A stretch of DNA of 33,575 nucleotides, taken from IMG/VR virus record IMGVR_UViG_3300025697_000084, positions 1 to 33,575 of that record. The stretch is one strand, 5' to 3'. Shown in pieces: positions 1 to 33,575 of this stretch. A program made the position numbers and the translations under genes. This DNA is from a virus. The stretch's first letter is position 1, and the number at the start of each line of letters is the position of its first letter. Below the pieces are notes generated by a model. That model did no database searches and was not told the origin of the DNA. It saw nothing but the letters and a program-made list of their open reading frames with translations.

Positions 1-274
1 CTGTAAGTAACCGATACTCAAAAAGCCCGTTTGATCTATCTCCGCGTGGCCTCCTGTCTACCGTGAATCCACCAAATTTTGGTTTTCTTAGATGCCTGAG
101 TTGTGCAGAAATCGAAGCGTGTGGATTGCCTGTTCTTCGGTGTATTTCGTTGAGGGTTCTCCACCCGCCGTCTTTCATTGAATTGAATACTCTTTTGATT
201 TGGCCCATCAGTCTTTTTTCGTCATATTCTGGATCATATTCTGGACCATCGAATAATTTTAATTGTTCCGCCAT
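1..274 (-). CDS. Winged-helix-like DNA-binding protein, C-terminus cut off by window edge
   Basis: Ninety-one codons are visible before the frame leaves the window at base 1. The start is the ATG at 274, with a strong SD (AAGGAGGAG) 3-5 nt upstream. The N-terminus is acidic (LFDGPEYDPEYDEKRL). It is followed by a helical segment (GQIKRVFNSM) and a recognition-helix-like stretch (HASISAQLRHLRKPKFGG), then a beta-wing-like stretch ending in LFEYRLL. This pattern is seen in many small phage proteins with a winged helix-turn-helix fold that act as DNA-binding regulators. That assignment is from recall of the family pattern, and no specific regulator is recognised. It is the last gene of the leftward run in this window and is tightly coupled to the frameshifted small gene upstream. 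Confidence 0.6.
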   Translation of the reverse strand, partial: MAEQLKLFDGPEYDPEYDEKRLMGQIKRVFNSMKDGGWRTLNEIHRRTGNPHASISAQLRHLRKPKFGGFTVDRRPRGDRSNGLFEYRLLT

Positions 275-294
275 ACTTCTCCTCCTTTTTATTT

Positions 295-494
295 TTAATT
301 GTCTTCAACATCTTTTCTGATCGCTTCTGCTATTCTTGACTTAATGCCGGAATTCTTGGATCCCCGACGGCTTCCCACCTATCTCGCTCGATGTCCTCGG
401 CTATCTTTGCGCATCGTTCACGTACTTCAGCTATGGCCTTATCAATATCTTCCTGCCTGTAAACTCCCCAGGCTCTCTTGATATATTTGTTCAT
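295..494 (-). pseudogene. Small phage protein gene with an apparent one-base frameshift
   Basis: From the ATG at 494 the frame reads MNKYIKRAWGVYRQEDIDKA and continues through a charged helix (EVRERCAKIAEDIERDRW) to a TAG at 330, giving 54 residues. Around base 351 (GATCCAAGAATTCC) adding one base would switch to a frame reading NSGIKSRIAEAIRKDVEDN. That frame stops with TAA at 295-297. The second frame ends 20 nt before the next start and restores the tight gene spacing seen elsewhere. Its RIAEAIR ending matches the usual C-terminus of small phage proteins with this RERCAKIAE core. I therefore read it as one gene of about 66 codons with a deletion, either a real mutation or a sequencing error. 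Function is unknown. The SD before 494 is weak (GGCGGA). Confidence 0.55.
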
Positions 495-514
495 CTTCCG
501 CCAGCAGAGGTGCG

Positions 515-844
515 CTATCTGCTTTCCCCGTAAATATAGTCCTTCTCTATTACCACCAAATCTACTTTGCCCAGTGCAGTCTCTTTATCGTCAATCCAGA
601 TGTCGGCTACGCCCTCTACCTTGGGCACGATAGTGACTATCTCATCCAACCCAAGCTGTGCGATGATATGCTCGGCATATCCTATTCCGCCACCAGATCC
701 AACAACGATACGACAATGCAGGCATTTACGCAGCATTAGAATCAACATGAGGATATCGTAGTCCGGTTTTCCATCTAACCCGATTATCGTGCCATCGATA
801 TCGAACCCAATTGTCATCACCTTATGGTCTGGAACTGGAAGCAT
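515..844 (-). CDS. HAD-superfamily hydrolase-like protein
   Basis: This 109-residue protein has the HAD motif I DxDGT (FDIDGTI, D15 and D17). It has a motif II-like small/Ser patch (VVGSGGG, about 48-54). A late K...DD segment (VPKVEGVADIWIDDKETALG) fits motifs III and IV. These are the residues HAD phosphatases use to form an aspartyl-phosphate and bind Mg2+. It is short, so it lacks a large cap domain. Phage members of this size are usually predicted phosphatases, like the 3'-phosphatase half of polynucleotide kinase, but the substrate cannot be read from sequence. The start at 844 has a good SD (GGGGAGG, 4 nt spacer) placed over the stop of the preceding zinc protein, which suggests coupled translation. 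Confidence 0.7.
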   Translation of the reverse strand: MLPVPDHKVMTIGFDIDGTIIGLDGKPDYDILMLILMLRKCLHCRIVVGSGGGIGYAEHIIAQLGLDEIVTIVPKVEGVADIWIDDKETALGKVDLVVIEKDYIYGESR

Positions 845-845
845 C

Positions 846-1058
846 CTACCTCCCCATCATCAAGCACATACCGCAGCAACAATCCTCTATGTCTTTCTCT
901 AACTTACATTGCATGCAAGTTTTTGAATCTATCTCTTGCTTAAAGCTCCCGCTGTGGTGATCTTTGCCTTTTGGAGTTTTCACCCTCACCTTGGCGGTCC
1001 ATCCGCATTCGGTACATTTATACGTTCTTGTAGTGAATAGCGTCTTCATGATCTTCAC
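846..1058 (-). CDS. Small zinc-ribbon protein
   Basis: This 70-residue protein has paired cysteine knuckles: CTECGW near residue 15 and CMQC near residue 48, plus a C-terminal CCCGMC cluster. The spacing fits a zinc ribbon. The sequence is basic around the first knuckle (TAKVRVKTPKGK). The likely start is GTG at 1058, with AGAAG 9 nt upstream inside the end of the previous small gene. An ATG at 1049 is an alternative that would shorten the protein by three residues. It sits between a tiny basic protein gene and the HAD gene with almost no spacing. It may bind nucleic acid or act as an adaptor; no specific family is recognised. Confidence 0.6.
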   Translation of the reverse strand: MKIMKTLFTTRTYKCTECGWTAKVRVKTPKGKDHHSGSFKQEIDSKTCMQCKLEKDIEDCCCGMCLMMGR

Positions 1059-1064
1059 TACATT

Positions 1065-1175
1065 TTACTTCTTTTTTCTCAATTTTTTCACTTTTTTAGT
1101 GATCTTCTTCCTGGATTTGGGTGCTTTCTTTGCATCCCTCTCCTTTTTAAAACGGCTTGGCTTAAGATGTCCCAC
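1065..1175 (-). CDS. Tiny lysine-rich basic protein
   Basis: This 36-codon frame starts with GTG at 1175 and reads MGHLKPSRFKKERDAKKAPK followed by a tail made almost only of Lys and Arg, ending with TAA at 1065. GAGGG lies about 4 nt before the GTG and overlaps the stop of the upstream membrane-protein gene, so the two fit together with only 7 nt between them. The next gene starts 6 nt downstream, and its SD lies in this gene's last codons. The position and spacing argue for a real gene despite its size. Its extreme positive charge suggests DNA or RNA binding, which is inference only. Confidence 0.45.
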   Translation of the reverse strand: MGHLKPSRFKKERDAKKAPKSRKKITKKVKKLRKKK

Positions 1176-1182
1176 ACTGCCC

Positions 1183-1380
1183 TCACTTTGAAATTACGTA
1201 ATAGAGGACATACCCCCAGCTGCAAATCCCGTGTAAAATCGCCCAACCAATTGAATGGTTAATCGAATAACTGAGGATCATCGCTAACGAACATCCCATG
1301 CTTACGCCCACACTTGGGGCTGTTGAATTGCTCATTTTTCTTTTCTCCCCTGGCAAGAGTAATTTATTTCGCCTCTCCAT
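1183..1380 (-). CDS. Small single-pass membrane protein
   Basis: This is a protein of up to 65 residues with a hydrophobic C-terminal half: a Gly/Ser-containing helix (GCSLAMILSY), SINHSIGWAILHGI, and an aromatic tail (GYVLYYVISK). The spacing of small and aromatic residues is typical of tiny bacterial and phage membrane proteins of unknown role. Two starts are credible. ATG at 1380 has AGGGAG upstream. ATG at 1335 has AGGGGAG 9 nt upstream and would give a 50-residue protein starting MSNSTAPSVG. The second removes a charged, unconserved-looking leader. It is not recognisable as a holin or spanin. Confidence 0.55.
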   Translation of the reverse strand: MERRNKLLLPGEKRKMSNSTAPSVGVSMGCSLAMILSYSINHSIGWAILHGICSWGYVLYYVISK

Positions 1381-1406
1381 TGTCGCTCCCTAAATCAATT
1401 TTGGGC

Positions 1407-1994
1407 TTACACCTGTCGTCTGTGATTTGACACACGACAACTTGTATCGGCATATGCACCCGCAGTGCCACGACTATCAGCGGTGTAATTCACGCAGTTC
1501 CTTACGTTGATACCTATAGATCCACCTACGGCTATGGCGTCTTGGTTGGCTCCAAGGTACACGAATTCCCAGTTGTAAGTCTCTTGCTGTAACTTGGTCA
1601 TTTCGACAATTTTCTCTCTCGTGAATTCGTGTGAAGAGTTTTCTGCTCCATCGGTTAAGATAACACAGATAACTTTGTCCGGTTTTTCTGTCTCCGGCAT
1701 ATTAGAAAAACGTGCACCAGCTTCATTGATCGTTTTTCCCAGAGCATCATAAAGTGCTGTCATTCCACGAGGAACGTAAGTCTTGTTGTTAAGGGGCTCT
1801 ATCTTTTGGATATCTTTTCCATTCGCAATAACATCGTATTTATCATCGAAAAGAACGACAGTCATCTCAGCCTCTCCTGGCAGAGCCTTTTGTTCCTCTA
1901 AGAATTTATTAAAGCCGCCAATGGCGTCATTAATAAGGGGATTCATAGAACCACTTCGATCAAGCACACAGATGATAGATGTCTTATCTTTCAT
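1407..1994 (-). CDS. von Willebrand factor A (vWA) domain protein
   Basis: This 195-residue protein is a nearly pure vWA domain. The MIDAS metal-binding motif DxSGS is present (DRSGSM, residues 12-17). It is followed by a conserved Thr after a loop (GMTALYDALG) and the second Asp cluster (VILTDGAENSS). This is the full set needed for Mg2+/Mn2+-dependent protein binding. In bacteria such free-standing domains belong to TerY/YegL-like proteins linked to stress and tellurite-resistance systems. In phages their role is unknown, possibly binding a host or virion protein. The start at 1994 has AAAGGAG 6 nt upstream. No TerD, kinase or phosphatase partner is adjacent. Confidence 0.85.
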   Translation of the reverse strand: MKDKTSIICVLDRSGSMNPLINDAIGGFNKFLEEQKALPGEAEMTVVLFDDKYDVIANGKDIQKIEPLNNKTYVPRGMTALYDALGKTINEAGARFSNMPETEKPDKVICVILTDGAENSSHEFTREKIVEMTKLQQETYNWEFVYLGANQDAIAVGGSIGINVRNCVNYTADSRGTAGAYADTSCRVSNHRRQV

Positions 1995-2058
1995 TTTATT
2001 CTCCTTTAAATCAGGCGGTCTTCACAGAAGGTTCCCCACATTTAGGGCAGTTCCTATG

Positions 2059-3186
2059 TCATAACCGCGTATCCATTCTTTTTTCTTTTTCGATTCCAAT
2101 GATTTCCTCCCCAACATCTTCTGAGCGGGCTCCTTCTGGGTACTCCTTCACAAACACGTACATCAGCATGATGTATTTCCCATTTTTAGGAAGGGGACCT
2201 ACTTTCATAACGGGACCGAATCGCCTTAAAAATGTGAGGCGATTTATCTTTTCATTCACCAACATGGCAAAACTACAAAGCATGGCGGGGTCCGTAACGC
2301 TTGGCTCATAATACGCCCCTAAATAACTGAGCTGATAGTTCACATCTTCATGCGAATATGTGTTCTCTTTATTGCAAACCAACTGTGAGAATTTTTCCTG
2401 TGCAATCGGCGGAAGGTAAGCGAAGAGAGGGGATGTCATATCCTTTGCTCGCAAAGAAGAAGATAGGATATCGCTGGGATCCTTATTTTCTTCCTTTGGG
2501 AGGAATTCGTCTGTTTTGGTGTCGTACACAAAATCTCTTTTTTTCTTCTTTTTCCGTTTCTTTGCCACAGAAACCGCGCATTCATTTATCTTTGATTCGT
2601 CATCAATGATCCCCTTCTCCTGTTTCTTGGCGATATAGTGCTCAAGGCAAATTGTCTCATAGTTTGAGATGTCCAACAGTCTTTCGTCTGAAACTTCTGT
2701 AGGGATATAAAAGGCCCTTAATTCTTTAATAGGGGCACGTTTCCCGCATTCACGACATGTGTAATCATCTCGTGAAAGGACCTCTCTAAATATTACTTTC
2801 CATTTTTTATTCTCTTCAGCTTTTTTAAGTTTTTGCATTTTCAATTCCTCTCTTTTTTTGCCCTTTACCACATAAAGCCATGGTTGGACTTGTAGTGTTC
2901 GCTTTGAGATCGCTTTTTTCACTTCGTCGCTATGTGTCTTACCCGCAAAGCCAGACACCCTATTCGATTGGTTGGTGTAGTTGTGCGGGCTGTCTCCAAT
3001 CAAATTGTGGCCACGTGGCCTGGTTTGTATCTCAAAGTTCTTTATCTTTTCGTAAATCGTTTTTGGATTTCTCTTCAATTCACTTGCTATCTGGCAGATA
3101 GACTTCTTTTTGGTAACGTATTCATTCTCCAGCCATTCTTTGTTAAGATGTGGTGACTTCGTTTTTTTACCGTTATCTTGGTCCAT
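2059..3186 (-). CDS. HNH/NUMOD3-derived protein with decayed nuclease site and novel C-terminus
   Basis: This 375-residue protein starts with a helix-turn-helix (about 15-55: KEWLENEYVTKKKSICQIAS, then RNPKTIYEKI). A NUMOD3-like segment (GFAGKTHSDEVKKAISKR, about 78-97) is a DNA-binding module typical of homing endonucleases. Next is an HNH-like fold at about 128-185 with the zinc knuckle CRECGKR and a later NYETICLEHY. Where an active HNH has a histidine pair after the knuckle, this protein has ELRAFYIP, so the catalytic His appears lost. A Lys-rich linker leads to about 150 residues I do not recognise. I infer a homing endonuclease exapted as a DNA-binding protein. The start at 3186 has only a weak SD. 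It lies among late genes. Confidence 0.6.
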   Translation of the reverse strand: MDQDNGKKTKSPHLNKEWLENEYVTKKKSICQIASELKRNPKTIYEKIKNFEIQTRPRGHNLIGDSPHNYTNQSNRVSGFAGKTHSDEVKKAISKRTLQVQPWLYVVKGKKREELKMQKLKKAEENKKWKVIFREVLSRDDYTCRECGKRAPIKELRAFYIPTEVSDERLLDISNYETICLEHYIAKKQEKGIIDDESKINECAVSVAKKRKKKKKRDFVYDTKTDEFLPKEENKDPSDILSSSLRAKDMTSPLFAYLPPIAQEKFSQLVCNKENTYSHEDVNYQLSYLGAYYEPSVTDPAMLCSFAMLVNEKINRLTFLRRFGPVMKVGPLPKNGKYIMLMYVFVKEYPEGARSEDVGEEIIGIEKEKRMDTRL

Positions 3187-3208
3187 TACAACTCGCTTTC
3201 ACTCCCCC

Positions 3209-3613
3209 CTACTTCACGTACACACTGTGCTCTTCTAATCCTTCTTTGCCGATTGAAAACGGAACATCGATCTTTGTTCTGAAGAATCCGTAAACTTTTT
3301 CCGGCAATCCATAACTATATTTTTTCTCTATTATCTCGTCTGCAGTCTTCCCCATTTGTTTCGCTTTATTCAGGAGTAGGGCTTTCTGAGCATCAGATTT
3401 AATCACGCCCTCAGCGATCAGATAAGGAAACCGCCTGGACTCACAATATCTTTTCCACATCTGGAAGACATTGTCAGACTCAGGCGGTATCGTTGTTAAT
3501 TCCAGGAATAAACAATTTTCTTCTATTTTAATCCTGTTTGAATCTCCAAATTTTTTTATTTCATGAAACTCATACGACGATATGCTGATCTTACCTCTTA
3601 ACGGACCCCCCAT
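3209..3613 (-). CDS. Unknown phage protein
   Basis: This 134-residue protein is not recognised. It is mixed alpha/beta with no membrane segment or signal peptide. A central helix (DAQKALLLNKAKQMGKTADE) is flanked by beta-like stretches. Its C-terminus contains GFFRTKI followed by a hydrophobic run and LEE. This resembles the C-terminus of the 198-residue protein at 4701-5297 (GHFRTKI...LED), so the two may share a small C-terminal domain. The start at 3613 has a strong SD-like AAAGGGGG. A possible promoter lies just upstream at 3641-3669. Its position downstream of the portal suggests a virion or assembly role, but this is only context. Confidence 0.6.
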   Translation of the reverse strand: MGGPLRGKISISSYEFHEIKKFGDSNRIKIEENCLFLELTTIPPESDNVFQMWKRYCESRRFPYLIAEGVIKSDAQKALLLNKAKQMGKTADEIIEKKYSYGLPEKVYGFFRTKIDVPFSIGKEGLEEHSVYVK

Positions 3614-3640
3614 TTTAAACCCCCTTTTTAAGTTGAGGGG

Positions 3641-3669
3641 ATACTACACCCACCTAGACTATAGATCAA
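3641..3669 (-). promoter_or_regulatory. Possible sigma70 promoter before the 134-residue unknown gene
   Basis: On the minus strand TTGATC (3669-3664) is followed after 17 nt by TAGTAT (3646-3641). Each hexamer matches four of six consensus bases. It lies in one of the longer intergenic gaps of this gene run (63 nt). AGTTGA and TCAACT also form an inverted repeat across the gap. Support comes from hexamers and spacing only. Confidence 0.35.
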
Positions 3670-3676
3670 CTTTTTT

Positions 3677-4033
3677 TTAATTAAAATAGGGTAACTCTTC
3701 ACATTTTATTTCATATGACAATAAAATGTCCTTTACTTCTTTTTTGTTGTTCGCTTCTTTGAGTTCCGACAGAACCCTTAAAAACATACTATTCGACACT
3801 TCAACCTCACCTATCAAAGAGATCTGCCTGTTTAAGGCTTCATCCCTCTGCTGAAGTTGGTCTTTGAGTCCTATAATAACTTCGTCTTTCATCCCGGAAA
3901 CACTTTCCAGTATGCCCAATTGTTCCTCCAAGAGGAGGACATACACATCCAGATTTGACATCACATTCCGGTGTAACCGGGATGAAAGCTCATCTTTCGC
4001 TGGGAAAAATATGTTTTTCTCAAAAAGGTTCAA
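3677..4033 (-). CDS. Coiled-coil protein of unknown function
   Basis: This protein is about 118 residues long and mainly helical, with heptad-like Leu/Ile/Val patterns from about 28 to 80 (VLLLEEQLGILESVSGMKDE and onward through RQISLIGEVEVSN). The likely start is TTG at 4033, overlapping the TGA of the FKBP gene. GGGAG lies 7 nt before that TTG. An internal ATG (MSNLDVYVLL) is a weaker alternative. The overlap implies translational coupling with the FKBP-domain protein, so the two may act together. No family is recognised. Confidence 0.55.
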   Translation of the reverse strand: MNLFEKNIFFPAKDELSSRLHRNVMSNLDVYVLLLEEQLGILESVSGMKDEVIIGLKDQLQQRDEALNRQISLIGEVEVSNSMFLRVLSELKEANNKKEVKDILLSYEIKCEELPYFN

Positions 4034-4689
4034 GCAGTTTCTCCCATTTCTTTTTTAACGGAAAGCATCTCCACGCTGAAAATTGCCTTTTTCCCCGCAA
4101 CTTCTTTATTCATATAGTCTGCAGGGAACATCACATCGACATCAAATTTTTCACCAGTTTTTTTACCGATAATGCCGTTCTGAAGATCATCCATGATATG
4201 CTGGTCACCGATCCTGAATTCAAATCGATCCGAAGCTCCTCCTTCAAAGACCTCTCCATCGACGGTGCCCTTGAAATTGATGGTCACCCAATCACCAGTT
4301 TTCGCCGGATCTTCACTCATGGTCCTTTTGAGGACCGTGTCATTCACCATCTCGAATTGGTCTAAAATCTTTTTGTTCTCTACTTTGAATTTGGCGTCAA
4401 AATCTTCATTTGTGATAAGCTTATTCTCCACCATTGTTTTGAGCATCACGTTTGTCTTACACTCCATGAACCCGAAAATATTCTGCAAATTCGCTTCTAA
4501 CGTCGAAAGTCTTCCTGTCAATTCCTGCAAAACAACCGGAAGGCTCTTGCCTTGCTGAGGCTGCCCACCTGGAGCCGCTCCTGCTGCTCCTGCTGCTCCT
4601 GCTGGCGGTGTTGCTGGTGACGGCGGAATAGCGTTCGAGCCGACCACTTTTGGCTGAAATCCCTTGTTCATTTTCTCTCCGTTACTCAT
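4030..4689 (-). CDS. FKBP/trigger-factor-type prolyl isomerase domain protein
   Basis: This 219-residue protein has three parts. Residues 1-46 are Ala/Pro/Gly rich (SPATPPAGAAGAAGAAPGG). Residues 50-125 are helical, with a coiled-coil-like run (LQELTGRLSTLEANLQNIFG). Residues 131-213 form an FKBP-type domain: GDWVTINFKGTVDGEVFEGG, a FEFRIGD strand, the DDLQNGIIGKKTGEKF helix-turn, FPADY and a final VEMLSVKK strand. The order and motifs match the peptidyl-prolyl isomerase domain of trigger factor. The trigger-factor ribosome-binding and C-terminal chaperone domains are absent. It probably catalyses proline isomerisation or acts as a holdase. Its place between the portal and other late genes suggests help in virion protein folding (inference). 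The SD AAAAGGAG is strong. Confidence 0.8.
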   Translation of the reverse strand: MSNGEKMNKGFQPKVVGSNAIPPSPATPPAGAAGAAGAAPGGQPQQGKSLPVVLQELTGRLSTLEANLQNIFGFMECKTNVMLKTMVENKLITNEDFDAKFKVENKKILDQFEMVNDTVLKRTMSEDPAKTGDWVTINFKGTVDGEVFEGGASDRFEFRIGDQHIMDDLQNGIIGKKTGEKFDVDVMFPADYMNKEVAGKKAIFSVEMLSVKKEMGETA

Positions 4690-4700
4690 GTTCTCTCCTT

Positions 4701-5297
4701 TTAATTGGTTGTTTCCAAATCCTCTAATGGAATATGGAATCTGATTTTTGTTCTGAAATGCCCTACATGGGCGATACCATTGTTTTGATCAATTGCCAGG
4801 ATCTGCACCTCATCATATGCTGAAACCTGTGATGCCACCGTAGAGGGCATCACATTCCCTGTGAGTATTATCTTAGCCTTTCCCCCTTGTGTTAGGGCGG
4901 TTTTAGCGGGACTGTCAGGTGTCACGGATTGGATGATGCTGCTTTGTTTGCCAGCGTTTTCCATGAGATTTTTCGCCAGATGTTTGAGTACCACCGCTTC
5001 TTCTGTGGAGAGGTTTGTTGAATATCGAGCACTTGGTGATTCCTGTTTCTCAAGAGCACCCCCTTCTTGCTCGTTTTCAATAGACTTGGCTGTTTTATCG
5101 CAGAACTCTGCAATTTTTTTCGCTGCGATCTTATGAGCATCCGTTGCCTCCCCCTCCGTCCATTCGAGTATCGTTTTGCTATCCGACAACTCCTTAAAAA
5201 CCTTTATTAAATCAATCTTTCTTTGTATTCCCTTAAGTTGCTTCTCTAAAGTTGTCCCGGTTGCCTCTTCTATATTTTCATCTTCGAGTTCAAACAT
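4701..5297 (-). CDS. Unknown late phage protein
   Basis: This 198-residue protein has an acidic, helical N-terminal half. A beta-rich C-terminal domain of about 60 residues begins at KAKIILTGNVMPSTV and ends GHFRTKIRFHIPLEDLETTN. The final segment resembles the end of the protein at 3209-3613. It lies directly downstream of the portal gene with its own promoter-like signal and a very strong SD (AAAAGGAGG, 5-6 nt spacer). Proteins in this position are often portal accessory, scaffold or protease-related. I do not recognise any catalytic motif, so the role stays open. Confidence 0.6.
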   Translation of the reverse strand: MFELEDENIEEATGTTLEKQLKGIQRKIDLIKVFKELSDSKTILEWTEGEATDAHKIAAKKIAEFCDKTAKSIENEQEGGALEKQESPSARYSTNLSTEEAVVLKHLAKNLMENAGKQSSIIQSVTPDSPAKTALTQGGKAKIILTGNVMPSTVASQVSAYDEVQILAIDQNNGIAHVGHFRTKIRFHIPLEDLETTN

Positions 5298-5321
5298 TAT
5301 TGCCTCCTTTTAATTTTAAGT

Positions 5322-5350
5322 ATCTTAAGTAAATAGAGGAAAAATGTCTA
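5322..5350 (-). promoter_or_regulatory. Possible sigma70 promoter between portal and downstream late genes
   Basis: On the minus strand TAGACA (5350-5345, five of six) is followed after exactly 17 nt by TAAGAT (5327-5322, four of six). It sits in the 56-nt gap after the portal stop codon. This would let the 198-residue gene and the FKBP gene be expressed apart from the packaging genes. Confidence 0.4.
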
Positions 5351-5353
5351 AAA

Positions 5354-7057
5354 CTATTCCTCGTCTTTGTTAGGCTTTATGATGTCAGAAATTACTTTTT
5401 TAATAACATCGTCATTTTTACCCATTTTTTTCAATGCCTTAGACAGGGTCTTTAAACTATCAGGTGAGGCTTTGCTGGATGTAACCTCAGACAGTATCGT
5501 AGAAAGTTCTCCGGCTTGTTCGTCCGATGTGCCCTCGATTCCTGGCATTTCTCCTCCGCCGTCCCCACCTGGAGCCCCTTCAGGGACTTCGTTCTGAGAG
5601 GTAACATGCTGCAGATAAACAGCATCTAAGATGATGTCGCCATTTTCAAGCTCTTCCATCTGATATTCTTTTCTGATCTCATTGACCGTCATGAAGGTGG
5701 TCACTTTTGATTTTACTCGATCAAGTTCCCTCTCTTCGTCTTCCATATCCAATCCAATAAATTCAAACTTGTACTTCTTGTGGATCTCTCCTGCCATCTT
5801 CGGGAAAATATCGTCGTTTATTATAGTCTGGACCCACCTCAAAAGCGGGCGCAAGGCACTGTTCCTTGTGTCCTTTAAGATGGCTTCATTACGATACCCA
5901 CTATCTGAGAGTGTGGGTGCACCTTCTCCGCGAGAGATGTCAAAGTTGATTTCCATCGGATTGATGCCAAAAACAGCACAAGTCAGCTTAATCAGATAAT
6001 CCATCCATGCCGAGAATTCCATGTCTTTGTTCGTCATTTGAGACATCGGGACGTATTCAACACCATCCCTAACAGCGAAAATGATCTGACGATGGGCGTT
6101 TCTGACCCCCTGGGCTTGACGCTGGAACATACGTTTTACGCCCATCAGGTCTTCATCAGTCATATCTGTTTTGATATTGAGGATCCCGTTCCCTGCGTGG
6201 CCTTGCTTAAAAAACACCTCGTTATGGGCTTCAGCGATCCTGTGGGAGGCAACGGTATTGATGAGGAGTTCAAGCTCTCCCTTGGCGTAGCCGCCGTCAT
6301 AAATTTCGATACTGGGGACTCTCTGACGATAGATTAATTCCTTATCGGTGTAGAAGGTTTGGATCTGCCCTTTGTAAACCTGAACATACTTCACCTTATC
6401 CAGATCTTTCGCTTGAGCTTCAACCTGTTTTATTCTTTCAGGGTCTCCAGCTGGAGCGAACATCAATTGAGAGATGTCGGAATACTTATCTCCGAGATTC
6501 TTTATCGCATGCCGTATGGATCCGCCTGACACAGGTAAGAAGTAGGAGAGTTTCCCTGCCCTATCGTAAATGCATTCAATCCCTATTTGATTGTAGATTA
6601 AGGCGTCTTTTACAACGAGTCGCAAAAAAGTATCGAAATTTTTGATCGTATCTGGCGGGCGTCCATTATCGGTTTCACCCGTATACATAATGTAGTCCAT
6701 CAAATACTCAATCTCTTTCAGCTCTTTCTTTTTGGGCCTATCTTCTCTGTTTTTGAGCCTGATAGCATACCCAAGGCTGTACCTATCTTTTTGTGGCTGA
6801 GAGAAGGACGCGACTCTGTTGATGAGTTTGTTTATGATTGCCACAACCACCATGTCTCGGTCAGCGATTTGCCTTAAAATATCGAACGGGATAATGGTGC
6901 TTTTCTCTCGCCATCCACCTTGATCTGGCACAGCAAGATCGTCCACATAGATCGATTTTGGCTTCAGATTGGTTCTGGTCGATGAAGACTTGGTCAGCAT
7001 GTCATCGATTTTATTGTCTACTATTTTATAGAACTTATTAAAAATTTCGGGGGCCAT
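5354..7057 (-). CDS. Portal protein
   Basis: This 567-residue protein has the layout of a phage portal, the dodecameric ring at one capsid vertex through which DNA is packaged. The N-terminal part has the typical DILRQIADRDMVVVAIINKL stretch. A middle beta-rich region (QIGIECIYDRAGKLSYFLPV, about 185-205) matches the portal wing. The conserved segment around LTCAVFGINPMEINF precedes an SGYR motif in the crown/stem part. The C-terminus is a charged, helical tail with a Gly/Pro-rich linker (EGAPGGDGGGEMPG). The terminase genes lie upstream in the same direction, separated by a small virion-like gene, which is the usual packaging-portal order. The SD is TAGGAG. Confidence 0.88.
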   Translation of the reverse strand: MAPEIFNKFYKIVDNKIDDMLTKSSSTRTNLKPKSIYVDDLAVPDQGGWREKSTIIPFDILRQIADRDMVVVAIINKLINRVASFSQPQKDRYSLGYAIRLKNREDRPKKKELKEIEYLMDYIMYTGETDNGRPPDTIKNFDTFLRLVVKDALIYNQIGIECIYDRAGKLSYFLPVSGGSIRHAIKNLGDKYSDISQLMFAPAGDPERIKQVEAQAKDLDKVKYVQVYKGQIQTFYTDKELIYRQRVPSIEIYDGGYAKGELELLINTVASHRIAEAHNEVFFKQGHAGNGILNIKTDMTDEDLMGVKRMFQRQAQGVRNAHRQIIFAVRDGVEYVPMSQMTNKDMEFSAWMDYLIKLTCAVFGINPMEINFDISRGEGAPTLSDSGYRNEAILKDTRNSALRPLLRWVQTIINDDIFPKMAGEIHKKYKFEFIGLDMEDEERELDRVKSKVTTFMTVNEIRKEYQMEELENGDIILDAVYLQHVTSQNEVPEGAPGGDGGGEMPGIEGTSDEQAGELSTILSEVTSSKASPDSLKTLSKALKKMGKNDDVIKKVISDIIKPNKDEE

Positions 7058-7059
7058 GT

Positions 7060-7443
7060 TTACGCTCCTAAGAAAATTGTTACATTCGCCGTTACACCAG
7101 TACCTACAGCAATTTTTAAATCCGTAAATGCCCCTCTTTTGAGAAAGACCCCATTCTTTGTCCCGCTTACTGTTGGGGCGACAACTACGTTGTCTGTAAG
7201 ATCTCCGTCAAATCTTGCCGAAATAACTGCGTCGGTGAGGATGTAGGCGTATTGTGCTGTTGCGGCTGGCAAGGTCACGGTATAGACTGTCACCCCTGTT
7301 AATTGAATATCGTCCCTACGGTAATTCGTAAGAGTCGCATCGATAGACACCTGATAGTTCAACAACTGTTTTTCCGGGTTGTTCGATGCGGTTGCATCTT
7401 CATAAAGCATGATCTTGTTTATAAGACTCATTTCAGCAGACAT
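7060..7443 (-). CDS. Small virion-like beta-rich protein
   Basis: This 127-residue protein is rich in Thr, Val and Ala with alternating beta patterns (TGVTVYTVTLPAATAQYAYI) and ends NVTIFLGA. The composition and ending resemble small phage head-decoration or fibre proteins. The protein at 32286-33083 ends in a similar beta strand (LTVRVFARA). It sits between the large terminase and the portal gene, with a strong SD (AAAGGAG). No exact family is recognised. A virion role is inferred from composition and place. Confidence 0.6.
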   Translation of the reverse strand: MSAEMSLINKIMLYEDATASNNPEKQLLNYQVSIDATLTNYRRDDIQLTGVTVYTVTLPAATAQYAYILTDAVISARFDGDLTDNVVVAPTVSGTKNGVFLKRGAFTDLKIAVGTGVTANVTIFLGA

Positions 7444-7478
7444 AATTACTCCTTTATCAATGGTTTTGCTTGGCCATC

Positions 7479-7508
7479 ATTATATATCATGTTTCATAGA
7501 AAATTTAA
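7479..7508 (-). promoter_or_regulatory. Possible promoter before the small virion-like gene and portal
   Basis: A perfect TATAAT (minus strand, 7484-7479) lies in the 61-nt gap after the large terminase. A weak -35 (TTAAAT, 7508-7503) is 18 nt upstream. A late phage promoter here would separate structural expression from packaging. The -10 box is good; the -35 is poor. Confidence 0.35.
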
Positions 7509-9427
7509 GCAATTGTAAATTTTACAATTTTTCTGGTGATTGCTCCTTCTTTAGGCTTATATTCCCCGTCTTTTTTGACAAATTCATCGGAATTATCAAT
7601 AAAATCTGTTCGGCCTATTTGGAATGCAATCTCAGAAATTGATGGCATCGTTGGTATCGAGTGCTCATCTCTTGGGATCGGCAAGGTTTTTACCATTGGC
7701 CTCGATACCGACCCCCTATCAAAATAAGTATATTTTGGGATTACAATCCCGAATATCCCGACGGTTAAATACCTGAGTGCATCGCAAAAGTGATCGTCTT
7801 TCTTTCGGATCCTGTCAGTCGGTTGGTCAAGCTCTGAATCGATCTTATAGCGGTATCCGACTATTTCAGACCCAAGATTGTCACATGAATTATGGATGCA
7901 CATGACGCTGTCATTAACTGTCCCCGGAACCCTCAGTTGCCTTCTCACGATCCCGACACCCCACTCAACATCTTTTGAGATTGTTGAGTACGGTCTTGTG
8001 TCTTTGTCACAAACCATAAAGTATTTCTTTAACTCTTTGATTCCGCCCGGACTAGCGATATCAGGGAAAACCCTATGGATGTCATGCCTCCCCCATCTCT
8101 CGTGGAGAGCCAGGGCGATTTCGGCATCAGAATGCTGTGTGATTTCCATCTCTTCTAAGATGTACGTTCTGTCCTGGCCGTCCACAAAACCAAGAAGGGC
8201 CGCTGCCATATTGTACCCAAAATCAAGTCCGATGAATCCACGGCAAGCATATTCATGAAAGATGTCTATCATGCTCTCAAGAGTCAGAGGCTCTGTATCA
8301 ACAGGCCAATCTTCCCCCGTGAGGATCTTGTACATTTCTTCATACGAACAAAAATGCTTTGTCGCGTCAAACATGCCATACACTAAACCACTGGTTGAGG
8401 GTTTTCTGTTAAGTCGTTGAGATTTAAAGAACTCCACAGGATCTCTGAAAAAGTTCATACGGACATCATCGATATTCTGTAGGAATGGATTGTCCTTTAC
8501 CTGGTCCTTCAGTCTTCCGAGGCAAAACGAAAAAAGGCCACATTCGTAACAGTTTTGATGCGATTTATATTTGGAGAATTTTGTTCGAGCTTCAGTTGAG
8601 AGTTTCTCAAAATCCTCTTCCTGTACCGCCACTAATTCATCTTCATCAACGTACAGTTCTTCGCAGCCCAACTCCCCGGACCTGATGTCATCACAGAATT
8701 GTGTGATCTCCAACTGCCCCCATTTATGGATTTTAACCGGAAAGTTTGGGTTCCTCTGCTTCTGGTTGATAATGTCTTGGACGTTTCCGAAAGCGAACTT
8801 TCTCGAAGAAATAGCTATGTTAAGGGGTGACTGCCCTTCTTGTGGAGAGAGCATACCCTTGGATTCAGTCCAGACTCTTCGATCCGTGAGATCGGCTTCA
8901 TCTTGGATAACGCTTCCGTGGAAGGAGTTCACAGCCTTAATTGTTCCAGTACCGATTTTAAGCCTTTTGTGGAACTTACTTATTGTCTCGCCCATGGTGA
9001 CTTTTTGAGCCACATCTTTGAGATAATCCCGGTAAAGGAAGTTCTGGACGTATCCATAGGTGACCTTAGATTGGTCATAAATGGAGGCCATATGAAAATA
9101 ATCCCTTATCTTATCAAAAGTAAGGGCGAGTGTCTCTATAACCCCGGCTGTTAAGCTTTTTTGGCCAGATCGACACGCGATACCCAGGAAATTGTAATCC
9201 TCCAACGTGGGCTTCTCCTTGAGGTTCATCATCGAACTGAAAATATCCCAAGCAAAATCTAACGGAGATGAATTCCCTGGCTCAATCGGTTTAGCGGCTA
9301 GATAAACATCATAATAATATCGTAAATAAGTATCCAATTCTTCTTTGGATTTAGGGATTACGTCCCTAAATTGAAAAATAGGATCTGAAAGATCTGGCCC
9401 TGTGTTTTCTTTCTTTTTTCTTGGCAT
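7505..9427 (-). CDS. terL: Terminase large subunit
   Basis: This 640-residue packaging motor has an N-terminal ATPase and a C-terminal RNase H-like nuclease. The Walker A-like loop is CRSGQKS (85-91), a variant with Gln before the Lys. Walker B is VIQDEAD (173-179). A cysteine cluster (CYECGLFSFC, 293-302) matches a zinc-like insert seen in several large terminases. Nuclease acidic residues include D402 in GLDFGYN and the C-terminal DDHFCDALRY (544-552). It drives ATP-dependent DNA translocation into proheads and cuts the concatemer. The upstream gene is the small-subunit candidate, ending 1 nt away. The SD is weak, so coupling is likely. Confidence 0.92.
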   Translation of the reverse strand: MPRKKKENTGPDLSDPIFQFRDVIPKSKEELDTYLRYYYDVYLAAKPIEPGNSSPLDFAWDIFSSMMNLKEKPTLEDYNFLGIACRSGQKSLTAGVIETLALTFDKIRDYFHMASIYDQSKVTYGYVQNFLYRDYLKDVAQKVTMGETISKFHKRLKIGTGTIKAVNSFHGSVIQDEADLTDRRVWTESKGMLSPQEGQSPLNIAISSRKFAFGNVQDIINQKQRNPNFPVKIHKWGQLEITQFCDDIRSGELGCEELYVDEDELVAVQEEDFEKLSTEARTKFSKYKSHQNCYECGLFSFCLGRLKDQVKDNPFLQNIDDVRMNFFRDPVEFFKSQRLNRKPSTSGLVYGMFDATKHFCSYEEMYKILTGEDWPVDTEPLTLESMIDIFHEYACRGFIGLDFGYNMAAALLGFVDGQDRTYILEEMEITQHSDAEIALALHERWGRHDIHRVFPDIASPGGIKELKKYFMVCDKDTRPYSTISKDVEWGVGIVRRQLRVPGTVNDSVMCIHNSCDNLGSEIVGYRYKIDSELDQPTDRIRKKDDHFCDALRYLTVGIFGIVIPKYTYFDRGSVSRPMVKTLPIPRDEHSIPTMPSISEIAFQIGRTDFIDNSDEFVKKDGEYKPKEGAITRKIVKFTIA

Positions 9428-9428
9428 C

Positions 9429-10235
9429 TTATTTCTCTATTTCAAAGAGATCCCCTTTTTTTGAAAAGCCCTCAAGTTGGGGTTCGTCTTTTTTCTTTAA
9501 TTCAATGGCAGCCTTCTCTTCTTTCTTCTGAGATTCAGCTGTCATCGATTTAGGGGCCGTGTTCATGCCGAGCATAGCTACGTGGCGTGAATCGGCTGCT
9601 TCTTTAAGGAGCCCGACCATCTTTTGCCGGACATCTGAATCGTTTATCGCTGTTTGAGTATTCTGAATATTTATCCCGACAAAGGTTTGATTCCCTTGCC
9701 CCGCGCCGCCCTGCGCGTCTTCAGGCAGTTCTGGCCCAACCATTATCTCATCCATGAGCTTGGAGAACTCTTTGAAGTGGAATATATCGTTATTAAGCCA
9801 GTACGCTTCTTTAAGGCTCTCTTTGTCCGCGAAGAAGGCGTCTGGATCGGTTTCAAATTTTTCATAGGTTCTACGGACTTTTTCGTAGTCCATACGATTC
9901 ATCATGGCATATTTCGCCAGGAACTTCTGTTTACTCATGAGGATACTTTCCTCAGTTTGCGTCTTAAACTGTCTGAGCACCCTGTCTCTTTTGTCGCCCC
10001 AATTATAATGTTTTGCTGTCGCATAAAGAGTTTTAAAAGACACGTTCACATTCTTGGCACGATAGTGCTCGACGAGTTGCTCGAAATTGAATCCGTTCAT
10101 CCAAGACTCGAACATAGTCTCCGACAGGAATTCATCAAGAGGAGAATCACAATCTTTGAATTCTCCTTCCATAAGCTTTTCCATCTCTTTGTTGTAGACG
10201 GAAGTGCTTTTCTTTACTGGAATGTCATCACTCAT
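9429..10235 (-). CDS. Terminase small subunit (candidate)
   Basis: This 268-residue protein lies immediately before the large terminase in the same direction. Residues about 45-85 hold a helix-turn-helix-like stretch (GFNFEQLVEHYRAKNVNVSF ... TAKHYNWGDKR), the type of N-terminal DNA-binding domain used by small terminases to recognise packaging sites. A helical middle (SKQKFLAKYAMMNRMDYEKV) would suit ring formation. A Gly/Gln linker and a charged C-terminal tail with repeated KK and EE follow. Small terminases diverge fast, so the call rests on HTH plus position. The gene overlaps the end of the upstream unknown gene by 8 nt. Confidence 0.65.
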   Translation of the reverse strand: MSDDIPVKKSTSVYNKEMEKLMEGEFKDCDSPLDEFLSETMFESWMNGFNFEQLVEHYRAKNVNVSFKTLYATAKHYNWGDKRDRVLRQFKTQTEESILMSKQKFLAKYAMMNRMDYEKVRRTYEKFETDPDAFFADKESLKEAYWLNNDIFHFKEFSKLMDEIMVGPELPEDAQGGAGQGNQTFVGINIQNTQTAINDSDVRQKMVGLLKEAADSRHVAMLGMNTAPKSMTAESQKKEEKAAIELKKKDEPQLEGFSKKGDLFEIEK

Positions 10236-10608
10236 CTCTCATCACCTTGGTTTCAATGCTTTGCCTCTTAATAAGAATCTCGACATTATACATGTCAAAG
10301 TTAAGATTTGCAAAATCTATCATTTTTCCCATGATTTTTGCCTTAAAAAACCAAAATCCAAGCCTAGAAATGAATATTTTGATGATTAATTTTTTTTCTG
10401 CTTGAATGAAATCAATGTCGACATTCCTAATGTGTTTGTCTAAGTTTATGATGTAAAGTATTGATTTCTTGAGATAATTAGGTGTTAAGACACCGTATTG
10501 GCTCAACCAATCAGACGCAGGGTCTATTTTAGTGGGCCCCATCTCTTCGATGTCAGCGTCCAAATCATCGAGAAGTTTATTGACCTCCATTGCCCTCTTA
10601 GCGTCCAT
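10228..10608 (-). CDS. Unknown phage protein between resolvase and terminase genes
   Basis: I place the start at ATG 10608, which has a perfect SD (AAAAGGAGAGAGT) and overlaps the resolvase gene by 11 nt. A longer frame exists upstream but lies inside the resolvase gene. The product has 126 residues. It has an acidic helix at the N-terminus (KLLDDLDADIEEMG), then SDWLSQYGVLTPNYLKKSIL, and a hydrophobic, positively charged second half (AEKKLIIKIFISRLGFWFFK). The hydrophobic patch is short for a membrane segment. No family is recognised. Its position suggests a packaging or DNA-processing helper. Confidence 0.55.
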   Translation of the reverse strand: MDAKRAMEVNKLLDDLDADIEEMGPTKIDPASDWLSQYGVLTPNYLKKSILYIINLDKHIRNVDIDFIQAEKKLIIKIFISRLGFWFFKAKIMGKMIDFANLNFDMYNVEILIKRQSIETKVMRDE

Positions 10609-11059
10609 ACTCTCTCCTTTTTGCGTAATCCAATAGGCATAGCGCATCGGCCATACCATCATTTTCTTTTCTGCAGCCTTTGGGGATGAGATTAATATCA
10701 GGGAACAACCTCTTGGCAACCATTATGGCGGCCTCCTTGTCTTTGCAAGTCCCCATCAGGACATCTTTCTTCCACGTTTGTGGCAGTATCAAATGGTAGG
10801 GCCATTTTAACGCCTGACACATGCCTATGAGCTGCCCATACCCTTGACCAAAGGTGAACATCGAACAAACCCCCTGGCCAGGTCTAGCCCCAACCTTCTC
10901 GATGTATACAGTCGGTTTGAGACTTTGGAAAAAATCGGCAATAGGTGTTACGTCAATATCCTTGCCCACCAGAGAGAGAGGACTTGCCCCAACTCTTCCT
11001 TCGCGAAGGTACGCCCAGCCACCTTTTTTCCCAGGATCTACTGTCAGAATCACTTCCAT
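10598..11059 (-). CDS. RuvC-like Holliday junction resolvase
   Basis: This 153-residue RNase H-fold nuclease has the RuvC acidic tetrad. The first Asp is in the opening strand (LTVDPGKKGGWA, D8), a Glu is in VYIEKVGARPGQG (about 54), and the last acidic pair is in ENDGMADALCLLDYA near the end. The GFTFGQ-like MFTFGQGYGQLIGM segment is also typical of RuvC. Such enzymes cut four-way DNA junctions symmetrically. Phages use them to debranch replication and recombination intermediates before packaging, which matches its place between SbcC and the terminase genes. The start has TTTAGGAGG upstream. Confidence 0.85.
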   Translation of the reverse strand: MEVILTVDPGKKGGWAYLREGRVGASPLSLVGKDIDVTPIADFFQSLKPTVYIEKVGARPGQGVCSMFTFGQGYGQLIGMCQALKWPYHLILPQTWKKDVLMGTCKDKEAAIMVAKRLFPDINLIPKGCRKENDGMADALCLLDYAKRREYGR

Positions 11060-11070
11060 TCTACATCCTC

Positions 11071-11289
11071 CTAAAATTTAGCACCCTTAAAGATGTTCTT
11101 AAAAAAATTCAGCACCGTTGGCTTCTCCGGCTTCGGTGGTGTGGGCACCTGATCTTCCGGTGGAATATAAACGGTCTTTCGCTCCTCTTTAATCTGGCGC
11201 TCACATTTCATCATCGTCTGATAATGCTGTTTCTCGTTCGGCAGGCAAACCCTGCACATGTCCATTTTTGGGTCGTAGCAAATCATCAT
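11071..11289 (-). CDS. Small Cys-containing protein overlapping the SbcC gene
   Basis: This 72-residue protein begins MMICYDPKMDMCRVCLPNEK, with a CxxC pair and a later Cys (MMKCERQ) that could bind zinc. A Pro-rich middle (PPEDQVPTPPKPEKP) follows, and it ends in an amphipathic helix (LNFFKNIFKGAKF). Its start overlaps the SbcC stop codon (ATGATGA), so translation is probably coupled. The Pro-rich stretch plus terminal helix looks like a flexible peptide that docks on a partner, perhaps the SbcC-SbcD complex or the resolvase encoded next. That is inference only. Confidence 0.5.
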   Translation of the reverse strand: MMICYDPKMDMCRVCLPNEKQHYQTMMKCERQIKEERKTVYIPPEDQVPTPPKPEKPTVLNFFKNIFKGAKF

Positions 11290-13139
11290 TCCCCCTGTAG
11301 CGTACTTACCCCGTTTTTTTTCTCCGCCATAAAGACACCATCAAATAAATTCTGAAATTCAGTCTGATGGTCGATAACGTACACGAAATCTTTCCCCGCA
11401 CTCAAATTCTTGAGGAATGACATTATCTGAGCCTTCCCGTTGTGATCAAGACCCGTGAAGCATTCATCCAGAAATGAGAATGAAACTGATGTCGATCTGG
11501 AGGATATTACCTTGGAAATAGCAAAATTAGTAGCTAAAATAAGTCTCGCTTTTTCCCCACCTGATAATAGATTAATATTTCTCGAAATCCCACTAACCTT
11601 TAGTTGGGTGTCTATCTTTTGCTTAATTTGCCCGCTTCCCGTGACACTCTGAACATCAAACCTCAACGTAACAGCATCTTCAAAAAGCTGGCGCATATAT
11701 TCGTCGATGTAGAGATTCAATTCATTTACCATTTGCGCGAACACGAAAGCCTTTATCCCCTCTCTGCTGAAGGCTTTTATAAGAATCTCGTAGGCTCCTA
11801 AGTATTTTTGAATCTCCTGTAACTTATTCTTTTTCCCCGTTACCTCTTCATCCATTGTTTTAATCTCTGCGGAGGCTGTCTCAATAAGCTCCAAATAATC
11901 GTTCTTCTTTGTGCTGATAGCTTCAATGCTGGCGTGGACTTCGTGCATCTGTTTCTCAAGGTCTAGCTTTTGGTTCTCATATAATCTTTTTGATTCTTCT
12001 ACCCTTTTTTGGGCGACAGCAATTTTTACATTTAAATCAGATATGTCTTTTTGCTTTTGCTTCTCTTTATCCATTTTCTTCTTTAACGACTCAATGGTGA
12101 TGTCCATCCCCTCAATTTTTTGGGACGATTTTGATTGCTGCTCATCCAAAGAAGCCAAATCAGTGCAAAATTTTGTCTTATCTATATCGCCACCACAAGT
12201 CGGACATTTCGATTCCTGCAACAACGTCCACACTCTGTTCCGCTCTTTGGCGGTCACCTCAAGGTCCTTTTGGTCCAATTGTTTTTCTGTAACAGATGCG
12301 TAGTATTCTTTTTCGGCGTTTTCGTTCAATTCAGTTGTTAAAATCTCAAGCATAGCACTATAATCATCAATAGCTTTTATGAGTTTGAGATCCTCGGCAA
12401 ACGATTTTTCGGCAGCGGAGACTTTCCTCTTGAGTTCCTTTAGTTTCTCCTCACCTGAGTCGAGTTCTGCTTTTTTAAGCTGTTCATGCTGGGAGGATAA
12501 CAGCCTGTATCTCTCAATCAGCTCTTCCCTATCCTTTTTCCTGATAACAAGGTTTTGCAGCTCCACATCGATTTCGACAGATTTCCCCACAAAAGACTTC
12601 ACATCAGCTTTCGCTTCATTAAAGCAAACATCGAAAACTCCACAATTACTCAACTCAGTGAATACCTCTTTCTTGTCTTCGTCGTTTGAAAATAAAAACT
12701 GCTCACCAAGCCCAGAATTTTGTGCGAAATAAACTGATTGATAAAATGAAGTAAGACTCATGCCCATACGATCAATGATCTTTTGTTGTGTCTCCCTGGA
12801 GTCCTTGCCGTTGATCTTCTGGTCGTTTTCGTAAAATTCCAAACTATTGGGGCCGCGACTTCTTATGATTCTGCAAACGACATCCCCCTTACTGAATTCC
12901 AGATCCACGGTGCACGATGATTCTCCCCATTTTATGACATCATCTACTTTTACCTTTCTCGGCAATTCACCGTATATGGCAAAGCACACGGCATCAATAA
13001 GCGCACTCTTACCCGCGCCATTGGCGGAGTTCATGTCGTGATTCCAACCCTTGACAAGGTACAACCCTTTTAAAAAGGATTGGTTCAGGGTGGCGTAAGA
13101 TAGGAAGTTTTTTAATTTTATTGATTTTAAAGAAATCAT
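11286..13139 (-). CDS. SbcC/Rad50-family ATPase (T4 gp46-like)
   Basis: This 617-residue SMC-like protein has Walker A at 40-45 (NGAGKS). Two long coiled-coil arms flank a zinc-hook CPTCGG near residue 315. The ABC signature LSGGEKARL is at 525, Walker B SFLDECFTGLD at about 555, and the switch histidine is in VIDHQ. With SbcD/Mre11 (13502-14539) it forms an ATP-gated nuclease that processes double-strand ends for recombination-dependent replication. The coiled coil is much shorter than in cellular SbcC, as is usual in phages. The start at 13139 has AAGGGG 5 nt upstream and overlaps the end of a 10-codon leader frame. Confidence 0.92.
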   Translation of the reverse strand: MISLKSIKLKNFLSYATLNQSFLKGLYLVKGWNHDMNSANGAGKSALIDAVCFAIYGELPRKVKVDDVIKWGESSCTVDLEFSKGDVVCRIIRSRGPNSLEFYENDQKINGKDSRETQQKIIDRMGMSLTSFYQSVYFAQNSGLGEQFLFSNDEDKKEVFTELSNCGVFDVCFNEAKADVKSFVGKSVEIDVELQNLVIRKKDREELIERYRLLSSQHEQLKKAELDSGEEKLKELKRKVSAAEKSFAEDLKLIKAIDDYSAMLEILTTELNENAEKEYYASVTEKQLDQKDLEVTAKERNRVWTLLQESKCPTCGGDIDKTKFCTDLASLDEQQSKSSQKIEGMDITIESLKKKMDKEKQKQKDISDLNVKIAVAQKRVEESKRLYENQKLDLEKQMHEVHASIEAISTKKNDYLELIETASAEIKTMDEEVTGKKNKLQEIQKYLGAYEILIKAFSREGIKAFVFAQMVNELNLYIDEYMRQLFEDAVTLRFDVQSVTGSGQIKQKIDTQLKVSGISRNINLLSGGEKARLILATNFAISKVISSRSTSVSFSFLDECFTGLDHNGKAQIMSFLKNLSAGKDFVYVIDHQTEFQNLFDGVFMAEKKNGVSTLQGE

Positions 13140-13171
13140 TAGAACCCCTTTTTATTTTCTAGCTTCATCAT
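13139..13171 (-). CDS. Ten-codon leader frame before SbcC
   Basis: A strong SD (GGAGG, 13180-13176) inside the last codons of the FmdB-like gene precedes ATGATG at 13171/13168. The frame encodes MMKLENKKGF and stops in TAATG, overlapping the SbcC start. There is no other gene for this SD to serve. It may couple or tune SbcC translation. Peptide function is not implied. Confidence 0.3.
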   Translation of the reverse strand: MMKLENKKGF

Positions 13172-13515
13172 TTTTCCTCCCAAACAGTTTTCTTCTTTCC
13201 TGTTTCGGGATCAAGAAACGATGAGTTCTTCTTGATAGAGTCAATTCCATATTTACTCACCATCTCACCGAGTTCATATTTCTTTTGATAGTCCCTCGAT
13301 CTTTTTTTCATGATGTTGTTGATGTTCCGTAGAACACTCTTCCCCCTAAACTTGTCTATGACAACCTTTACGGTAGGTTCCGAGGTCTGCGGGGCGAGTT
13401 TGACTGCTTCTTTCCCGCAATATTTGCAATCAATCGAGTCGACGCCAACCTGACCCTTTTTCTGGAATATCTTTGCACAATCGGCGTCAGAGCATTCATA
13501 TCTATAAAGAGGCAT
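13168..13515 (-). CDS. FmdB-like zinc-ribbon protein
   Basis: This 115-residue protein opens with MPLYRYEC followed by a second Cys, then CKYCGKE near residue 30, the zinc-ribbon layout of the FmdB/CxxC small regulatory family. In cellular FmdB the ribbon is followed by a short Ser tail. Here it is followed by about 75 residues of basic, helical sequence (SVLRNINNIMKKRSRDYQKK). The gene overlaps the SbcD gene by 14 nt and precedes SbcC, so it is made with the end-processing nuclease and may be an accessory or regulator of it. The specific function is unknown. Confidence 0.65.
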   Translation of the reverse strand: MPLYRYECSDADCAKIFQKKGQVGVDSIDCKYCGKEAVKLAPQTSEPTVKVVIDKFRGKSVLRNINNIMKKRSRDYQKKYELGEMVSKYGIDSIKKNSSFLDPETGKKKTVWEEK

Positions 13516-14539
13516 GTTTTTTTATAAACCTTTCTTTCCCAAGACTTCTCGCAAGCTCAACATGAGGGTGGTCTTTGAAATTCAACTCCAGGTAGTCATC
13601 AAGCATCTTAACAAACGACTGATGTTCATCGATTTTCACATCGATCCCTGAGTCGGTATATTTATACTGTACCACAGCATCAGAGAATTTGGTTGCATCT
13701 ATTTTTGACATAAATATCTGACAATCGCTTTCAGTCCCTGTGATCACATATTTAACATGATCGCCTTCTTTGGCCTCGTTATCAGGAAGCTTCAGCGACT
13801 TCGCGTCCACCTCAATAGAGAGGTGTCTGGGCAAACCAATGGTGGCCGTATCAATCCAGTTCGCTTTTCCATCTTTGATTTCAAGGACCATCTTTGGTGT
13901 GTTGGCCTCCCCGAACGACTGTGAATACGGGGTTCCAACGTAAACGATGTTCTCAAGACTTTGCTTGAGATGGATATGCCCGGAATAGACGGTCCCGAAT
14001 TTATCCCTTACCTTCGCTGGCTCACATTCGCCCTTCTCCGTAAGCCCACCCGCTGAATTATAAATAGCACCTTGAAAAGGTTGGTGGCAGAAGAGGGTAG
14101 CATTTTTATTCGTTTGAGCAGCGTTGATTTTCTCAACAAATTCATTACTATCTCGATAATACGGAGCAAGGCAAATATCTCCATTGTCTATCACGGTCAC
14201 TTCGTCTATAATGTTTAACCCTTCATTTTTGAAATCCTCAAGAAATGAAAATGCATGGTCTGTGCAGTCAAGATTCACATAGTCATGATTGCCCATAATT
14301 ATGTAGACAATGACCTCGTGTTTTAAGAGATCCGAAACGAATTTATAGAACAGATTTTGCGCTTCTGCCCTTAATATAGATTTTGTCTCGTAAATATCCC
14401 CTAAAAGGATCACGGTCTTTCTGTTCATCCCTGAATGTCTCCCAGTGACATGGCTAACAGTCCAATCAAACAATTTTTTAGCCACGGAGAGGTTATCGGT
14501 CTTAAGATGCGTGTCTCCTATGATATGGTAATCCATCAT
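13502..14539 (-). CDS. SbcD/Mre11-family nuclease (T4 gp47-like)
   Basis: This 345-residue metallophosphoesterase nuclease has the metal-binding motifs in order: GDTHLK (8-13), GDIYETKS (about 47), GNHDYVNL (about 84), a lone His in LFCHQPF, and GHIHLKQ near 190. After the catalytic domain comes a beta-rich cap and a C-terminal helical part that would dock on the SbcC coiled-coil base. It cuts DNA ends and hairpins with SbcC. The start overlaps the stop of the recombinase gene by 4 nt (ATGA), placing the strand-exchange and end-resection proteins under coupled translation. Confidence 0.92.
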   Translation of the reverse strand: MMDYHIIGDTHLKTDNLSVAKKLFDWTVSHVTGRHSGMNRKTVILLGDIYETKSILRAEAQNLFYKFVSDLLKHEVIVYIIMGNHDYVNLDCTDHAFSFLEDFKNEGLNIIDEVTVIDNGDICLAPYYRDSNEFVEKINAAQTNKNATLFCHQPFQGAIYNSAGGLTEKGECEPAKVRDKFGTVYSGHIHLKQSLENIVYVGTPYSQSFGEANTPKMVLEIKDGKANWIDTATIGLPRHLSIEVDAKSLKLPDNEAKEGDHVKYVITGTESDCQIFMSKIDATKFSDAVVQYKYTDSGIDVKIDEHQSFVKMLDDYLELNFKDHPHVELARSLGKERFIKKHASL

Positions 14540-15645
14540 TCATCCTCCAATATCAACTTACAGAGCTGCTCCTGTAATTCCGTGCTCTCTCTGACAGTTT
14601 TCCAGTAATCCCTTTCACCCACACCAATCTTGTCCTTCCCAAAGAAGTAGGTCTTCCCTTGGAGATTCACGACACCAAGACCAAGTGCGAGTTTAGCAAT
14701 TTCTTCATACGTATCCACAATCCCTTTTTCGTAAATAAATTTAAAGATAGCGACTCTATTAGGGACGCCCACACGACATTTTCCGAGAACCTTCATTTTG
14801 ATAAAGTGACCAATTTGAATAAAATTCCCATCCGGTCCCTTCTTTTCATTATGGAAAATTTTATTAGACTTCCCCTGCATCTGTTCAAACAAGAGGATCG
14901 CGTCAATCGAGTGGAGGAAGGATTTCCCGCCTGAAAAGCTAAACTTTTGTCCCAATCTCTTCTGAATTTCATCCATCACATCACGGACCTGGGAGATGAA
15001 AAACCAACTGATATCCCTTTCACGGGCTGAGTGGAGGATATCCCGCAATGCTCCAGGCAGATAACCGGACAATGCTCCGATCAAAGCCTTCTCAGTGTTA
15101 TCCCTGTTCTCTTCTTTGGGTGGGATTAAGGCTTGTACACTATCGAGGACACATGCTCCTATTTTAAGGCCATCATCATGCATCCCAACAAGCTCTTTAC
15201 TGAAAAAATCAAATACATCACGCCCATAAGACACCTTCTTAACAATAAGGCGTTTTTCTCTATCAAATTCTGTGAATCCACGCTCATCTGACATGAATAT
15301 ATTCACCCAATGTCGCGTAAATGATTCTTCAGCGTCGAACCATACAATCACTTTGTCGGGATATTTTTTAAGATACTCCGCACACTGTGATACAACAAAC
15401 ATTGATTTACCTGAGCTTTCAGGACCGAACATCATATAAAAACGTCCTGGCACCATCCCGCCTTGAAGAGCCCAGTTAACTGTGGGAGATATCGTAGGCA
15501 CCCTTTCAAAAGAAGGTGACATTTCAGTGGATTTTGGATCAACAATATCACTACATTTAAAGAGTCTTTTCAGCAGGTCCGGGTCTACTTGCCCCGTTAC
15601 TGGTTGTGCTTCTATGGGTTGCTTTTCTTTTGATTTAGTTACCAT
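14536..15645 (-). CDS. UvsX/RecA-family recombinase
   Basis: This 369-residue RecA-fold ATPase has Walker A GPESSGKS at 74-81 and Walker B-like ACVLDSVQAL near 165. A loop L2-like region reads SQVRDVMDEIQKRLGQKFSF followed by SGGKSFLHSIDAILLFE. It would coat single-stranded DNA and perform homologous pairing and strand exchange, priming late replication as UvsX does in T4. A polar N-terminal segment of about 25 residues precedes the oligomerisation region. Neighbours (SSB, SbcCD) are its usual partners. The start at 15645 has AGAGGTGATCC just upstream, a very good SD. Confidence 0.9.
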   Translation of the reverse strand: MVTKSKEKQPIEAQPVTGQVDPDLLKRLFKCSDIVDPKSTEMSPSFERVPTISPTVNWALQGGMVPGRFYMMFGPESSGKSMFVVSQCAEYLKKYPDKVIVWFDAEESFTRHWVNIFMSDERGFTEFDREKRLIVKKVSYGRDVFDFFSKELVGMHDDGLKIGACVLDSVQALIPPKEENRDNTEKALIGALSGYLPGALRDILHSARERDISWFFISQVRDVMDEIQKRLGQKFSFSGGKSFLHSIDAILLFEQMQGKSNKIFHNEKKGPDGNFIQIGHFIKMKVLGKCRVGVPNRVAIFKFIYEKGIVDTYEEIAKLALGLGVVNLQGKTYFFGKDKIGVGERDYWKTVRESTELQEQLCKLILEDE

Positions 15646-15654
15646 GGATCACCT

Positions 15655-16215
15655 CTATCCGTTATGTGTTGGCACAGAATTTGTGCGAATTTCTTTATCT
15701 AAGAGTTTTTTGATCCAATCATGTTTTTTGTCAAAACCATCCGACAGATCAAGGAAAAATTTAGTGACAACAAGCCAGCTATTGAAGACCATTTTTAAAT
15801 CAAGGACTTGTTTATCTGCGCTTGCGTATTTATCACGTTTACCATCGGTCACATCAAAAGACTTTTCTCCCTTGGCGTTAACCTTCATGAACCTTTCTTG
15901 TTTCAGATAGCCTGGGGCTCGTTCTAGAAACGCCAAGGACTCCTGGTTTTCAAGTCTCCGTTTAGCCTCAAGCTGGAAACTTTCGCACACCCTGGCATTG
16001 CCCATGCAGAGGTCTTTTGCCCACAAAAACTGACCTCCCAATTTCTCGTAATCCATAACATTCAATAGGCCATCTTCTTTGATGGTCGCCTTCAGCTTAT
16101 GGAAGTATTCTATATCAACATCCCCAGGAACGATTTCGTCAAAAACGGAGCCGATATTATTGATCATCGTCGGCTTTAACGTAGTGTATTTTTTAACTTC
16201 CTTTGGTTCTGTCAT
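15655..16215 (-). CDS. Unknown protein between SSB and recombinase; possible mediator
   Basis: This 186-residue protein is not recognised by sequence. It is mostly helical and charged, with a central run (ARVCESFQLEAKRRLENQES) and a Lys/Asp-rich C-terminal half (WLVVTKFFLDLSDGFDKKHD). It lies exactly between the gp32-like SSB and the UvsX-like recombinase. A recombination mediator that loads the recombinase onto SSB-coated DNA, as UvsY does in T4, would make sense in this place. T4 UvsY is smaller (137 residues), and I see no sequence match, so this is positional inference. The SD AAGGAG is strong. Confidence 0.55.
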   Translation of the reverse strand: MTEPKEVKKYTTLKPTMINNIGSVFDEIVPGDVDIEYFHKLKATIKEDGLLNVMDYEKLGGQFLWAKDLCMGNARVCESFQLEAKRRLENQESLAFLERAPGYLKQERFMKVNAKGEKSFDVTDGKRDKYASADKQVLDLKMVFNSWLVVTKFFLDLSDGFDKKHDWIKKLLDKEIRTNSVPTHNG

Positions 16216-16224
16216 AATTTCTCC

Positions 16225-17283
16225 TTATTTTTTTAAGATGTCAGTGATGGCGCTATCGATTTCAGCTTCTGTTTTAGGGTCTTCTACTTTCTTCGACAGA
16301 TCCGTTACAGCAGGAGCTGCGGTCACGGCAGCATCAGCCGCAGGAGTAGCCGCTACAGCAGGAGCCACAGCAGGTGCAACAGCAGGAGCCACGGCAGGTG
16401 CAGCAGCAGGTTCAACAGCAGGTTCAACAGCCGCAGTAGCAGACGCAGCATCATTAGCCATACTGTCGTCGTTATCGGTGCCTATTATCTTAACACTGGC
16501 TTCTTTGGCTGCTTTCTTATTTTTGTTCGATGTGGAGTAATCACCACTTAAGAACTTTTCAAGGTCTTCAGGGGTGTAGGTCAGTTTGTTCTCTTCAGGA
16601 TAGATATAGATCTCATCATACTTACTCATAAATTCTTCAGGAACAGCAGACTGGTTCGGATGGAAAGAAATCAGGTATTTGTTCTCATAGAAACTACTTC
16701 CAGATTTTTGGACCTTTTCCCTGTGAATAACAACATTCCTACCCTTTTCGACATCAAAAGGTGTGACAAAATCATCGCCAGCCATGCGCTTGAAAATCTT
16801 ATACGTGTCCCGCAACATGGTGTGGGCTTTGGCCGGGAGGTCAAGGAGGCCTATCTCGTAGCTCTTTGACTCTTCACTAAGGTATAAAACAGTCCAGACA
16901 TAAGACACCTGGGGACGGATTGCGGATGCTTCACGGTATAATTTGTCCTTCGCATCTGAGTCTGACTGCATTCTTGCTCTGGATTTAAGGTCATTGTTAC
17001 GGCTGCAGATAGCGCAAGCGCCATGTAGGTCGATGGTACAGTTTACTACCATCTTGCCACCCTGCCCATCATCGATGAAATGCTTTACGATTTCAACAAA
17101 TGGCGAGACATTTTCGCCCTTATAGGACGCAGGACGAGGGAGCAGTCTGAAGACATTGTCCTTTTTTTCTTCAACCTTAAAATATTTTATGGAACTAAAA
17201 TTTGTGCTGCTATTCTCTAGCTTCTTTGCATTCTCGTCCCACTTGCCTAACATCTCATTTTCATTCAGTTGATACTGCGACAT
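16225..17283 (-). CDS. Single-stranded DNA-binding protein (T4 gp32-like)
   Basis: This 352-residue protein has an N-terminal basic segment with the LAST-like cooperative region. An OB-fold core with a zinc site follows (CTIDLHGACAIC, about 83-94, C-x4-H-x2-C-x2-C). Aromatic-rich strands (YVWTVLYLSEE; YENKYLISFHP) fit ssDNA contact. From about 265 to 325 it has an unusual Ala/Pro/Val linker with tandem APAV repeats. It ends with an acidic tail (EDPKTEAEIDSAITDIL), the kind SSBs use to bind partner proteins. It protects ssDNA and coordinates replication and recombination. The long linker would extend the tail. The SD is AAAAGGAGGAAG. Confidence 0.82.
   Translation of the reverse strand: MSQYQLNENEMLGKWDENAKKLENSSTNFSSIKYFKVEEKKDNVFRLLPRPASYKGENVSPFVEIVKHFIDDGQGGKMVVNCTIDLHGACAICSRNNDLKSRARMQSDSDAKDKLYREASAIRPQVSYVWTVLYLSEESKSYEIGLLDLPAKAHTMLRDTYKIFKRMAGDDFVTPFDVEKGRNVVIHREKVQKSGSSFYENKYLISFHPNQSAVPEEFMSKYDEIYIYPEENKLTYTPEDLEKFLSGDYSTSNKNKKAAKEASVKIIGTDNDDSMANDAASATAAVEPAVEPAAAPAVAPAVAPAVAPAVAATPAADAAVTAAPAVTDLSKKVEDPKTEAEIDSAITDILKK
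16348..16430 (-). repeat. Tandem 12-15 nt repeats encoding the SSB Ala/Pro/Val linker
   Basis: Read on the plus strand, imperfect copies of AGCAGGAGCCAC (with variants AGCAGGTGCAAC and AGCAGGTTCAAC) follow one another about six times. They encode the APAV and AP(A/V) units of the SSB linker. Such repeats can gain or lose units by slippage, so linker length may vary between relatives. Confidence 0.7.
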
Positions 17284-17319
17284 AACTTCCTCCTTTTATT
17301 TTTAGAGAGAGCGTAATGG

Positions 17320-18225
17320 CTAAAAATTTAGCACAATGGCCCCACCTAAAGTTATATTCTTGTTTGTGTCATATCCGACGATAGGACCGATATAAGTGTT
17401 CCGCATAAACTTCACCTTATTCCCCAAATTATAGAGAACTGGTGAGACATTGAATTCAGCACACTTATCTTTGATGCTGGCTCCGATACCGAGCCGAAGA
17501 AAACGAATAGATGTAAGGTCACCCTTTTTTAAATTTATCATAGTAAAGCCCAATGAAGGCCGAATGTCGAAGCTGGCACTATTTAGTGCGCCCACGAAAC
17601 TTACCCCAATATCTGGCGTAAATGCAAAAACTATTTTTCTTCGCTCATCTTTTTTTAAGTCAGCATCCGCCTGGGCGGTTTTTATTTCCAACGGGTACGG
17701 CTTGTTGATCCATTTTTGGCTGTTTCCGGGGAAGGGGCCTTTTTCTTTCAAAATCAAGACACCGCTGTTAACGACCTTAACCCCATTTTTTTCCTTGAAA
17801 AGATCGGTCTTTACTAGGATCTCCGTTGAATAGACATGACCCTCAATTTTCCCGTTTCTGGAGATTTTGATATATCCAAGAGGAGGCCCTTCTTTTCGAG
17901 ATAATTCATAATACTTTGCACCCTCCCCAGTAGGAATAACTGCGCTGCAACTGCTATCGCTTCCATCCAGCTTATATGTAGCGTTATTTTGGAGGTCTTT
18001 CCCTTTGAGGTTTTCCCCATATCTGACCCCGGATTGTCCCGTGTTTTTATCAATCTGTCGAAAGTCAGTGTCGGCATGATTCTCCTCTTCTTGCAGAGCG
18101 TCGTATAGTTTGATGCCGCCGTATGTCATCCCCGCTAAAACGGCACAGATTAAAAAGATGTTCAGTATTTTTTTGATCACTAACCACACCTGCTGCCAGA
18201 ATAGCTTAATCATAACGTAACTCAT
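17320..18225 (-). CDS. Membrane-anchored protein with beta-rich C-terminus
   Basis: This protein has about 301 residues. One strong membrane helix near residues 18-38 (NIFLICAVLAGMTYGGIKLY) follows a short basic start, so the rest should lie outside the cytoplasm. The last 110 residues alternate hydrophobic and polar residues in strand pairs (FTPDIGVSFVGALN; LGFTMINLKK; ITLGGAIVLNF) and end in Phe. This resembles the closing strands of outer-membrane beta barrels, though the size would give only a few strands. I chose ATG 18225 with GAGGTG just upstream; a GTG at 18231 is the alternative. It lies oddly between nucleotide and SSB genes. Function is unknown; it may act at the host envelope. Confidence 0.55.
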   Translation of the reverse strand: MSYVMIKLFWQQVWLVIKKILNIFLICAVLAGMTYGGIKLYDALQEEENHADTDFRQIDKNTGQSGVRYGENLKGKDLQNNATYKLDGSDSSCSAVIPTGEGAKYYELSRKEGPPLGYIKISRNGKIEGHVYSTEILVKTDLFKEKNGVKVVNSGVLILKEKGPFPGNSQKWINKPYPLEIKTAQADADLKKDERRKIVFAFTPDIGVSFVGALNSASFDIRPSLGFTMINLKKGDLTSIRFLRLGIGASIKDKCAEFNVSPVLYNLGNKVKFMRNTYIGPIVGYDTNKNITLGGAIVLNF

Positions 18226-18232
18226 GGTCACC

Positions 18233-19081
18233 TCAATATATTATATCGCTCTTGGGCCAAGGTTTATCAGGGCCGAATACGGCCTTACCAACCCGGACCT
18301 GCCCGCTCTTTAGGGGGGTGGACTCTTCAGCCCCTACACTCAGCATGCTCTCAACTTTTAACGGCTTCAGCATCCCGGATGCGAGTTTCTGATTTTTGTC
18401 TTCTTCTATCTTAGCTAGGATTTTTGACAACTCGTCTTCTTTGAATTTCCCCTTTGCGGTCATAGCGAGTTCTGAGAAATTTGGGAAAGTCCCCATATCC
18501 TCTCTAACCCCAATATAAAAGTCATCTGGATTGTTGCCTTTTTTCTTTTGATTCAAAAACACGGGGTAGAACAATTGGAAGGCTTCATCGCAATACTGAA
18601 TTTCATTTAGGAACTTAATATTGTTGACGATGAATATCCCAGGTTTATTCTTGTAATTCTCGCATACCATTGTCGGGACAAAATCAGGATACGCTGTCCG
18701 CATAACCTCGAACCCCGCGAACCTAAGAAGATCCCTGGCGGTCACAATGGTTGCTTTCCTGAACTTATTGATCCCGACTTTATGTGGGCTAAATTTTGTA
18801 TCTGGGCCAAGTCTCTTGTACATGTGGTACATGATGTCTCTGATGTGGGCATCAGAAGCTGCGAATGGGGCGTGGAGTGGTTTGTCTATGTTCTCATCTG
18901 AAAAGGCTGCCCTTGGGATTTTTAATCCTTCTTGCCCGCTAACCGCTTCAATTATCGGCTGTTCCATGTCGACAACGATTGTATTGATCTTAAGAATTGA
19001 GAAGATAGACTTCACCACACTCTTCCTCGACTCACAATCTCCACCATAAATGCCAATTGATAACTGTTGTACGTTCTCCAT
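18233..19081 (-). CDS. Possible deoxynucleoside monophosphate kinase relative
   Basis: This protein has about 282 residues. The N-terminal strand-loop-helix (LSIGIYGGDCESRKSVVKSI) sits where a P-loop kinase has GxxxxGK[ST]. Here it reads GDCESRKS, with Arg replacing the last Gly. Further on, TARDLLRFAGFEVMRTAYPD and GIFIVNNIKFLNEIQ follow the order seen in T4/T5-type dNMP kinases (TPR-x-LLQ, then a V-x-D-x-R-F-x-NE-like strand). This suggests the same fold with changed key residues: activity may be altered or lost. The C-terminal 70 residues are polar and unrecognised. ATG 19081 has AAAAGGAG at 6 nt; ATG 19087 is too close to that SD. Confidence in the fold is modest. Confidence 0.45.
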   Translation of the reverse strand: MENVQQLSIGIYGGDCESRKSVVKSIFSILKINTIVVDMEQPIIEAVSGQEGLKIPRAAFSDENIDKPLHAPFAASDAHIRDIMYHMYKRLGPDTKFSPHKVGINKFRKATIVTARDLLRFAGFEVMRTAYPDFVPTMVCENYKNKPGIFIVNNIKFLNEIQYCDEAFQLFYPVFLNQKKKGNNPDDFYIGVREDMGTFPNFSELAMTAKGKFKEDELSKILAKIEEDKNQKLASGMLKPLKVESMLSVGAEESTPLKSGQVRVGKAVFGPDKPWPKSDIIY

Positions 19082-19093
19082 GGTCATCTCCTT

Positions 19094-22000
19094 TTAATCA
19101 TTTGTGTTTAAAAATTTGATATTGTTAACAACTATGCCAAATCTACCGTTCCACCTGTTCACTCTTCCGCTGATTTCGACAAGCTGACGTTCTTTTAGTT
19201 TTTCCGAGTAGCTACTGTATGTGTCGGGAAAAAGTGTTAGCTTCACAGTCTTATTGCTATTAACTAATTCAGCGAAGGCCATCTTTTTCTTTATCGGATT
19301 CCCGTCATTATCTCTGTCGCGTGTGTTCGCTTCATGGAAATGGTAGTTCCCAATGAGGCCGCCAACAGATACTTTTTCATTCTCTGGATAGGTTTCGATT
19401 TCATCAAACGCCATCAATTTATCGCTGAACCTATCCTTAAAATACTTCATATAATCTGGCTCATATACCGGACACGCTTCAGCTTTCCGCTGAAGAATTT
19501 CAAAACGATTTAATGTCGAGATTTCTTTTTCGTATTCCGCTAAGTGGGTTGTCGTTTCCTTCGTTGTCTTCCCCACAGAAGAAAGGAAATAGTAATCATA
19601 AAGAAGATCTTTGTCGGTTTTGTCCGACAGCGATTTAAAGCCACCAGCCCATATAAGGCTCATTATAGTTGCCTTGTTCACCTTTCTTTTATCGACTCGA
19701 TCACAGAAGTCCTTAAACGACAGGAATGGCCTCTTCTTCATTATGTCTTCAATAGCTTTGGGCCCAATTTTGGTGATCAAAGTAAGGGGGAGGATGATTC
19801 GCTCATCCTTAACAATGCAAATGTCCGTGCTGACATTAACATCTGGCATCAGAAATAAATCTCTATTCGAGTGGTAATAATATCTTGTTTTGTCAGTTTC
19901 TTCTTCATTCGAGATGACAGCCGCCCACCACTCAATCGGATAATAGGTCTTTAACCACATGCAGTCATAGGCATTTTTAGCGTAACTATATGCGTGAGCA
20001 GCATTGAATCCATATCCAGCGAATGAGTTTATGAGATCCCATATGTTATTGGCTTTATCTTTGTTGATGTCGGCGTAATGCGTAGATGCATATTCAATAA
20101 ATTGGACCTTATATGGCTCCAGAACTTCCGCCTTCTTCTTGCCCATGGCGCGTCGAACGTCATCAGCTTCGTCATCAGTGAATCCACCAAGAATCTTAAC
20201 CGCTTGCATAACTTGCTCTTGGTACACAATGATGCCGTATGTCTTATGTAGAACATTTTTGAGGGCATCATGGGGGAGGATAACATCCTCTAACCCTTTA
20301 GACCTAGCGACATATGATTCATGCATTTTCATATCCAACGGACCAGGACGGCATAGAGATGTGATATTCGCAAGATCGTCAAGGCTCTTAATATTCATCC
20401 TTGTCAGCATTTCCTTTACGAAATCGGCACTAAACTGGAATACCGTGTCGGTGTTGGCTTTTTCAAACTCCTTAAAAATCTTTTCATCTGTAACATCTAT
20501 TTTATTAATATCCACATCGATCTCTTTTGCTTCCTTGATTTTTTTAAGACACAAATTGATATTCCTCAATGTTTTGAGGTTCAAGAGATCGCATTTAATG
20601 AGGCCAGCCTTCTCACACCACTTCATGGTGTATTGAGTAATGAACGTCCCATCAGTTTTATTTTTACAGACAGGTACGACATGATGAACCGGGTCCTTTG
20701 ATATAACCACAGCAGCAGCATGAATCCCCCTTTGTCGGACCTGCCCGATGAGCCCCGCAACCGCCTTTAAAACATCTGTTCTCTCTTTCAGCAGGTAGTT
20801 TTTTAATTTAGGACTGGCCGCCATACCCCTCCTCAGAGAAGGCATCTGGTCGTTGTCCTGGGTGTACGGGATCTTTTTTGTTAATTCATTGATGGTGGCG
20901 GCTGGCATATCTGGATCGAGGATGCGCACCACATCTTTTATAGCGGATCTCGCCTTCAATGTTTGGTTTACGCTTATGGGGTAGACATGTTCATTGCCAT
21001 ACTTATTGGCCAGATAATCTTTCGCCTGTTGTTGGTCGCTTAAATCAAGATCGATATCGGGGAAAGTCCCCTTCCTGATACGAGAGGCGTTTAAAAATCT
21101 ACTAAAAGGCAAATCGTATTTGATAGGATCAATTTTTGTGATGCCCAAACCATAGTTCAAAAGACATCCCGCAGCAGATCCACGGCCAGGGCCAACCATG
21201 ACATCATTCTTTTCACACCAATCAACAAGATCATACAAAACCATAAAATAAGGAAGAAGATTAATGATTCCATTGTTGGCTATTACCTCCAGTTCTTCTT
21301 CTAATCTTTGCGCATAGATTTGATGTTCTAGGTTAATTATCCCCTTGCTCTTGATAAGTTCCCGGACAACATCAACATTCCCTTCTGCATCAGGGAGATT
21401 GTATCCAAAATTAAGTTCTAAATCTTTGCACTTATCTAAGATCTCATATGTATTCTCGAACGCTTCATTGATCGTTTGATCTGATAGGTATGGGTGCTTC
21501 TCGTGGAACAGCTCAGTAAATTCATGCCTAGTCGGAAGGTAGTATGTTTCCCGGAACGTCTTGTTGGTCTTAAACATATTTTTAATTTGAATGTCTTGGA
21601 TTACCTTCTGACCTTTATCCACCATGTGCGCGTCAGGGGTGGCTATTAATTTAACCCCGTATTTCTCTGCAAATTTTATGAACCTTAAATTCGTAATTTT
21701 TTGTACATCTTCTTCTTTTGAAAGAACAAAGCGACCTTTCTTCTCATCCCAATCATGCGTCAATGAGGCGTGTTGCAATTCTAAATATATATTCTCCGCA
21801 CCTAGTGCAGAGACAAACTTTTGGAGATAATAATCGGCTTCTTCCTCTTTTTTGAATCCGCTGAATATCCCACCCGCGCAAGCAGACCCAATGATGAGGC
21901 CTTCTTTGCACTCACATAAATTCTCAAATGTTATCCTGGGTTTGAAGTAAAAGTTCTCATCCTGATAGGAGTGCCTAGAGAGTTTACAGATGTTTTTGTA

Positions 22001-22285
22001 CCCCTCCTGATTCCTGGCCCAAATAATAAGATGTGAATATCTGTCGTTTTTAATCTTTTCGGGCATCATTGTGAAGTAAAATTCACAGCCGAGTACGACA
22101 GGGAAGTTCTGTTTCTTGCCTTCCTCATAAAGCTCAAGCATGGAACTAGCATCACCATGATCGGTGATAGCAATGCCCGCAAGCCCTTTTTCTTTGGCAG
22201 CCGCCACCCATTCCCCAACTTGCCCTATGCCGTCCATCTTAGAATACGTGGAATGGCAATGTAACGCCGCATAAGAATCATTCAT
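19094..22285 (-). CDS. dnaE: DNA polymerase III alpha subunit (DnaE type)
   Basis: This 1063-residue C-family replicative polymerase begins with an intact-looking PHP domain: LHCHSTYS (8-15), TDHGD (41-45), GCEFYF (66-71), H85, and PDAH (217-220), the metal ligands used for Mn/Zn-dependent proofreading. The palm follows with PGRGSAAG (366-373), catalytic PDIDLD (409-414) and a third Asp in LIKCDLLNLKTL. The GIHAAAVV fingers motif and a C-terminal OB fold (VSVGGLIGNYHFHE onward) complete it. It is close to bacterial DnaE length. No separate DnaQ-like exonuclease is seen in this window, so proofreading may be done by the PHP domain. It is coupled to the upstream phosphoesterase by a 4-nt overlap. 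Confidence 0.95.
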   Translation of the reverse strand: MNDSYAALHCHSTYSKMDGIGQVGEWVAAAKEKGLAGIAITDHGDASSMLELYEEGKKQNFPVVLGCEFYFTMMPEKIKNDRYSHLIIWARNQEGYKNICKLSRHSYQDENFYFKPRITFENLCECKEGLIIGSACAGGIFSGFKKEEEADYYLQKFVSALGAENIYLELQHASLTHDWDEKKGRFVLSKEEDVQKITNLRFIKFAEKYGVKLIATPDAHMVDKGQKVIQDIQIKNMFKTNKTFRETYYLPTRHEFTELFHEKHPYLSDQTINEAFENTYEILDKCKDLELNFGYNLPDAEGNVDVVRELIKSKGIINLEHQIYAQRLEEELEVIANNGIINLLPYFMVLYDLVDWCEKNDVMVGPGRGSAAGCLLNYGLGITKIDPIKYDLPFSRFLNASRIRKGTFPDIDLDLSDQQQAKDYLANKYGNEHVYPISVNQTLKARSAIKDVVRILDPDMPAATINELTKKIPYTQDNDQMPSLRRGMAASPKLKNYLLKERTDVLKAVAGLIGQVRQRGIHAAAVVISKDPVHHVVPVCKNKTDGTFITQYTMKWCEKAGLIKCDLLNLKTLRNINLCLKKIKEAKEIDVDINKIDVTDEKIFKEFEKANTDTVFQFSADFVKEMLTRMNIKSLDDLANITSLCRPGPLDMKMHESYVARSKGLEDVILPHDALKNVLHKTYGIIVYQEQVMQAVKILGGFTDDEADDVRRAMGKKKAEVLEPYKVQFIEYASTHYADINKDKANNIWDLINSFAGYGFNAAHAYSYAKNAYDCMWLKTYYPIEWWAAVISNEEETDKTRYYYHSNRDLFLMPDVNVSTDICIVKDERIILPLTLITKIGPKAIEDIMKKRPFLSFKDFCDRVDKRKVNKATIMSLIWAGGFKSLSDKTDKDLLYDYYFLSSVGKTTKETTTHLAEYEKEISTLNRFEILQRKAEACPVYEPDYMKYFKDRFSDKLMAFDEIETYPENEKVSVGGLIGNYHFHEANTRDRDNDGNPIKKKMAFAELVNSNKTVKLTLFPDTYSSYSEKLKERQLVEISGRVNRWNGRFGIVVNNIKFLNTND

Positions 22286-22818
22286 TCATGAACCTCCAAA
22301 TTCATCGGTAAGAAATTATTCGCATTGAGACTCTGCCAGTATTTTACGAAAAGATCTTCTTTTGACACTGGGATGAGCCCATTTGCGTCAACACCAACAT
22401 TAAATATGTTGCCGTTTATCTGGAACTTATCGTGCACATGCCCACAGATGCAGATGTCGTGATAGCAAGAAACCATTGGGACATGTGAGAGGAAAAGGGT
22501 CTTCCCCTCAAGCTTGAGGTCCATATATTTATGGACTTCTGTAAATCCGATTTCCAACATCGCTTTATTGCACTTATCGTGGTTGCCCTTAACCAAAGTT
22601 ATCCTTTTAAAATTCAACCTTTTCAAGATACTCTTGAGCACTTCTTTTGAGCCGAGGCCAAAATCACCGAGATAATAGACCTCGTCCCTACGGGTTATTG
22701 TTTCATTCCAAATACGGATAAGGTCCTCGTTCATCTCATGGGCAGACTCGTACCCTCGCTTGCAATAGCTGATGATATTTCGGTGCTCGAAATGGTGGTC
22801 TGACGTAAAGTAAATCAT
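22282..22818 (-). CDS. Calcineurin-like metallophosphoesterase
   Basis: This 178-residue protein has the metallophosphoesterase signature in order: TSDHHFEH (5-12), YYLGDFG (about 48), VKGNHDK (about 77), LSHVPM and CGHVHDK. These bind two metal ions for phosphoester hydrolysis. Small stand-alone phosphoesterases like this are common in phages; the natural substrate is usually unknown (nucleotides, cyclic nucleotides or DNA ends). It lies between the primase and polymerase genes. It is not the SbcD nuclease, which is a separate, larger gene at 13502-14539. The SD is poor (AGG about 13 nt away). Confidence 0.85.
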   Translation of the reverse strand: MIYFTSDHHFEHRNIISYCKRGYESAHEMNEDLIRIWNETITRRDEVYYLGDFGLGSKEVLKSILKRLNFKRITLVKGNHDKCNKAMLEIGFTEVHKYMDLKLEGKTLFLSHVPMVSCYHDICICGHVHDKFQINGNIFNVGVDANGLIPVSKEDLFVKYWQSLNANNFLPMNLEVHE

Positions 22819-22827
22819 AGTTTTATT

Positions 22828-23799
22828 TTATAACCTAATTTCATCCTTAAAATCAAAAACTGATTTCGCTGTTTTTAAAAGCGACGATATTTCATATGGT
22901 TGATAGGACCCGATGTCCCTTCCATCTTCCACGGTAACCTGTCTGGTTTCCCAGAACGGGGAGAGTTCTTTGAGTAGGATATCGCTGTATTTCTTTTCTT
23001 CTGGATCAAGGGCGATATAAACGACTTTAATGCTTGGGATTTTCAGGAGAAGATTGATCTGCTGATTGGATATTTTGTTTCCGATGAGAGCTACAGAATT
23101 GAAGTTATGGGATTTAATGCAATCGATAGGGCCTTCCACTAGCATTACGGATTCCGGTTGGTTGTATACCAGCTGATTGTAGTTGTAGAGGATCTCTGCC
23201 TTTGGGAATCCATGTGATGATATGATCTTAGGCGTTGCTACCCCAGAGATGTCCCTGGCTTGGAAACCAACCATTTTGTCCATATAATAGATAGGGAAAA
23301 TAATACGGTTCGTCGACATGTCGAAGTGGAGATCAAAGTATTTTGCCACTTCGAGGTCTATCCCGCGATATTCTAGGTATTCGATGGCTTCATGAGATTC
23401 TTGGAGATCCTCAATTGAGGTGGCTGATACGGGTAACGAAATGTCTTCAAAAAAGGTTTTCTTGGGGAGGAACAAATCATCTATTATTTTAAGCTCCAAA
23501 TTTTCGTTGTGATCTGTTATTTCATTTTGAGCATACCCATGCACAAGCTTAAATGCGTCTTTTTCTGTTATCCCTTTTAAGTGACTGAGCAGTTTGTAGA
23601 TGTGGCCTTTTACCTCACACACGAAACAGATGAAGAGTTTCGATTTTTTGTTCACATAAAATTTGAAATCTTTTCTCCCGCAGAAGGGACACTCCATGTA
23701 GAAATGAGTAGGGTTGCTTTTATAGTTCTGCGTTAATGCTCGGATATCATCTTCAATGTTGTACTCGTAAACCTTCAGGCTAAAATTTTTATTGGACAC
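22828..23799 (-). CDS. DnaG-type DNA primase
   Basis: This 323-residue protein has an N-terminal zinc finger (CPFC at 37-40, CFVC at 58-61) for template recognition. It then has a TOPRIM catalytic core with the Glu motif VEGPIDC near 215 and the Asp motif YIALDPEE near 260. It lacks the C-terminal helicase-binding domain of cellular DnaG, so it resembles compact phage primases. It would make RNA primers for the DnaE polymerase. The start is GTG at 23799 with GGAGG 5 nt upstream, and it overlaps the helicase gene by 11 nt, so helicase and primase are translationally coupled. Confidence 0.88.
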   Translation of the reverse strand: MSNKNFSLKVYEYNIEDDIRALTQNYKSNPTHFYMECPFCGRKDFKFYVNKKSKLFICFVCEVKGHIYKLLSHLKGITEKDAFKLVHGYAQNEITDHNENLELKIIDDLFLPKKTFFEDISLPVSATSIEDLQESHEAIEYLEYRGIDLEVAKYFDLHFDMSTNRIIFPIYYMDKMVGFQARDISGVATPKIISSHGFPKAEILYNYNQLVYNQPESVMLVEGPIDCIKSHNFNSVALIGNKISNQQINLLLKIPSIKVVYIALDPEEKKYSDILLKELSPFWETRQVTVEDGRDIGSYQPYEISSLLKTAKSVFDFKDEIRL

Positions 23800-25207
23800 T
23801 GTGGCCTCCGCTACCTACGATATTGTTTATCGTGTCAGATATGTCTGAGTCTTCATTGAAGTTGCTTCTTTTTGAATCTTTCCACTCCATTATTTTACAC
23901 CTTAACTCCGGGGAGAATATCTTACAGCAATTAAAATTGTGCTCCACTTCAACTGCGATCCCTTTGGCTCCATCTCGGTTCTTATCCAACAAAAATCTGA
24001 TGATGTTATTTTTGAAGTCTTTCATTGAAGCCGTCATGGTGATGACAATATCTGTTTTCCTATTGATACCAAAAGAGTTTCCAATATCAGTGAGTCTCAA
24101 AAGATCTTCGATTGTGCCCTTACTCTTATCGGATTTTTTCTGACCTTCAGCTTTGGCCTGAACTGCTGTGACGAGTGCCACGTTTAAATCACGAGCTAAC
24201 AACTCTAACGATTGCATGACTTCTTCCTGCTGCTGCCATTCCTTCTCCTTTGTACCACTAATCATCTGGAGATAGTCAATAATGATCATGTCGTACTCGT
24301 CTTTTTTAAATCTCTCCTTACAATAGGTGTAGACTTTTTTGATGTTTAAAAAAGGATCGTACCAAGATCTCAAAGCAAATAATTTTAAGAGCTTATCTTT
24401 CGCCATTAATATCTTAACTTTTTCATCTTCTGTGAGCGGATCGAGTCTTATCTTTTCATATTTTATGTTCGTCATGGCAGAGATGAGCCTTGTGACTGTC
24501 TGGCTCTCTCTATTTTCGAGGTTTAAATACAATACTTTTTTGCCTTTTTCTATCGCGTTCCTGGCAACATTCATAAGCACCAATGATTTACCAATGTTTG
24601 TCGGCCCTAAGAAAACGACGGTATCACCTTTTGTGACGCCTCCCCATAATGCCTCATCTATTGGGCGTATCCCGATTGGTGTGAAACTATCTGCAGTTGA
24701 TTTCCAAGACTCGATGTCGGACAGTATCTGACTGAAATCATAGGCTTCATCCCTATCAAAATCTATTTCAGAAAGCCCCTCACCGACATCCCTCATTTTA
24801 CTGTAGGCGTTCTCTTTGCTGCCCTTATTATATAGGTCTGCGATTTGCCCTATGTTGTTCAAAAAGAATGCTCTTTGAACGAACGCCGTCAACTCATGCA
24901 TGAGATATTTTCTGTCTCTGCACTCGGCGTTAAGAACGTCATCGAAAACTTTGTCGTAAGCTATCTGTTCTTCTGGCGGGAACTTAAGAATTTCATTTTT
25001 AATGACAAGATGGGATGGCACAGCGTTGTATTTCTGATGATAGCTGTACACTATATCATAAATCCAAGCCAAATATCTGTTTGAAAAATATTCTGATCTA
25101 ATCAGCTGCGAAGTCTTGATCAAGAAGTCTTCGTCTTTTAACATCAATTGGAGGATGAACTGTTGGAATTTAATATCAAAAGGGAAATTTCCAACGGTCT
25201 TGTCCAA
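23789..25207 (-). CDS. DnaB-family replicative helicase
   Basis: This 472-residue protein has an N-terminal helical domain (about 1-150) for primase contact. A RecA-like motor domain follows, with Walker A GPTNIGKS at 201-208, an LNLENRE motif, Walker B MIIIDYLQMISG near 310, and the LVTAVQAKAEG stretch. These match the DnaB/SF4 hexameric helicase family. It unwinds DNA at the fork ahead of the DnaE polymerase. The start is a rare TTG (25207-25205) with GGGGGG 5 nt upstream and a well-placed promoter at 25246-25274. The sequence at 25208-25281 is the only larger gap between GroEL and the replication genes. Confidence 0.9.
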   Translation of the reverse strand: MDKTVGNFPFDIKFQQFILQLMLKDEDFLIKTSQLIRSEYFSNRYLAWIYDIVYSYHQKYNAVPSHLVIKNEILKFPPEEQIAYDKVFDDVLNAECRDRKYLMHELTAFVQRAFFLNNIGQIADLYNKGSKENAYSKMRDVGEGLSEIDFDRDEAYDFSQILSDIESWKSTADSFTPIGIRPIDEALWGGVTKGDTVVFLGPTNIGKSLVLMNVARNAIEKGKKVLYLNLENRESQTVTRLISAMTNIKYEKIRLDPLTEDEKVKILMAKDKLLKLFALRSWYDPFLNIKKVYTYCKERFKKDEYDMIIIDYLQMISGTKEKEWQQQEEVMQSLELLARDLNVALVTAVQAKAEGQKKSDKSKGTIEDLLRLTDIGNSFGINRKTDIVITMTASMKDFKNNIIRFLLDKNRDGAKGIAVEVEHNFNCCKIFSPELRCKIMEWKDSKRSNFNEDSDISDTINNIVGSGGHSVQ

Positions 25208-25245
25208 GATAACCCCCCACTATTTAGTTTGATTAAGAATCACGC

Positions 25246-25274
25246 AGTATACAATTATTTGCTAAAATGTCCAA
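25246..25274 (-). promoter_or_regulatory. Sigma70-type promoter for the replication genes
   Basis: On the minus strand TTGGAC (25274-25269) and TATACT (25251-25246) are separated by exactly 17 nt. TATACT matches five of six -10 bases. It lies just before the DnaB gene, in the 74-nt gap after GroEL, so replication genes can start here independently of the chaperonin. Confidence 0.6.
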
Positions 25275-25281
25275 ATCTATA

Positions 25282-26994
25282 TCAAGTATTTTGAGTCTCT
25301 TCTATTTTCGCGTCGTTATATAGGTCAGGTAAAAGATCTTCTTTCGACAACCCAAGAGCATTTTTGGGAGGTTCGGACGTAATCATGCCGCCACCGACCA
25401 TAAGTTCGCAAGCAATTGAGATCGCGTTTTTCAGCGCATGCTTTGTAACCTTTACTGGATCAATGATTCCGGCAGTGACAGCATCTTTATCGAACACTTT
25501 GTTCCTGACATCGTAAACATATTCACTATTTTTCTGTTTTAAAATTTCATGGATAACGATGTCTGGTTGAATCCCTGCATTCACTAGGATTTGACGGATT
25601 GGTGACTGTAGCGATTGATAGAAAATCTTGCTTACAATTGAATCTTCTTTCCCGTACAATCTGTCGGCAACCCCAAGTAGCGCAGCACCGCCGCCAGCGA
25701 CAACACCGTGTGAAATAGCGGCTCTCGTCGCGTTTAAAGCGTCCTCAACTCGGAACTTTCTTTCTTTCATTTCCAGTTCTGAGTTTCCGCCAACACCAAG
25801 TTCAACGATCCCGCCGACCATCTTTGACATTCTTAATTTTATGATCTCTTTTTCGTACTCTGACTCCGCCCCCTCAAGTGTTGCTTTAAGGGTTTCCATG
25901 TGACCGATCTGTTCTTCTTCTGCGCCACACCCATCATAGATGATGGTGTCATGCCGTTTAATAACGACCTTCTTGCAACTACCTATGATGCCCTCTTTGA
26001 GGGCGCTCTTGGTGCCATCGGTAATCAGAGCTTGTTTTGAAAGCGCATGGGTGCCGTGGTCGACCACACTACCGCCAGTTAAGATCGCAAGATCTTCAAG
26101 GACATAACGACGAGTGTTTACGCCGATCTCCAGGGGGCACTTCACAATACCAATCGTGAACCCTGCTCTTCGGTTGGCGAGGAGTAGATCAAAAGCCTGT
26201 CCTTCGATACCGTAGGAGACAATCAATAGTGGAGTACGCTGCACTCCGTTTGCTGTTAGTGTGATGTAGAAGTTGGCCAGGTCCTGCATGTCTGTGATGA
26301 CGCCATCATAAAGAAGAATGGCTGGTTCCATCAATTCGATGTGACCACCTTGTGGGTGTGTAACGAAAGAAAGTCCATATGGTCCCAAACGATTCCACCC
26401 GGTGCTTAAAGTATACCCTTCAATAAAATCTACGGTGTTCTCTCTCTCATGTCCCTCTTCGATGGCAATGTATCCGGCTTCACCAGCCATATCTATCGCC
26501 TTAACAATTTTATCTGCGATGTCAACGTCACCGTTGGCTGAAATGGAGGCAACATTCAATTGATCTTGTTTATTTTTAATCGGAGTGGAAACTTCATCCA
26601 ATGCTTTAAGTATTCTTTCTTCTTCGGCACGAATATTACGAATTAACTCTTGTGGGGATACTGTGCCAGCAGCAATATACTTCAAACTCTCGTTGATAAA
26701 TTCACGCATCAAAACAATCGCGGTGGTTGTCCCGTCACCGACTTCATCGTTTGTCTTTTGTGAAGCCTCTTTCATCGCTTCAACAATAGTGTTCAATCTA
26801 TTGCTAACGCATATGTTTTTCGCAACAGTAACACCATCTTTTGTAGAAACAGGCGGGAGAGTTTTTCTTTCAAGGAGGATTGGGAGACCTTCTGGTCCAA
26901 GCGTCATTGCGACGGGATCGGCCAAAAGATTTGCTGCTTTTTTAACGAGTGTTCTGAAGTCTTCTTTGCCGATCAGTTCCTTGTATTCTTTCAT
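25282..26994 (-). CDS. groEL: Phage-encoded GroEL chaperonin
   Basis: This 570-residue group I chaperonin retains the ATPase residues: TLGPEG near 31-36, TKDG with D53, GDGTTTA with D87, and D in RVEDALNATRAA matching the catalytic Asp of GroEL. VVAGGGAAL and the late equatorial segments are also present. The C-terminus is a charged tail (LYNDAKIEETQNT) without the usual Gly-Gly-Met repeats, so the central cavity lining differs. No GroES gene is visible in the window. It would fold large phage proteins such as polymerase or virion subunits. Phage chaperonins are known from a few giant phages such as Pseudomonas phage EL. The SD is AAAAGGAG. Confidence 0.95.
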   Translation of the reverse strand: MKEYKELIGKEDFRTLVKKAANLLADPVAMTLGPEGLPILLERKTLPPVSTKDGVTVAKNICVSNRLNTIVEAMKEASQKTNDEVGDGTTTAIVLMREFINESLKYIAAGTVSPQELIRNIRAEEERILKALDEVSTPIKNKQDQLNVASISANGDVDIADKIVKAIDMAGEAGYIAIEEGHERENTVDFIEGYTLSTGWNRLGPYGLSFVTHPQGGHIELMEPAILLYDGVITDMQDLANFYITLTANGVQRTPLLIVSYGIEGQAFDLLLANRRAGFTIGIVKCPLEIGVNTRRYVLEDLAILTGGSVVDHGTHALSKQALITDGTKSALKEGIIGSCKKVVIKRHDTIIYDGCGAEEEQIGHMETLKATLEGAESEYEKEIIKLRMSKMVGGIVELGVGGNSELEMKERKFRVEDALNATRAAISHGVVAGGGAALLGVADRLYGKEDSIVSKIFYQSLQSPIRQILVNAGIQPDIVIHEILKQKNSEYVYDVRNKVFDKDAVTAGIIDPVKVTKHALKNAISIACELMVGGGMITSEPPKNALGLSKEDLLPDLYNDAKIEETQNT

Positions 26995-27007
26995 TTTTTT
27001 TCTCCTT

Positions 27008-27229
27008 TTAATCGTTGATTATCACTTTGGCTTTATAAAGTTGTTCTATTTTTTTTATTTCTTCTTCTGTCATATCTTTTAGTGTCCTGCATGGCCCACT
27101 ACTTGTGAGTTTCGCCATTTCGTCGCAAATAAACGCAGAGTATCCATCTCTTAAGACCTGGGCGCTGCTGTAATGCATATACTCGTCATCAATTTGAGGG
27201 TCCTTTAAAAATTCTTCATAATTCAGCAT
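27008..27229 (-). CDS. Small unknown protein leading the GroEL operon
   Basis: This 73-residue protein has an acidic start (MLNYEEFLKDPQIDDEYMHY), a Ser/Thr-rich middle with two Cys, and a C-terminal helix (DMTEEEIKKIEQLYKAKVII). No family is recognised. It is the first gene of the leftward run behind the divergent promoter and ends 13 nt before GroEL. It is far shorter than GroES (about 97 residues) and lacks a mobile-loop pattern, so I do not call it a co-chaperonin. Its SD is weak (GAGAAA). Confidence 0.5.
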   Translation of the reverse strand: MLNYEEFLKDPQIDDEYMHYSSAQVLRDGYSAFICDEMAKLTSSGPCRTLKDMTEEEIKKIEQLYKAKVIIND

Positions 27230-27257
27230 AATTTCTCGTTATCAATACAGTCTATTT

Positions 27258-27286
27258 TGTATACGCCAATCTATTCAAAAAGCCAA
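27258..27286 (-). promoter_or_regulatory. Leftward sigma70-type promoter (GroEL operon)
   Basis: On the minus strand TTGGCT (27286-27281) and TATACA (27263-27258) are 17 nt apart. It lies upstream of the first leftward gene in the divergent region. It shares the TTGG...GTATAC layout with the promoter at 25246-25274. The -35 box overlaps the left arm of the palindrome at 27284-27315. Confidence 0.5.
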
Positions 27287-27315
27287 AAACTATTTTTTTT
27301 AGAAAAAAGTTTTTG
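27284..27315. repeat. Palindrome between divergent promoters
   Basis: CAAAAACT (27284-27291) is repeated in inverted form as AGTTTTTG (27308-27315). A T-run and an A-run in between can extend the stem. The arms overlap the -35 regions of both divergent promoters, so it could be an operator, a cruciform, or a structure that insulates the two transcripts. Confidence 0.5.
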
Positions 27316-27342
27316 ACTTGGATCTTTCACGTGCTGTATAGA
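27313..27342 (+). promoter_or_regulatory. Rightward sigma70-type promoter
   Basis: TTGACT (27313-27318) is followed after 18 nt by TATAGA (27337-27342). The expected start of transcription is near 27349. That is downstream of the first ATG (27345) of the next gene and only about 5 nt before its second ATG (27354), implying a leaderless or nearly leaderless message. Confidence 0.5.
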
Positions 27343-27353
27343 AGATGAACTCA

Positions 27354-28520
27354 ATGCCGACTCCTTTAATTACAAACCAACCGAAGGAACGATTTTTTAC
27401 TATCAAGATAGGTCTGCCTGTCAACACTTCTAGCACAACCAACGGTCTCACACAAAAAAAATTAGACATGATAAATCTGTGGTTCCAAGAAGCCACAGAG
27501 ATAACGAATCTCCATCTCGACCTCATCAAAGAAACTCAGAGGACAGATAACGGGTTCCACCATTCAATGCTGTACAACAAGATCCGCAAAAGTTGCAAGA
27601 ACACTCCGTCCTCTTCCTTAAAGCACTTCAAAGAAAATGCAGTAAAAATTGCTCTAAATGAAAAAAAGATAGTTGATGAAAATGGTCATGTCACAATATC
27701 CCCTGTCTTCATAGATAAGAACAATTTCAGATTCAGCCTTCCCAAAACCGACACATCAAACTTCGACTTCTTCATTGAAATCAAAAACGAAAATTTTGTG
27801 GTTCCCTGCTATAGTAAGGAAACCGCCTTAAAATTGAGAAAGATCGGCCTTATGGCTGATGATGCCAAAGCAGAGAAAGAGACCGCAAAAGAGCTTGAAA
27901 TTGAAGGTCTATTAAATGAAAAAAAGATACACAAAAACAAATACAATTCTAAGGGGTATAGAGTCATCCGAGGGATGTTCATCCGCAGACACAAAAAACT
28001 CTTCTTTTACCTCACGTTAGCCCAAAAAATAAATCCAAAAAAAGACTATAGTTCGCATATCATCGGGAGTAGGAAGGTGGAGATTATTGATCGTTTTGAC
28101 AAAAACGTCAATAATCCTATGGCCTTAAGTGCCCCACCTCCTCCACTGAAACCCTCAAAAACCGTGTTTTATGCGGTTGAGGTGAAACCTCGTTTTAGGG
28201 GTAAAGAGAATCCGGCTCCGGCCACGATCCTCTCTATTCCGAAATGGGCTAATTCTGATGATGTACCGATTCCTCACAAGAGAAAAGAACGTCCAGGGCT
28301 CAAAGAAGAGTTAAGGGTATCAGGCTTTCGTCGCTGGGGGACTTCCCCTTATAGTGACGGCTTAGGCATTGTAGATGAGTTTCTTGCTCCTACCCCTTAC
28401 AGAGAGTGGCTCCTTGACCCCCAGAATAGCTACGAGAACTTACGGCGATACAACGCCGAGCACGTAGCTCCTAAAGGGTTGGAACCAATTTCCCTGACAA
28501 AAGTTCTTTACGTCGTATAA
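27354..28520 (+). CDS. Unrecognised protein; N-terminal half resembles TnpB/Cas12 RNA-binding domains, no RuvC
   Basis: This product has about 388 residues (an ATG at 27345 would add three). Residues 15-235 follow the order of a TnpB/Cas12 N-terminal half: a first strand (FFTIKIGLPV), a helical bundle (LDMINLWFQEATEITNLHLD), a beta part with PVFIDKNNFRFSLPK, and a last strand pair (YRVIRGMFIRRHKKLFFYLT) like the WED domain. Where RuvC-I (DxG) should begin there is only a Pro-rich stretch (ALSAPPPPLKPSK). No RuvC acidic residues or zinc finger follow. The last 145 codons are GC-richer and full of strong inverted repeats, suggesting an RNA overlaps the gene. If related to TnpB it would be nuclease-dead. 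The similarity is by eye, so treat it as a hypothesis. It may be an unrelated phage protein. Confidence 0.4.
   Translation: MPTPLITNQPKERFFTIKIGLPVNTSSTTNGLTQKKLDMINLWFQEATEITNLHLDLIKETQRTDNGFHHSMLYNKIRKSCKNTPSSSLKHFKENAVKIALNEKKIVDENGHVTISPVFIDKNNFRFSLPKTDTSNFDFFIEIKNENFVVPCYSKETALKLRKIGLMADDAKAEKETAKELEIEGLLNEKKIHKNKYNSKGYRVIRGMFIRRHKKLFFYLTLAQKINPKKDYSSHIIGSRKVEIIDRFDKNVNNPMALSAPPPPLKPSKTVFYAVEVKPRFRGKENPAPATILSIPKWANSDDVPIPHKRKERPGLKEELRVSGFRRWGTSPYSDGLGIVDEFLAPTPYREWLLDPQNSYENLRRYNAEHVAPKGLEPISLTKVLYVV
28082..28470 (+). ncRNA. Candidate structured RNA overlapping the 3' third of the preceding gene
   Basis: Several strong stems lie close together. First, GATTATTGA (28082-28090) pairs with TCAATAATC (28108-28116), and inside it CGTTTT pairs with AAAACG, making 15 bp with one bulged T. 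Second, AACCG (28160-28164) pairs with CGGTT (28174-28178), or GAGGT (28179-28183) with ACCTC (28187-28191). Third, CGTCGCT (28329-28335) pairs with AGTGACG (28353-28359, one G-U), with GGGG/CCCC inside. Fourth, AGCTACG (28428-28434) pairs with CGTAGCT (28463-28469), with CGGCG/CGCCG inside. CTGGGGG (28334-28340) can also pair with CCCCCAG (28418-28424). Such density is not expected of plain coding sequence. The RNA class is unknown. Confidence 0.35.
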
Positions 28521-28561
28521 TTCACTCTTTTGGGGACTAAAAAAAGGGATCTTTTTACTCA

Positions 28562-28587
28562 TTTATTGGGAGCAATTTTCCAATAAA
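28562..28587 (+). repeat. 8-bp hairpin with 10-nt loop
   Basis: TTTATTGG (28562-28569) pairs perfectly with CCAATAAA (28580-28587). There is no T-run after it, so it is not a classical terminator. It may belong to the structured RNA region. Confidence 0.5.
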
Positions 28588-28685
28588 AGAAACCCGTCTA
28601 TCTGTAGTATGTAGTTAATAGTTAGAGACATGAGAGACATAAGAAAAAAAGATAGATCGAGTTTTTAGGTATCTTTTAATGAGAT

Positions 28686-28711
28686 TTTAATCGGGTTTTA
28701 ACCCGATTAAA
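28686..28711. terminator. Terminator-like 11-bp hairpin
   Basis: TTTAATCGGGT (28686-28696) pairs perfectly with ACCCGATTAAA (28701-28711) around a 4-nt loop. The flanks are A/T rich on both sides, though a clean T-run is missing. It could end the transcript of the 27354 gene, work in either direction, or resemble the subterminal hairpin of an IS200/IS605-type element. Confidence 0.45.
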
Positions 28712-28738
28712 TAATAAGGTTTATAACGCTAGAGTTGT

Positions 28739-28754
28739 ATTTGATAAATCAAAT
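28739..28754. repeat. 7-bp inverted repeat, operator-like
   Basis: ATTTGAT and ATCAAAT are separated by AA (28739-28754). The 16-bp symmetric site has the size of a repressor or regulator operator. It lies about 90 nt before the HNH gene. Confidence 0.35.
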
Positions 28755-28812
28755 CTAATGGGAACCGCTTTTGAAAACCGTTTTTTCGGGATACCCCTCC
28801 GAAAAAAATTGA

Positions 28813-28840
28813 TTTCACAGACAGGTGTGTTACTGTGAAA
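28813..28840 (+). promoter_or_regulatory. Hairpin abutting the HNH start codon
   Basis: TTTCACAG (28813-28820) pairs perfectly with CTGTGAAA (28833-28840) around a 12-nt loop, ending 2 nt before the ATG at 28843. The only SD-like sequence (AGGTG) is inside the loop. This could be an RNA switch that controls translation, or an operator. Confidence 0.45.
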
Positions 28841-28842
28841 CA

Positions 28843-29151
28843 ATGAAGTTATGCTCGATATGTAAGAGTAATTTTCAGCCAAAGCATTCAAGGTACTGCA
28901 ACATGTGTCACGCTGCCTATATGCGTGAATGGCGGAAGACGCATCCATTGTCAGAGGAACAGAAAAGGAAAATGAATTGTAGGGCCTACGCCAATGTCTA
29001 TCTGAAAAGGGGGAAAATACAAAAGAAACCTTGCGCAAAATGTGGCTCATTGGACGCTCAGATGCATCACTCTGATTATTCAAAGCCACTGGAGGCCAGG
29101 TGGCTGTGCGTTAAATGCAATCGGGCAGAACACAGAAAGGGTTTTACGTGA
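28843..29151 (+). CDS. Small HNH endonuclease
   Basis: This 102-residue protein starts at ATG 28843; a GTG at 28825 lies inside the leader hairpin and is less likely. Two Cys pairs near the start (CSICKS, CNMC) form a zinc knuckle. A linker of the common phage type (YMREWRKTHPLSEEQKRK ... YANVYLKRGK) follows. The C-terminal HNH part has CAKCG, the catalytic HH in QMHHSDY, and LCVKCNRAEH. The active histidines look intact, unlike the protein at 2059-3186. Such free-standing HNH proteins occur as homing-type nucleases or, near terminases, as packaging helpers. Here the neighbour is a helicase. No ordinary SD is present. Confidence 0.75.
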   Translation: MKLCSICKSNFQPKHSRYCNMCHAAYMREWRKTHPLSEEQKRKMNCRAYANVYLKRGKIQKKPCAKCGSLDAQMHHSDYSKPLEARWLCVKCNRAEHRKGFT

Positions 29152-29157
29152 AACACT

Positions 29158-30528
29158 ATGATTAAACTACTAATAAATAACACGATAACTAAAATTGAAG
29201 GTGAAAACAGCCAGTTGGTGGCGATAGGGAATCAGCTCTATAAGCTTCTGTCGTATGAGAAGCCTGGGGCAAGATTTTCAAGGGCACCAGAGTGGCTGAA
29301 ATACGTGAGGCTCTATAGTAAAATAGACCATACCTTCCCGACAGGACTGATCCAAAAGGTCGTGGATTTTCTGAAATTGAACGGCCAGGAATTCGAGCTT
29401 ATTGATCTTAGGGCCCCTCAAGAAGATGAAAAGAGTTTCTATTTTAATAGGCTTAAAAAATCGCTGCCTTTGAGACCATATCAGGAAGAGGCGATGGCGG
29501 CTCTCGCCAAACATCCGAGGGGTGTTATTGAGGCCGCAACTGGAACAGGCAAGAGTTTATTGATCGAGGAGTTGATTCATAGAAAGGGTCTTAGGACACT
29601 TCTTATCACTCCTTCCTCGAATATCCTTAATATTTTTGAGGAGAAGCTTATAGCCATGTTTGGCAGGAGATACGTTGGTCTTATCACAGGGAACAAAAAA
29701 AATCTCGACAAACCCATTACTATCTCGACATACCAATCCCTGCCCAAGATCCCGAAGGAGTGGTTTGGAAATCTCCAAATGATTATCACGGATGAAGCCC
29801 ATCATAGTGCCGCCAATACTCTTTATGATTTGAATATAAATTGCTTTAAGAATGTATACTACAGGTATGGTTTTAGTGCGACTTTTTTCCGGAATGACTC
29901 TTCTCAGCTGTCCCTGCAGGGCGTCCTTTCTGATGTGATTTATGAGTACAAATATAAGCAGGCAATAAAGGATGGTTACCTCTGTCCGGTGAGATTTGTG
30001 GTTTTCGACAACAACAATGAGAACTATGATGAGAATTGGAGAACAGAGATTCGGAATGGTTTAACATTAAATGATGAATTCAATGAGAAGATTGGGGCTC
30101 TTGCGAGGGGCTTTGATAAGAGGTCTATTCCTACGCTTATTTTTGTAAACGAAATTGAGCACGGGAACCGCATCCAAGCACTTATCCCAGGATCCAGGTT
30201 TATAAGCGGCAAGGAGTTGAGGGCTGACAATAAAAGAGACCTGGCTGATTTCAATAATAGGAAATTCAATATTTTGATTGGGACTTCGGTAATTGGTGAG
30301 GGCGTGGATACCGTCCCTGCCCAGGTGGGGATTCTTGCCAGTGGATTCAAGGCTGAGTCAGAAGTAGTTCAGAAGATAGGCCGCTTATTAAGGATGTCCC
30401 CAGGAAAGACCCATTCGACTTTTATCGATTTCATGAACATAGGTTGCAAATATTTGAGCCGACATTGCAAAAAAAGGATCCAGATTTATAAGAGTTACGG
30501 TGATGATATAACTCATAAATTACTATAA
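29158..30528 (+). CDS. UvsW-like DEAH helicase
   Basis: This 456-residue superfamily 2 helicase has an N-terminal domain of about 100 residues (MIKLLINNTITKIEGENSQL onward) that resembles the UvsW substrate-binding domain. The motor follows: Q-like LRPYQEEAM, motif I ATGTGKS (127-133), motif II TDEAHH near 212, motif III GFSATFF near 240, motif V SVIGEGVD and motif VI QKIGRLLR. UvsW unwinds R-loops and branched DNA and moves Holliday junctions, switching T4 from origin to recombination replication. It would work with UvsX, SSB and SbcCD on the other strand. It starts 6 nt after the HNH stop with no clear SD. Confidence 0.85.
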   Translation: MIKLLINNTITKIEGENSQLVAIGNQLYKLLSYEKPGARFSRAPEWLKYVRLYSKIDHTFPTGLIQKVVDFLKLNGQEFELIDLRAPQEDEKSFYFNRLKKSLPLRPYQEEAMAALAKHPRGVIEAATGTGKSLLIEELIHRKGLRTLLITPSSNILNIFEEKLIAMFGRRYVGLITGNKKNLDKPITISTYQSLPKIPKEWFGNLQMIITDEAHHSAANTLYDLNINCFKNVYYRYGFSATFFRNDSSQLSLQGVLSDVIYEYKYKQAIKDGYLCPVRFVVFDNNNENYDENWRTEIRNGLTLNDEFNEKIGALARGFDKRSIPTLIFVNEIEHGNRIQALIPGSRFISGKELRADNKRDLADFNNRKFNILIGTSVIGEGVDTVPAQVGILASGFKAESEVVQKIGRLLRMSPGKTHSTFIDFMNIGCKYLSRHCKKRIQIYKSYGDDITHKLL

Positions 30529-30534
30529 TTTTTG

Positions 30535-30562
30535 TTTACATTCTCGGCCTTTTACCTATAAT
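30535..30562 (+). promoter_or_regulatory. Strong sigma70-type promoter
   Basis: TTTACA (30535-30540) and a perfect TATAAT (30557-30562) are 16 nt apart. It lies right after the helicase stop and 28 nt before the regulator gene at 30591. It is the best-matching promoter in the window. Confidence 0.7.
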
Positions 30563-30590
30563 GCTCGAAGTGGAGGCTTAGGGGTGATGA

Positions 30591-30998
30591 ATGAAAATTA
30601 AATTTAATTGTCCCTTTTGTGCCTGTCCTACCTCTGCTTGTCCTATTGCCTTGAACACTATCAAACGCGCTTTAAGGCAACAAAAGGTACCATCAGATAC
30701 CCCCCTAAATTGTTCTGAGAGCTTATCCTGCGGATGGTACATTGTAGACCCTGAATCAAATTATTGTTATTGGAAGTGGATAAAAAACCCTGCTAATCAA
30801 AGACCTCATTCTCTCGAAGAAATAGCACGATTATCCGGGCTTTCCCCTGCCATGATATGGCATCTCCAGCATCGAGCCTTAAATAAATTCAAGAAATTTT
30901 GGGGGAGAGATGCTTCAACGGTGTCTTTGGGCCGTGAGAGGGAGGATCGGACGAGTTTTACGGGGTACGAAAACTTCCATTTTTCTTTGTCTTTATAA
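30591..30998 (+). CDS. Zinc and sigma-region-4-like regulator
   Basis: This 135-residue protein has a Cys-rich N-terminus (CPFCACPTSACP, 7-18) and two more Cys (SCGWYIVDPESNYCYW), which may bind zinc or an Fe-S cluster. A helix-turn-helix of the sigma70 region-4 type follows: HSLEEIARLSGLSPAMIW then LQHRALNKFKKFW, with the usual -35-reader spacing. There is no region 2, so it cannot melt a promoter alone. It could be an accessory factor that redirects RNA polymerase, for example to late genes. It stands just before the capsid protease. The SD is GGGGTGATGA. Confidence 0.6.
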   Translation: MKIKFNCPFCACPTSACPIALNTIKRALRQQKVPSDTPLNCSESLSCGWYIVDPESNYCYWKWIKNPANQRPHSLEEIARLSGLSPAMIWHLQHRALNKFKKFWGRDASTVSLGREREDRTSFTGYENFHFSLSL

Positions 30999-31062
30999 TT
31001 ATTAAAAAAAATAAATATTATAGTGTAAAATATGCATGACTTTAAAAGCATGAGGGGAATCT

Positions 31063-32076
31063 ATGGATATAAAAGAGCGAAGCTTCCAGTTTAATGTGCC
31101 TGTCGAGATCATGTCGAAAGATGAGAAAGGTTGTCGAATTCGTGGGGTTTGCTCTACGGAAGACAGAGATCTTCAGGGTGAAGTTGTCAAACAACACGGC
31201 CTTGATTTTTCGTACATCGAAGAAGGCATGGGGCTATTTAATTGGAACCATAAAAATGATCCTCAACATATTCTTGGAAAAATAGATAAAGCTGAAGTCA
31301 ATGACGATAAGACCATCGTTGAGGGCTATTTGTTCCCGGAGGTTGATAACGCGAAAGCTCTTATGGGTATTATGGCTTCTTTGAAGCCAGAAGACAAGGG
31401 TAGGATCCAAATGTCCATTGAGGGTCGGATTATCAGCCGAGGTGGGCACGATGAAAAAGATATTGATGCAGCTCGAATTGAAAGAGTTGCTTTAACGATG
31501 GACGCAGTGAACCCCCATACATACGCGGAATTGGTGAAATCATTGGTTGGGAGAGATTCCTCTTGTGATGAAGGAGGGCACGATGAAAAAAATATTACAG
31601 AAAATTTGGCAGATTCTAAAGATAGTGGGGAAGTGGTGCATAACGAAGTACGAGCCAAAGTCGAAAAAGCAGGAGAAGAAGGGGATTTTGTAAAGATAGA
31701 AAAGAAAAAATTTAATGAGCTTGTGGATAAAGTGCATAAAACGATGGGTGTGGGATATGGGGGAGCTGATGCCCCAGGCGCTCGTTCTGGCGGTTCTGCT
31801 ATCGCGACAGAAGACCTTGAAGGGGCGGAGCATGACACATCGTTTGGCGGGAAGAAGAAGAAAAAGAAGAAAGCTAGTAAAGCTGACAATAAAGAGGAAG
31901 AGAAGAAGGAATATGACCTTAAAAAACTTACTAAAAAATCTATTCTTTGCGGCGAAGAAGGAAGGTCTATTTTTAAGTCGATAGTGTTGCGATTTAAGAA
32001 AAATTATCCTGATGTCCCATTAAATGATTTGATGAATATGGTTTATGATTATGTTGAGAGCAAAATAGAGGGGTAA
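31063..32076 (+). CDS. Capsid maturation protease with scaffold-like tail
   Basis: This 337-residue protein has an N-terminal prohead-protease domain: the NWNH motif (60-63) supplies the catalytic His and QMSIEG (117-121) the Ser, as in HK97/herpes-type (U35) proteases. A conserved ALTMDAVNPHTYAEL segment closes the domain. From about 160 onward it is acidic, Lys/Glu rich and low in complexity (GGKKKKKKKASKADNKEEEK), like a scaffold region that is cut during maturation. A compact C-terminal helical part (KNYPDVPLNDLMNMVYDYVE) may bind the major capsid protein. It trims the prohead during maturation. The major capsid gene is not visible and may lie beyond the window. The SD is GAGGGG. Confidence 0.78.
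   Translation: MDIKERSFQFNVPVEIMSKDEKGCRIRGVCSTEDRDLQGEVVKQHGLDFSYIEEGMGLFNWNHKNDPQHILGKIDKAEVNDDKTIVEGYLFPEVDNAKALMGIMASLKPEDKGRIQMSIEGRIISRGGHDEKDIDAARIERVALTMDAVNPHTYAELVKSLVGRDSSCDEGGHDEKNITENLADSKDSGEVVHNEVRAKVEKAGEEGDFVKIEKKKFNELVDKVHKTMGVGYGGADAPGARSGGSAIATEDLEGAEHDTSFGGKKKKKKKASKADNKEEEKKEYDLKKLTKKSILCGEEGRSIFKSIVLRFKKNYPDVPLNDLMNMVYDYVESKIEG
31441..31596 (+). repeat. 24-nt imperfect direct repeat inside the protease gene
   Basis: GGTGGGCACGATGAAAAAG then ATATT (31441-31464) recurs at 31573-31596 with two mismatches. In the protease frame it encodes GGHDEK followed by D or N, then I. In the +1 frame each copy is an SD, an ATG and the codons for MKKIL. Confidence 0.65.
31583..31693 (+). 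CDS. Possible overlapping 36-codon gene inside the protease gene
   Basis: A strong SD (AAGGAGG, 5-nt spacer) precedes ATG 31583 in a different frame from the protease. The product starts MKKILQKIWQILKIVGKW, an amphipathic hydrophobic-basic helix, and continues with a Lys-rich tail to a TAA at 31693. Overlapping small genes exist in phages, but acidic GAA-rich codons shifted by one frame give Lys-rich sequence by chance. Only the SD argues for use. Confidence 0.25.
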   Translation: MKKILQKIWQILKIVGKWCITKYEPKSKKQEKKGIL

Positions 32077-32082
32077 AGAAGA

Positions 32083-32112
32083 ATGGCGGCGATCATATTA
32101 TTTCGACCATGA
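32083..32112 (+). CDS. Nine-codon leader frame
   Basis: ATG 32083 encodes MAAIILFRP and its TGA overlaps the ATG at 32109 (ATGA). It may couple translation into the next short gene, or it may be the start of a frameshifted ancestor. There is no strong SD. Confidence 0.2.
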   Translation: MAAIILFRP

Positions 32113-32273
32113 CAACTCGGTGCGCTGCGTCCAGCCAACCATATGGTTTTAGCATTGTGGCTTACCTGGATGACGTAGACGGAGCCGACTATTTTGAATT
32201 GTTTGTTACCTCTTCGTCAAATGGTGATGAAGTGCTTATTGAAGACTTAAATATATATTTTGAGGCAGTGTAA
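32109..32273 (+). CDS. Short virion-protein C-terminal domain, possibly a truncated gene
   Basis: This 54-residue product starts MTTRCAASSQPYGFSIVAYL and runs DDVDGADYFELFVTSSSNGD then VLIEDLNIYFEAV. The strand pattern (PYGFSIVAYL; DYFELFVTS; LNIYFEAV) looks like the last strands of a jelly-roll or TNF-like domain found at the end of phage decoration and fibre proteins. There is no proper SD. In the same frame the codons just upstream also read sensibly (GGDHIIST) but have no start codon. I infer a gene remnant or a frameshifted gene. Confidence 0.4.
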   Translation: MTTRCAASSQPYGFSIVAYLDDVDGADYFELFVTSSSNGDEVLIEDLNIYFEAV

Positions 32274-32285
32274 AGGAGATATATC

Positions 32286-33083
32286 ATGGCGGGAAATTTA
32301 GCCGATGCGTTAAGTGCGGTTGTACAGGCACTTTATAAAGATCATGATGTTTTGCATGCGTACACGCACCACCCGTATGAATTCGGGAAGGATAGCCTCC
32401 CCCTCGGTCTCGGTGTTATGGGGAGGTATGTAGCGGCTGGTTCTTGGGCAACTTTGACTGATGGACAGTTTGCCTTCCTTCCGTTGACCGATGACGGTAG
32501 GCTGGCAGTTGACGCTACTTTTACGATTACTGATTCTGCGGTTGGATCTACCGACGGTGTAAACATCGATGCTGGCCTTCGTGTATCCCCTTCCACTTGG
32601 AGACCTGAGAGCCTTATTTGGGGAGTGAACACTACTGGCACTGAAGAAGCTGGCCAGATGGAGCGCGAGCTTATCAATGCGATTTTATTCCGTGGGTTAA
32701 CTGTTGGTGGCGCTGATACGAATGGAGCACCATGCGTTTTTAGGTTTGATCCAGCCACAAAGAGACTCCTTGTTGATATTTCTGGTTCTACGAATGTTTC
32801 TTATACTCAAAGGTATTATGAAAAAGTTTCAGTGACCAATGTTAATCAGGCGGTTACATTCATAGATGTTGGCACTGGTCTTCCTTTCACGGCTTCAGAG
32901 ATAACTATTATTAACGATGATGGTACCGATGCGGTCTACTTCAATTATGGTGCTGCAGCTACTGTCTTGACTGAAGAAATTTTGGCTGGTGATGGGTATG
33001 TTGACAATTTTGCAAGCAATAATGTGAATTTGATTGCGAATGTGGTTGGTCCATTGACAGTGAGAGTTTTTGCGAGGGCATAA
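32286..33083 (+). CDS. Virion structural protein (candidate)
   Basis: This 265-residue protein has few charges and is rich in Gly, Ala, Thr and Val, with repeated beta patterns. The N-terminal 45 residues are helical and contain HAYTHHPYEFG. Middle segments (FTITDSAVGSTDGVNIDAGL) and the C-terminal domain (ASEITIINDDGTDAVYFNYG to PLTVRVFARA) alternate in the way of head-decoration or fibre proteins. It follows the capsid protease in the same direction with an excellent SD (AAAGGAG). It is not recognised as the major capsid protein, which normally is larger and helix-containing. A virion role is inferred from composition and position. Confidence 0.6.
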   Translation: MAGNLADALSAVVQALYKDHDVLHAYTHHPYEFGKDSLPLGLGVMGRYVAAGSWATLTDGQFAFLPLTDDGRLAVDATFTITDSAVGSTDGVNIDAGLRVSPSTWRPESLIWGVNTTGTEEAGQMERELINAILFRGLTVGGADTNGAPCVFRFDPATKRLLVDISGSTNVSYTQRYYEKVSVTNVNQAVTFIDVGTGLPFTASEITIINDDGTDAVYFNYGAAATVLTEEILAGDGYVDNFASNNVNLIANVVGPLTVRVFARA

Positions 33084-33086
33084 AAT

Positions 33087-33575
33087 ATGGGAAAGCCACT
33101 TATAACAGGAATTAAATTTGATGGCACTGTTGCGGTAGGTGACCTTGTCAAAAGAAAAGATGCCAAGACTTTGGAACGTGTTGCGGGCATTTATGAGGGG
33201 CTTATCATCCCATTCTTTGATATCACTTCCTTCACAATTAACGGGGGCACGAGTCTAATCACTGAAAAGGGTTCTACTGTTAACGCTTTAACTTTTGTTT
33301 GGACTTATAACTGGGATGGTCAGCCTTATGCGGCTGATCCGACAACACAATCGATTACTCCAATTGCTGGTGCTGGATGGACAAATCCAATTACTCCGGC
33401 ATTAAGAACAGTTGGTACCGGTGCTGCTGGACTAACTACAGATCAAGCATATACATTAAGTGCTACTGGAGAAGATGCAAATACAGACTCACTTGCAAGG
33501 AACGTTTATTTTAGAAATAAAAGGTATTGGAGTGTATGGCCAGATGCGTCTATGCCGCCTAATGCAGCACAGATT
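33087..33575 (+). CDS. Virion structural protein, C-terminus cut off by window edge
   Basis: This frame has 163 codons in the window and stays open at the right edge. The start is ATG 33087, with GAGGG about 9 nt upstream and the previous stop 3 nt away. The first 45 residues (MGKPLITGIKFDGTVAVGDL) suggest a beta domain. A Thr/Gly/Ala-rich region (TINGGTSLITEKGSTVNALT) and aromatic strands (RNVYFRNKRYWSVWPD) follow. Trp-Pro and Gly-rich turns are common in head or tail surface proteins. No named family is recognised. Confidence 0.55.
   Translation, partial: MGKPLITGIKFDGTVAVGDLVKRKDAKTLERVAGIYEGLIIPFFDITSFTINGGTSLITEKGSTVNALTFVWTYNWDGQPYAADPTTQSITPIAGAGWTNPITPALRTVGTGAAGLTTDQAYTLSATGEDANTDSLARNVYFRNKRYWSVWPDASMPPNAAQI

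What the first reader, a model, noticed from the sequence alone, without database searches (positions are those of the whole stretch)
27284..28520. TnpB/Cas12-like RNA-binding half without RuvC, in a phage, next to structured RNA
Seen: a 388-residue protein whose first 235 residues follow the domain order of TnpB/Cas12 N-terminal halves and end in a WED-like strand pair, yet no RuvC acidic motif or zinc finger follows. The frame then enters GC-richer sequence (sample lines counted by hand: about 52% GC at 28381-28440 against 32% at 27661-27720) full of stems. In TnpB loci the guide RNA overlaps the 3' end of the gene. Nuclease-dead TnpB relatives (TldRs) act as RNA-guided repressors, some encoded in prophages. 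Inferred: this could be a more reduced, guide-RNA-carrying regulator. The similarity is by eye only.
Basis: partly seen in the sequence, partly recalled or inferred. Interest (0 to 1): 0.72.

Follow-up and report, generated by a model that had tools for sequence, protein, structure and literature searches.

The report
Phage TnpB-like protein lacking its nuclease
An uncharacterised phage family appears to carry a protein built like the nucleic-acid-gripping half of the TnpB/Cas12f gene-cutting enzymes but with the cutting half missing, which, if confirmed, would be a new way these enzymes have been reused.

Summary
The ORF is real: 27345-28520 (+), 391 aa, or 388 aa from the second ATG. No database search found a relative. 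Following the phage's DNA polymerase led to a related phage, seen on two contigs, with a syntenic homologue (317 aa) between groEL and a UvsW-like helicase. Only the first ~235 residues are homologous (28-31% identity; global z 18.6 against shuffles). The tails after a proline-rich linker are not detectably related. Neither protein has room for RuvC plus a zinc finger, and neither has a CxxC. An AlphaFold2 model of the homologue's N-half (2-sequence alignment, low confidence, pLDDT 46) gave Cas12f/TnpB as Foldseek PDB ranks 1-11 (best E 3.7e-3, none below 1e-3). Alignments stop just before RuvC. The window protein's own model (pLDDT 33) was uninformative, and sequence profiles gave only weak collinear support. 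The guide-RNA idea is not: the GC rise is in codon positions 1 and 2, only one hairpin inside the gene stands out, and the downstream regions share no sequence, Rfam match or consistent folding signal. Best reading: a RuvC-less REC-lobe (WED+REC) descendant used as a non-cutting nucleic-acid-binding protein. Regulator versus counter-defence decoy is unresolved.

The parts
27345..28520 (+). Gene X: 391-aa orphan protein P0001 (alternative start ATG 27354 gives 388 aa)
   Evidence: ORF and codon statistics; syntenic homologue in two contigs
27345..28049 (+). N-half, residues 1-235: conserved module with predicted TnpB/Cas12f WED-REC-WED-like order (strand ~16-24, helices ~37-63, 69-83, 89-105, strand pair ~205-229)
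   Evidence: Homology z 18.6; homologue model and fold searches; weak collinear hhalign match
28050..28520 (+). C-tail, residues 236-391: proline-rich linker (APPPPLKP) then sequence not detectably conserved in the homologue; no cysteine, no Pfam match
27280..27319 (.). Palindrome at the promoter of X (17-nt arms, 88% complementary, 6-nt loop); counterpart with 25-nt arms upstream of the homologue (L011 8111-8170). Possible operator (inference)
27313..27342 (+). Sigma70-like promoter TTGACT-18-TATAGA whose second hexamer ends 2 nt before the ATG at 27345
   Evidence: read from sequence by eye, not listed by the consensus scan
28082..28116 (+). Hairpin inside the coding sequence at the junction of N-half and tail (17-nt arms, 82%, 1-nt loop)
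28494..28521 (+). Promoter-like CTGACA-16-TATAAT (11 of 12) overlapping the stop codon of X
28521..28839 (+). Downstream intergenic region with hairpins (28686-28711; terminator-like 28781-28807); candidate leader or small RNA, not conserved in sequence
28840..29151 (+). Neighbour: small HNH/zinc endonuclease-like gene, absent between X and helicase in the relative
29158..30528 (+). Neighbour: UvsW-like helicase, conserved in position
25282..26994 (-). Neighbour: phage GroEL, first large gene of the divergent operon, conserved in position

Best explanation
Gene X encodes a RuvC-less relative of the TnpB/Cas12f superfamily: a REC lobe (WED beta-barrel with an inserted helical REC domain) followed by a proline-rich linker and a fast-changing tail. 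It cannot cut DNA as TnpB does; it most likely binds nucleic acid. In ISDra2 TnpB the WED-REC cleft holds the TAM DNA duplex, while the guide-RNA scaffold needs WED plus RuvC (PMC10097598), so the surviving half would be expected to keep duplex-DNA binding better than guide-RNA binding. I therefore favour a sequence-specific DNA-binding regulator of the divergent promoter region where it lies, perhaps acting on the palindrome at its own promoter. Shown: the gene, the syntenic homologue, conservation ending at the linker, absence of a zinc finger and of room for RuvC. Predicted from a low-confidence model: the fold. Inferred: DNA binding, regulation, the operator.
For: Homologue of the N-half in the same place (groEL - X - helicase, same orientations) in a related phage. 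In the homologue's model, Foldseek PDB ranks 1-9 are AsCas12f chains, 10 is RhCas12f and 11 is ISFba1 TnpB (best E 3.7e-3); in the viral library most of the leading named hits are IS605-type transposases. VIA-align covers 124-151 of 212 residues on many Cas12f/TnpB/Fanzor/Cas12k chains, ending at residue ~173-181 of TnpB, next to the published RuvC start at 185; published WED 1-12 and REC 13-116 (PMC10097598) match the model's strand 2-12 and helices from 16. hhalign against TnpB N-halves is collinear: residues 15-99 on 13-95; in a second set 65 columns, a length reached by 0 of 300 column shuffles. Conservation stops at the linker. Palindrome at the X promoter in both genomes.
Against: The model has pLDDT 46 and pTM 0.38 from two sequences, and no Foldseek hit reaches E 1e-3. 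VIA Z of 6-7.6 lies in the range the tool calls common for models without a clear match, and unrelated helical chains (PNPase) score equally over ~60 residues. The window protein's own single-sequence model gave no Cas12/TnpB match. hhalign scores are weak: 5 of 200 and 30 of 300 shuffles reach them, and one control protein scored 17.6 against 17.1. No Pfam, NCBIfam, PHROG or PADLOC match. No binding or regulation was tested. The homologue is one distinct sequence.
Confidence: 0.5

Rival explanations
1. Counter-defence decoy: a phage-kept fragment of a Cas12f/TnpB-like effector that poisons the host's own Cas12f, TnpB or relative by occupying its partner surface or its guide RNA.
For: X diverges faster (28-31% identity) than neighbouring core genes (groEL 48%, helicase 53%, polymerase 53%, DnaB 42%, primase 47%), as arms-race genes often do. 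Cas12f works as a dimer (PMC10097598). Phage inhibitors that are homologues or fragments of Cas subunits exist (AcrIB3, AcrIB4; PMC13131331).
Against: No host is known and no link to a host TnpB or Cas12f locus was found. Fast divergence also fits weak constraint. A conserved core location is less usual for an inhibitor (inference).
Confidence: 0.2
2. RNA-guided repressor like TldR but more reduced, using an RNA from the 3' end of X or the region after it.
For: A promoter-like site overlaps the X stop codon and a terminator-like hairpin lies ~290 nt on; the 319-nt region folds somewhat better than shuffles (z -1.97).
Against: In TnpB much of the guide RNA scaffold is held by RuvC and the heteroduplex channel is REC plus RuvC (PMC10097598); RuvC is missing here. 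The homologue's region does not fold better than shuffles (z +0.25) and shares no sequence. No Rfam match. No guide-like self-match beyond chance. TldRs keep an inactivated RuvC (PMC13418256).
Confidence: 0.07
3. Unrelated phage protein with a generic strand-helices-strands layout; the TnpB/Cas12f resemblance is an artefact of a poor model.
For: Low pLDDT, E above 1e-3, Z in the noise range, no sequence-profile match, uninformative own model.
Against: The first eleven PDB hits all belong to one superfamily and the viral library independently favours the same one. Matches are in domain order over most of the module and stop where RuvC begins. A worse model of P0001 did not give these hits, so poor models do not give them by default.
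Confidence: 0.3

Closest known systems
Cas12f (AsCas12f, PDB 8j3r, 8dzj) and TnpB (ISDra2 8bf8/8exa/8h1j, ISFba1 8iaz), REC lobe
   Same: Predicted order and extent: first strand, helical insert, strands, ending where RuvC would begin
   Different: No RuvC, no TNB zinc finger, no detectable sequence-family match, no demonstrated guide RNA
TldR (TnpB-like nuclease-dead repressors), some prophage-encoded (PMC13418256)
   Same: A phage gene proposed as a non-cutting TnpB derivative
   Different: TldRs lose activity by mutating RuvC and keep the domain and a gRNA; here the domain is absent and no gRNA is supported
Cas-homologous anti-CRISPRs AcrIB3 and AcrIB4 (PMC13131331)
   Same: Phage proteins that are homologues or fragments of effector subunits
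   Different: Those are type I-B subunits with 38% or otherwise recognisable identity; no inhibition is shown here
Cas12m2 and other natural non-cleaving Cas12 (PMC10442227)
   Same: Binding without cutting as a working mode in this superfamily
   Different: Cas12m2 keeps RuvC and is a CRISPR effector

Membership tests
TnpB | WED + REC N-terminal half | tested here: inconclusive
   Homologue model matches in order and extent but at low confidence; P0001 model uninformative; hhalign weak
TnpB | RuvC domain with D-E-D triad | tested here: not met
   No Pfam/NCBIfam match; only 156 and 106 residues follow the N-half, against ~190 for RuvC+TNB in ISDra2 (185-375); no open frame after 28050 in the other two + frames. 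Not tested by a fold model of the tail
TnpB | CxxC...CxxC zinc finger (TNB) | tested here: not met
   Cysteines at 84 and 155 only in P0001; 59, 255 and 294 in the homologue; no PF07282 match in the record or its relatives
TnpB | omegaRNA overlapping the 3' end of the gene | tested here: inconclusive
   No Rfam match, no shared sequence, unequal folding signal; two diverged loci cannot exclude an RNA
IS200/IS605 element | Mobile element with TnpA and hairpin ends | tested here: inconclusive
   X sits in the same place in a diverged relative, which speaks against a recent insertion; TnpA was not searched specifically
Cas12f (type V-F CRISPR) | CRISPR array nearby | tested here: not met
   No regularly spaced direct repeats at 26900-29200
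TldR | Catalytically dead RuvC retained | tested here: not met
   No RuvC domain found (rows above)
TldR | gRNA matching a target promoter | tested here: inconclusive
   No self-match beyond chance within 33 kb; host genome unknown
Cas-homologous anti-CRISPR | Inhibits a CRISPR or TnpB effector | not testable with these tools
   Needs an interference assay

The most novel reading that the evidence does not exclude
A guide-RNA-using regulator or inhibitor built from only the WED and REC domains, with the RNA transcribed from about 28528 to 28810: an RNA-guided protein of the Cas12 lineage that works with no RuvC domain at all.
Probability: 0.06. Interest if true: 0.85.

Novelty: new variant of a known kind. 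Interest (0 to 1): 0.52.

Why it matters
Known non-cutting TnpB and Cas12 relatives (TldR, Cas12m, Cas12k) keep the RuvC fold. My literature searches found no RuvC-less one (a limited open-access library). If the fold is confirmed, the two halves of these enzymes can be separated in nature, and this protein would show what the REC lobe does alone: bind a short DNA motif, hold an RNA, or block a full-length relative.

Tried and rejected
Direct relatives of P0001: none in phages, plasmids, IMG/VR or GTDB contigs. Profile of the pair in ~790 Bacteroidota and Bacillota genomes: nothing, but the tool warns that an empty answer shows little. A conserved-motif DNA pattern (FHHx[MI]LYxK) in viral and genome contigs returned only the two known loci as clear relatives; weaker ones such as L046 (E 0.0012) contain the pattern by construction. 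PDB sequence searches: nothing. Fold searches with the single-sequence P0001 model: no Cas12/TnpB in the list and no Z above 3.1; at pLDDT 33 this is uninformative. C-tail homology between the two proteins: not significant (264 of 2000 local, 803 of 2000 global). 'IIDRFDKNVNN' (247-257) as a leftover RuvC-I motif: considered and dropped, as the aspartate is not kept in the homologue. Frameshifted RuvC: the other + frames are closed. I read the TTGACT/TATAGA promoter by eye; the consensus scan did not list it.

Full report
What the window is. The 33,575-base record is a fragment of a tailed phage (portal, terminase, DnaE-like polymerase, primase, DnaB helicase, SbcCD, UvsX-like recombinase, RuvC-type resolvase, GroEL). 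Its polymerase is at best ~32% identical (~34% over partial matches) to phages in public records, so the clade is poorly sampled.

The gene. Codon usage fits the frame in both halves. The GC step is therefore amino-acid composition, not a sign of an RNA gene.

Finding a relative. No family library, phage, plasmid or contig search found a relative of the protein itself. Going through the phage's polymerase gave two long contigs (109 and 89 kb) from a related phage, and these hold a homologue. The homologue reads the same in both contigs, so there are two distinct sequences in all. It lies between groEL and the UvsW-like helicase in the same orientations. The N-halves are homologous (28-31% identity, z 18.6, 0 of 2000 shuffles). 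The tails are not detectably so. The border is a proline-rich linker in both (APPPPLKP; SPPPVNPS). X diverges faster than its neighbours (48-53% for groEL, helicase and polymerase; 42% DnaB, 47% primase).

The fold. A single-sequence model of P0001 failed (pLDDT 33) and its fold searches gave nothing useful. The homologue's N-half with P0001 as second row gave pLDDT 46, pTM 0.38, with residues 1-80 and 180-207 mostly at 50-66: strand 2-12, helices 16-42, 48-62 and 68-84, then a strand pair 180-191 and 196-207. Foldseek against the PDB put Cas12f or TnpB at ranks 1-11 (E 3.7e-3 to 0.4), with non-members from rank 12 on and further TnpB/Cas12n chains among them. The viral library's leading named hits are mostly IS605-type transposases. 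VIA-align aligned 124-151 residues to many members of the superfamily at Z up to 7.6; the TnpB ranges end near residue 173-181. Published ISDra2 boundaries are WED 1-12 and 117-176, REC 13-116, RuvC from 185 (PMC10097598). Caution: no E-value is below 1e-3; Z of 6-7.6 is not by itself above the tool's noise range, and short helical matches to unrelated proteins score as well. I could run no further structure jobs, so there is no control set of models; the failed P0001 model is the only hint that poor models do not give these hits by default.

Sequence support. hhalign of the pair against 14 TnpB N-halves aligned residues 15-99 with 13-95 (score 17.1; 5 of 200 column shuffles reach it; the best of 21 control proteins scored 17.6 but over 26 columns). 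A second set of 17 TnpBs gave a lower score (15.4; 30 of 300 shuffles reach it) but 65 aligned columns, a length no shuffle reached. I chose to look at alignment length as well as score after seeing the first result, so it is a post-hoc measure, and shuffling also destroys helix periodicity. I count this as weak support.

No nuclease. P0001 has 156 residues and the homologue 106 after the module, against about 190 in ISDra2 TnpB for RuvC plus TNB. There is no CxxC in either, no Pfam match in the tail, and no open frame downstream in the other + frames. The tails were not modelled alone.

The RNA idea. The downstream intergenic regions have similar length (319 and 328 nt) but no shared sequence, and fold with z -1.97 and +0.25. 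Rfam is empty at curated thresholds and chance-level below. One hairpin in the gene (28082-28116) and one after it (28686-28711) stand out. A promoter-like site overlaps the stop codon, so a transcript from this region is possible, but nothing ties it to X.

Mechanism. If the fold is right, X keeps the parts that grip the TAM duplex (WED, REC) and lacks the RuvC surface that shares in holding the RNA scaffold and heteroduplex (PMC10097598). With a conserved palindrome at its own promoter in both genomes and a place at a divergent promoter region, a DNA-binding regulator is my first choice; a decoy against host Cas12f/TnpB is second (precedent AcrIB3/AcrIB4, PMC13131331). Both are inferences. 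Confidence that the N-half belongs to the TnpB/Cas12f fold group: about 0.65. Confidence in the regulator role given that: about 0.4. The figure of 0.5 in the form is for the RuvC-less, non-cutting, nucleic-acid-binding reading as a whole; the decoy rival shares that fold reading and differs only in the role.

Noticed in passing
27280-27319; L011 8111-8170 and 6838: AT-rich palindrome with a shared core (AAAAACTATTTT...AGTTTTT(G/T)ACTT) at the X promoter in both genomes; a half-site also precedes the helicase in the relative.
   Followed up: partly
27337-27345; L011 8079-8100: In both genomes a -10-like box lies just before the X start codon and no clear Shine-Dalgarno is seen, hinting at a leaderless mRNA or a later start.
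   Followed up: no
28494-28521; L011 7120-7130: TATAAT overlaps the stop codon of X in both genomes; in the window it forms an 11-of-12 promoter match.
   Followed up: partly
28840-29151: Small HNH/zinc endonuclease-like gene between X and the helicase in the window but not in the relative; probably a mobile free-standing HNH.
   Followed up: partly
25282-26994: The phage encodes its own GroEL, 48% identical in the related phage.
   Followed up: partly
10601-11059 (-); L002 11670-12119: A free-standing RuvC-type Holliday junction resolvase in this phage clade; no evidence links it to X.
   Followed up: partly
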